A stretch of 64,000 nucleotides of DNA, from contig OX637392.1 in NCBI GenBank assembly GCA_951799425.1, positions 58,877,093-58,941,092 on the forward strand, written 5' to 3'. Each line of letters begins with the position of its first letter. Position 1 is the first letter of the stretch. The notes under the pieces are model-generated. The model was not told where the DNA came from and searched no databases. It worked only from the letters and a program-made list of their open reading frames with translations. The position numbers and the translations under genes were made by a program. This document shows positions 1 to 64,000 of this stretch, piece after piece. This DNA is from Ilex aquifolium. Lineage: Eukaryota; Streptophyta; Magnoliopsida; Aquifoliales; Aquifoliaceae.

Positions 1-1180
1 ATTTGGTGCATGCTCAACAGAAAGGTAGGTGACAAAGTAGGGGTGCAGATTCAGGGAATGATACTTTATTTAATGTTTACCACCCAAATAAAACCCATTT
101 AATTGATCCGGATACCCATATGCCCTCAAGAATGGCCCAGACATCACAAAGCACTTGTCCCCTTTATCCTACAAATTTATTTTGAACCTAACATATAAAA
201 TTAGAATTAGATGGCTTCAAGGAACTATCCTTCACTTGTTATCAGTCAATGTTTCCTACAGAAACCTTAAAAAAAAGAAGCAAAAAAGGCCATTCGGTGC
301 ATATATAAATATATATGTACACACCTCAAAAGGGAACAACGATCACATGATTGAAACTTGGCCGCTGATTGTGAGATCATGAATTTGAATATTTTTAGGG
401 TCATTCGTACGTAGAACTAATACCCCACAATATCTACTTGTTTATTTGGCGTTCGGAATTACGAAAGCTCCACAATTAGGCAAGCTAGCATATGCAATTT
501 TTTTTATTGGGTTGTTAAACTCACCGTGGATACCCTCTTTTTCTTTTTTGGTTAAGTATCACATATGCTTTTCTACTGGATGCACATGTAGATACAGTCC
601 TAAATCCTAATGCCCAAACATGGCTTCAATGCCTACCATTTATGAAATGAAATGTTTGGTGTCATCAACACCGATTTCTTTAGACTCTGCTTAATATAAA
701 CAAGCCTAAACATAACATGTTTCTGGTAACTAGGAGCTATCCAGACTGGATTAAGACACTTGAACTTGGGATGTCTTAAGCCTCTTGAACTTTAAAGCCT
801 TCAACTCTAGAGGTCTGCATAGTCTTGAACCACTCTCCAAGTAAATATGTCTAAACTGTTCTTGTTCACCATGGCTGACCATCTTAGCATATGATTAGTT
901 GCAAAAAGACGGCACAGAGCAGTCAAGATATTAATTGGCAATTAACTTTGGAGGAGCTAGCGAATCATATTGGGTCAACTACTAGCTAGCTAGAACATCT
1001 TATGATATGACTACTCTTCTAATTGATTCCGTAACGCAAACTTCCTAAAGTGACGTCTAACTAAAATTTAATTTAAGAAGGCCAACTTGGTTGGCTTTGA
1101 AAGTATGCAAGCTCAAATTAAGAAAGAGAGAGTTAAGATTACTTAGGAATTCGGAAAGAGAGAAGGGATTAAATCTACTA
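1..1180. other. Intergenic, no gene seen
   Basis: AT-rich DNA with stop codons in all frames. The short open frames have no recognisable domain and no convincing splice sites. I see no RNA gene or terminal-repeat element here. Confidence 0.5.
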
Positions 1181-1182
1181 CA

Positions 1183-1375
1183 TATTAGTTTCAAAGGAGT
1201 TCGAGGAAAACCATGAACACTGGTTTTGGTGGTAGTCTGTTTGGAAGAACACATTCATAAGTAATTTAATATAGGAATTAGTGAGCTGTCGAAGGACTTG
1301 TAGCACAATCAACACGAACCAGCAGGGTTGAAATGTGAATAAGAGACAACTTGCTTCTTTCTTGCCCATAACTGC
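1183..1375. repeat. Left copy of a dispersed direct repeat
   Basis: Blocks of this segment reappear at 2425-2480 and 2795-2915. Both copies hold the TTTCAAAGGA-GAGGAAAACCA type block, then the block around AATATAGGAATT, then GTGAATAAGAGACAACTTGC. The right copy is split by about 315 bp of unrelated DNA. A Helitron-like element lies between the two copies. No coding potential was recognised. Confidence 0.6.
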
Positions 1376-1461
1376 AAAAATGCTACCTCATGTGTTATTG
1401 ACCTCCATTAAGTTAATCAAATATTAATATTATGAGATACCTGTATAAGTACTATAAAATA

Positions 1462-2403
1462 CTTATATAATAAAGTAGTTTACAATTCAAATTTCAAAAA
1501 TAAACAAAATGATTTTTGTTTTTCGCGGTTCAAATCGCTTTAAATTTTACTTTAAAGTTAATCTAACAGCTAATATTAACACCCTAAATTTAATAGAAAA
1601 AATAGGCTTCTAAGGATATGTTTAGAGTGTCTTTTTAAAAATAGTACTAGAAATTATTTCTCATAAGTACTTTAAAAAAAAAAATAGTGTTTGAACTGTC
1701 CTACCACTATCTCTACCCCCACCACCACTACCTCTACCACCACCATCGACGCCGCCGTCGTCACCACCACCACCACTGCCGCCACTACCGCCGTCTCCAC
1801 CACCATAGTCGTCGCCGCCGCCACCACCGCCGCCGCCACTACCATCGTCATCACCATTACCGCCACCACAGCCATCGCCGCCGCCACCACCACCGTCGCC
1901 GCCATCGCCATCACCGCCACCACCACCACCACCACCATCGCCACAATCGCCACCACCACCACCGTCGCCGCCACCACCACATTGTCGTCGTCGTCACTGT
2001 TGCCGCCACCGTCGCCACCACCACCACCATCGCCACAATCGCCACCACCACCACCACCGCAGCCGTCGTCGCCGCCGCCACCACCACATTGTCGTCGTCG
2101 TCACTGTCGCCGCCACCGTCGCCACCACCGCCACCGCCACCAATGCCGCCGCCGCCACCACCACTGCCACCATCGATGCCATCGTCGCCGCCACCACGGT
2201 CATTGCCACCCACCACAACCATCACCGTCTCCTATCACCACCACCACCACCTCCACCTCCACCTTACACCCCCACTACAACTGATGCTTAAATTCATTAA
2301 TTGCTCTTCTATGTTTGTGATTTGATTTTGGATATAAATACAAATATGTTTATTATTTACCATTTTTTATTACTTTGTGCCTTCAGGCAGAGGCAATAAC
2401 TAG
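1462..2403 (+). mobile_element. Helitron-like non-autonomous element, copy A
   Basis: The right end has the Helitron signature: a short hairpin (2377-2390, stem TGCC/GGCA), a spacer of about 10 bp, and terminal CTAG (2400-2403) followed by host T. The left end matches the other copies (TATATAATAAAG and the following 150 bp), but the first two bases read CT instead of TC. The core (about 1700-2280) is an impure CCA/CCG trinucleotide array. No Rep/helicase is encoded, so it would need a helper. Other copies are at 5450-6306 and 49310-51281. Confidence 0.7.
1700..2280. repeat. CCA/CCG trinucleotide array inside Helitron copy A
   Basis: About 580 bp of impure CCA, CCG and TCG triplets. Because the period is 3, several frames stay open on both strands and give His/Arg-, Thr/Pro- or Val/Ala-only translations. 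These are simple-sequence artefacts and not genes. Confidence 0.9.
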
Positions 2404-2424
2404 TACTTATATAAGTTATATTAG

Positions 2425-2915
2425 TTTCAAAGGACTTCAAGGAAAACCAAGGATATATACTCTTGTTTTGGTGGTATTTTTGTGTTTAATTAGCAATATT
2501 TAAGTTGGTTTGTTTGTGCTGAAATTGCATGTTTCAAAATCACTCTCACCCATTCAAACACCCACACGACACCACTCGATTCCCCAAAAAACCTTCCACC
2601 ACTCAAAAGGTAGGGTTGGGTAAAGAGACATTTACCAGATTCGATGAGATTCAATTTAATATGGGTTTGAATGGCACAACTACCTGTAATTCAGATAAGA
2701 ACGAAAATAATTCATAACCCTATCTATCCATACAATAATTTCATCAACTGGACTCTCAATAATGTGGTTAAATTGGGTCCTTTAAATAAAAAAGATGAGA
2801 ATCACATTCATGAGTAATTAATATAGGAATTGGGAGGCCTTTTAAGGGACTTCTAGCACAGTCAGCATGAACCCCACAGGTTTGAAATGTGAATAAGAGA
2901 CAACTTGCTTCTCTT
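2425..2915. repeat. Right copy of the dispersed direct repeat
   Basis: Matches 1183-1375 in two blocks (2425-2480 and 2795-2915), separated by about 315 bp with no match. It probably reflects an old local duplication that later took insertions. Confidence 0.55.
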
Positions 2916-3856
2916 AGTTTTTATAAATGGCCAGCTTTTCCTCTTAAGAAGTGAAGTTGACATCATAATTAATATCTAACATGATGTAATAAACATTTCA
3001 AAATAATCAAACAACATAAGAACATGTCATTGATTCTATTCCCTTTATAAAAGTGATTGCTGATGTATTATGTCTATAATATATCAAGTTAAGATTTATA
3101 ACGACACACCAACAAAAAACAGTCGTATCGAATACATAAAATTTTCATATATAGTGACATTTTATGTGATAAATTGATGCCTAGACTCGTTGCTCGAGAT
3201 CTAACCTTTTGGCCACCAACCTCCACCCACAAGAAAATGATTACAACTTTCATAAGTCTGTGCAGTTATGATGATCCTGATGAAATGAAAACATTAGAAC
3301 TAACAAAGTTTGAAAAGTGTCATCCTACTAACAATGTTTGAAAAGCGTCATCCTACTTTAGTAAGGCTTTAAACGTGTCACTTTGCGTGCCAGAAGGCGA
3401 TTACCATGATCTAAAGCAATACTTGATTATGTTCTAACAAAAAAACTATTACACCTACATTGTTGTCACTTGTCAAACATATAATTGATGAGACTAATAC
3501 ATTGTATAAGAATTGAACCATTTATTTTTATTTAATGGATAGTAATTATAGCCGTCACCACTTTCAAAATCAGCATAGTCAATGAATAAAGTTGGAGTAC
3601 ACTATGGAGAGTCAATAAAAGTTTACTTGGTCCAACGCAAAGTCGCAAATCTTTATTATATGGTTGATGTCATAATTATCTACTGCTAAAACTTCATTAT
3701 AGTCAAATTCAAAGTTGCAAATGTTGCATTTAATTAATTGTCACAAAGTCTATGTATTCATGAGAAAGATTGGGTGGAGGTTGTTCACTAATGTCTGAAA
3801 CTCGTTCACTAGTAGAATACCAATATCAACGTGAATAACGATTTATTCATGGTGTT
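2916..3856. repeat. Intergenic; 28-bp tandem duplication at 3302-3357
   Basis: Mostly unremarkable AT-rich DNA. Positions 3302-3329 and 3330-3357 are two copies of a 28-bp unit containing GAAAAGYGTCATCCTACT. No gene was recognised. Confidence 0.55.
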
Positions 3857-4434
3857 TGATGATGCACAAATTAGTTTGTACATTACCTGTCAAGTAACAG
3901 TAATAAATGTAGTAATTAAAGTAGAGAGAGAAGACGAAAATTATAGTGGTTCAATCAATGTGACCTACGTCCACTTATAAATTGCTAGAGTTGCCGGGTA
4001 CTTTATTAGCTCAGAGATATAGGGAGAGCAGAGAGTACAAGTTTAGAGAAGGAGATAAGATATGTGCTCTGTTGAGTGTGATGCCCCCCAAGTGTTGGTG
4101 AGACTTACAATTTATAGTCGTCCTCCTAACAGATTTGGACGAGATATTAGTAGCTAGTTGGCTAGTCTGTTGGATCTGGCGTCCTCCTCTCAACGGGCGA
4201 GGCGGTTGAGGTACTCTCCATGAGACTCGGTCAAAGGATGACATGGGGTATTGACTATTTCCAAGGCGGCGTGGATGAGCTCTTAGATGACCCTGCATGC
4301 TCCTCTACTGATGTAGCTCCTGAAATTTGATAAGCTTGACCGGTGTAGACTTCTTTGGGTTTGGCTAACTGGACCTCTTGGAGTTGGACCGTTGGACTTG
4401 TAACATGAGTTGAACCCTTGGGTTTGACCCATCA
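3857..4434 (-). mobile_element. Solo LTR of the gag-only retroelement family
   Basis: Begins TGATGATGCACAAATT and ends GACCCATCA, as the two LTRs at 51282 and 54949 do. It shares with them the AGAGAAGAC, GACCTACGTCCACTT, GATGCCCCCCAAGTG and ACAATTTATAGTCGTC blocks in the same order. Its length is 578 bp against 580 bp. Flanks GTGTT (3852-3856) and GTGTC (4435-4439) fit a 5-bp target duplication with one later change. No internal region adjoins it, so it is best read as the product of LTR-LTR recombination. It is clearly more diverged than the 51-55 kb pair. The strand is set by that complete element. Confidence 0.82.
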
Positions 4435-4849
4435 GTGTCGATTACACCTATAATGAATTCATTCTAATCTCAAAAATCTCCCATCTATTTTGATTATCTT
4501 GATCTAAAAAAACCCAAAAAGAACCAAAAGAAGATGTCCTCTTTAGTACTTAACTACATTTAACAATCACTAAAAATCAGGCACACTCATTCGTGTGCAA
4601 TGGTTATCGGAACCATAATTTAAAAAATTTAAGAAGAAATTAAAGAAAAACGAAGTGCAAGGATAAGTGAGAGAGACACTAGAATGACCCAAAAAAAAAA
4701 AAAGATCAAGATAATAATACGTCCAAGCCTGGAAAAGCAAATATAAAAGTTTGAGAGATGGAGACAACAAGATTAGTACTATATAAATTTCACATAGTAG
4801 AGACAAAAAAAATTGTCCTCTTTTGCGGCTATGGGTGTCCTACTCTACC
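4435..4849. other. Intergenic, no feature seen
   Basis: AT-rich DNA between a solo LTR and a small inverted-repeat element. No gene, RNA or repeat was recognised. Confidence 0.45.
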
Positions 4850-4852
4850 TTA

Positions 4853-5326
4853 TGTTCCTTTTGGTAGAAAGAATAAAAAATAGGAGGAATGAAAAATAAG
4901 AGAGATATACTTTTTATCCTTCAACGAAAGAAAATAAGAATAATACAATTTCCTTCATTTTGTGTTTGGTAAGATAGATGAAAAATAAAAATAAATAATT
5001 TTTTTTTTGCGTTTGATAAGATGGAAAAATATTTTCATATTTTTAAAAAAGTATAAATACATATTTTATTATTATATATATATGTATATATCAAAAAATA
5101 TATAGACAAATAAGATACATTTCAACACAAATAATTAGTTTTTTATCCACTTTCCTTTCGATTTTGGAGAGATTGATTTTGGTGAGTTGGAAAGAAAACG
5201 CATACATCCACATTTCTATCTTTCCTATTTTCTTTTCTTACTAAACTTGATATTTTATCTATCCCTTCAACTTTTTATTCTTCTAATTTTTCATCCTTTT
5301 ATTTTTTTATCGTACCGAACGGAGCA
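4853..5326. mobile_element. Tourist/PIF-Harbinger-like MITE
   Basis: 474 bp bounded by imperfect inverted repeats: TGTTCCTTTTGGTA at the left, and at the right the reverse complement reads TGCTCCGTTCGGTA (11 of 14 match). Similarity continues inward over about 40 bp of A-rich sequence. The flanks are TTA on both sides (4850-4852 and 5327-5329), the usual 3-bp target of PIF/Harbinger elements. No transposase is encoded. Confidence 0.75.
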
Positions 5327-5449
5327 TTAGTTTCGCAATGAACATACATCTAATTTGTGTAATTGTTTAGCTAAGCAATGACATGTCATTATCGTGTGGT
5401 AGCACACTGTGGTCTGTTGATTTAACTCATCTCTTATTATATATAATAA

Positions 5450-6306
5450 CTAATTATTGTATGTACCTGAGGCACATAATAATAAAAAAAAATGGTAAAC
5501 AATAAATATATTTGTATTCACATCTAAAATTAAATAACAAATATAGAGGAGAGAAAAATGAATTTAAGCATCGATTATAGTAGGAATGAGCGATGGTAGT
5601 GGTGGTGGGGTGGTGATGACTGTGGTGGTGGTAGTGGTAATGGTCGTGAGGGGTGGTGGTGAGGCGATAGCGGTAGTGGTGGTGGCGTGGCGCCAATAGT
5701 AATGACGACGGTGGTGATAGTATGGGGCAGTGGTGGTTGTTGTGGAAGAAGTGGTGGTGGGGTGACAACGACAGTGGTAAGACAGTGGGGGTGGTGGTGG
5801 GGGTGGGTTGGCAACAATGGTGATAGTAAGGGGTGGTATGGTAACGACAGCGATGACGGGGAGGTGGTGGTAGTGGTGAGGCGGTGACATTGGTGGTGGT
5901 GACGGTAGAGGTGGTAATGGTAGTGGTGATGATGGTGGGGAGTAGTTTGGTGGTGGGGTGGGGTGGGGTGGCGGTGATGGTGGTAATGGTAATGGTGGTG
6001 GGGAGTGGTGGTGGTAGTGGTGATGGTGGTGGGGCGATGGGGGTGATAGTGGTAGTGGTGGTGGTGGGGTGATTCCAAACATTACTTTTATTTTTAAAGT
6101 ATTTATGAGAAATTATAAGTATTAAAAATACTTTTAAAAAGTCACCACAAACACACCATTAGAGACCTATTTTCCCTATTTTAGATTGTTAATATTAGCC
6201 GTCAGATTAACTTTACAGTAAATTCAAAGAGATCTCAACTGCGAATAACAAAAGTCATTTTGTTTATCTTTTGAGATTTGAATTGTATTGTAGTTTATTA
6301 TATAGA
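5450..6306 (-). mobile_element. Helitron-like non-autonomous element, copy B
   Basis: On the minus strand the element starts TCTATATAATAAA (6306 downward) after a host A and ends near 5450 before a host T, which fits insertion between A and T. The 3' hairpin is decayed and the CTAG end reads TTAG, so this copy is old. The core (about 5575-6075) is a GGT-rich array on the plus strand, i.e. CCA in the element's own direction, as in copy A. Confidence 0.65.
5575..6075. repeat. GGT/CCA trinucleotide array inside Helitron copy B
   Basis: About 500 bp of impure GGT repeats. Open frames across it on both strands are low-complexity and were not annotated as genes. Confidence 0.9.
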
Positions 6307-6672
6307 TATAATATGGTACAGTAAGCAGCGACAAGCCTAATCTTTTCAATCTATGGAATAAAACGTAATTAAGCTGGTAAAACAACTCAGCATGTTGCAC
6401 TAGAAACACAACCATGATAATTAAATAATTCAGTTCATTGTTTACGAATATTCTCAGTACATATGGTCCATCCGTTTTTACAATGCTGGTTCATCATTTA
6501 GCTAAAATTCTAACACAAGTGCCTAGACATCTGTTAGATTATTGTTTTGTACACATTCGAAGGTTTTAAATGGTGCTCTAAGGCAGTATATGTGTAGCTA
6601 CTTTATGAATTCATTCATATTCATCATATATGACTCATCTGAACCCTCTCATGCACACAAGCAAAACCTTTG

Positions 6673-7130
6673 GGCTTGTTTGGATGAATTTTAGGGAGGG
6701 ATTTTGATTGATTTCTCCAAATTTTTTCAAATTCAAATCTTTTTTTGTAAAGATGAGAGTCAACATTCAATTCAGTTCATACTCATGTCTGGTATGCAAC
6801 ACATACACATATAAGACCAAGAGATATATCATAATTATTAATAACTATTTTTCCTGTAAATGACTATTTTATCATTGATCAATTCAATTCATATTCATGT
6901 TAAGAGGTACAATTGTTTTTTAGATTCTTAACTCCTTACCCATCTTCTCAAACCCACCTCCGCCTAAGTTTGACGAAATCTATGATCATGAGTTTAACCT
7001 TCGAGTCAATTACAGACCGGGTTTGAAAACCAAAGATTGAATTTTTTATACAAGAGATTGTGAGAAATTTCGGACTATTTTTTTTAAATTCATCTTATTA
7101 AATTATCTCTTGCCTTCTGACCAAACAGCC
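6673..7130. mobile_element. Possible PIF-like inverted-repeat element
   Basis: GGGCTTGTTTGG at the left and CCAAACAGCCCC at the right form a short inverted repeat (10 of 12). No matching target duplication is visible and the inner parts do not pair well, so this is only a candidate. Confidence 0.35.
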
Positions 7131-7214
7131 CCGTGAGGGATGAGATGGACATATGGAGACCAAATCCTGTGTTTACGGTTTTAGCATTGGCAAAGTGATT
7201 TTCTGTACTTGGGA

Positions 7215-7300
7215 ACCATCGAACGTGTCGGACTCCACGTTACATCTCCAGTCCACACTGCTGCTGGCAACCACGTGTCTTTACGTGTTAATTTATTGAA
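7215..7300 (+). promoter_or_regulatory. ABRE/G-box cluster upstream of the ARM gene
   Basis: Several ACGT-core motifs occur within 75 bp: GAACGTGTCGG, CCACGTTAC, a G-box CACGTG at 7272-7277 and TTACGTGTTA next to it. They lie about 850 bp upstream of the ARM-repeat start codon. Such clusters are typical of bZIP-bound (abscisic acid or stress) promoters. Function here is inferred. Confidence 0.4.
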
Positions 7301-8068
7301 ATACTCTACAGAACAGCCGTCTTGGGCTCCACGATCCTCAAAACCCCTACTACACACACCGTTGGATCTTGATCGCACGGCGTGGAATAGGAGAAGCTAA
7401 AGACACACAACTCATCACATCACAGCCAATTTCCCTGTCGCTGACTCAAAACGAGTGGTGAAGGCGTTGAGCTCTAGTCACTTCATCATAACCTTTCATC
7501 ACAATCATGGGCAATTTTGGGATTTCACTGTCCAAAAAAGCAAGCTGAAAAGGTTCTGTAAAAGTTCAAACGACGTCATTTCAATTCCCCCCCGCCGACA
7601 ATCCAACCGAAGCTGCCAAGATAGAATACTAACGTCAAACCCTTCGATTGGGACGGTGACAATCATCTCCAACCTTATTTATTCAAATTAAATTAATGAT
7701 GGGGATAATTCCATGTGGGCCACAAACTTGGACCCATGCCCTGCTGGCTTCAACTTTTGGTCTGTGACCACGATCAGCAACAGTACCTCGTGACTTTATC
7801 ACTAACCCGAAAACCAAAGCCAACCAAAAAATAAGAGTAACGTGGGTTTTATTTGAAAATTTAATGATGTAATTTTAATAGAATTATTGAATTTTTAAAT
7901 AATTGTTCAAATAAGGTTCAAATAACTTTTTTTTTTTAAATAAATAGACCAAATCCACTCATTTACTCCACCCATTAAAATCCATTCCATTCACTGCCTT
8001 CTCTTTCCTCTCTGCAACTCCACCATTATTCTCAACCCTTCAAAGCTAGCTCTCTCTCTCTCTCTCTC

Positions 8069-8083
8069 ATGAAAATTTCTTGA
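8069..8083 (+). promoter_or_regulatory. Minimal upstream ORF in the ARM gene leader
   Basis: ATG AAA ATT TCT TGA (four codons) directly follows a CT microsatellite (8050-8068) and ends 53 bp before the main ATG at 8137. If the transcript starts upstream of 8050, this uORF would be scanned first. The main ATG has the stronger context (AACAATGG). Confidence 0.45.
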
Positions 8084-8136
8084 AAAAACCAATCTTTATT
8101 CCCATTGCGCCTTTCTTTCTTCTGGGCTCAATAACA

Positions 8137-9967
8137 ATGGTTTCTCTTGAAGAATCTCATTCCAGTTCCACTCGCTTCTCACAACGGCGACCTTACTACA
8201 CTCCACCTCCGTCATGGAACAAGATTCAGAGACCTCTCGGCCGCTCCATGCGCACTATCCGCTCCAATCTCTTCCAGACCGACCAGTCTTGCTCATTTCC
8301 AGGTCCAACCACACCCGAAAGATCAGCCAATGTCTCCGAAAATTTAACCGATTCTGTCATCGACCTCCGACTCGGCGAACTTGCTTCTCGTACCAACCAA
8401 TCGGTCAAGTCCTCATCTTCAGAAGACGATTTTTTCGACCTGTCTCAAGCTTTCAGCGATTTCTCGGCTTGTAGCAGCGATATTTCCGGCGAGTTACAAC
8501 GTCTCGCAACTCTCCCAAATGCCGAAAACCAGGATCCGAATCCGAACTCGGAACCCGAACCGGAGCCGTGCTATGGGTTCTTGCAGAGAGAGAGCTTTTC
8601 AACGGAGATAATAGAAAGTATTTCGCCGGAGGATCTTCAACCGACAGTGAAAATCTGCATCGACGGCCTTAATTCGTCGTCGGTTGCTGTGAAAAGATCG
8701 GCGGCGGCGAAATTGAGACTACTAGCAAAGAATCGGTCTGATAATCGGGCGTTGATTGGCTCATCCGGTGCTATACCAGCTCTAGTACCTCTGTTAAAGA
8801 GTACTGATCCTTGGACTCAAGAGCATGCTGTCACAGCTTTGCTTAATCTCTCACTCCACGAAGAGAACAAAAGCTTGATAACAAACGCCGGCGCCGTGAA
8901 ATCCTTCGTGTTCGTGTTGAAAACCGGAACTGAAGCATCAAAACAGAACGCGGCGTGCGCTTTGTTGAGCTTAGCTTTGGTTGAGGAGAACAAGATTTCT
9001 ATAGGGGCTTCAGGCGCAATACCACCATTGGTGGCTTTGCTGATTAATGGGTCGAATAGAGGGAAAAAAGACGCATTGACTACGCTGTATAAGCTTTGTT
9101 CAGTGAAGCTGAATAAAGAGAGGGGGGTGAGTGCTGGGGCGGTGAAGGTGTTGGTGGGTTTGGTGGGTGAGAATGGGACGGGGTTGGCGGAGAAGGCGAT
9201 GGTGGTGCTGAGTAGTTTGGCTGGGATTGAGGAGGGGAAGCAGGCGATTGTGGAGGAAGGTGGGATTGCAGCGCTTGTGGAGGCAATTGAGGATGGGTCG
9301 GTCAAAGGGAAGGAGTTTGCGGTGTTGACGTTGTTGCAGTTGTGTGGTGATAGTGTTAGGAATCGAGGGTTGCTTGTTAGGGAAGGTGGGATTCCTCCTC
9401 TTGTCGCTCTTTCGCAGACTGGGACTGCTAAAGCCAAGCACAAGGTGAGTTTTTTTTTTATCTGTGTTCTCATCGTATTTGAATGCTTGTGGTCTGAAAT
9501 GGGTTCCTATAGTGACTTGCTGGTTATTGCAGATATATGTATCTGGATTATGCATAGCTCGTATACTGTTTAGTGCTCTGTACAAAACATGTTTTCTTGG
9601 TTAAATTAGTTCAGTCATGCGATAGATTAGCATAAAAGGAATTGCAATTTGTTTTGCAATTTGTTTTGGATGCAAAATTGTTGTTCACTTGTGCAAAAAC
9701 CAATTATATGATTGTCATGGTGTTGAAGTCTGCAAATATACATCGATCCATTGTTTATGTAACTGACTTTGGTTTTTTAGTGACTGTGATGTATTATTGT
9801 CTTGGGTGCTTGTACAAGTCAATGAATGGAATTTGAATTTTGTTCACAGCAGGATGTATTTTTTGGGTAGCTGAATTAAGACAGGGTTTAATTGTTTTTG
9901 GCAGGCTGAAACTTTACTTGGGTACCTGAGAGAACCAAGACAAGAAGCTTCTACTTCAAGCCCTTAA
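8137..9967 (+). CDS. ARM-repeat protein (PUB4-like, without a U-box)
   Basis: Two exons, 8137-9444 and 9905-9967, joined in phase 0 (AAG/GTGAGT ... GCAG/GCT), give 456 residues. The upstream in-frame codon at 8080 is TTG, so the ATG at 8137 ([12 protein letters not shown]) is the start. The N-terminal 160 residues are Ser-rich and probably disordered. From about residue 165 to 440 there are tandem armadillo repeats with the marks [32 protein letters not shown] and [10 protein letters not shown]. The C-terminus, [12 protein letters not shown], is the usual ending of this small family. No U-box is present, so it should be a protein-binding scaffold and not an E3 ligase. From memory the closest Arabidopsis match is At4g16490, which neighbours INT4, as here. 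Confidence 0.93.
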
Positions 9968-11534
9968 GAGAGGTATTTTAAATGATCTTATATTGTAATT
10001 AAGTAGTAGGTTTGTTGTCTGTATATGTAGGAAGTGTTTTGATGTTTTATACAGAGTGGTTGAGAAACTTGGTGGTTTGTGATGGAATGTCAAAAATTGG
10101 TAGAAGCTATAGTGAGAAGAAGCTAACCTTTTTAGGTGTATTATTGTTGACTAGGATTTTGGGGGTTTAGTTCCCCTCTATTGTTAATTTTGTTTTGTGG
10201 AGGCGGGAGAACTTGTTTTGCCTGGTTGGGTTTTGGGTTGTGAATTTATTATATGATCTGAGCTTATGATTCTTTTGGTTTGTTTTCGGTTTGTTTGGTC
10301 TTATTTTGTGAAAAGTAGTATGTTTGAGTTGGTTTGTGTCTTGCCTAATCATAAATGACTCTCACTCTTATGTCACCATATTTCTTTCTTTCCTTCCTTC
10401 ATTCTCTCTTTTCCTCTTACTATTTTAAAGACTTACTCTTTTTATCTCTTCATTTTGTTTACATTTTATTATACTTGTACCTAAATAATTCAAGGATTTG
10501 TCTCCTTCCATTTTTTAGCTGGCCAAGCTGCTAATAGAGTTGGTAAATCAATGCATTGTTCAGCTGAGTAGGAGTAGGTCAGCTAGCCATTTGGTCCTTT
10601 GACTCTGGATTAGCTCTTTAAAGCTTAAAAAATAATCCACCTTTGTCCTGCAGATACTCTTTCTAAGAATTATTATAACCTTTAATTCAAGTGGACTTTC
10701 TCCATTCAAAAGTTGTGTACCTTGGTGCAAGGTTGCAACAAAACATTTTTACGTATCAACAATTCAATATTAAATTCCTATTTTTTGTAGTGTTTGGAAT
10801 GTTTTGAGGTATTTTGGAAATAGAATTTTAATTTTTTTCCTTGGTTCTTGTATGTTTTCAAAACATTTTCGGCTTTCCAATCTTTGGTATTGGTCTCACT
10901 TTTCCATTTTGCATTCCTTTGAAAGGAGAAAAAAATTCGTTATAGATAGAGCCAACCATAGTTATGTACTGAACCAAAGCTTTGATCTTTCTCCTTCATG
11001 GTGGGTGGTATGAAGGCTAACTGATGACTTATTCAAATTTTTAAGCAAACCAGGGATTAGATGAAAAGGATGAAAGACGTAGTAGGTGTAGGCCCTTTGA
11101 TCTCTTAGTCTTTGGTGGAAAGTGGTTTTAGCTAGAGAGTATTGGTCCCACCAGCTTGTATGCATGTACATACATATACATAGACTGCCAGCCAGCCACC
11201 AACCTACCCCACCAAAAGATTACGTAGTTTGATGCTATCTTTATATCTTTCTTTCTCTGGGGCTTGTCGTCTTTATTAGTTCATTAGCTGGCAGGGCAGA
11301 GCAGGTGTAATGTAAGGGCTTGTCCTGTTGTTTAGATGGGTCATGCTTTTTATTTCCATCTCTTCTCCCATGCATTTTGCACTTTTGATATGGTTTTCAC
11401 CTTTTGGGGCCACATTGTTGGTTTCTCTCTTTTTTGTTGCAAGAAGAGTGTGGTGGTACCTTTGTTCATTATCTTGACTTTCTATGCCACTCTCACCATT
11501 CTTTGAAGCAAAGAAAAGGAAAATGAAGCCATTC

Positions 11535-11566
<32 letters not shown>

Positions 11567-12889
11567 GTCATTTCTTGTTCAAGTTTCACCATGAGAAATG
11601 CATAATGCGGGTGGAAAGGATTGATTTGAAGTCAGAGCCGACCCAACAGTAAAGCAGCCAGCACATAATAACATTTGGAAAATACAAATCGAAAACTGTT
11701 AAACTCAGAAGTCAATATGCAAAGTTAGCATCTCTCTCTCTCTCCTCCTCGTTCAAAAAGTGAAAAGTGCAAAATAACATCAACTCTCTCAAACTCATGG
11801 TTATTCTAATCTACGAAAACTCCAACCAAACCTATATTTTATAGATAACACATATTTCCTCAAAAAAATAATTTAATAAGAATGTCAATAACAAGATAAC
11901 ATAATCCATTGAATAATCTTTTAGTTTTAAATTTTTGTCTTTAATTTAATTTAAAAAAATTTAAATCATTAGATGACGATGATAATACCAAACAAAAAAA
12001 AATTGTCTTGATCTCTAATGTTTCCTGAAGCATAATTTTTTTTCTGCAACTGAGTGTTATACTATCAATTAAACAGAAATAGATTAGCAAAACTTAAATA
12101 GAAAAACTAACAAGAAATATGCATCTCTCAAAAGCCAAAAAAAATTACAATATTATAAAATAAAGTGTCCGACACTTTTAAGTTTCAAATTATATATATC
12201 GAGCCGCCCAAATTTGATTTGAAGGATTTTTAAAAATGGAAGGATACTCTTATCAATTGAAGTTGCTAAATCAACATCCAAAGAACTAGATTCCTGAAAA
12301 TATGGTGCCCACGGAAATTGTTGATAAAATGTGAACTAATAATAATAATTTTATTTCACAGCAGGAGAAAAAACGAGGTCATCACATAAATAATTCATAT
12401 CTTTGATATTTAGAAGTTGAATTTTATCCTTCCTTCACAACATAACCACAACGTTATTTGGTTATTTATCTTTATTCAGTCTAGCATTATTCTAATATTT
12501 ATTGAATATATTAATGAAAATGGTGGTTATAATACATTCTTATTCTTAGATTATATAGCAACAAATTTTAATATTGGTTAGATTATATTATACCGTCAAT
12601 CCAATGAGACAGCATATTCTAGTCTCCTCCTCGTGATGCGAGGCATTATTTATATATATTGAGGCCCGGGACCAGCAGGTGAGAAAGAAGACAACTGGTA
12701 AATAGTAGTGTCCAACAACACTTGGAATCATTCCCCATTATAGCATCTGGAGTTGTAAGTGTTTTGTGAGTTGAACTAGTAGAACCAAGTGTGTACAGTT
12801 TACGATTCGTATGTACTAGAGGCATTAGAGCATATGGAAAAAAAGTAAGAACGGACATAAAGAAAGAAGAATCACGGGTAGACCTTTTA
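9968..12889. other. ARM gene 3' UTR, then intergenic; (GA)n at 11535-11562
   Basis: The first few hundred bases after the stop are probably 3' UTR. Beyond that I see AT-rich DNA with a GA microsatellite at 11535-11562 and CT/GA tracts near 10385-10420 and 11730. The short open frames have no recognisable domain. Confidence 0.45.
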
Positions 12890-15800
12890 CATGTTTAGAA
12901 TTTATCATTCATCAACACAAAGAAAACTGCTGGCAGCCACCCACTCTTTGCTATCACCCAAATCAAACGCCTACCAATATACAAGACAAGATCTAGACAA
13001 ACCATACAATATATATTCACCACTTAAAAGTTCAAAGCTTACAAAACCCATGATAGACTTTGTTCAAACCCTCTATACTATACAGGAGATCACAGGTGAT
13101 AACTTGAATGAGTAACTGTGAGCAGTGATTGGATAAAATGGGTAGTTAGTTAAAAATGCTCTAAACTGGACCTTCCTTCTCAATTAAACCAACTTGTACA
13201 ATTATGTTATGATATTACATGCTTAAGCTTTAACAAAAATCCCGTGCAATAGTGACCTATATAAACAAGAAAGAACTCACAGTTTACATCTGAGTAACAA
13301 CAGTTCCAACATGCACTCACCCCATCCAAAAACAAACCTGTCTTCACCAAAATAGCATGAACTATTAATTTCATCCAGGAAAGTTTTCACTGAGAATTCA
13401 AATCTCTTGCGAGTTCCACTTGTAATCAAATCCACCAGATCACTGATTCTTCCCCAGCTTCTACAGTCCCATGTAACAGAGTCATTCAGAACATCATACT
13501 TAGTTAATTGAACAGGATTTAGAGTTCAATTAGTAGTGAAATATTACCTTCACGACAATAATAAGGGCTACATCATTCCAGTTGTGGAAGCAATAGTCAC
13601 TCACACTTCCCTATCGCACAGTGATGAAAACAGGCTAAACATCTCTCTCTCAAACACACGCGAGACAGAGAGAGTGAGATCTTGATCGTTCTCCAAGACA
13701 AATCAAGACTTGATGGAAATACAATATATAATCGTTCTGACGGGAAATTTGAAACAAAATATAGGGAATCATGACTCATACATAAGAAAGAATCAAACAG
13801 AAAATTAAAATAAAGACAGACCAAGGAGGGAAGGGGAATTACGAGGAAAGAGAAGGTGCTCAGAATTTGTAAAGAATGGATTGGAGAGTGTCCTCACAAA
13901 AATTGTCAGATTAACGAGATTATTACAACCTCATCATTGCACCTTCACTTCCGATAGATGGATGAAAGAATATATACATACCATACATACAAAATTGGGC
14001 TGACAAGTTTAGTAAATTCGGAAAAATTTCCCTAAAACAGAACCCAAGATAAATACCAACCTTCCTGCCACGAATCATACAACCACCATAGCATTTAAGA
14101 ATGGAAATGTAGTGACCCTATGGCGTGGCTGTTGATATACATTAAAATCCTACTCATCTCATAAGAAATAAAAATAAAAGACCTCAGAATGTGAAGGAAA
14201 TCAGAGCACCGACTAAAAGATTAATAATGTGAACCTCTATAGCATTGATTAAAGTATATGATGTAAATATAGCATTGATTAAAGTATATGATCCAAACCC
14301 AATTCATAGAATCCAGTTCATAAGGAATCTAGACTCTAATTGCGTCCCCAAGCAAAGATACAAACATTTGTAATCTCCTGTTGCGACTCATACACCAGTA
14401 ACACCACTACAACAAAGAAAACAAATTTAAAGAAAGACAGTTATTGTTAAGTTGTAGGATAATGTATAGACCCTATAAAGTGTTATGGTTATCCACTACA
14501 ATTGATTATTCATAGCAACCTAAAAATAAGAGCATGTACATTTGCATTAATAAGCAACTTAAAATTTTGGAGTATTGAGGTTAGATGAATGGGTGCATTT
14601 CTTTTCCATGAAGTCCAATAAAATTCAGCTTCTCTTGTTCTAAGAGATTGTTGCCTATTTATATACTCCATCATACTTGATTCATTTGTTTGGGTGAATA
14701 TCATGTTCAATGTTATTTAATTCAACAAAAACACATATTAAATCTCAGCTACAGACCTAATTTCAGACCAAATACCATACCCAATTTCATACCAAATTTC
14801 AGACACCTTCACACTCAATTTGGAACATAATTTCAGACCAAACTTGCATACTGTAGGAGCAGCATAGAGAAAGATGCAAGTCAACATGTGTAATGGCATC
14901 ATATTGAATGATGAATGCAAAAAACAATCTTCCCTCCATTCCTCTCTATCTTTGTTGATTGAAATCCTAGACCATAAATCAAAACAAGACTATTAAACAA
15001 AAAAAAAATTAAAAAGAGAACAATAAAAAACTGAAACTAAGCATATTGAAACAGATGCATAAAGTCAATATTTTCTAGAAAGAGTGGATTCTTTTTCCTT
15101 GACTTAGGACCATACTCCCCAGGCAACCCAATAGCTCCCAAGTAGGGATGCATGCTCAACCATAACAGAAGCTTCGATGTGGACTCACTTCATCTTGAAC
15201 AGATATGAACTGAAATTGACCTTTAATAAAAGCAAGAATCAGAAGCACCATGAAGTACGACGATAAACAGGAGAAGTTCTACAGAGAAACCCAAGCCATC
15301 AGGATTCACCATTCCCACAACACGGGAAACATATAACCAACAACCTTGAAACTGGCATGAAATCACTGGTTAACCATGACATAATATCACTCGCTAATGA
15401 CTTAAACACATATAAAAGGTAACATTCCCATATCATAAACACATACAAAAAACATGACACAATGTATTTTACACAGAGTAGCCAAAAATCAAGACTTTAT
15501 GGAAATCAAACATATATTAGCTTCAGAGGGAAAATCTGAAACAAAATATAGGGAGAATAATTACTCAAACATAACACAAAATCAAATAAAGTAAATTAAA
15601 ATCCAAGACAAATCAAGGAGAGAAGGGAAATTAGAAAGAAAGAGAAGGCGCTCAGAATCGTAGAGAATGGATTGGAGAGTGTGTCCTCACAAAAAATTGT
15701 CAGATTAACGAGATTATTACAACCTCATCATCGCGCCTTCACTTCCGATAGATGGATGAAAGAACATATACATACCATACATATAAACACACACAAAACT

Positions 15801-16401
15801 CCATACGATTTGATTCATAAGACTTGATGAAGGGATTTTCTTTGATACCAAAAAGCCAAGGAACCCATCTCGGCAATGGCGGCTCGGTATGCCCCTACCG
15901 ACCAGGGTTCAAGAGCCCTTGACTGCATAATACTGAAATTAGGGTTTGTCCCTATATTTATAGGAAAACCGTTTAGCAGCAAGGCGGGAATTGTTTATCA
16001 AATTACGTAATTGCCCTACATATTTAGGTGGTGCCCGGTGGGTGTATTTGTTTTTTTTTTTAATTAATTTTTTTTTTTTGTGGGGGTGGTGCTGTAGGCT
16101 GTTTACAATAAGATTGTTACGTGATATGAATACAACACAAAGTATATTCAATTATATACAATTACAAAAAAAATTGGTCACGACAAATCAATTATTTTTC
16201 AACAAGTAAACTATCACCATCACAATCTAAATGATGTTAAGAACATATGTTTTCTAAGTCGATGAAAAACACATATCCTTTAAGCAGTTTTTTTATTTTT
16301 AACAGAATCCTTTAAGCAGTTTGATCTTGCAAAAATTCAAAGTAACCCTTGGAATTAAGTCGAATTAGTTTAGTCTAGGCTTAAAAAAGAATTGAAAATA
16401 A
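12890..16401. repeat. Intergenic with a long direct duplication
   Basis: Positions 13690-13990 and 15480-15790 are clearly homologous direct repeats about 1.8 kb apart. They share GAATGGATTGGAGAGTGT, AGATTAACGAGATTATTAC, TTCACTTCCGATAGATGGAT and the sequence between. A separate 25-bp unit is repeated at 14238-14262 and 14268-14292. The long repeats hold no open frame I recognise. They could be decayed copies of a transcribed non-coding exon or of a repeat family. Confidence 0.55.
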
Positions 16402-18776
16402 TTATGTTTCCATGACATCCTTGTGGCTAACTTCAGTAGAATCACCATTCTGTCTCTTGAACCATAAGAAGCTTGGTCTGTAGCCTTTTTCCAACATCTT
16501 CTCAACCTCCTCAAACTGTAATCCTTTGGTTTCAGGTACAAAGAAAAATATGGCTACCAGTCCAATGAAGGAAAACCCAGCAAACAAGAGGAATGTGCCA
16601 GCAGAACCAAGAGCCTTAGTCAGTGTTAAGAACGTCTCGCTCACTACTAGATTAGAAATCCAGTTAGCAACTGCCGCGATTCCTCCACCAAGGCCTCTGT
16701 ACCTCAAGGGGTATATCTCCGAGTTCACAATCCAAGGTGCCGTTCCCATTCCAGGTGAGTATGATAAAATGTAGAGTCCTAGAAATAATACAGCCACAAT
16801 ACCAAACTTGCTTGGACAACCATTTGTGTACCAGGTACGACGTTCTGCACGGCACAATCCCCTAATTGCATCTTCTGCAGCTAGGCATGCTCCAGGCAGA
16901 TACTGATTCACATAGAAAATTAATTAGAAGATGCAAAAAGAAAAAAAAATGACATTGCAAGCTAAGTTGAGAAAACTATTAAAACAAAACCAAAGAGATG
17001 AGCGCAGTATACTTACTTTGCTGTCCTCATTAGCACAAAATGCACAAGAAGAAGATGCTTTCAAGCATGCCATACAATTCCAAGATGATGCATCGGACAC
17101 TTTCAAGTAACTTGGACATGTAGAGTTGGCTCCAAAGTGGGTGGATTCAAAACTACTGACAAGAGGGGAGTGGGAAGAAGCTTCATGAAACATGGCGGAT
17201 AGCACCACTAGGCAAAAAATGATTCCAAACATAGAGATCATCATCAACCTCCTCCTCCCAAATCTGTCCACAAAAGCCATACTAAAAATGGAGCCGACAG
17301 CATTCAGACCGGATGTAATCAGAGAGAGTGCTAAAGCTGTCTTGTTTGAAGCAAACCCAGCCAGCTGAACTATGGTAGGACTGTAATACATGACAGTATT
17401 GATACCAACAAACTGCTGAGCAACTTGAACAGTGATACCGGCATAGAGTCCCCTTCGGACAACTACATTGCCCCAAGCACCTTTGAGTTTTGAAATAAAA
17501 CCATCACCAATAGAAATTTCCTCGGCCTTTTCAGCTTCTACAGACAACTGTAATGCTTTCATTTCTTCTTCAACTTCATCGGCAGGATAGATCTTCTCTA
17601 GGATTGCCCTGGCTTCTTCTACTTTATCCTGATCACATATCAACATGCACATTCATCAAACTTGCTTGTAAAAACTATTTCTATTATTGCCAAAGTCAAA
17701 CAAGGTAACAAATGCCATAACTTCTCACACTTGATGGACATAATTGAGGGTATTGGTTAAATAAAATCGAGTAAAGGGTGGTTATTACCTGCCGATATAA
17801 CCATCTAGGAGACTCTGGAAGTGACAACATCAATATGAATTGAACGAGAGCTGGAACTCCTGCCACCCCAAGCATCCAACGCCAGGTTCCAGGTGTCTGA
17901 AGCATACATATGAAATTATTCCACCATCAATATTCCATTCTAATTATTAACGAAATTAGTGGTTCAAAAAATTAGGACAACTGAAAAAAACTCAAATTTT
18001 CGTACCTTAGTGAAGGCTAAGTTGATAAGGTAGGCCAGAAATTGCCCTCCTGTAATTAGCAAACCATTTGTGCTAACTAATGCCCCTCTAATTCTGGCCG
18101 GAGAAGCTTCTGATATATAAAGAGGTGCAGTCATGGACGCCATTCCAACTCCCAAACCCACAAGTACTCTTCCAAAAATTATCAACCCAGGAGAAGGAGC
18201 CACGGCCATGACAATTGCCCCGAGAAGGAACAAAGCATCAGCTACTAGAATTGATTTTCTCCTTCCAAACCTATCATTCATCCATCCACCCAATGCCGCA
18301 CCAATAATAGCTCCTGCTACGGCCATGCTCACAATGGTTTCCTGCACAATTTATAAACACGTATGGTTATTCACCTGATAAAAAAATTAATGAAAAATTT
18401 TACATGTACTAATGGATAGCAATTGAGAGTAGCATATGTACCTGCAGCCATGTTTGCCTCTCAACAGATTTGAAGTCATCCCGGATGTAGAGAAGGGCAC
18501 CAGAAATAACACCTATATCACAATAAAAAAGTTTACAAATTACAAACCCATTGAGCAACATGTAGTTGTATGCTTAAGGTTCCTCCATTTGCAATGTCCG
18601 TGCATTAATAATAATAGAAGAGGGACAAAAATTAGTTAGTTACCTGTGTCATAACCAAAGAGAAGCCCTCCAATGCCAGCTGACAGGGCAAGGCGCATTA
18701 TGTAAGGTGTTTTCCAAGTAGTTCGATAGCATTCTGTGAATTCTGTTTTGTCCGGTTTAGCAATACCCCCTTCCAT
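16402..18776 (-). CDS. INT4: Myo-inositol/H+ symporter, INT4 type
   Basis: Six coding exons on the minus strand (18776-18644, 18512-18442, 18341-18006, 17896-17789, 17628-17017, 16902-16402) join in frame to 586 residues; Arabidopsis INT4 is about 582. It is a 12-helix major-facilitator sugar porter. Visible marks are [14 protein letters not shown] in TM1, DRFGRRKS and DRFGRRRL after TM2 and TM8, PESPRWL at the end of the first half, and PETKG after TM12. Between TM9 and TM10 is a long Cys-rich loop ([36 protein letters not shown]), the PSI-like extracellular domain found in the INT2/INT4 branch. The family brings myo-inositol into the cell with protons at the plasma membrane. A TATA-like motif at 19214-19223 implies a leader of roughly 400 nt. 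Confidence 0.95.
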
Positions 18777-19209
18777 TTCATTCCAATTATAAATATAAGT
18801 TTTCAGCAGAACTTCAACTCAGGATTCGGGAAAGCAAATGTGCGAAATCAGTCTTTGATAATATCAATTTAAGAGAACCTGCGAGAAATGGTGACAGAAA
18901 TACACGTGAACAAATGGCAACAAGTGAACACTAGAGTGAGAAAAGTGAGAACTTTTTTTTTATATAATCTTTCTTAAACTAATTTTCAATCCCTTTGCTT
19001 GAAGAACAATACAATGGAATTAATGGACCCATCATCAAAAGCAAATGGCGTACGATGCAAAACAAGGAAATAAAATGGCAGAAGAATAGCAAAAGAAAAA
19101 CCTAAGGCACATGCAGTCTCTGTTGCTTTCAATTTCTCTGCGTGTGAATTTTCTTGAACAGGCTACCTTAACAAATTGAACTCTTAATCTTCCGTATAGA
19201 TATGTTCGT

Positions 19210-19226
19210 AATCGTATATATAGAGT
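19210..19226 (-). promoter_or_regulatory. TATA-like core promoter of the INT4 gene
   Basis: The minus strand reads CTATATATAC here, about 440 bp upstream of the INT4 ATG. An AT-rich leader, possibly with an intron, follows. Placement is by motif and spacing only. Confidence 0.35.
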
Positions 19227-19335
19227 ATGATACGAAACTTTAAGCCGCCTTTAAAACTTACTCAGACTTCTAAAACAAATACTACATTAGTGTACAAGAA
19301 CGCTTTTAGAGTAGATGATTGTTTAATATGGTATC

Positions 19336-19930
19336 TGATGATACCTAGAAGGAATTTTAATTAACTATGAGCTTGGGAAACGAGGTCTGTTATAGAGGTC
19401 AGACGAGGTATCCAGAGCTCGGTTGGCCTGACCCCGAGCTCGCCACAAATGAAGCAGAGTAGGAAACATGGAGGAAACATCTGGCAATCAGTAAGTTCCC
19501 CCGAATCAAGGGAACACTATAATCAAGGCTCTAAACTCTTAACTGACCAAGAATCCTCTCCTGAAAATTAAACAAGATCTCACGAATTGAAGGCTGGGAT
19601 CTCGGGACAGATCCCTAAGGGATAGGAATTGAACTATAAATATTGTACAGTGCCTCCATAAAAGGCAGAACCCTAGTGGTAACAGTTTCTCTCTGTAAGT
19701 TTTCATTCACCATCAATAAAGAGAAAGGAGCAAGAGACTCCATTAAAGAGTGGATTAGCTAAACTCCCGAACTGGTGAACCACTATACTTTCGTTGTGCA
19801 ACCAATCACTTTTCCCAGAAAACTTTCATTTGAACATTCACGAGCCAAGTAGCTCAGACTCTAAGTCTACCGAATAATCTGAGTCATCTGCCCAATCACG
19901 CTTGTATAAACACCATTAGTATCAAAGCAG
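19336..19930 (+). mobile_element. LTR remnant with decayed primer-binding site
   Basis: The layout is that of an LTR: TGATGATACC at the left, a TATA motif (CTATAAATATTG, about 19634), CAATAAAGAG (about 19715) as a polyadenylation-like signal, and an end reading AAACACCA (19915). Directly after it, TTAGTATCAAAGC matches the initiator-Met primer-binding site TTGGTATCAGAGC at 11 of 13. No second LTR and no gag/pol follow, so only one LTR plus a stub of internal DNA remains. The left border is uncertain. Confidence 0.55.
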
Positions 19931-20135
19931 AAAATCATGTATTCGAAACTTGCTGAAAGGTTAAGAAAAAGGGTATTTATATTTTGTTAACTTGTGAGTA
20001 TCACATCACATCTAATGTTCATAAATTATCAGTTGCATAACAAAATGGACAAAGGAGAATGGAGTACAAAGAAAGCTTCTCTTACCAGAGATCCGATTTT
20101 AGAGCTTTCTGTTCCTCTCAGTCTCTGTGCATGCA

Positions 20136-21661
20136 GGGGGCGTTTGGATAGTGGGTTAAAGGTGGTTATCCACTAGTTGGATAGGATAAAATATGAGTGG
20201 GACCCATATATCCTTTGTTTGGGAAGGGATTTTTGAGGTTGGCTACAAATCCCGGGTCACCTGCTTGACCCGGTGCTACAGTACAAATTTAACCCCATAC
20301 ACCGGTTTCTCAAAACCCAGCCCCCCCCTGGGTTACAAACCTAGACAAAAGGATACAGCCCTCAAAGACACCTTTGCCCTTATCTCTTTCTCCACAGCCC
20401 CCTCTTCTCTCGTTGTTCTGTCCAGCCCCCAGCCCCCCTCTTCTCTCGTTGTTCTGAGCTAAGCTAGTCCAAGGGTTCGCACAGAGGCGAAGACGACATC
20501 GCTGGACAGGATCGAAGAACACAATCGAATTCTTGGGTTTGCAGTGGTAGAAGCAATACTCGGCTAACTAGAGCGGCAGCGCCACATACACGCAACGCCG
20601 TCGCAATGGGTCGCATGCACAGTCGAGGGTTTGTTCTTCGTCTCTCCCTCTGCATGATACATGTCTTATATGCCTTTGAATTTCTGTGTTTTTGAAATTT
20701 TTTTGATTGCAGTAAGGGTATATCAGCTTCAGCTCTGCCATACAAGAGGACTCCACCAAGTTGGCTGAAGATCTCTTCTCAGGACGTATGAAATACTTAT
20801 TCATATCTTGTCAATCTTTCTTCAATCTATGATTATCTGGAATGATGTGTTGAATTGAAGTAAGCTTTGTCCTTATATCTCAATGTGGAGTTGCTTCTCT
20901 GATGCTACCACTTTGAAATGTGAATTTGGTGTACACATTTAGAGTTGATTGTGGTGAATGATTTTCTTCTAATGTTCATGTATGAATCACAAGTTCCTCT
21001 CATGATTTCTTTTCATTTAAAATGTTTACTGGATATATTAAACGGGAATGATTTTTCTCCCAATGAAGGAAAAGGTGTGTTTCAGCTACGTTTTTTTTTT
21101 TTTCATAATTCCTTTCTTAAGTGAACGAAATATTAAGTCTTTTGAGGTGGGAGAGTTCTTGTCTAATTCTAACTATTTCAATTTTTATCGGCAACGATTG
21201 AAACCACAAATCCATCAGTTGTGTTTGGTTTGATATTTTCATCATGAATGGAAGGCTAAGCTTGATTAATTATTGATCTTCATCATATGAAGTCTTAGTA
21301 TGTTGATTTTGTTTGACTATAAGTCATAAGGTTATTAACTTTTCTAAAAAAAAAATTATTTTATTTTTATATATTTTTATGTATATGTGAAAATTGTAAA
21401 ATTTTATTATGATAATTCATCAATCCAAACATGGGATAGGATTGGAATGGATAGAATCATGGGTATAATGGTAAACTACTACAAATTATTTGTGTAACTT
21501 ATGGGGTCCATTGAATTACACCTTTGTTTGCCAAACAAAGGTTAGGATTGGATATATTTCAAGGTTAGGGTTTTAAAGTGGATGAGTAGGTTTAGATTGG
21601 ATGGGTTAGGATATAAAAAAAGATAACCTATCCTATCCAGTCCAGCTATCCAAACACACCC
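20136..21661. mobile_element. PIF-like TIR element carrying an RPS13 gene fragment
   Basis: 1526 bp. The left end is GGGGGCGTTTGGATAG and the right end, reverse-complemented, is GGGTGTGTTTGGATAG (14 of 16). The flanking triplet is GCA on both sides (20133-20135 and 21662-21664), which fits the 3-bp target duplication of PIF/Harbinger-type or other 3-bp-duplicating elements. Subterminal TGGATAGGATA motifs are present at both ends. No transposase is visible. The interior holds the 5' part of a cytosolic ribosomal protein S13 gene, so this is a Pack-type element. A 21-bp palindrome lies at 21521-21541. Confidence 0.8.
20606..20785 (+). pseudogene. Captured 5' fragment of 40S ribosomal protein S13 (uS15)
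   Basis: Exon 1 (20606-20628) reads MGRMHSRG. After an 84-bp intron with GT/AG, exon 2 (20713-20785) continues [14 protein letters not shown] and ends [10 protein letters not shown]. Together these are the first 32 residues of plant RPS13, which is normally about 151 residues long. A donor-like GTATGA follows exon 2, but no further exon is present. The CT-rich stretch from about 20380 resembles the donor gene's 5' leader and contains a duplicated block of about 25 bp. Since the intron is kept, capture was at the DNA level and not from mRNA. No full protein can be made. Confidence 0.88.
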
Positions 21662-21664
21662 GCA

Positions 21665-24100
21665 AAGTGTAAACCGGTATGTGAATGGTTGATGTCTAGA
21701 GTTTCTAACTCTTTATACCACAAATGTAAGAGAAGCAGTGATTGAGTCACTACTCTGGATTGAAGTTTATCTGTTGTTTAGGAAAGGGATGAGTATATGG
21801 CTAAGAGTAAGAACTAGTGACACGCGTACAGATTGAGAGTATCTTATATTAACAGCTGTGATACATTATTTTTCTTTGGGCTCATATTAAACCATCATTA
21901 ATCAACGCTGGTTTAGCCACAATTATAGGTATACAATGATTTTCAAATTTCTTCATAGCGCAAGAGCATAAAAAAAGTACGTAAGAGACATTCTGAATTT
22001 TCAAAAATTTAATGTACCGTGGTTAGCCAGTCCCCTATGATCTTGAACCAGTTGTGGTGGTTGCAAATCTTGTGTGTAAATTATTATGGAGTAAGATCAC
22101 GATCTATTCTAATGTCGATACACTCGATTATAGATCAATCTTAGATGAAACCTATTTTCAATTCACAGATCTAGCAGTAGCGATATCTAATACTAAAGTA
22201 AGTCTTAATCCACCGAACAATGCCATAGAATCATCAATGAGTTGTCTCATCACTTTGTCCCTATCATCGTGTGTACATAATGTAGCCATAAATGATAAAT
22301 GTGTACTTTCCTTCCAAAATCTTGAGAATCGTGTCCATAATATAGCCATAATTTTGTACTTTAGGAAAGACCCAATACTTTTGGATTGAGATCTCATATA
22401 CTTCGATTTCCTTGAACAATCATAGATAATGGATCTTATTTTGAATTTGAGTGCCATGTAGATACAAACTACTAAATATATTAGGCGTCTTCAATTTGAA
22501 ATGTGATTTACGTTTTTTATAAATAATGAAAACTATTTGAACTACGCACCATTAAATACTCATTCGTAACTACAACGTTTCGATTTAATATCGCTAACTC
22601 ACATAATTCTGATTTGCTCCTTTGAGTTTATAGGTATGCATTTCGATTTGGATCTATCTTTTATTATATCAGACATCCATACTCTAAAGCATTATTCTTG
22701 AGAAAATAGATTGACGTTTTCACTTATTGGCAAGGAGAAAATTTTGAATTAATGGTAGATGATGTACACTTGAAAAAATTGAAGAAAAATGTATTGGATG
22801 TGTTTTGGATTAGAGTCATAAAACCCTGTTAAGGCACAACCGTTACATATGTTACTGTAAGATTCACAAAGTCCCATAAGCAAACACGTACTAGAACCAA
22901 AAAAAAAAACTGTATACAGTTGTTGTTTGGAATTGGAAGTCAATCCGACATGTTATTGTGCCTTTTTCATTCAGATAAGGACCGATTTGATGGGTCATTG
23001 CAGTTTGGAATTTATGGAACCAAGAGTCTGGCATCTAACATTAAATCACAATCATCTCTCTGTCTGTAATCTGTATCCTCCCAGATTACGTCTATCATGA
23101 GGGCTTAAGCTTAACTAGTTTTCTCCAAAGCTAGAAAAGGTAGAACTTGGATCAATTACCAGAATATCGAGACCAAGGTAGATAGTCCAGTGAAAGAGAA
23201 TCGTCTCACCCAGGTAAGCCATGATGGTCATACAAGCACTTGCTTGGTGTGCCTTACTGCAAGAGGTATTGGCAATTAGTTGCGTGTTAAGACAGACAGA
23301 CAGAGAAAAATTGGAAATAGATTTTAACCAGAAAAGGACAATGTTGGCTCAACCATGGCATTAGCTCCTGGCCGGCCCCATGACCATGGGACCAACACTG
23401 CAGACATGCATTGTCTTCAAATTTTGGTATTGTCACTTCTCTGTTAGTTGGGGTTGGGGTTGGGGTTGGGGTTGGGATAAGGCACTACAACTGGTAAATG
23501 AAATGATGAACCCATCCACAACTTGATGATCTCTCACTGCTGAGCTGCCATTCCATTAAAAGCATGGCAGTACTAATGGCAATCTAAAGGCATGCACTGT
23601 GAGACCACCATGGAAAATGGGTTAAAAACAAGTTTGCATGCACAAAAGAAACCTTTACTTCACTAGAGATTTATGCATTTGCTTCAAATTATAGACGGAT
23701 GCATGGTCTTTTTGGACCAAAAATTCACAACTGACAACTGTGCTATAGCCTTGACTTTAAGACTATTAATGAGTCGTGACATATTTGTAAATCGTTTAAG
23801 TTATGTCATACTAAAATTTACGTAATAAATATTTGATTCGTTTGTAATTATGTATGAATAAATTCGCATTGACGAAATTGCGTGAATGTATTCACTTGAG
23901 GTCCTTTAAAAGACCCTTATGTCCATCGACTCATTTGGACCATACTTATCTTGCACACACACACACACACTGACAATGCCTTGCTCTATATATTTGGCCT
24001 TGGCTCCCTTCTCTTTTTCCACTCTCAATCGTTGGCACAGAACGGTGGAAGAGAAAAACTCTGCATAAGTTGGGCCACTAGCTTGCTAACACATTGGTCC
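21665..24100. other. Intergenic; G-rich (TTGGGG)n tract and CA repeat
   Basis: AT-rich DNA without recognisable genes. Two open frames overlap at 22054-22457 on opposite strands, with no known domain. A (TTGGGG) tract of nearly five units is at 23448-23476, and a CA microsatellite is near 23954-23970. Confidence 0.45.
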
Positions 24101-24105
24101 AACGG

Positions 24106-24403
24106 TATAAATAATACCCAATTACGGCGCATTTAACGCAGATTGTTTGTAACGTGTAAATCTTTCTTTCTCTCTGAGCTTCTTCTCTCTCCTCAATTTG
24201 CTAAACCTAACCCTATTTTCTACAAAAACGAAACGCAGAACCGTTGAATCATTCGATTTTTCTTGTCTGAAAGACATTGTTGAATTAAATCCTTTCAGTT
24301 TGTTTACTCTTTGTTATTGGATCTACATTTGACGGTTCTGATTACATCACAAACGTGGGAGAGAGAGAGAGGGAAAGGTTGCATTCAATCGTTTAAGAAG
24401 TGG
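24106..24403 (+). promoter_or_regulatory. TATA box and 5' leader exon of the RABA5a gene
   Basis: TATAAATA at 24106-24113 is followed by a CT-rich leader with a telo-box-like AAACCTAACCCTA near 24204. A donor site (TGG/GTATGT) ends the exon at 24403. The matching acceptor would be TTTTCTAG at 26763-26770, just before the coding exon, giving a leader intron of about 2.37 kb. Leader introns are common in plant Rab genes. The exon is inferred from these signals. Confidence 0.5.
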
Positions 24404-24919
24404 GTATGTCGTAAAATCATTTGATAGTGTATTATGTCTCATTTTATGATTTTTGATGCTTTAACTTTTGGCTATATGTTAAATTTTGTAGGGTTTTTAT
24501 TTGAAAAGGTTCAAGTTTTTATGCGAATGTACTGATTACATTCGTTTCATGTTGTTTTCAGAATGACAATTATCGGTTTATGTGTGTTTTTTGGTTGGTT
24601 TTAGTTTGGAAATGAAGATTGTAGGCAGTACTTTGCAAACGGGACTAGTTTATGGTTGTCTATGGAAAGAGAAGGGTGTATTATTTGGTAGGGTAAAGTC
24701 AAAAGTTATAATATTTACCTTTTCCATGTGGCAGTTGAATGTTAAATTGTTGATGGACAAAGGGGTCTAAGTGTAGACAGTGTAAGCCGCTAGGGGAAGA
24801 CGTTAAATTGTTTTCAAAGATTGTTATTACTTTGTAACTGTTGTGTGTCAGATCTGTGTATGACAAAAATTGTGGTTCTTTCTTATCAGATAAATGCTGT
24901 GTTCATCAAAATATTAACC

Positions 24920-25006
24920 AAATTTTGGATCCCAAATGATTTGGCACGTTGTTAATCATTGGATCTTTGGTGAAAATTTGTCACATTGATTTGGGATCCA
25001 AAATTT
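24920..25006. repeat. Perfect 18-bp inverted repeat, foldback
   Basis: AAATTTTGGATCCCAAAT at 24920-24937 is exactly inverted at 24989-25006, with a 51-bp loop. It lies in the proposed RABA5a leader intron. The flanking AAATTTGTCRCATTG block is itself repeated just beside it. It could be a small MITE. Confidence 0.65.
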
Positions 25007-26797
25007 AGTAAATTTGTCGCATTGTTGTCTTTATTATACCTTCTTGTTGGTTATTTTGAGACTGCAATTATGTGGAACAGTGGAAGACAAGGGTAGTTAG
25101 TGATTACTGTCTTTTACCAACCTGTCATAGCATTATTGACACCAAATTCAATTTAAATGACCCTTGCTGGTGCCTTTTTTGCTTGAAGGTTCAGTAGATC
25201 GCTGCTTTTTTTTTTCCACGCATATCCCCGGTCAACATTGAGGTCCAGATGAACTAAGATAACATGACATACCTGAGATCAAACCCATGACAATACTTAT
25301 TTTGAAACTAAGTCAAGTGACAAGATGAGGCTATGACCATGTGGTCCCATCCCATCTATGAAATAATCCACAATCCCAAACAATGGTAGAAAATGCCTTG
25401 TCATGACTGTTTGATTGTGTGGTTTGGATGACTGTAATGAACTGTTTAGGATTTGAACTATGGTTCTCATCTTTAGTGAACTACTTATTTATTGTATGAT
25501 TGATTGATTGATTATTTGCAAGTTAGACCAGTTACCTTCTAAAGTAGGTTTTCTTATTGAGATGGGAGTAGTGTGCTCTATTCCATGTCTAATGCTATAT
25601 TGTTGGTGCTTTAGAATGCATGAGGTGCACGTAGAAGCTTTGCACTTTTATTTGTTTCATGTGAAAGATTATGTTTTTAATTTGATAGGGAATAAAACTG
25701 CTTTGGCTAACCAGCGAATGAACATTGTTGTGAACTGTTGGCAGCAAAATTTTTAAAAAATAAATAAGATAGGAGCTGGGAAGGATACAGAGAGAAGAGA
25801 GATTATGGACACACAATGTTATGCTGTATGCAATCATACCAAAGTATTGAGGATTCAATTCCTGTTCTGTGGAATATGTTGCAGGAAACTTAAATTCTAG
25901 GCCTTTTAGCTATAATTAATTATCTAATAGACTATCATATTCGTACATATGCGCTTAAATTTTATCATGATTATTTTGTGCAAGTACCATCTCAAGGCAT
26001 TTTCCTGCTTGCTTGACTTAAACCATGGTTATCTCCAGGTTTGAGGCTTTGAGCTTAGACGTGAGCAGCTAAAAAGAGGGAGCAGGAAATGAGTGAGTGT
26101 AGGGGCACTGGAACTACTTAGCACTTGGCCGTGTGGGTTTGAAAGGTGTGGAGCATGTAGAAAACTACATGCGCAAAGCACACATGGATGTGTGTTGTGC
26201 GCTGGGCCGTCAGTTTCTAGATCACAGTATAAATTGTGTTGAATTGCAAGAATAAAACTTTAGTTTCTTAACATTGTGAAAAAAGAAACAACATAATAGA
26301 TTAAATCCTTTGATACAAGCTTTCAGATTCTGATGCTTTCTTGGCAGTGCAGGTATCATAATGCTGTCACTTTTTTCTGGAGGTCCAGATTGGACTATAA
26401 CATAAAGAAAGCTGCAGCTGTAGAGGTAGTTGTGAAGGAAGTTGATGTTCATAGTGCAGGAGGGACATACAATTCAGGGTGAAGCAGGAGACTTTATGAA
26501 TTCTAATCAGATCAAAGTATCTTTTCCTTCATAAACATAGTTATTACCCAGATTCCTTTCTTGCTGCATGCAACTAATTGCTGGACTGCAGCTTTTCTGC
26601 TTCATATACCTGTCTTCCCTTCTGAGTTTCCTTTTAGCACGGCCTTTGTTCTCATATGGTCAAAAAAAATTTCTTCTTAAATTGGGTACAGTTTGAAATT
26701 CTTCTGGAAATGTAGGTTTTAGAAAGAACCAAGTTTATTAAGGCCATGTACTATTAGATATGGTTTTCTAGCGTTTGGCATTGTTCAACGGGTGAAG

Positions 26798-28190
26798 ATG
26801 GCGTTTTATTCTAAGGAGGAACAAACTGAGGATTACCTTTTCAAGATTGTTTTGATTGGTGATTCAACTGTTGGGAAATCAAATTTGCTTGCTAGGTTTG
26901 CCAGAGACGAGTTTTACCCTAATTCGAAATCTACTATAGGAGTAGAGTTCCAGACCCAGAAGATGAAAATCAGTGGGAAAGAAATTAAGGCACAGATTTG
27001 GGATACAGCTGGTCAGGAGCGATTCAGGGCTGTTACATCTACATATTACAGAGGTGCTGTTGGAGCTATTCTGGTCTATGACATCAGTAGACGCCAGCCA
27101 TTTGATAGTATTGGCAGATGGCTTAATGAACTTCACAGTAAGCAACATGAAAAATTATGGTTTGTTTCTTCTCGTTTTATGCTTTTGTGCATGTGTGTGT
27201 GATCAAGAACTGCATCTCCAATATTTTGAATCAGGATTAGGAAAGTTTTACACCAAGAAATAAGATGATTGCATCCATGTGTAAGTTTTCAATATAATTG
27301 TGGTTGGTTGGTTTTGTTTATTTACAGTTCTTTGTCCAATTAATGATAGTTTATTGATTTCGCTTACCAAACCTAAAATAAAGAATAAGAGATGGAACTG
27401 ACTTACCTTTTCTTAATTTTTGTATGTCAAAATATGCGTTTGATGACTCACAGAATTTTGTGCTTTGAAGTGGACGAAAAAAAGATTAATGTGACCGGTC
27501 AAAGAGAAAAGTGGTATACTGCTTAGATAGGCTGAGTTGGTTATTGACGGTGTTTTTCTAGGCTCGAGTATGGTTATGAGTGATGTATCTGTTTTGCGTA
27601 ACAAACTCATGCTCTGATATTGAAATTATCTTCATTTCTGTCATTCAGTAGGATGTCCAAGTCCTTTTTTTTTTCCATTACAACTTGGAAATTAATGGTC
27701 AACAGTAATACATTTTTCTCGCTATACAATATGTATTAGGTAAATGTGGGTTTTTATACCTTTCTTAAATTCTTATAGAAATGATCGTCTTACATTTATT
27801 TTATCCTAGCTTGAGCTACCGGTGGGTTAACTTGGGTGGTTAATTTGTTGAACAGCTCACTCTGACATGAATGTAGTTACAATACTTGTTGGCAACAAGA
27901 CAGATCTCAAAGATGCCCGGGAGGTTACAACAGCTGAAGGCAAGGTGTTGGCTGAGACCCAGGGCTTGTTTTTCATGGAAACTTCAACTCTCGATTCCTC
28001 CAATGTAGCTGCTGCCTTCCAGACAGTTGTTAGAGAGATCTACAACATTTTGAGCCGGAAAGTTATGCAATCCCAGGAGCTCAAGCAAAAAGATCATGGC
28101 TGGATGGGTAATGGAAGAATTGTAGTTATACAAGCTGATGAGAACCAAGGAGAAGGGCAAACCAAAAGGGGTGGGTGTTGTTCATCCTAG
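26798..28190 (+). CDS. RABA5A: Rab-A5a small GTPase
   Basis: Two exons, 26798-27137 and 27856-28190 (phase 1, CACA/GTAAGC ... ACAG/CTCAC), encode 224 residues. The start is [16 protein letters not shown], as in Arabidopsis RABA5a. G motifs are GDSTVGKS (P-loop), T of STIGVEF (switch I), WDTAGQE (switch II), NKTD (guanine specificity) and ETSTL (G5). The C-terminus GGCCSS carries the double Cys for geranylgeranylation. RabA/Rab11 proteins act in trans-Golgi and recycling-endosome traffic to the plasma membrane and cell plate. Three positions that are Ala in the relatives I recall are Thr here (DSTVGKS, TSTYYRG, ETSTL). Confidence 0.95.
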
Positions 28191-29107
28191 AGTTAGATCC
28201 AACGGACTTTTTCTCCTTTTTTTTGTACCTGTGGTTGTGCCAAGGCCGTTAACAATGATTCGAGACAATAGCTATAGGAGAAAGTGGATTCGAAATGTAA
28301 ATGACTTTCAAGTAGATAACGATTTGTGATAGTATTTGCCGCATTTTAGTTCTGTACCTCGACATTTTGTTTTGTTCTCATGTCCTTTTATTTGTATCAT
28401 TGCAATACAATCCTTGGGTTAAGGGATAGAGGTGGGATGGGCCTTGGGAAGAAAGAAAAAAAATAAGGAAAAAGAAAAATCACTTGGACGTGCAGGGACT
28501 GAAGGGTCAAGGGATCTCCCCCTGGAGTTAGAAAACCTAGGTTAGCGCTCTTGTCAATGAACAAGTCATGAAAATGAATCAATATCTAGTAACTTCTTAT
28601 TTTGAACAGCTTAGCTTCTTCCGAGAGTCCTCACACTAATTAATCAGCAAACATTTCAGACAACTAGCCAGTAACAAATCCCAGGAAGGGAAACAAAGAT
28701 AAGATTACATATCTCACAAGAACCAGCAAATTTGCTGGACATTACAGCGGGAAAAAAAAATGGAAAAATGGAAAAAATGTACTCTGTTTTTTGTGGGTTC
28801 TCATGTACCTAGAGATGCATGATACAATAGCTCCCGAGTATCTCCCGCAATTCAATTTACATCTCAATCAAATTCCAACAAAGAAACCTATATTGAAAAC
28901 CTCAAGCTCAAGCCTTACACGACATCCTTTGCAACTGCTCCCTGTTTTGAGCTCTATGAAACAAACAGGTGCTCCAATTAGCCATACTGAAATGTACGTC
29001 TAAACCAAAGTATCTCGCTGAGTGAATGTGAGTAGTTCAGAGTCTATTTTGATTCACCACATAATTTTCACCTACAACCACCTTGTTACATCTGCATAGT
29101 AGTTGTC

Positions 29108-32100
29108 CTATACAACAATCCCTGAAGAAAACATCAACCAAGAGCACGTAAGGACCATAAAAGAGAATAGCGACCCAAATTGTAATCTGTTTCAGTCGAA
29201 CATTCAAGCAACTGGTGAATTTAAAGACAGCACAAGTTACGGAAACATTTTAGTGTGAATTCTTTACACTAGTCCGATTTTCTGATAGCTCTTACAACAG
29301 CAAAACCAGCAAATTCCATCCTTCTTCCCTGGTCAGTAATCTGCCACAGATCTTTGGCAAGTAGATTTATAAAGTCTGATTAGTTTTTCATCGGAACAAT
29401 AGGGCCGTTATGCTCATTACTAAACTTGGAGTTGACTCGATTGTGACCAATGACCCGAGGTAATGCAGAATGAGTTGACTGCCTTTCTAGTCCCAGTTGT
29501 TCCAGGAATGCCCCTTGCCCATTCTTCATACAAGACAGAGTGGGTTGCCAGTGATGGTTGTGCCTGTGCCCTTTGGAAGGAGAAAATACACTTTGAAAGT
29601 GGCTACTGTAAAATAAGAGATCTACACCTAATCACTGACACCGAGAGGTTTAATGGTATAGAGGTAGTTTAAGGGTAGACATGACCATTGATATAGCTCA
29701 TAGACGATAGGCGACACAAATAGGTGGGGACTTTGTTGAGTAAGGTATAAAAGGTCATTACCCAGTTGAGTAGATTCAAAATTATACAACATACAATCTA
29801 TCTTTTTCGATCATATATTACTTTCCCAGTCCGGTTTCTTTTCATTACTATTTCCTTTGTAAACAGGACTGAAACTGATATGTTAAATTACAGTCAAACT
29901 GGAAACCAAGTGCCAAACAAGTAGAAACAATCAAACTAAAGTGCATTTTATCACATTCCTGGGAGACAAATGCATTGATCTACATTCATATTAGGTTGAA
30001 AGACATCACCAAATAAAACACACACTCAGCCCAAGAGGCCAACTATTGATTGATTCATATGCCAAGGAAACGAATCCTCAAACAGTAATTAAATAGATAG
30101 AATTACATGGTTTGGCAATATTGATTTTGGTATATATATCTTAGATGGCCTAATGATAACAATGAGTCTTGAGCATTGAGTTAAGGTAAGAAAACAAGAG
30201 ACATGAACAATCAAACACAATAAATGTAAATGGCATAGGTTTATGGAGCAAAATTATCTTTGATCAGCTTTTGCATAAAATTTTGAAAACACAGAAAAGA
30301 AAATGGGCAGCCCACTGCACATTTCTCCCGTCACTGTGGGGTCTTAGGGAGGGTCAAATGTGACACTCAAATGCAATTCAAAAAATTTTGAAAAATAAAA
30401 ATGCAACAAAAATGAAGAAATAGTAAAGAAGAAATATGTACCTCTATTTGGTCTGTTGGTAACACTAAAATTACAAACATAATCAATGGGGTTTCTAGGA
30501 GTACCATCTGAAGCTGCATTCCCAAACCCATAAGCAAAAGAGCCAGAGCCAGAGCCTTCTAGCTCCGGAGATGATGACCGCCAAGTGGGGTCCCCATAAA
30601 ATGAACCACCACCAAAGAAGTTTCCAAGAGACCTATCATTAACATCATTTGTTCCAGCATATGACAACATGGGAGCCATGCCAATCACACTGTTTCTTCC
30701 ATAGCCTCCCTCACTCGACCCAAGATTGTTTTCAGCATTCCCATAAGTAATGTTGCAGCTACTAAAAGTAGAACCAGTTCCTCCACCTTGACCTGAGCCA
30801 GGAGAGGACCCCCAAATTGCTCCAACACTGCCAAAAGCACCAACACTACTCCCACTTTCAAGTCCCATGGAATCAGTAGAGTTTACAGAGTTTGCAGGAT
30901 AATTAAAACTCCCATTCCCCCACATATTCCGACTTGTTGAACTTAAAACAGAACCACTTCTGCCAATACCCACGCCATACCCTGTGGGACTGCTATACCT
31001 ATTTAAACGCACGCTATAAAGAGGGTTCAAGCCACGGCCATAGCCAAGATCGGAATTAAAGTTTCCACCATCCCCATAATTTGGACTCAGCCTTGACTCA
31101 AAATTCAGTCCCACACCATAACCAGAAAGGCTAAATGGTGGATATCCACTTTGACCAACAGTAACTGGGCTATATCTACCATCCACTCTCACTCCATAGC
31201 TTCCAACTGAGCTTGGATTAAATCCCGGAGTGTAGGCATTAAGAAAGCTACGGACTCTATCCACACCATAGCTATACCCACCTAACTGGCTCCGAGTTGG
31301 CCCCGGTGATAACTCTTTGGGAACAGCTCTCTTTACCTCAACCATTTTACCTTTGAGTTCATGGAAGGTTTTGAGCATAGCTTTGTCTACGGCATCCTCC
31401 GAATCATAAGTGATAAATCCAAAACCTCTAGGCCGTTGGGTGTTGTGGTCATACATGACCACAATATCAGTGATTGTCCCAAATTGATCAAAGTAGTTCT
31501 TGAAGTCATTCTCTGTGACGGTGGATGCTAAACCTCCTACAAATATCTTCTTTGTGCGAGCAGGACCAGGCGAACCCTGAATGCTGCCATTGTTTCCATT
31601 CAGCATTCGTTGATCATCTCTAGGAACAGCCTTCTTTGCCTCAACCTGAGGAAGAAAATACATACAATGAAAGAAGAATTCAGCCAATTCATTTTTTTTA
31701 ATCTGATGACCGTAATCTTCTTTGCTTTTACTTCTGGGATTCATGGAGATTTTTATTTCTTAGAATTGCATGATCAGCAGGGTGGATATTAGCTCGTACT
31801 CACAGGTTGTACCAACAGAATTCATGAGGTTTCCATTGCGAAATCCGTTATATCTGCCCTATTAATTAATCAATGGTTCAGAAGCATGATTCATTAAATT
31901 AAGACAAATCTTCAACCAATGTCTTATCTTTAGCTACCTATAAATCACTAAAATATTAGACAATAATAAGGTAAATGTTACCTAAAATAATCTTCTAGAG
32001 TTAATTCAGGTTTAATATCTTATGCTCCTCTCCCTTGCTTTTCAATACCCAACTATTCCAAAAAAATGTTTACACCATCCTAATTAGAGTCATCTACAGT

Positions 32101-32876
32101 GACATTTTAACCTATTCCGGAGCTTTCCATCCATATCAGTTGGCATCCTGAGAACCCTAATAATAACACAAGACAATACTCGTTTCTTTGACATATTCCT
32201 TTTATGGCATTCTGTAGTGCACTAGTCAATCTCACTCTACTAATTCTCAGCCTTTCTCAAAGGCACTCTAGTATGCTTCACTAAGTTTGGTAATAAGACA
32301 AGGCACCAGATGGCAGATGCATTCCATGTCTTTCGGAAAAAAAAATTCCATCTTAATTAAGCTTTTGTTACTTAATAAAATCACCTAACTAATCAGATGT
32401 TACCATGAAGTCATTTGGAATACATAAGCTTAATAAAGGTAATAGAGATGACATACCTCTTTGTCGGAGACCCCATTATGATCATTATACTCTAATTACT
32501 ATCTGATACACCTCACAGTTCAAGTAAATTATAGATTTGGAAAACATAATTCCATATGCAATTGTTCAGCTCATAATACCATCAGATTACAGATTTAAAT
32601 TTGATTAAATGTCACAATGCAAAGAAGAACATAAAATTGAAATATGAAACTTACATTTCTCCCATCTATCATGTGTTTTTCCTTAACAACTCTTTCTGCA
32701 ATAGCAGGGTCAGCAAAAACGATGAACCCAAAACCACGGGCACGGGCTGTAGCCCGATCCTTCATTATCACAGCTTCCACTACTTCACCAAAATTCTGGA
32801 AATACTCTCTTAAAAGGTCTTCATTGGTATCCCTAGAAATTCCACCAATGAACAACTTGCCAGGTTCCATTTCCAT
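29108..32876 (-). CDS. hnRNP-like protein with two RRM domains
   Basis: Three exons (32876-32655, 31645-30442, 29121-29108) join in frame to 479 residues. RRM1 (residues 7-80) has KLFIGGIS and ARGFGFIVF. RRM2 (about 105-180) has KIFVGGLA and RGFGFITY. The rest is a Gly/Ser/Tyr-rich low-complexity tail. This is the plant hnRNP A/B-like (Musashi/DAZAP-like) layout of At5g47620, from memory 431 residues ending NGGIAA. The start is just after an acceptor (TGCAG/GATGG), so the leader has an intron (donor near 33405). The last exon is only 14 nt and encodes the end of Gly then Ile-Val-Val-stop, after a TTTTCTTCAG acceptor. Without it, translation would read on to a stop at 30344. Role in mRNA processing or transport is inferred from the family. 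Confidence 0.88.
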
Positions 32877-33609
32877 CCTGCACAAGCACATTCCCTATCA
32901 TCCCATCACTCAAAATTTCCATAGATCAAATTCAAAGCAAATTAATATATCAGATAATTCAAATTTTCAATGACACAATAATTCCTCGTCTGCACTAAAC
33001 AAATCAACAACTGAACAAGTAAAAAGTTAACCATGGATCTAATCAGTCACGTAGTACAATTAGAAGAAAACAAATCCAAACATGACTTGGTTTCCAATTT
33101 TCATATAATTCTAAGGATAAACAATCTACTCTTCCGTTGATAAAAAACCATTATACATTTAACAATGTAGATGAAGTAGGAAGAACCATAATTTACCAAA
33201 GAATTTATCAGAAACTTGAAGATTCTAATAATTAGATTGGAAATGAGTAATCTTTGGTTAAAGTGGCGAACTTCTGATCTTTTACAGATCGAAAACCAAT
33301 CAACCCACAATGCAGGGTTCCCAGAAAACAAAGCAATATTTTAAAGTTTGACTTGTAATCCATGAAACCGTCAACTTCTATCGAAATAGTTAGCTGTAAA
33401 TTACCAATTGAGCAAGACCCAGATGAGAAATGGATAGAATTCAAGATCTGAGAGGAAAAATATAGAGAGCAGACGGCTAAAGGCCCTCTATATTCCTCTC
33501 TATCTCTTCGTTTGTTCTTCCAAATTCACTCGTAATTCAATTGCCAAAGCTATAATGATTTTTTTATCTAATGAATAGAGAAAGAGAAAGTGTGGTATGG
33601 GGAGATTGA

Positions 33610-33658
33610 TCTTACATCTCAAATCGGTATTATTAGATATATACTATATAATATGTAT

Positions 33659-33692
<34 letters not shown>
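33610..33692 (-). promoter_or_regulatory. Core promoter of the hnRNP gene with (GA)n
   Basis: On the minus strand a TATTATATAG-type motif lies near 33635-33650. A pure GA/CT microsatellite at 33661-33692 lies just upstream of it. The leader would run from about 33610 to the donor near 33405. Placement is by motif and distance. Confidence 0.4.
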
Positions 33693-33693
<1 letters not shown>

Positions 33694-33822
33694 ACTTTGG
33701 CTATCCTCTCGTATAAGAAATGGAAGACGATGAAAGATGGTGACTTGCCGGTTTAGAGTTTTTAGTTTAAAATTTGGAATGGAAAGGAAAAGTCACCTTT
33801 CTTTTTTCATTTTTGGTTAAAC

Positions 33823-33872
33823 TTCGTTTTTAGTACATACAATACAATTCGTTTTTACTACATACAATACAA
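33823..33872. repeat. 25-bp tandem duplication
   Basis: Two adjacent copies, 33823-33847 and 33848-33872, differ by one base. The unit contains ACATACAATACAA. Confidence 0.8.
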
Positions 33873-34492
33873 TGCTATGCTATACTTAACAATTTTCATA
33901 TCAAATTTGGTGAATTAGATGGTTGTAATGTATGAATTAATACATTCTATTGATCTACACTAAATATTAAATAATTACATCACATAATTTCATATACAAA
34001 ATTTGATAGTTGATATAATCATTCAATACATGTAATAATGGGTTGTCATGCTAAATTTTCTAATCTAATCACAAACCCACAAATGCTTGCCTCATGTGGA
34101 GGCAAGGGATGAACCACCATGCATCATATCTTAATCATCTATAATTTCTCATCTATCACATTTAACCATTTAAATTTATCAATTCTAACATTTTCTCACT
34201 TTAATCTCATGTTTATCTACACATAGATGTGTCTGCATAATTCCGAATAACAATCAATTGAGATTCTCACCCAAAGAAGAGAATCACATATGCATTTGAG
34301 ACACATGAATGATTTAATAGACATAGTGGTTTTATGATGACAACCTTTGAGATTTTTAGAATTTTGTAATCTTTATCTTAGGTTTATAGTAGTTCAAAGG
34401 TTATATCTCTAACCTTCCGTTACTCTGTATGTTTTAAAAACATGTTTTTAGGTTAAAAAATTGTGAGTTCAATGTAAACAAAGTAAATTAAG
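33873..34492. other. Intergenic, no feature seen
   Basis: AT-rich DNA between the hnRNP promoter and a hAT-type element. No gene or RNA was recognised. Confidence 0.45.
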
Positions 34493-34500
34493 AAATGAGT

Positions 34501-35241
34501 AGGGGTGTCCACCCTACCTTACGGGTAGGAAATATAGTCTTCCGTCTTCCTACCCGATACTTTGCGGAAGAATTTTTTCTTACCCTACCCTACCCGATCA
34601 GGTGTGGTATTCCTACCCGACTTCCTACCCGATTAATCGAGTAGGAAGTCGGGTAAACACTTTTGTAACTATTAATTTTTTGATCATTTTAACAATTCAA
34701 TTAAATAACATGTATCAATTTAACAACACAATAAATCAATAACACTAAAACATAAAACAACTACAACAACAATTACAAAAAAAAAAAACACAAGAAAGCA
34801 TGAACATCAATCTATCATAATTGTTACACAAATACAAATACAAAAACAATTATTTTAAGTTTAAACTATATGAAACACATTAAAATCATAACTACTCCAA
34901 TAAATCACCAGTTCACCACAAATCATGTAACTTGTACAAAAAAACAAGTTCATGTTTTAGCAACTCAAACATCCACAGCAATAACAATGTTATAATATAA
35001 ATTATATCACACAAATACTCTTATAATTACTAAAAAAATATAAAAAAGTTAAATATATTTTTTTGCGGGTAGGGTAGGGTAGGAATGCGGAAATTGATAG
35101 GCATTCCGCATTCCTACCCGATTTAATCGGAAGATCAAAAACTCTTCCGCATTCCTACCCAATTTTTGCAACTAGCCGTTCAGTAAAATCGGGTAGGGTA
35201 GGAAATTGCAGTCAATCAGAAATTTGAACACCTCTCCCTAT
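34501..35241. mobile_element. hAT-type non-autonomous element
   Basis: 741 bp flanked by a perfect 8-bp duplication, AAATGAGT (34493-34500 and 35242-35249), which is diagnostic of hAT-like insertion. The ends are AGGGGTGTCC and, inverted, ATAGGGAGAGGTGTTC, imperfect but of hAT style. Both subterminal zones are crowded with CCTACCC/GGGTAGG motifs (over a dozen), as expected for transposase binding sites. A 42-bp palindrome (34614-34655, 20 of 21 pairs) sits on the left. The middle is A-rich and non-coding. Confidence 0.87.
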
Positions 35242-35483
35242 AAATGAGTTCCAAACAACTTTTACACGTTAATTAAAGTGACAAAAAAAATGATTAAAAA
35301 AATGTACCTTTGATCTCCAAGGTTGGTATGTATGTTCTTCCACTGATCTAGCACCTTGACGGTGGATTGGCCGGCCGTTGAATCCAAATGAATGGAGTGT
35401 AAGGAAACACTTCTTACGCAATTAGGGGAGCCCAGTTCTAACCCCTGCTTGGCGCTCGCTTTCTCTCTGCTAATACCAGGGCC

Positions 35484-35484
<1 letters not shown>

Positions 35485-35514
<30 letters not shown>
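35485..35514. repeat. (CT)n microsatellite upstream of the thymidine kinase
   Basis: About 14 CT units, some 120 bp before the thymidine kinase ATG. Pyrimidine-rich tracts in or near plant 5' leaders are common. Confidence 0.8.
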
Positions 35515-35517
<3 letters not shown>

Positions 35518-35634
35518 CGTATCTGTGCTATGGTAATGGTAGTCTCTTCCAGGCCACTGTTATAGTCCTCCCTCGTGTGTATGGATACATAACCCAAACC
35601 CTGTAAAACAGTGACCAAAACCCCTCAGCAATAC

Positions 35635-38367
35635 ATGTTAAGTGTTTCAAGAATGAAGTCTCTCATAACCCCAACTCTCCCCAAACCCGCCACTCATTCC
35701 TCACTTTATTTCCAACGCATATCTCAATCGACACTCTGCAACTTCCACTCCACACATCTCCAAAATCCTAACTTTCTAAATTTGATGAAACCCATTATGT
35801 CCTCTCTCAGTTCCTCAATACCGGCAAACCCCAACGAAGCAACTCGTAGCTTACAAACTGAAGCGTCTCCGCGGGAATCCGGAGAGATTCACGTGATCGT
35901 GGGACCCATGTTTGCCGGAAAAACCACCACTCTTCTCCGCAGAATCAAGTCCGAGAGCAGTCATGGCAGGTTCGTAGCTCCCTCCCTCTGCTTTAATTTT
36001 CATTGTTATGATTGAGTTTAGGTTTAAAATTAAATGCTAGTATGGGAACGGGGAAAAAGTAATCTCCTTGAATATATATTGTGGTTGAATTTTAGGTGTG
36101 GAATGAATTATAGATTTGCATACACACATCGGTCCATCTATGATAGTTTAGATCCTTGGAATCATTTGAGTTAATTTTGGTTCTTCATTCATATACCATT
36201 AAGGTCACAAGGGAAAGTTTCAGATACAAAATGGTATTTGGATTGGAATGGGAAGACGGAGTACTCTGCCTTGTTGTGTCGATAGTGTTTGTACATTCGT
36301 ACTTTGTAGAAGCATGTCAAGGTGATTTTACCTAAGAATTGGTCAGTTTGGATTCTCCAGAGCCAAAATTAGTACTTGTCAGAATGTTATGGCAATGCAA
36401 CAAGTGCTCAATGGATGTGTTTTGGGGAGGAAATTATCAATTTTTTCCTGATCTCCTTAGTTTCGACAAAAAATTCGCACCCTCGGAGACCATTGTGAAA
36501 GAAGTCCTTTATGACGAGCTATTCAAACTATGCACATCCGAGACGAGCCTGCTCAGCCAAGTTTTCCTCCTTTTCCAGGAAGCTTGGTGAGGTGCCAAAC
36601 ACTTGGACTGCCTTTCAGGATAGCATTAAAGCAAGAAGATGGGCAATCGTTAAGAGATAGGGAAATCGTTACTCTCCACTACCGTCCTAGCCTAGGAAAA
36701 AAATGTTTGGTCGAACTACTATCTCTTGATTGATCTCTCTCTCTCTCTCTCTCTCCCCAGTATCTTAACTGCAACCCTACCTTTCCCATCTGAAATATAC
36801 ATCTTATCCAAAGGTTAACGATTTTAGTCCCATTGGAAGTTGTAGAGTACGAAAAGGGGGAGTTTGAGTTTCTGTTTCTCTTCTGGCCGCATTCAATTGA
36901 GAAGATCCACTGATTGTTGGTACTAACATTTGTGGTTTGTAACCATTTCTATCCTTCAGTCCAATCAGCTAGTCTGAAAGCATGGAAGGTTGGACCTTGA
37001 AAGAACACTATGTTAGATTGGAATTCCTATGTAGCCAATGTAGCTTTTATGTTGGAAAGGTATTATTTAATACAGTTATTTATTAATTTGGGGAATTTCC
37101 TTTTTTTCCTTTTTGCAGTTGGGGTGTTTAAATCCATTTCTTCTCAATGCTACAATGTTCCTTGTTTTGCTAGTCACCCTAAGATCCCAAATTGCATTGG
37201 AGTACATATTCTAATGGGGCAATGTATTCCTTTATTAAGTACAATAAGACTACACTTGATGCCAGTTTAGGTTACCTGATTTTCATTCTGTGGATAGGAA
37301 GTGAACAAGTGTTGAATTGGAAGAACTTTGCATGATAATAAAAATGTTTGACGTTCATCTTACAATTTCCTTTTTTATTTTTGTACATGTATGTTGTGCA
37401 GAAATGTAGCATTAATAAAATCAAACAAAGATACAAGATATGGATTGGATTCAATTGTGACTCATGATGGTGAGAAATTGCCATGTTGGCCGTTGGCGGA
37501 TCTGTCATCATTCACACAAAGATTTGGTCCTGAAGCTTACGATAAGGTATTAATTATGAGAATTTGATGCTGTGTGCGATGAAAAGTGCATATGTATATA
37601 TTGAGGAATGTGCGTCTGCCTATCAAAAGGCATTTTGTGCAATCTAGAAGAATGGCATAAGATTGCCATTTTAGAACATTCTCGACAATCTTGTTTTAAG
37701 GCTGCTGTCGTTCTTGTACATTTTCAGTAATATTACTTGTGACTCTTGCACTGTGACAGCTAGATGTGATCGGTATTGATGAAGCACAATTTTTTGAAGA
37801 CCTTTATGATTTCTGCAGCAAAGCTGCTGATCATGATGGTAAAACTATCATAGTTGCTGGCTTGGATGGTGACTATTTGAGGTACTATTTCTGTTTATCT
37901 TCATGTATTTCAAATGTTTTATGCCCTTTTCATGTACCAAAGGGAAGTACTTTTTGCTTGTCACCTAAGACTAGGTATATGTGTCCCCTGTCAATCATTG
38001 GCCGCAACCTTATCTTTTCATTTGCCTGTATAACATAATTTTCTTTTAACCGTCCAGGCAAAAATGTGTTCTGTTAGATTTTCATTTGATGGTGGGTTCA
38101 AATATTGTTGGCAGAAGGAGCTTTGGTTCGGTGCTTGATATAATTCCAATTGCTGACTCTGTGACCAAGTTAAATGCTCGGTGCGAGCTCTGTGGTAAGC
38201 GTGCTTTTTTCACCTTAAGGAAGACGGAGGAGACAGAAACAGAACTGATTGCTGGGGCTGATGTGTACATGCCCGTGTGTCGGAAGCACTATGTGAGTGG
38301 ACAAGTAATAAAAGGGGCTGCAAGGACTGTTCTGGAATCTCAGAAGGTTCAGTGTGGCTCATTTTAG
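35635..38367 (+). CDS. TK1B: Thymidine kinase, type II, with likely organellar targeting
   Basis: Four exons (35635-35969, 37402-37546, 37760-37881, 38115-38367) join in frame to 284 residues. The enzyme phosphorylates thymidine to dTMP in nucleotide salvage. Marks are the P-loop GPMFAGKT (residues 90-97), IDEAQFF (Mg/Walker B region), [13 protein letters not shown] (lasso region), and zinc Cys pairs CELCGK and CRKHY. The first 80 residues are rich in Ser, Thr, Arg and Phe with almost no acidic residues, so a plastid or mitochondrial transit peptide is likely. Met51 or Met55 could give a shorter form. The TK1b name is by analogy with Arabidopsis At5g23070, which also has an extension. The first intron is 1.43 kb. 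Confidence 0.93.
35970..37401 (+). other. Large first intron of the thymidine kinase gene
   Basis: The 1432-bp intron holds a short CT microsatellite (about 36735-36756) and two small open frames without recognisable domains. I see no transposon ends or RNA gene in it. Confidence 0.6.
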
Positions 38368-38806
38368 TAGGATATATGGCTTTCAAATCCATAGTGTGGA
38401 CTGCATTTTTGTGATTTGTGGTGTACACAAATCAGAAAAATACAGAATTTGTGGATTTATTATTATTAATGTTTCTTTACACAAAAGCAAATTATCTGTT
38501 TATGTGCATCATGTGATTGTGGAGAGAGAAAAGCAGGCATTTAATCAACTTGTACAAGTACAATAAAACTACAATATCTATTTGATACTAGTCACAGACA
38601 GTCATACCTAAGAAGCAAGAACCCCACAATGAAAATAACGGACATGAAAGAACCTTTCAAGCTATCTATCAGACTAACAAAAGTGGGACAAGCTCCCAAC
38701 ATGGGAATAATGAATCACAGCCCTCAGTGCAGTAGAAGGGCAAAAAATAAAACAAAGTTTCTAAAAACAGAAAAACCTGATACTAAGCTCAAACAAAATT
38801 CCTTTC

Positions 38807-41578
38807 TCAAGGTTGGCTTGTTCCTGGATTAAACTCTGCTCGACTTCTAGCGACTCCGTCACCGATCAGGGCAATTATCTTTTGTTCACCACCATTAGGG
38901 TTCGCCAGCCCGTGGAGATATGGTCGGAGGACATTTGCAAGATTTTCATAAAGAACCGGAAGATTTTTCTGCAAGCAGAAAACCAGTAAATTGTGAGACA
39001 GTTAACTTGACAATTATGTGAAAGTAGAAGTTACTATATCAAAGTCTTGGCTTCACTAATAGGTAATCAGATTAAGATTTGGTAGTTTCATTCTATTGGT
39101 AATGGCAACCGGATACTTGCACAGGAGCCATTAATTCTGATATGCATGAGACTACTATTGGTAATAGAATTACCTTTGACGTCTTTATAGCTGTTTGGAT
39201 CACATAGTTTCCGAACATGTGTCGAGCAAGTTTTGAAGGTGCATTTTTGGTATCTAAGATCTCATGAACCACATAAACCAAACCTATTAGGGATGATTTT
39301 ATGCATTTCTCTACTATATGACTGCCACCTTTTTTCAATGATAGCTCTACATATTTGCCCCGGAGACGATCACAGATTTTCAGACTTATCTCCATGTTGT
39401 CAAGTGAGAGGACGTGCTGCACGACATGATTCCTGGAGAAAGACAATAAACTCATGAATGAGGTACAATTCCATGAAAACTTAGGCATATACTTATACTT
39501 CATTGGATATCTGGCTGAGAAATTAATTCGTACCCTAATGGATCATTTGAAAGGTAATCTGACTCATCTGCTATACGATTTAGAAGTCTCTCTCTTGGTT
39601 CACCACCTATGCAGTCGATGCACTGATTGAGAGATAAGCAACCATATTTGTCTGTAGCAACCTTTAGAAAATGCTTTATTATTCCATCATATAGTACCTG
39701 AGAACAAATGAGATGAGTGAAGTAGGCATACTACATTTCTCTGTTTTTAGCACTAAACTAAATGTTGTCCTACAACTGCAACAGATTGAGTTTTTTTCCC
39801 CCTGGGTAAATAAATTGAAACATATTGAGTTGATGCATATGCTTAAATCTGAGATATCACGAGAGATTGGCGGTGAGCGATCAATGATTCAACAAAATGA
39901 CATACAAAGGACCTTGTCATACAAATTAGTACACATCATACACAAGCAACAAAATGACCAGACTTGGATTATTAAGAAAAAGGCTTACAGGTTGTTGGTT
40001 AAACTACAATATACCCATGAAATATTGGTCTGTTGAGGTGGTGGATTAATGTTTAAAGCAAGCATAATGGGAATGATTAAGAACTGTGTCCAGAAGCAGC
40101 TATGGAAAAAATTCAATTACCTGATTTGGCTGATCACCCAGTTTGTAAAGACACTGTCTAATAACATGTAGGCCTTTCGAGTGCGTCATGAGTTCACAAA
40201 TCTTAGTGGATAGACACTGTGTCAGAGAATAGGCCAAGGGTGTCTTCTTCAGCTTTTGGATAAGTTTTTGAACTGAATGCGAGCTGTTAAAGCAATTACA
40301 TGCCTTCAGACCAGCAAAATATATAATAAGCAGAAAAGGAGAGATTTGGTCTAATAAGGAGAGGGGTACTCACCCATGTGAATTGACTGCTACTTCCAAA
40401 AACAATTCACTCTGCGACATTAGCTTCATGAAGAGTGATTCCAGCTGACGGGAATTGCACACATCAAGTAGCTTGTGAAAGACATGACGCCCATTATGGT
40501 CCTTCATCACCTCAAAAATCCACGGAAGAACCCCTTCAAGTATAATATTGGTCTCATAGATTCCACCCTGCAAAAAACTTTGCAACAGCTGCGAGCCATT
40601 TTTAGTCATGGCCATTGTCACTATGTCGAGTCCTCCGGACGAAACAACAGAGCTTTGGCCATCATATTGCCTAATATGCTGGTTCAATGAACCACTGGTA
40701 TGTGCCCGATCACCATCGTACAAATTGTATCGGTTACCCAAATAAAATCCATTGCTTGTAATCCCCATAAATTGATGATTCTGATCATAAGGAAATTGGT
40801 TTTTGCTGTACATGTCCATTCTGTAATCATCTGTGTTTCCAAATCCAAGTCTGTACCCATTGGCAGGATCATTCAAGAAAGATTGTCCTCTCAACAGATT
40901 CACCGAATTACTTATTGAAGGACTTTCATAACAAGAATTCAAGCTTACATTCCTCCCGTTTAGAGTTCCAGAAAAATTTGCTGTATTATTATCTAGAAAG
41001 TTATTCCTATGATCCATTGAACCAATACAACTCCCTGGACCAGATTGCAGGTCTGAAATCAGACTACCTCCTACAAAACCCGAAAACGAAAACTCAGTTT
41101 CTCCAATTCTGACATAAATACACATTGCACATCACAACAAACGCACACAAAAAGCAGCCTAGTGCACAAGACTCCGGTCATTACGGGTCTAGGGAGATTT
41201 GATGTACACTAACACATTAAATAAACACACAGACACATAATCATGGCATAAAAAAGTTAATTAGCATAGAAACTTACCTCCATAGCCGCAATAGTCATAT
41301 GCCCAGATATTATCCTGAGGATTAAAGATTCTTGATGAGAACTCTGGTTTATCCGAAACCCGGGGAATCATAGACGGTTCACCGGACCTCCATTGGCACT
41401 GTTCATCACTACCAATCCCCTGTCTCTGGTTTTGAGCAGACAAGACGTTCCAAGAATAACTTGGTCGACTTGGAGTCGTTTCTTTCTCTCCCAACCCAAG
41501 ATTCTCAAAAGAAAACACCACATCATTGTGATCAAAAGCCCTTGGCCTTGTGGGCGTCTCAGAATTTGAACCCACCAT
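38807..41578 (-). CDS. Pumilio/PUF RNA-binding protein
   Basis: Six exons (41578-41278, 41070-40374, 40283-40121, 39697-39534, 39432-39174, 38968-38807) join in frame to 581 residues. The N-terminal 240 residues are Asn/Ser-rich and lack a domain. From there eight Puf repeats follow, with the base-reading triads in order NGSQLLQ, NGRHVFH, HGSHSVQ, KGLHVIR, YGCLSLN, LGNHVVQ, GGSHIVE, FGNYVIQ. PUF proteins bind 3' UTRs and repress or destabilise mRNAs, mostly in the cytoplasm. Repeats 6-8 keep the code for the UGU core, while repeats 2, 4 and 5 are non-standard. It resembles the shorter Arabidopsis proteins (APUM7-12 group). The C-terminal GEQKIIALIGDGVARS helix closes the domain. Confidence 0.92.
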
Positions 41579-41693
41579 GATAAATTAAACAAAAAGCAAG
41601 AATGACAAGAACAAGGAACTGGAGGCTAACAGCAGAAGTCTAGTAGCAGTATTCACAAAGTTCGTTGTGTTTCTTGTAATGTTACTCTTACGT

Positions 41694-41752
41694 ATATCTA
41701 TATTTATATTTATACGGAGAGGGAGAGGGAGAGGGAGAGGGAGAGGGAGAGA
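41694..41752 (-). promoter_or_regulatory. TATA box and CTCTCC repeat of the Pumilio promoter
   Basis: On the minus strand TATAAATATAAATATAG lies at about 41694-41714, some 120 bp before the ATG. Directly upstream is a hexanucleotide (GGGAGA/TCTCCC) tract, about 41718-41752. Confidence 0.5.
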
Positions 41753-41762
41753 CTTTTTCGAA

Positions 41763-42329
41763 GTGTTATAGGATAGGAGACCTACTTTGTCGAGGAAAAG
41801 AGAAGATGGCTGTGTTTAAGGTTACGTTCTTTTTCCATACTAAGTGGGAAATTTAGTTGAAAATAAAGTTTTAAGATTACATGAGAATTTTTAGGAAGGA
41901 GAGAGAATTTAGGAATACATCAAGATTTTGTTTGCTTGTTGGGGACGGAAAAGGTTTGACTGTACCCCTCTCTCTCTCCCTTTCCTACCCTCAAAGTCAA
42001 AAGTGAAAACCCTTCAAAGTTTTATACCTCTAAAATTAATTTTGATGTGTTATAGGATAGGAGACCGATTTTGTCGAGGATAAAGAAGATGGTTATGTTT
42101 GAAGTTACGTTCTTTTTTCATACTAAGTGGGAAATCTAGTTGAAAATAAAGTATTAAAATTACATGAGAATTTTTAGGAAGGAGGGAGAATTTAGGAATA
42201 CATCAAGATTTCGTTTGCTTGTTGGGGACGGAAAAGGTTCAAGTGTATCTCTCTCTCTCTCTCCCTTTCCTACCCTCAAAAGTGAAAACCCTTCAAAGTT
42301 TTATACCTCTAAAATCAATTTTGATTTAT
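41763..42329. repeat. 284-bp tandem duplication in the Pumilio promoter
   Basis: Copy 1 (41763-42046) and copy 2 (42047-42329) match almost throughout. Both contain GTGTTATAGGATAGGAGACC, CATACTAAGTGGGAAAT, GGGGACGGAAAAGGTT, a CT tract, and AACCCTTCAAAGTTTTATAC, with scattered changes and small indels. They lie just upstream of the TATA/CTCTCC region of the Pumilio gene. Confidence 0.9.
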
Positions 42330-43306
42330 ATTTAAATTATAATATTAAATTTTTTTATCCCTCAATTATTGGTTTGAATGCATTGCTGCATTAACCATTT
42401 AAAACTGTCACTTGGATTATTTCCAAAATTTAAACGATTTTTGTAAAACCGACTTTAACAATTTGTACAAAACAGAATAATTGATAGTAGAGAATGTTCA
42501 AGCCGATAGTTGAAGAGTTAGGGTTATAGTTTAAGGGATATAGTATAATTTACTAAAATCATACAATATGAAATATATATTCGAGAGATTTGCACAATTT
42601 ATTTTAATTGTTTAGCTTTTCGAATTTTGTAAGGATTCAGTTTGTCCCTGTGTTATTATGTAATAAAATTGATCTTACAAGTTTTTGACGAAATAATTTA
42701 AGTTTTTATGCCGAACTAATTTAATAATTTTAAATCAATTTTCTCTATTTCATTGAAAATATATACGGGTAAAAATTTAATATGAATGATAACTTATCGA
42801 ATGATTGTTTGTGAACATTTCGAGTTTGTGTTATGATCATGGATTGAAACAGTACATATTTGGATAATTTTCAACGAAAAAAACATTTGGGGGTCATATG
42901 AATTGCAATTTAAAGTTCCCACGTTGTTTCCAAGTAGCTACAAAGAAATGCACAGTGGCGGAGCAACAGCAGGTCCAAGGGAGTAATGGTTTGAATGATC
43001 TCTGTTAATGGGATTCGAGTGCACATCGGGCAGGGTTCAAACTTGAGTTACAGAGAGTAGCGTTTGAAGTGAATGGTCTCTGATGATTGATTGAAGCATG
43101 CCAATACACGTTAATCCAACTGAAACGATGATACATAGTGTAATTATTTGTGCAGGCACATACAAAACGTCGTCTAAGATCACATGTAGTGGGAGAGAAC
43201 TAGTCTCAGCTTATAAAAAGTAGAAAGCAACAACACCACTCAAACTAACACTAGTAATATCCACAATGGAAGGAAAAATTTGCAGATTTTGTGCTGCAAT
43301 AAGTTG
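42330..43306. other. Intergenic and GRAS 3' UTR
   Basis: AT-rich DNA; the right end should hold the 3' UTR of the GRAS gene. No other gene was recognised. Confidence 0.45.
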
Positions 43307-44935
43307 TCATCTCCATGCGGAAGAAGTTACTAAAGGTCTCCTCTTCCAGCCAAGAAAAAGGGCACCATCAATCTCTTCAACCCGGTAATTTTCATTATAC
43401 TCCTTTAACATATCCTTGATGGCACCGCCGACTGAGGAACTCAACGGGCATTGACTGAAGCCTGCCATCTCAAGTCTTTTTCTCCACTTCCCAAAAAGTT
43501 CGTGCCTTTCCACCCTTTCAACTCCTTCACACGCTATTATGTTGACAATGTCACGTGCCACACAATGCATCTCCGCATTAGTTCGCTGCTTGTCATCCCT
43601 GGGCCGAGCTGCATCAATTGATTCAAACATAGCTGTATAATAATCCAGAGTCTCACGGAACCGTTGGATGAATGCGGTAGTATTCGTATTGGATTCTTGC
43701 TCAAGTAGGGTCACAACTTTCGGCGACAAGCTCTTCACCAGTCTTAATAGACGGTCTCGATGATTTGTAGTGTTGACACTCTCATCCGGCATGTGATGTA
43801 GCATGTAAGGAAAATTCACTGCCAGGGCTTCTCCAGGTCGAATTCGAAGATTCTCTAGTTCGACCTCACATCCAGACAAGGCTGCACCATGAAATTCAAA
43901 TGGCACTCCACAGGACTCAGCAACCTGTGCCAGCTTCTGCTCCACAAGCTGCAATCCTCCACCTCTAGCATGAACTGATTGGGAATCATCAATACCAGTA
44001 ATGCGAATGTGTGGGGGCCCACCAGGCCGACGTGCAAGAGCCTGAATGAAGGATATCCATTGGCCGCCCTGTGCAATCTGAAAATCGATGATGTGGATTT
44101 TCGTTTCATTTTCCATTGCTTCCCCAATAACAACATTGGCAGACATGTAGGCGAACTTGTAGTATGGGCAGATCGTAGAAAGGACATACATGTAAGACAT
44201 CAGTTCTGAGCCTGTTGGTTCTTTGCACTTCATTTTTTTGTAGATAATGCTCCCTGAGGATAGCCGCCTTGCTTTAAGTCCTTCCCACATATATGCACTC
44301 AACCGTTGGACAGGATCCCCATACACTGACACCCTATGTTCTAACAAATCCATCAAATTTTCTGCAAGTGACATATCAGCATCTGATAATGCTTCAGCAC
44401 AGGCAATAAGCACCTGTTTCAAGTCTGAGTTGGCGGCCATCTCCAAGATTCGGTTTGACCTTGCCAAGGATGAGGGTGGGACCACACTGTTGAAGGAGCA
44501 ACTGCTGCTGTCATCAATATCAGATTCCAGCAACTCAACCTCCAATTCTCTGAGTACATGCTGTATTCCACTGCCATCTCCAACAATGGAAGACCCACTA
44601 AATGGTGACCCATAAATATTGTCAGGTGAATAATGTGGATCTGAGCCGTATGACTGAGAACACATTGGTGAAAAGGGACTCCTGTTGGACGATATGCTTC
44701 CAGTAGATGGGGAATTGTAGATGATGTAATCTATTGCTGGGGATGATTCCAGGGTGAAAAACTGTTCATCAAAATTCTGAAAAGAAACCTGAGCTCCTTG
44801 GCTGCTACTACCAGAGCTAACATTGCTGTCTAAAATTTGGAAATGAGGCAAGCAGTATGGTTCAATCTGCTGCATAGGTTGGTAGTACAACCTCTGGATG
44901 CTGCTTGAACTTTGGTGTTCCTGGGATGTTTGCAT
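43307..44935 (-). CDS. GRAS transcription regulator, PAT1/SCL13/SCL21 branch
   Basis: One coding exon of 542 residues. The frame continues upstream to a TTG at 44974, but the first ATG is 44935 (MQTSQEHQ), the start typical of this branch. Residues 1-165 are Ser-rich with the PAT1-type SPDNIYGSP block. Then come LHRI (DLKQVLIACAEAL, residue 171), VHIID as HIIDFQIAQGGQW (281), LHRII with VARGGGL-type HARGGGL, PFYRE with VTLLEQESNTNT, and the SAW end (GWKRRPLV...SAWR). PAT1-branch proteins act in phytochrome signalling and stress responses in nucleus and cytoplasm. The sequence sits between PAT1 and SCL13, so I give no symbol. Confidence 0.94.
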   Translation of the reverse strand: MQTSQEHQSSSSIQRLYYQPMQQIEPYCLPHFQILDSNVSSGSSSQGAQVSFQNFDEQFFTLESSPAIDYIIYNSPSTGSISSNRSPFSPMCSQSYGSDPHYSPDNIYGSPFSGSSIVGDGSGIQHVLRELEVELLESDIDDSSSCSFNSVVPPSSLARSNRILEMAANSDLKQVLIACAEALSDADMSLAENLMDLLEHRVSVYGDPVQRLSAYMWEGLKARRLSSGSIIYKKMKCKEPTGSELMSYMYVLSTICPYYKFAYMSANVVIGEAMENETKIHIIDFQIAQGGQWISFIQALARRPGGPPHIRITGIDDSQSVHARGGGLQLVEQKLAQVAESCGVPFEFHGAALSGCEVELENLRIRPGEALAVNFPYMLHHMPDESVNTTNHRDRLLRLVKSLSPKVVTLLEQESNTNTTAFIQRFRETLDYYTAMFESIDAARPRDDKQRTNAEMHCVARDIVNIIACEGVERVERHELFGKWRKRLEMAGFSQCPLSSSVGGAIKDMLKEYNENYRVEEIDGALFLGWKRRPLVTSSAWR

Positions 44936-44946
44936 GGGAGAATAAC

Positions 44947-47114
44947 CTGCTGACTCAATTAGCTCAAACAACAAAAGATAAGAGTAACAACAGTGGCAGG
45001 ATGGCTTAATTGCTACCAGGTCTTGCTAAATTACTCATTTGGTCAAAAGGTGGCACAGTATCAACCAGCAAGTCTTGATTGACAAATAGTAACCATGACA
45101 GCTGAATAAGCAGCTAGATAGTTGTTGGCGGTAAAAATGTTAGTCACGCTTTAATGTAGCAGTAATTTCGCCAAATTCCCTGGCTATGGGGAATGGATGG
45201 GTTTACAGTGCCGATATAATCTGCAGAAGATAATACATGATCAGTGCAACTTCAATTTTGAAATATAGGGAAGACAGATCAAATAAGATCACAGGAAAAA
45301 AAGTAAACAGAGAATGCCTAAGCATACAAAAGAAAAAATGATATCACAATCTTGGAAGAATTGCCTAGCCAGCTTGCAGCATCTAGAAGAAAACAAGTTA
45401 TGATTTGAGGGGAAAGATCAGGACTCAGGTTATGGAAAAAAAATAATTACGCATCTCCTAGCAAGTATTTGGTGACCATCAGTTGCATTGAAAATTAAAA
45501 CATGTATTCCATAGCTTTTATATGTATCCTTGGCTGCTCCAAGGTCGAATCAATCCCAAAAAGGAGGAAGGTAATGACGGCAAGATTAATCTTTATGTTT
45601 CTTGTGAGGTGCCAAGTACCAATCTAGCAACTGTTGGGTAAGAGGTCATTTTCTATAGACGTTAAGGGTTACGGGGCAGAGTATCCACCAATACCATTTT
45701 GAGGCGTCACGGCCTGAAACTCTTTTCTAATCCAACTTCTTCTATCTAATATTTCATGCAATAATTTATGCTTCTCAATGCCCTCTGAGATAACAACCAA
45801 TACAGCTACCTTAAACCCTGATCAAGGCTGCCTCACATATTTAGCTACTCAAGCCTTTCCACACTATTATTTGCTTGATCATAGTAAAGGTTTTGGTAGC
45901 CTTTTAAACCAAATTTCAATAACCCTCTCAGGTTGAAGAAACCACAACAACTACATGGCATGCATCAAACGATTCAAAACTACCTTTAGAAACAAACCAC
46001 CACCATTGGATTGGTAATACAAACTCCAGCAGTGACTAGCATACACGAGAGTGTCTAGACTATGGGGGTTGAACTCTGTATACTAGTAAGTACAACTTAA
46101 AAGCACATAATCTCCCTGAAGAAAATCATTTTGGTATACTGTTAAAAGAAATTTGAATGACTTTATGCAATATAACATGAAATTGGTAATTCATGCAGGT
46201 CTTTGAAGAGGACAGAGAATCGCAAAAGAGAGTGAAAATGGGATGAAGATGATCCAGCGCAGTTATCACACCTGGATCTGCCATCACAGGTGTCACATCT
46301 TACAAATACTAAAAAAAACTATGTAGTTTCTTCTATAACAAACTATGCCTAGGGCTTGAATTCAATCAAGTCCCTCTAGGTCCCAAGCTAAAATAAATTA
46401 CATAAAAAAAAAAAAAAAAGGTGAAACCTAGTGAACCAGAAATCAGTCCTGCTCTTATTAAGGACCCTTCGCTATACCCTTCTTCAAATCATCAGAAGAA
46501 AAAAGGAATAAGTCCTGAAATCAGAATCCTTGTGATATGCCTTGACCAAAATTGAAAAAATAGAAGCAAGACCAATTGATGACCTTTAGAAACAAGTATA
46601 ATTGCAAAACCTCATCATCGATTACAAAGGGGGGAAGCAGCTTTGAAAGCAAAAAGTTACTAGCAATTGAAAAAACCACCTCGAAGGGAAATCTTACAAA
46701 GAGTCAAAAATTCAGATTTGAGTAAATGAATTTGATTCCAGATTAAAACCACTCCAATCCACAGCTACAGAAGAAAACTTACAATCGAAGCGACAAAGAA
46801 ACAAAACACCAACTAATACATACAGATGAGCCTTCCATTCTCAGATGTCAAATAAAAAAATTAGAGAAATCATATAAAAAACCCACCTTTGAAAAGATAT
46901 TACACACAAACCCATCCAACCAAATCATCATCAAAGATCAAATACACCTTGAAGTCAAGCATTAACTTCACATTCAATTCAAACAGAGATCTACAGAGAT
47001 ATAAATGACTAACCAAATCTAAAAAACAGATATGAGCCCGAAGAAAAAGAAATCATAGACCGTAGTACTGAAGGAACGCATCTATAGAAATCAAATCAGT
47101 GGGTGTTCACATAC
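44947..47114 (-). other. 5' leader intron of the GRAS gene (inferred)
   Basis: An acceptor (GTCAGCAG/GTT) lies 11 nt before the ATG and a donor (AAAGG/GTATGTG) at 47114, giving a 2168-bp leader intron. In between there is no open frame of note. PAT1-branch genes commonly carry an intron just before the start codon. Transcript data would settle it. Confidence 0.6.
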
Positions 47115-47262
47115 CCTTTGTTCCGGAGGCTTTCTGCTCAGCTTCTGAGAGAGATAGAGAGACAGAGAGAGATAGAGAGAGAGTAACCGTTCTTTGTTCT
47201 GAGCAGAAAAGTCTACGGCTGAAATGTAGCGCAGAGAGTTTTTATGTTGGTCTTTATAGATT
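47115..47262 (-). promoter_or_regulatory. GRAS gene 5' leader exon and TATA box
   Basis: On the minus strand TCTATAAAG (about 47252-47260) would set a start near 47225. The leader down to 47115 is rich in CTCTCT and CTATCTCT repeats, as in many plant leaders. Confidence 0.5.
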
Positions 47263-49309
47263 TTACGGAGCAATAATTACCCTCCACTTCATTCACTAAC
47301 TACATAAACTGCCCCTGAGGAAAGATATTCCCCAGGATAGCTCTCTTTTTCCTGACCAAGTGACCAACAGCAACATGTGTGTGTGGTCCGTAGTAGTAGC
47401 ATTCCAATCCCCAAGTGAGTTTGCCCTTTTCCTATGGGAGACTGACCATAAACCCACCCCACAGCTACAAGAGTCTCACTTCACAACAAAAGACAAGGTT
47501 GAGAACAGAATTATTAGAACTAAAAATCAAGTAAATATGTTCTTCATGTGATGTTAAGATGTAATAACGTCCCACAATATTGTGTTCTTGACGAATTAAG
47601 CTTAGCTATAAATTTTTGAGCTTTGAACAAATAAGAGTTTACAAGAATTTTCTTTAATTGATATCTAATCATAACCCAAAATATAATATATGTGTAGGAA
47701 AATGGTGAATTTTTAAGTCAGCAAAATGACTATATTTTAGTATAATTGGTATTGAAAAGTTGGATTTAAAGGCAAAACTTAATTGCATGGTTAAAAATTA
47801 GTATTTATTTGTCACAGAAAGTTCTAGAGTTAAGCAAATGAGTCGCAGCCAATGGCGGCAATCCTTATCCTAACTGGTAGTTGGTAGAAAAACATGGGCG
47901 GATCCGTACACGGTTTGTGGAGGGTCAAAGGGCACTTGTTGTGAATAACAGAAACACTGAGGACATTTGGTTGAAGGCCGGTTCGCGGAAATGACTTTAT
48001 ATTTGCGCATATGCTTTAATTTTTATTTATTAATAAATTACTTATTTCTTGGAAAAACGTGTTGCTGACGTGGAAACTAAGGAGCTTTCTTTGCCACTAA
48101 CGTTTCATCTTCCTATAGAGTTTCCTTAGTCATTTTCTCAGTTTGTCATTAGTATTTAACTGTTGACCGTCTTACTCGTGGAAGTCACAAACTGACAAAA
48201 CTAAGCTTATTTCAACAGCTGCCCATTTATCACTCCAAAACTCGTATTGACTATTTTGACTCTTGAAACCGTGTAATAGACATTACCATCTCAGAGATCA
48301 TAAAAAATAAAAAAAAAATTATCGATATCAAAATTTAGATTATTTTTGCGTCAAATTAATTGTTGTGTATAACCTATCAAACTTAATTTCCTCCTTAAAT
48401 TTTGAATTATGTAATAAAAATGTATTGGTTTGTCCTATTAAATTCTTACCCCTGTGGGCTTTTTGTCTTTCCTTTCGGAGAACTCCCAAGCCAAAGTTAT
48501 TATGAGATTGCCATTTCTCCACTTTTCTCTTCTTTTGTTCCCCCTCCCCACTTGAGGATTTCTGCTTATCTTTTCTTTCCACAGCCCACAACAAACAGTG
48601 CAAAGGAGTTTCAGAAAAAGGAAAAACAAAGCTTTAAAGGAGGATTCTGAGAACCATCATCATTAGTTTTTAATCTCCCAAAGCTTGCAACCTATGATTA
48701 AGATTAGAGAATTGAGTTTTAGGATGAAGCTGAGAAAAAGAAGAAGAAAAGGAGAATCTTGAGGCTTCCTTTTGTACTCAAAAGGAATGGCATTATATGG
48801 CCCATTTAATTAAAATAGAAAAAGTTTTCAGTCAAAGATCGGATTACATCAAGAGGAATAACTTCAAAATTTCGAAATGGGTGTAGATATCAATATCATT
48901 ATCATCATCTTCGATCATTGCTTTTATCAGTGATAATAGTTTTTAATTTGTAAAAGACTAGCATCCGCAGTAGTATGAGAAACATAAAGTGACCATTGAT
49001 TGAGATGAATGCTTCTCTGAGATCATAATTCCTCCATCTCTAATGAATACAAATTAGTACATAAATTTACATAAACTATGAGCTAAATTTGACATAAAAG
49101 AACAAAACATTTCTTCCCTTAGGTTCATATATATTTATATAATAAATCAGCTAACTATTTGAAATGTTATCCCCAACACATTTTCTCCCCTAAATCCATC
49201 CAATCCTCTCTCACCTCATCCATCACTCCACTGCCAGAGAAGCTACTCTTTTTTTTTTTTTTGAATTGAACCATGTCTTTAGGCACGAGTAAACTCTAAT
49301 ATATATATA
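47263..49309. other. Intergenic, upstream of the GRAS gene
   Basis: No gene recognised. Just before the Helitron array, around 49275-49295, the motif GTCTTTAGGCACGAGTAA resembles the Helitron 3' hairpin region and may be a truncated further copy. Confidence 0.45.
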
Positions 49310-49889
49310 CTAGTTATTGTCTGTGCCTGAAGGCACGGAGTAATAAAAAATGGTAAACAATAAATATATTTGTATTCATATCCAAAATCAAATCACAAAC
49401 ATAGAGGAGAGATAAATGAATTAAAGCATCGGTGGTGGTGGTGGTTGTGGTGGCGGTGGCGGTGGCGGCGGTGGTGGCGACGTCAGCGGTGGTGGTGGCG
49501 GCGACGACGGCGGTGGCAGTGGTGGTGGTGGTGATGGCGGCGACGACGGCGACGGCGCTGGTGGTGGTGGTGATGGTGGCGGTGAGGGCGGCGATGACGA
49601 CGGTGGTGGTGGCGGCGGCGGCGGCACTGGTGGTAGAGGTAGTGGTAGGACGGTTTCAAATACTATTATTTTTTTAAAGTACTTATGAGAAATAATTTCT
49701 ATAAGTACTTTTAAAAAATCACTCCAAAATACACCATTAGGATCCTATTTTTCCTATTAAATTTAGGGTGTTAATATTAGCCGTTAAATTAACTTTAAAG
49801 TAAAATTTAAAGCGATCTCAACCACGAATAGTAAAAGTCATTTTGTTTATCTTTTGAGATTTGAATTGTAAGTTACTTTATTATATAGA
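49310..49889 (-). mobile_element. Helitron-like element, tandem copy C
   Basis: On the minus strand it begins TCTATATAATAAAG (49889 downward) and ends CTAG at 49310 before host T. A perfect hairpin GTGCC-TGAA-GGCAC (49323-49336 on the plus strand) lies 10 bp inside. The GGT/GGC core is about 49425-49650. It abuts copy D with no spacer. Confidence 0.82.
49425..49650. repeat. GGT/GGC trinucleotide core of copy C
   Basis: Impure GGT/GGC/GAC triplets. Open frames through it are compositional artefacts. Confidence 0.9.
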
Positions 49890-50459
49890 CTAGTTATTGC
49901 CTGTGCCTGAAGGCACGGAGTAATAAAAAATGGTAAACAATAAACATATTTGTATTCATATCCAAAATCAAATCACAAACATAGAGGAGAGATAAATGAA
50001 TTTAAGCATTGGTTGTAGTGAGGGTGAGAGGTGGTGGTGGTAGGAGACGGTGATGGTTGTGGTGGGTGGCAATGACCGTGGTGGTGGTGGTGGTGGCGAC
50101 GACGGCGGTGGTGGGGGCGGTGGCGATGGCAGTGGTGGCGGCGACGACGGTGGTAGTGGTGGTGGCGGCAGTGACGGTGGTGGTGGGGGTGGAGGTAATG
50201 GTGGTAGAGGTAGTGGTAGAACGATTTCAAATACTATTATTTTTTTTAAAGTACTTATGATAAATAATTTCTAGAAGTATTTTTAAAAAATCAATCCAAA
50301 CATACCCTTAGGGGGCCTATTTTTCCTATTAAATTTAGGGTGTTAATATTAACCGTTAGATTAACTTTAAAGTAAAATTTAAAGCGATTTCAACCGCGAA
50401 TAGCAAAAGTCATTTTATTTATTTTTTGAGATTTGAATTGTAAGCTATTTTATTATATA
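49890..50459 (-). mobile_element. Helitron-like element, tandem copy D
   Basis: CTAG terminus at 49890-49893 and a perfect hairpin at 49903-49916. The 5' end (50459) reads TATATAATAAAA but lacks the first TC. The core is a GGT-rich array at about 50010-50225. Confidence 0.8.
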
Positions 50460-51060
50460 CTAGTTATTGTCTGTGCCTAAAGGGACAGAGTTATAAAAAA
50501 TAGTAAATAATAAACATATTTGTATTCATATCCAAAATCAAATCACAAACATAGAGGGGAGATAAATGAATTTAAGTATCGGTTGTAGTGAGAGTGAGAT
50601 GTGGTGGTGGTAGGAGACGGTGATGGTTATGGTGGGTGGCAATGACCGTGGTGGTGGTGGTGGTGGCGACGGCGATGGCATCGGTGGCGACTGTGGCGAC
50701 AGTGGTGGTGGTGGTAGTGACGGCGATGGTGGTGGTGGCGACGATAATGGTGGTGGTGGCGGCGGCGATGACAATGGCGGTGGTGGTGGTGGTGGCGGCG
50801 ACGATGGTGGTTGTGGCGGCAGCGGCGGTGGTGGAGGTGGTGGTGTTGGTGGAGGTGGTGGTGTTGGTGGCGGTGGTGGTGGTGGCGGCGACGGTGGCTA
50901 CGACGGTAATGGTGGCGGCGGCGGCGACGGCGGCGGCGACGGCGGCGGCGACGGCGGCGGCGACGGGGACGGCGACGGCGACGGCGGTGGTGGTGGTGGT
51001 GGCAGTGACGGTGGTGGTGACGACGGTGGTAAAGGTGGTGGTGATAGTGGTGGGACGGTT
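50010..51060. repeat. GGT/GGC arrays of copies D and E
   Basis: Two arrays, about 50010-50225 and 50600-51060. Stretches of perfect GGCGGCGAC and GGTGGT show recent local expansion. Poly-Gly/Asp and poly-His/Arg frames across them are not genes. Confidence 0.9.
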
Positions 51061-51281
51061 TCAAACACTATTTTTTTTTTTAAAGTACTTATGAGAAATA
51101 ATTTTTAGAAGTACTTTTAAAAAGTCTCTCCAAACACACCCTTAAGGGCCTATTTTTTCTATTAAATTTATGGTGTTAATATTAGCCGTTAAAGTAAAAT
51201 TTAAAGCGATCTCAACCGCGAAAAGCAAAAGTCATTTTGTTTATCTTTTGAGATTTGAATTGTAAACTACTTTATTATATA
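50460..51281 (-). mobile_element. Helitron-like element, tandem copy E
   Basis: CTAG terminus at 50460-50463. The hairpin region (50473-50486) has decayed to GTGCC-TAAA-GGGAC. It has the longest core, about 50600-51060, of GGT and GGCGAC units. The 5' end, TATATAATAAAG, meets the LTR element, which inserted at or beside the Helitron terminus. Confidence 0.78.
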
Positions 51282-51861
51282 TGATGATGCACAAATTGGT
51301 TTGCACACCACAATCAAGTAAATAGTATAAAATGCAGTAAAATAAGTAGAGAAAGAGAAGACAAGGTTTATAGTGATTCGGTCAACATGACCTACGTCCA
51401 CTTTCAATGGCTAAGTTCGCCGGTATTTTATTAACTCCGGTGTGTTGGGAGAGTAGAGAATTACAAGAGGGAAGATAGATGAGCTTGATCTTTGTGAGAT
51501 GCCCCCCAAGTGATGGGGAAGCTTACAATTTATAGTCGTCTATGTAGTAATTGAATGGGTAGTTTGACGGTCATAACGGATTGTAGCAACTTAATAGCTT
51601 TTAACAGCTTGGCGACCCCTCATCTCATTGACGACCTCTCATCTCCTCAACCGGCAGGGGAGTGCTCTTTAAAGGTCTTGGCCAAGTGATGAGGGAATGT
51701 TGACTTCTCCCAAGCGGCCCGGATGCTCCCTTAGTGGAGTAGCTCCCTAATGAGGTTGACCGGTCTGGACCACTTTGGGCCTGCTTGGTCTTCTAGAGCT
51801 TGGGCTCTTAAATAGTTTTGGGCTTTCCACCCGGATTGGATTATTTGGGCCTGGCCCATCA
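51282..51861 (-). repeat. 3' LTR of the gag-only element
   Basis: 580 bp, TGATGATGCACAAA to GGCCCATCA as written on the plus strand. It pairs with 54949-55528. A shifted GATGCCCCCCAAGTG block is shared with the solo LTR at 3857. Confidence 0.95.
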
Positions 51862-51886
51862 TTTGCCCCCCAATGCCCCTGTGTCC
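51862..51886 (-). other. Polypurine tract of the gag-only element
   Basis: On the minus strand the bases just before the 3' LTR read GGGGCATTGGGGGGCAAA, a G-rich purine run suitable as the plus-strand primer. Confidence 0.6.
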
Positions 51887-52024
51887 AAGGAAACTTGAAA
51901 AAGAGGGCATTAGTTTACATCTTGAGTTTTAGGTGGTGGAGACTTCTTTTGCTAGATGACTCTTCCCTTGCACGATGAATTTTTGCTTTTGGGCAGTTTT
52001 GGCAAGGTCTCCAACCCAAGTGTG

Positions 52025-52250
52025 CGTGCAGGAAATGCGGAGCAGCCCCTTGGGCGTGCAGTAGAGGCGGAGCAGCCCCTTGGGCATGCAATCGAGGCGG
52101 AGCAGCCCCTTGGGGGTGCAGCAGAGGCGGAGCAGCCCCTTGGGCATGCAGCAGAGGCAGAGCAGCCCCTTGGGCAAGCAGCCGAGGCGGAGCAGCCCCT
52201 TGGGCGTGCAGCCGAGGCGGAGCAGCCCCTTGAGCGTGCAACAGATGCGG
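52025..52250. repeat. 30-bp tandem repeats, about seven copies
   Basis: AGCAGCCCCTTGGGC recurs exactly every 30 bp (52041, 52071, 52101, 52131, 52161, 52191, 52221). The unit is GC-rich, and its period of 30 keeps frames open on both strands. Confidence 0.93.
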
Positions 52251-52359
52251 AGCTGATTTGGGCAAGCAAGCGCTGAGAGGCGCGATCCTGGGCGTGCAGT
52301 CTGCCGAGGCGCTGAGGGTGCTGGTGCTGATCTAGGCGAGTAGCACTGTTCTGGGCGAG

Positions 52360-52870
52360 CATATTTTTTTTTTTTTCGAAAAAACTTCGGGAGGCCAAAA
52401 CAGCTGTTTCTGAGCCTTTTTTGGACTTTTTACAGCATCAATCATAGTCAAAGACTATGTGTCTTGTAGAGCTCGTCGAGAGCTTCGATTTGATATATTA
52501 TAAGCCTCATTTCGAGTAACGGAACAAAAGTTGGGGTCAAAACTTCGAGCAGAGAGCTGGGTGCACGGTTTTGGGCGTCCAGGCAGCTTTTGGGCAAGCA
52601 CACTGTGTCTTGGGCGAGCAGATAGGTTCCCAGGCGAGCAAGATTTTTTTTTTTTTTCGAAAAAATTTCGGGAGGCCAAAACAGCTGTTTCTGAGCCTTT
52701 TTTGGACTTTTTACAGTATCAATCACTGTCATAGGCAGTGAGTTTTGTAGGGCTCACCAAGAGCTTCGATTTGATATATCATGGGCCCCATTTGGAGTAA
52801 CGGGGCAAAAGTTACGGTCAAAATTTCAAGCAAGCGCACCGGGCGCGCGGTTTTGGGCGAGCTGGGGCTG
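52360..52870. repeat. Duplicated unit of about 281 bp
   Basis: Two adjacent copies start with a poly-T tract followed by CGAAAAAA and TTCGGGAGGCCAAAAC (CGA at 52377 and 52658). Both go on through ACAGCTGTTTCTGAGCC and GAGCTTCGATTTGATATAT, and then diverge. Confidence 0.85.
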
Positions 52871-52899
52871 CCCTGGGCGCGAAGTTGGGTGCCTGAGAG

Positions 52900-53060
52900 C
52901 ACTTGGAGGGCTAGGCGCCCGAGGAGGAGGGCTAGGCGCCTAAGGAGGAGACCTGGGCGCCTAAGAGTGTCTGGGCGCCTGGGATGGTCTGGGCACCTGA
53001 GGAGGAGGTCTGGGCGCCTGAGGAGGAGACCTGGGCGCCTGGTGTGATGGCCTGGGCGAC
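52900..53060. repeat. Degenerate GGCGCCT-GAGGAGGAG repeats
   Basis: Short units of roughly 20-24 bp containing GGGCGCCTGAGGAGGAG recur about seven times with length changes. Confidence 0.75.
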
Positions 53061-53491
53061 CAGGTTGGCTAGGCAAGCTTGGTACGTTGATCTGAGCGGC
53101 CAGGCAGCTGGTTTGGGCGGCTAGGCAGCTGAGTACACTGATCTAATGTAGTCCCTTGGGTTGTAGACGACCTAAGTTTCAAGATCCTGCCTAGAGATGA
53201 TAAAAATAATGTTATTCCAAACATTAAAATATCTAACATGTTTACCTGGAGAGAGAGGCAAACTGCTTGCGTGAGAGCAAAGACAGAGCCTGAGGATTGC
53301 TCGTGAGAGAGCTACACCTTTTGAGACTGAGCTTTTGGGGACCCATGAGAGAGTCCCTAATTTAGAGGTTTAGGCTGCCTGCTTGAGAGCAGTGCAGAGG
53401 CTAAGCTTTTGGCGTCCCGCGAGAGAGCCTGCTCAGTTGGAGATATAAGCTGCTTGCTTGAGAACAGTGCAGAGATAGACCAAGCTTTTTT

Positions 53492-53815
53492 TTGGCGACC
53501 CTCGAGAGAGCCGCTAAGCTAGAGATAGGCTGCCTGTTTGAGAACAGTGCAGAGATAGGCCAAGCTTTTTTGGCGACCCGCGAGAGAGCCGCTAAGCTGG
53601 AGATAGGCTGCTTGTTTGAGAACAGTGCAGAGATAGGCCAAGCTTTTTTGGCGACCCGCGAGAGAGCCGCTAAGCTGGAGATAGGCTGTCTGTTTGAGAA
53701 CAGTACAGAGATAGGCCAAGCTTTCTTGGCGACCCACGAGAGAGCCGCTAAGCTGGAGATATGTTGCCTGTTTGAGAACAGTGTAGAGACAGGTCAAGTT
53801 TTTGGCGATCCACGA
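53492..53815. repeat. 78-bp tandem repeats, about four copies
   Basis: AGATAGGCTG recurs at 53523, 53601 and 53679, with a changed copy at 53757, an exact 78-bp period. More diverged versions extend left to about 53260. Since 78 is a multiple of 3, the array is open on both strands and gives 26-residue repeat translations. The right end overlaps the end of gag. Confidence 0.9.
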
Positions 53816-54883
53816 GATGATTCACCTCGCCTGGACCTGTTGATTTTCTCAGCATTCATATATTTTTGAGCTTTTGCTAATAGTTCTGGCATGCTCTTTG
53901 GTGGTCGCTTCATTACTGAAAAGAAAAAGCTTGATGACCGGAGGCCTCCCAGGAAGGCGGTCATGCTGACTTTTTCATTGGGCTCCTCGACCTTAAGGAC
54001 CTCCTCGTTAAAACGAGTGAGGTAACTCCTTAAGCTCTCATCTCGGTCCTGCTTTATGCTGAGCAGGTGGGTGGCAGACTTCTGGTGGCGGCGTCCTCCA
54101 ATAAAGTGTGATACGAAGGACCTGCTCAGCTCAGCAAATGAGCCAATTGAGGCTGGGAAGAGCTTGGAGAACCATTGTCTAGCAGATCCCTTCAAGGTGG
54201 TTGGGAACGCTCTACACATGATTTCGTCGGGGACATTGTGCAGTTGCATCAAGGTCTTAAAAGTTTTGAGGTGGTCCAGTGGATCCTTCGTACCGTCAAA
54301 GGTCTTGACGGATGGCATCTTGAATTTCTGAGGAAGTGGGTAATTCGCCACGTCAGGTTTGAAAGGTGTGTCGGTTCGACTTATGAGGTAGTCTACTGTT
54401 TCGGGTCCCTGTGCCTTCATGGCGTTGAAGACGTCACCCAGCTGATTCTGCACCTCCTTAATTTTTTCGTCCCAATGATTGGGAGGAAGTCCTCTGGAAT
54501 TACCACGAAAAAGGCTCTCATGCTCCATGCTTTGGTTTTGACCCTCATCTTCTTGGAGATGAGGGTCTCCGCTATGGAGAGCGGGAGTAGGAGCAGCAGC
54601 AGGGCCTGGAGGAGGAGGTCCTTCCTGGTGGGCCCCCCTGTGTGGGGCGCCTAAGGGGGCGCCCAGAGGGGGAGCTCCTTGATGGCCAAGGAGTGGAGCT
54701 CCTCTAGCTTGCGGTCCGAGCTGCGCCCCTCCTTGCTGCCCGATCATCAACTGCAAAATCTGCTGGTTCTGGGCTATGAGTTACTGCATGGTGTCCAGCA
54801 TCTGTTGTGCATTTGGGACCGGATTGACAGGTGGAGGAGGAGCAACCTCCTTTTCTCGTACAGGATTGTCTTCAGGGGGATTC
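53794..54883 (-). pseudogene. Retrotransposon gag with an in-frame stop
   Basis: The frame begins MNPPEDNPVREKE at 54883 and meets TAA at 54783-54781, 35 codons in. It then stays open in the same frame to 53794 (an internal ATG at 54756 gives 320 residues). The N-part is Gln/Gly/Pro-rich. The middle is a Retrotrans_gag domain (MCRAFPTTLKGSARQWF, then SFVSHFIGGRR, LRSYLTRFNEEVL and TAFLGGLR). The end is Ser/Arg-rich with no zinc knuckle. The protein would form the RNA-packaging particle. Whether the stop kills it or the internal ATG is used cannot be told here. Confidence 0.85.
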
Positions 54884-54930
54884 ATGGATTTGACAGTGAA
54901 GATTTTTTGGAAGTGAGAATTTTGTTGTTT

Positions 54931-54948
54931 CCACAGACGGCGCCAAAC
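54931..54948 (-). other. Primer-binding site of the gag-only element
   Basis: Immediately inside the 5' LTR the minus strand reads GTTTGGCGCCGTCTGTGG. TGGCGCCGT matches the 3' end of plant tRNA-Asp over 9 bases. It shows that the 5' LTR is the right-hand one. Confidence 0.65.
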
Positions 54949-55528
54949 TGATAATGTACAAATTGGTTTGCACACCACAATCAAGTAAATAGTATAAAAT
55001 GCAGTAAAATAAGTAGAGAAAGAGAAGACAAGGTTTATAGTGGTTCGGTCAACATGACCTACGTCCACTTTCAATGGCTAAGTTCGCCGGTATTTTATTA
55101 ACTCCGGTGTGTTGGGAGAGTAGAGAATTACAAGAGGGAAGATAGATGAGCTTGATCTTTGTGAGATGCCCCCCAAGTGATGGGGAAGCTTACAATTTAT
55201 AGTCGTCTGTGTAGTAATTGAATGGGTAGTTTGACGGTCATAACGGATTGTAGCAACTTAATAGCTTTTAACAGCTTGGCGACCCCTCCTCTCCTTGGCG
55301 ACCTCTCATCTCCTCAACCGGCAGGGGAGTGCTCTTTAAAGGTCTTGGCCAAGTGATGAGGGAATGTTGACTTCTCCCAAGTGGCCCGGATGCTCCCTTA
55401 GTGGAGTAGCTCCCTAATGAGGTTGACCGGTCTGGACCACTTTGGGCCTGCTTGGTCTTCTAGAGCTTGGACTCTTAAATAGTTTTGGGCTTTCCACCCG
55501 GATTGGATTATTTGGGCCTGGCCCATCA
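54949..55528 (-). repeat. 5' LTR of the gag-only element
   Basis: 580 bp, TGATAATGTACAAA to GGCCCATCA on the plus strand. Nine substitutions separate it from the other LTR. Confidence 0.95.
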
Positions 55529-55562
<34 letters not shown>

Positions 55563-58260
55563 TTCTCAAGTATATGTATGAAGCTCACTTATATATAGCT
55601 TTTTCTGGGACCCCTAATGCACCACACAAAGTTTAAGCTTTAGTATAAAGGGACCAGCAAAATAATTACCATATACAGACAGCTATAGCAAAATTCCCCA
55701 AAAAAAATAATAATAAAAAAAATCTAGTAATATATTTGCGGAATCTTTGCTATTCTCATTGCTTTAGCTTCTTTTGTACCAACCATGGAATGGCTTTTAC
55801 TGGAAAAAATAAAGTTCTAAATGCGTCACCTTCATAGAACCTACATTAATCATCATCATACGTCATGAAATTTAATGGGGGTGACCAATGCATTATCAGA
55901 ACTGCCTTTTAAATTCCGAGACAAGGTTTTCATCACTCTCAAGACTTAGAAGTTATAACTGATCTTCTCATCTAACCACAAAGACTTTCCAGTGGGTATC
56001 ATTATTGTCTCGTGTGGCATCATTTTCACCTTTACGGGTCTTCCTCTAGAACAATCTTCTATCTACCTGCCCAGAATAAAGACCTAAAAACACTTTGAAA
56101 ATTAAAAGACAACCTGGTGGGAATGACTCATTATCTACTTTACCAGACTATCTATATATACATGTATACACATATAACAAGTGGGAAAACTAGTATTCTG
56201 CCAAAAGCAGTATTAGGTGGAGGGAATGTAAGCTTAAAAGATTGCAAAAAACAAAAACAAAGGAATCCCTTCAGAGACATTCGACAAAATTGAAACATTA
56301 AACTTACGAGGTAGAGGTATTTAACAATCGCAGATAACCTAACTAACATACCTGACAGTCTTCTGAGATGAAAAGGGAAGCATAGAACATGGACCATTGG
56401 CCTTAGCAAACTGCACCAGTCGCATAGTTGCTTCCTTTTTGAAGCAAAACCAATCAGAACCTAACAAGGAAATTAAGGCAGATATTGAACAAAAAGAGCA
56501 GATCGTTCGGGGAAGATAACCACTCTCTAGACAGCACTCCATTTCCTTCACGTGCCAATATATTTTGACATACATTTTCAGCTTTTCTAGCTTGGTTCAC
56601 CATGACAATTGTGTGTGTACACTAGCCAATATGCCTTTAGAAGATATACAGCTGAACAGCATCATCAGATTGAGTTATGGACAACTTCTAAGGAATCACT
56701 TTAGATAAGTGAATATACAAGCCAATATGCCTTGGGGTGTGTGTGTGTGCGGGGGGTTGGGGAAGGAGGGGAGAAGGAGAGAGGAATGAACCCAAAGTTG
56801 GAAGAAATGTATCTGTCTGTGTAAAAACATTGAGTTACAAGTCCAACTTTCTAATCTATTGAGTGCCAGTTAAATAAAGAGTTAATTATAATGCTCCCCT
56901 TTTTCCCCTATTAACATCTCAATAAATCAGGTAACTTCACACAATGTTACTCTCTATCATCCTCTATACAATCGTGAGGTCCCATATATTTTTATCCCAT
57001 CTATAAAGTAACTAAAACTACACTACAGAGGAAATTTGGAAGAATGATACCCCAAACTCAAGCCATAGTTATGTGCTCCTCTTCATCTGTCACACAATGA
57101 TCCAACAATGTTCTTGATAAAACGCATCAACATCAAAGTACATATGTCCCATGCAGCCAGTGCAATATAAGAAACATGCTGCACAGAAGGAATCAGTCTA
57201 TGAAACACAGGTCAACTTAGTATATACTCATGGCCTATGATCAATTTGTGAATCTTAAAAAAGAGCATATATCCACCAATTCCATTCTTGAATGCTGCAT
57301 TAGTAAAAGAATAGTACACCCCAGATGACCCACTGTTGTAATAATTGCCCAAGGTTGCATAGCCCACAGCTCTTTCACTTGGGCATAACAATATTAAGAG
57401 ACATTCTGTAAAATTGTAATTACACTTTTCACATGACACTGCCTGGATTTTGCTGAAATAAGAGATAAGCTGAAAGCTTAGACATTTGAACAATAAAGTT
57501 GCAAGTTTAGGCTTTTGTGCCCCCAACTTTCATACGAGATACAACTATAAGGAAAATGAGCAACACTTGATTGCATACCTTGATACCAGTTTTGCAATTG
57601 ATGTAATACTCCCATCCTTGCAATTGAAGTATAGCTTCAAATTTAATTTATCCCCTTTATTACCCATTTTTTCATGTTACCCCCTCGGTTGTATTTATAC
57701 TGCCCAAAATCCAAGGATAGGTATTTTAGTTTACACACAAAATAACAAATGTGCATGTCACATTGTCCTCTCAAACACTGTTAATTGGTTTTTTTTGCCC
57801 TAATCCCAAAATTCAGGGCTAATTATAATTATGCCATCGTTGGAGAGGGAGTTTCAACAGAGAGACATAACAAGGAAATAAACATCTAGTCATGGTTATT
57901 GATTGATGTTTAAGACTCGAGTACTTTTATGTTGACTTGACGAATAGTGAATTAGACTTTGGTGAATTTCGAGTGGTTCTCTGCGGTTTTTCTTGATGAG
58001 GGTTTCCGCATCAACAAATTACTTATGTCTCTTATTGATTATTGTATACACTTGAATTTGTTAGCACACATGCGTACTATGTATTTGTAAAATTGATTGT
58101 TTGATTATTCATGCATCCATAGTTGTGCATTGGATTTGGAATTCCCATAAAATTGATTTGAGTTCATTAATTTCATATTAATTAAAATCCATCACCATGA
58201 TTAAATTGAATAAAAATATATTTTATTTCATTTCTTTTTTATTTTTAACGAAACGGACCT
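55529..58260. other. Intergenic; AT/GT microsatellite and exon-like blocks
   Basis: (AT)n(GT)n at 55529-55561 marks the retroelement site. On the minus strand a 104-nt block near 56352-56455 has an acceptor-like TTCCTTGTTAG before it and CTGTCAG/GTATGT after it, and is open in one frame (FKKEATMRLVQFAKANG). Another open block lies at about 57230-57400 (AVGYATLGNYYNSG). I recognise neither, and they may be remnants of one lost gene. Confidence 0.35.
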
Positions 58261-58269
58261 AGGCAATCC

Positions 58270-58470
58270 CACGTCTCTTTCTCTCTTTGCAATTACCGTC
58301 TTTCTCTATTTCCTTATTTTTTTGCTTATTCCATTACGAATCTTATTTCCTTATTTTTTGCTCAGTCTGCAATCTCTTCCCTCCTATCTACTCTTCTTTC
58401 TCTTCCTCCGTCCCTCCCGTCTCCCTCTATTCTCTGCTTCAGACAACCCAGCCAGTCGGCGGAGCAGCTA
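58270..58470 (+). promoter_or_regulatory. Possible 5' leader exon of the TAD2-like gene
   Basis: CT-rich sequence ending GCGGAGCAGCTAG/GTACTC resembles a plant leader exon with a donor site. The next acceptor on this strand that leads to a start codon is the one before 61039. The link is speculative. Confidence 0.3.
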
Positions 58471-58559
58471 GGTACTCCCTCTTTCTGTTTTTTACCTCCC
58501 TCTTTTTGTCCCATATTGCTCCCACCCTACCCATCCCATCTCTCTCACATTAGCCCTTG

Positions 58560-58950
58560 CAACTCACACACAGAGATCGTCACCCTCCACCACACATACA
58601 CACACGCAGATAAGCACTCACACCCACACACAAGTTTTGTCCAGAAAAGTTTCAAAGGTTGCTCAGAAAAATACACCCACACACGTATTTACACACTACT
58701 TCACACACACCGACACACGGGTATTGTTCAAAAAAAATTGAAAGAATATGTGTGAGGGTAACCATTCTGTTCAAAAAAGTTTCAAGGTTGGGCAATTAAC
58801 AATTTGCAAAACATATAATATGGTTTTGAAAAGGAAAATCCACTTCACCACTCATCACCCACATACACCCATGCACTGCTCCGCACACACCCACACACCC
58901 ACACACATGCGCACTACTGCACTGCTTCGCAAACACCCGCACACAGTTTG
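58560..58950. repeat. Impure CA/CCACA repeats
   Basis: ACACAC and CCCACACA runs are interspersed with a repeated AAAAGTTTCAARGTTG motif. The translated frames are His/Thr-rich low complexity and are not genes. Confidence 0.7.
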
Positions 58951-59473
58951 TCACTTTGTTAGGTTTAATACTTGTGCGATTTGATGCAAAATTATTGCTA
59001 TTTGGTGTGAAATTTTTGTTGGAAATTATCTAATTTTTCAAGCTATTATGCCTAATTTTAATGTGCCCTATTGGAAATTTAATGTGGTATGGTGTTTTTT
59101 TTGTTTGGAATTACAATTTTTATTGCTAATTGATGCTCTTTTAGTAAAATGTTTGTGATTTTTTGATTATGCTTAATTTTTTATTTTGCACATATCTTTC
59201 ACAAGCACTTTTCTTTGAGTTGGTTGAATGAGTTTTTACCTGTCGACCTAGGTCTTGTAATTGATGATACTATAGCTTGAATCAATTCAATTCTTTTAGA
59301 GACACCTACCAAAAACGAATTCCGGAAAGTAAACATGAACTACATTGCTTAGAAAGGGAGAATAAGTAATTATATTTACCTCAGTGATGCAATCATATTT
59401 GTTTTGCTCTTGGTTATGAGCGGAAGGTTTTGGTTTTGGTGGGAAACGAAACAAATTAGTTGTTGAATATTGA

Positions 59474-60349
59474 GGGCATGTTTGAACTGCATCTCAAAAA
59501 ACAGAATCTGAAAACAATTTTTGGGAAGAATTTTAAGAAAGTGTTTTTAAAAATTTTATAATGCAAAACTTGTTTGGTTATATGTTTTTGAAAATAGTTT
59601 TAAAGAACAGAAAATAGTAAAATTTGTTTGGACAATGATCCACAAAACAACCCCGACCCCAATTTTTATCTTATCACTCATCCCCTTCTCTCTCAAATCC
59701 GTCTCTCTGTCTGCCTCTCTTTCTCTCCATTATCTTCTCACACAACAAACATACACACACCCCCAACAAACACACACACACACAACCATTGCACACGTCA
59801 AACAAACCCACACACATCGCACAGCAAACACACACACCCACACACTCACATAGTACACACACATCGCATAATATATATGTATATACACACACATACACAC
59901 ATATATACACCCACATATCTGTACATATACACAGATGTGTATATTTATATGGATTTGTTGGAGAGAGAGAGGGGAGATGGTTTGCGAGAGAGAGGAAGGC
60001 GATAGGCGTTCGTCTTCGGCCTTCATCGGTGCTCATACAGTTGGTGCTCTTTGTTCGGCATTCGTCGTTGCTCGTTCGTCGTTGACCTTGGGGGGGCATA
60101 TTTTGTAGCCAATGAGATTCGATGGTGGGATCTCATTAATAGGACCCTCCTGTTTCTCGTGTTTTCATTTTTTCTGAAAATTTGTTCCCAAATTCGACCA
60201 AAATACCTCCTACATGTTCTCTAAAACTCCATCTCAATTTTCACTTTTTATTTTTTTAGAGATTGAAAAAATCTAACCAAACTGGCTTTCTTTATTTTTA
60301 GGGTTTTGAGAATAAAAAACTGTTTTTTAAACACAAACCAAACAAACCC
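59474..60349. mobile_element. PIF-like TIR element with a microsatellite core
   Basis: 876 bp. The left end starts GGGCATGTTTG and the inverted right end GGGTTTGTTTGG. After a variable stretch both read AAAAAACAG about 30 bp in. The flanking triplet is TGA on both sides (59471-59473 and 60350-60352). The core has CT-, CA/TA- and GA-rich microsatellites (59700-59980) and a moderately GC-rich 100-bp patch (about 59995-60095). No transposase is present. Confidence 0.65.
59700..59980. repeat. CT, CA and TA/CA microsatellites
   Basis: Compound microsatellite inside the inverted-repeat element. The overlapping 70-140 residue open frames on both strands are His/Thr or Val/Cys low-complexity artefacts. 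Confidence 0.85.
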
Positions 60350-61038
60350 TGAATTCCCATGTTTTAGAATGTTTCAATATATTTTGAGATGTTTTGGAAT
60401 GTATCTTCATATGTTTCAAAATGCTTCGCAATCAAAATTCCATATTTTTTCCCATTTCTATTATGTTTGCCAAACATTTTCGCATTTGAGTTGACCGAAA
60501 CTGTACACCGAAACAAATTTTTGATCCTCGGTCACATTGAACTATGAAATCGGAAAAGTGCCCAGACCGAGACAAAGACCACCTGCCTTGATGACTTCAA
60601 ACATGGGCTATGTGCTATTTGAAGCTTCTATAGTTGCTGTTGAGTACTTCACTTCCCTGTGGTGAAGGGGTAAATGAATCTTTTTGTGTTTCATTTATTG
60701 AATACAGTTTATGAATGAAAAAGTCTTAGGCCATAGTGCATATGAAGTATACGGAGTTCTTGAATTTCTTTGCATTGACATCTTGAAAATGTTTTTTGTG
60801 GATTGCAATTGAAAGAACCGCCTAAGGAATACCCATTTTATAGCTAGTGTAATAATTTTTGAATTTCATGAAGTTCATAGTTGGTACATTGTTGGTTACT
60901 GGTGTCTGGTGATGCACATTGAGCTTGATAACTGCAATTAATTGGATGTGGACCCAGAATAAAAATAATATGGATGGTGTGTGTGCGTGTGAAAGTGATT
61001 TCCAATATGACGGAACTTTTTATTGAATTATTTTTCAG

Positions 61039-62468
61039 ATGGCCTCTTGTAGTGAAGAGGGACTGCCAGATACTGCTTCATTTATGAAGCTTGCTTTAGA
61101 ACAGGTGATGGATGCACCATTTCTTTCTGATATTTTTCCTAGGTAAGCATGATATTTCTATAAAGAAATAGGAATCCAAACCACCCCCCCAAAAACCCAA
61201 CAAGTACATCAAGTTATCCTGTCAACCAAAAGAGAGGATACGAGGAAGCCCAGTACATACTTATCAGCCAATGATTATAAGCATTCCCCCACCCCCCAGA
61301 TTCCATTCCATAACTACGGTTTGCACCATTGTCGCTATGTCCTGCAACAAAATATCTGTTGATTTTGTGATATGCATGGAAGGCCTCTTATTCCTCTCTG
61401 TCCAGAACCCATATATGTTGCAGAATAAGGAAATTGTCCTATATTTGGCAAGAGATGAATCTCTATTAATGACTTAATGTGATGGGTTGGCCATCTCCAC
61501 CCTTGCGGTCGGCCCCAAAACTGTCTGACAATCAGATGATGTTGAGATACTCTACAAATTCGTTGAGAATTAACAGTAAAAAGGGAGGTGATTTGTAATC
61601 TTTGGTGGTGCAGCATAGTGCATTGAGTTCCTGAGCTTGTCTTTGGCAGTTACTTTGTCTTCACAAACCAGCCTTGCGATGGTTGTAGGCATGACTAGAG
61701 TTAAATAGATGAGCCTTAGACCAATCCAGTTTGGAAACTGGTTTGTAGCTTTCCAATCGGAATTAGCTGAGAATATCCCACTCCAGAGATGTACAGTGTA
61801 CTAAAAAACACTTAACCCTGTGTGTAGATGGTTGTATTAATGGACTAAAAGGATGCCAAAAAATCACACTGGTGAATCAATTTCCCACCTTGACCCGATT
61901 AAAACTTCTAGAACATTGGATGTTATAAGCAAGTTATGGCATAGTGATTTTGGGTTAATTGTATATCATGGTTGTATTAGTTTATGTATACATTGCTAAA
62001 GCATCTCGAGAGCTTGACTTAGAACGTGGTTTACTATTTTCTCTACTGGGATTTGTAAGCTCATGTGCTAACTGTGAGCTATTAGCTGCACAGCTGATGG
62101 GAAAGTTATCATGAGCTGTATGTTTGAGGTATCAAACCCATAAGCAAGGCCAACACTGACGTGCACCTGCTAAATGTGGCTATTTTCTATTGGTGATCAA
62201 GTCTAAGTAGATTTAGGTGCATTATATTGTTGCTGGTGTGTAGCTGACAAACTACTGATTTAGGTTAAATATTCTAAGTAGATTTTTATTCAATGTTCAT
62301 TTTAATTGTTTCCTTTTTCAGTTTAATACTTTCATTTATAGACCATTCAATTCATGGTTGAAAAAATTTCCCACCTTTCGCAGGTTGCTTTTTGTATCCA
62401 CTAAATAGCATGCTACTTTTCTTTTGTCAGGCGAAGCTTGCTTTGGACAATCTAGAAGTTCCTGTTGG
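61039..62468 (+). CDS. TAD2: tRNA adenosine deaminase TAD2-like, first two exons
   Basis: Exon 1 (61039-61104) starts at an ATG directly after an acceptor (TTTTTCAG/ATGG) and encodes MASCSEEGLPDT...FMKLALEQ. Exon 2 (62431-62468) encodes AKLALDNLEVPVG and ends with GG/GTAATC. LALEQAKLALDNLEVPVG is the N-terminal helix of the deaminase fold in plant TAD2 (At1g48175 by memory), the catalytic subunit that converts A34 to inosine in tRNA anticodons. The zinc motifs HAE and PCxxC lie in later exons that must be beyond 64000, so the gene is cut by the window. Intron 1 is 1326 bp and intron 2 at least 1.5 kb. Confidence 0.8.
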
Positions 62469-64000
62469 GTAATCCTCTGCTCGATGTTAGATATTAGTTT
62501 CAAAAACAAAAAAATTGATGATCCTCTAAAGAACTTTTGATATCGAAGAAGGGGGTGTGTATGTCTTTTTTTTGTGTTTTGTTTTTTGGGGGTGGGTGAT
62601 GAGTTTACATAATGTTGCATGACACTTGGCAAAATTGTCATTTTGTGTTCTTGGGAGCCTTGATTCACAAAAGACATCTGTGATAGAATTGATATTGGTA
62701 AATGGCACAATTTTGTATTCTTGATGCAGTTAATGTATAGGTAGGAAAGCAATTGCCATTAAGATGAACTTTGTTTTTTGAAGGGATGTTTTACAGTGTT
62801 AAAATTCTTCTTAGGTTGTGTTGTGATTTTTTAAATTACAGGGGTTATGTTGTAATTGAGATTCTTGGTTACTTAGTTGTGAATTGGTTACTTATTCTTT
62901 AAGGTTTTGGCCACTTGTTTAACCACATAAAGCTTCCTTACTTTGATCTACCTTAACTTCATACATGGATGCCATATTGTGATATGTTTGTAGTTACTTC
63001 AACCTGTGGTAATCACCTTATCTGGTAGCACCTTGTCATAACCCATTCACATGTATCACCTGTCAACTTACCATCTTTTTTCTTAAATTCTCAAGTACTT
63101 CGCCCTTAAGAATTTCTATAGTTAGGCTATATTATGTGTAACTTCCATGTTATGTTATGTAGGGCTGTTTAATTACTAGTGAAACATTGCGAGTTTGTAA
63201 CCTGGCATTTTTGCTCCCATGCTTTTTTTTCCTCCTCCTCCTTACCTTGAGCTTTCTCAACTTTTTTTTTTTACCTCGTTTTGATTTTCTGGCTGCATGA
63301 TAAAGGTAAAAATTTTAACAAAAACGATTTAATGAGGATTTTGAAGGGCTATCTGGAGAGTTGATTTGTATAGTTGAATGGAATCGATTTGGAAATTGAA
63401 TAGAGGTTGTGTGGTGTGGTTGAAGGACTCGCTTTCTGGCGCTTTGTGTTGGAACACGAAGGATGCATGTCTCGGAAAATACGGGGAAGATGGATTCGGT
63501 GTGTGGATTGAAATGGAGACTAGATGTGATTTGGGGACTTTGTCAGGGTTACTAAGTAACTGAATAATGGAAGGAGAATGAGCTAGATTATTCCTAAAGG
63601 CCTAGTAGGAAGGAGATGGAAAGCATTTGGAAGGCTGATGGAGGATGTCATTCATGGTGATAGAAATTCTCCGTCCCGGGAAAAGGAAGACAAGGGATGG
63701 GTTAAGGTGGTTGGGGAGACCGGGAAAAGCAAAGGGGAGTTTATCGAGCAAAATTATTCTAAGTCCAAGGCTATTTTGAGAGAAGAGGAGAAATTGAGAA
63801 GTGCGGTGGTATGCATTAAGGGGAGTTTAGTCCACCCCTGGAAGGCTATCTAGAATGCCTTGGCCAAGTCTGAAATGGATTTAAATTGCAAGCTTTTCAA
63901 ACAGATAGCCAGATTTTTCTGTGGAGATAGTGCAGGCATAGGATATTTTTCTGTCGACCCGTTTCCTCCAATACTTACCCTGACATTAGTAGACGTCGCA
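62469..64000 (+). other. Start of TAD2-like intron 2, running off the window
   Basis: No exon encoding the expected continuation after VPVG was found. The right part is less AT-rich and holds two open frames (63378-63563 and 63638-63853) that may come from an inserted element. Confidence 0.5.
63378..63853 (+). pseudogene. Possible retroelement-derived coding remnant
   Basis: Two open frames of 61 and 71 residues. The first reads GCVVWLKDSLSGALCW and DGFGVWIEMETRCD; the second is Lys/Glu-rich. The style resembles ORF1-like proteins of plant LINEs found in eudicot genomes, but I cannot identify a domain. Base composition is richer in G than the surrounding intron. This is a weak call. Confidence 0.3.

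Follow-up and report, generated by a model that had tools for sequence, protein, structure and literature searches.

A probable PIF/Harbinger-like element enclosing the first exons of RPS13 in Ilex aquifolium

The window analyzed here is a 64,000-nucleotide stretch of the Ilex aquifolium genome (assembly GCA_951799425.1, contig OX637392.1, positions 58,877,093 to 58,941,092 of the forward strand), and all coordinates below refer to it. Pfam searches of nine ORFs in the window returned, among other families, Sugar_tr, Ras, RRM_1, GRAS, Arm together with the plant U-box ARM model, and Retrotrans_gag. The Sugar_tr gene, identified by Pfam and presumably inositol-transporter-like, lies on the minus strand with its coding exons at 16405-18776 and its ATG at 18776. 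Two snoU30 genes (RF01283), also on the minus strand, are located at 13858-13941 and 15650-15735, each inside its own copy of an approximately 300-bp duplication (86% identity).

Related repeat units at 49302-51281, 1464-2413 and 5430-6307 share a GGT/GGC-rich core and are approximately 76-85% alike in blastn pieces; based on their end motifs, we take them to be Helitron-like elements, in part in tandem. Three units are arranged head to tail at 49302-51281, where, on the minus strand, one unit terminates with a small hairpin (GTGCC-TTCA-GGCAC), closely followed by CTAGT. Immediately adjacent, an LTR-like pair of 580 bp (51282-51861 and 54949-55528) is 98.4% identical, with 3.1 kb between the two copies and a minus-strand ORF containing the Retrotrans_gag domain (53797-54780) in this interval. 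The segment 51282-55528 is probably a young non-autonomous LTR element, and a diverged piece of it (77%) was detected at 3857-4122.

The 5' part of a gene for ribosomal protein S13 (RPS13, uS15) is found on the plus strand, starting with an ATG at 20606. The coding part of exon 1 (20606-20628) is followed by intron 1 (20629-20712; 84 nt, GT..AG) and by exon 2 (20713-20785; 73 nt), which extends to codon 32 (D32) and is followed by GTATGA, the start of intron 2 (20786 to about 21400). The first-pass annotation had reported exon 1, intron 1 and exon 2 in correct order with 32 residues in frame, and this description is confirmed. The spliced exons, with all 32 codons intact, had uS15/RPS13 as their best match in a phmmer search of the PDB (E 7.2e-16), in which 43 distinct sequences passed the 0.001 threshold, and Pfam identified Ribosomal_S13_N (E 2.3e-14) over profile positions 1-33 of 60. 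A tblastn search with a full-length plant RPS13 query recovered residues 1-33 only, and the 9 further rows, none with an E value better than 0.062, were regarded as chance matches. Neither the further RPS13 exons (exon 3 onward) nor an RPS13 donor gene was found by tblastn in the 64-kb window, and a gene continuing within the window was rejected on this basis. A retrocopy was likewise rejected, since the retained introns indicate capture at the DNA level and not at the RNA level. If intron 2 is left unspliced, the reading frame meets a stop right after codon 33, and thus the fragment most likely yields no functional protein. A scan of viral contigs from a non-plant collection returned 0 matches for RPS13 exon 1 and 0 for the termini described below.

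These exons are enclosed by a proposed non-autonomous element of 1526 bp (20136-21661, plus strand). Its 5' terminal inverted repeat, GGGGGCGTTTGGATAG (20136-20151), and its 3' terminal inverted repeat, GGGTGTGTTTGGATAG (21646-21661, given on the minus strand), are complementary at 14 of 16 positions (88%). The triplet GCA, a putative target site duplication, occurs on the left at 20133-20135 and on the right at 21662-21664; when direct repeats of 2 to 10 bp were compared across the flanks, a full match was obtained at 3 bp only. The inverted ends and identical flanking triplets on which the TIR element was initially proposed are therefore confirmed. Further inside, a subterminal inverted motif with a CCTTTGTTTGG core has its left arm at 20209-20225 (plus strand) and its right arm at 21528-21544 (minus strand), the two being 17 nt long and 88% complementary. 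This motif is the best local match between the two 300-base terminal regions of the element; the likeness of these regions is not above chance, as 54 of 1000 shuffles scored at least as high as observed. In addition, a CT-rich stretch upstream of the captured ATG (20398-20456) contains two exact copies of a 23-nt direct repeat, at 20398-20420 and 20434-20456.

To what extent the ends exceed chance depends on how many features are considered together. With overlapping registers included, the 4 kb around the element contained 14 inverted pairs matching at 14 or more of 16 positions, and 30 shuffles averaged 5.9 and reached at most 20; a bare 14/16 inverted pair is common by chance and is weak evidence. 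When an identical 3-bp flank was also demanded, one pair was left in the 4 kb; the shuffles averaged 0.1 and never exceeded 2. After the element ends had been seen, a PIF-type motif was shaped (GGG N2-3 GTTTGG), and pairs facing each other at 300-3000 bp were counted. With this post hoc motif, 4 facing pairs were identified at 2 loci (shuffle mean 0.017), and with the same post hoc motif one pair had equal 3-bp flanks, compared with 0 in 300 shuffles. The second of these loci, at 6672-7132, spans 461 bp, lacks equal 3-bp flanks and is perhaps an old MITE.

A published consensus gave a better comparison. According to the available text of the report on Medicago elements (PMC2213677), the ends of MtPH-A5 start with GGGKGYGTTTG. 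Three such sites are present in the 64 kb against 0.16 expected, a figure uncorrected for the choice of MtPH-A5 among ten consensus ends, and two of them coincide exactly with the ends of the element, facing each other. Sites of GNNNNNGTTTGGAT number 5 against 0.81 expected, and two of them are again the element ends. The third exact GGGKGYGTTTG site (51131-51141, minus strand) lies within a presumed Helitron-like repeat unit, adjoins TTA, and is perhaps a MITE end caught in that repeat.

The borders of the captured DNA were approached through base composition. Introns of plants are expected to have more T than A, and T was in excess of A in all 8 of the 75-nt bins between 20811 and 21410, in one of them by 0.01 only. 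The excess changed to -0.16 at 21411-21485 and was +0.13 at 21486-21560; because the sign is positive again in this last bin, the right border can only be guessed at approximately 21335 to 21420. On the left, capture may have begun close to the direct repeat at 20398-20456 or downstream of it. The proposal that the element carries the RPS13 promoter was not supported by a scan of 20136-20605 for motifs common in plant ribosomal protein genes: the patterns used matched neither a TATA box nor a telo-box nor a CCAAT, and the only site-II-like match was on the minus strand at 20362.

A minus-strand GT donor occurs at 20085-20084, 50 bases outside the element's left end, so placed that 20086-20135 (minus strand) might be the end of a 5'-leader exon of the Sugar_tr gene abutted by the element. 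On the other side, TATAAA (21717-21712, minus strand) is found 51-56 bases past the right end and might be the TATA box of the transporter gene, a weak assignment given how common this string is. Judging from these motif positions, the flanks, if joined at one GCA, could make up a single short leader exon for the transporter gene. The element may thus interrupt the 5' leader of this sugar/inositol-transporter-like gene on the minus strand, with RPS13 antisense to that gene. It is a long shot that, from this place between the TATA box at 21717-21712 and the donor at 20085, transporter transcripts carry antisense RPS13 5' exons and would link the transporter to the ribosomal protein mRNA via antisense pairing or small RNAs.

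Based on these features, the best reading is that 20136-21661 is, with good though not high probability, a non-autonomous PIF/Harbinger-like element with captured genomic RPS13 DNA. Terminal inverted repeats of PIF/Harbinger elements are 14-25 bp long and start with G(N)5GTT, and both 16-bp ends fit this description. The enclosure of RPS13 exons 1-2 and the intron between the ends corresponds to the Pack-TYPE definition, in which a TIR element encloses part of a host gene. The TTA/TAA (TWA) target site of the superfamily was not found; the 3-bp repeat is GCA, which also differs from the ANT, CWG and TNA of related groups, and for this reason we keep the name to PIF/Harbinger-like and claim no membership. 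Open stretches of at least 40 aa were examined in six frames of the element, and the longest, 104 aa, and all others appeared unlike a transposase by eye alone. No second copy of the element was detected in the 64-kb window by blastn at E 0.01; the other matches at this threshold were 4, of 26 to 60 bp, one of them internal to the element and three in other places, near 5000-5096 and 35026-35064. The earlier assignment to the PIF/Harbinger group agrees with the type of the ends and the 3-bp length of the duplication; as a superfamily assignment it is weak, since the triplet itself does not fit, no transposase was recognized by eye in the element, and the window contained no sibling copy. Transposition, superfamily, capture borders and mechanism are what we infer from this arrangement.

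The principal rival is a degraded or partial DNA-level (segmental) duplicate of RPS13, whose borders happen to fall near separate MITE ends or chance motifs and which never transposed as a unit. The frequency of 14/16 inverted pairs by chance, the non-canonical GCA, the end regions devoid of significant extended similarity and the lack of a sibling copy within the window are all compatible with such a duplicate. Against it, both ends fit a PIF consensus from the literature exactly and face each other, and equal triplets stand flush with both of them; the single leader exon that the joined flanks could make for one gene also argues against it, and we regard it as unlikely. Capture of the RPS13 fragment by a TIR element from outside PIF/Harbinger, namely a hAT, MULE or CACTA, is more doubtful still. 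The triplet, being non-TWA, agrees with this possibility, and GTTTGG-type ends occur in other plant families too. The flanks, however, match at only 2 of 8 and 2 of 9 positions, so that neither the 8-bp nor the 9-bp target site duplication of a hAT or MULE is present, and the element ends begin with GGG, whereas CACTA ends begin with CACTA or CACTG. Capture by a Helitron is very improbable: Helitron-like units do exist in the window (1464-2413, 5430-6307 and 49302-51281), but the element ends are inverted and flanked by equal triplets, its borders have no 5' TC or 3' CTRR end, and it has no blastn match to those units at E 0.01.

Read as a PIF/Harbinger-like element, the locus has published counterparts. 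The first-pass annotation considered capture by this group to be much less often described, a view that is outdated, since the available text of two reports (PMC2528002; PMC8903248) describes such capture. Gisby and Catoni 2022 (PMC8903248), in the text available, describe Pack-PIF elements with host gene fragments in rice and maize. The present element resembles these in being a PIF-type TIR element with a 3-bp duplication that carries a host gene fragment, and differs in having GCA rather than TTA/TAA. As given in the same available text, TTA/TAA accounts for 52.4% of the rice and 81.2% of the maize PIF elements, and departures from this target are therefore reported, some of which may be false calls. 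The available text of the 2008 grapevine study (PMC2528002) reports transduplication by a PIF family, Pifvine-3, with exons and introns included; these PIF-group elements likewise bear genomic sequence with both exons and introns, in contrast to the present element in that, as described there, the family is defined by its transposase gene, and none was recognized here.

In the case of MtPH-A5 from Medicago truncatula, the first 11 bases of the TIR consensus, as printed in the available text (PMC2213677), fit both present ends exactly, while positions 12-16 agree with them at one position only. The autonomous MtPH elements were, according to that text, sought with TTA/TAA duplications. Pack-MULEs and Pack-CACTA elements are similar in that gene fragments were captured by TIR elements, and different in that the present element has neither a 9-bp duplication nor CACTA ends. 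A literature search for Pack-PIF, Pack-Harbinger and Pack-Tourist found the paper of Gisby and Catoni (PMC8903248) alone. Among the matches listed, no report of RPS13 as a captured gene was found in the literature on MITEs, Harbinger elements and gene fragments, a search mostly outside subscription journals, and nothing relevant to the end sequences was found by title and abstract.

In the proposed origin of the locus, an ancestral element, or a pair of neighboring elements, would have taken in chromosomal DNA from the 5' part of RPS13. This DNA would have run through exon 1, intron 1 and exon 2 into intron 2, perhaps with some of the leader in front. A transposase acting in trans would then have recognized the two GGGKGYGTTTGGATAG ends and mobilized the composite, which would have inserted at the site now occupied by 20136-21661, with duplication of the 3-bp GCA. 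The mechanism suggested in the literature for such elements, as far as the available text of two papers goes (PMC8903248; PMC13317346), is the joint mobilization of two neighboring insertions with the intervening DNA.

As it stands, the proposed capture of RPS13 leaves the knowledge of gene capture unchanged. If the preferred reading is true, Ilex aquifolium would provide one more clean PIF/Harbinger-type capture, with a housekeeping donor and intron boundaries kept, which would be useful for mapping capture borders. Furthermore, if the insertion into the transporter leader is right, the locus would be a natural test of the action of a captured fragment on its neighboring gene.
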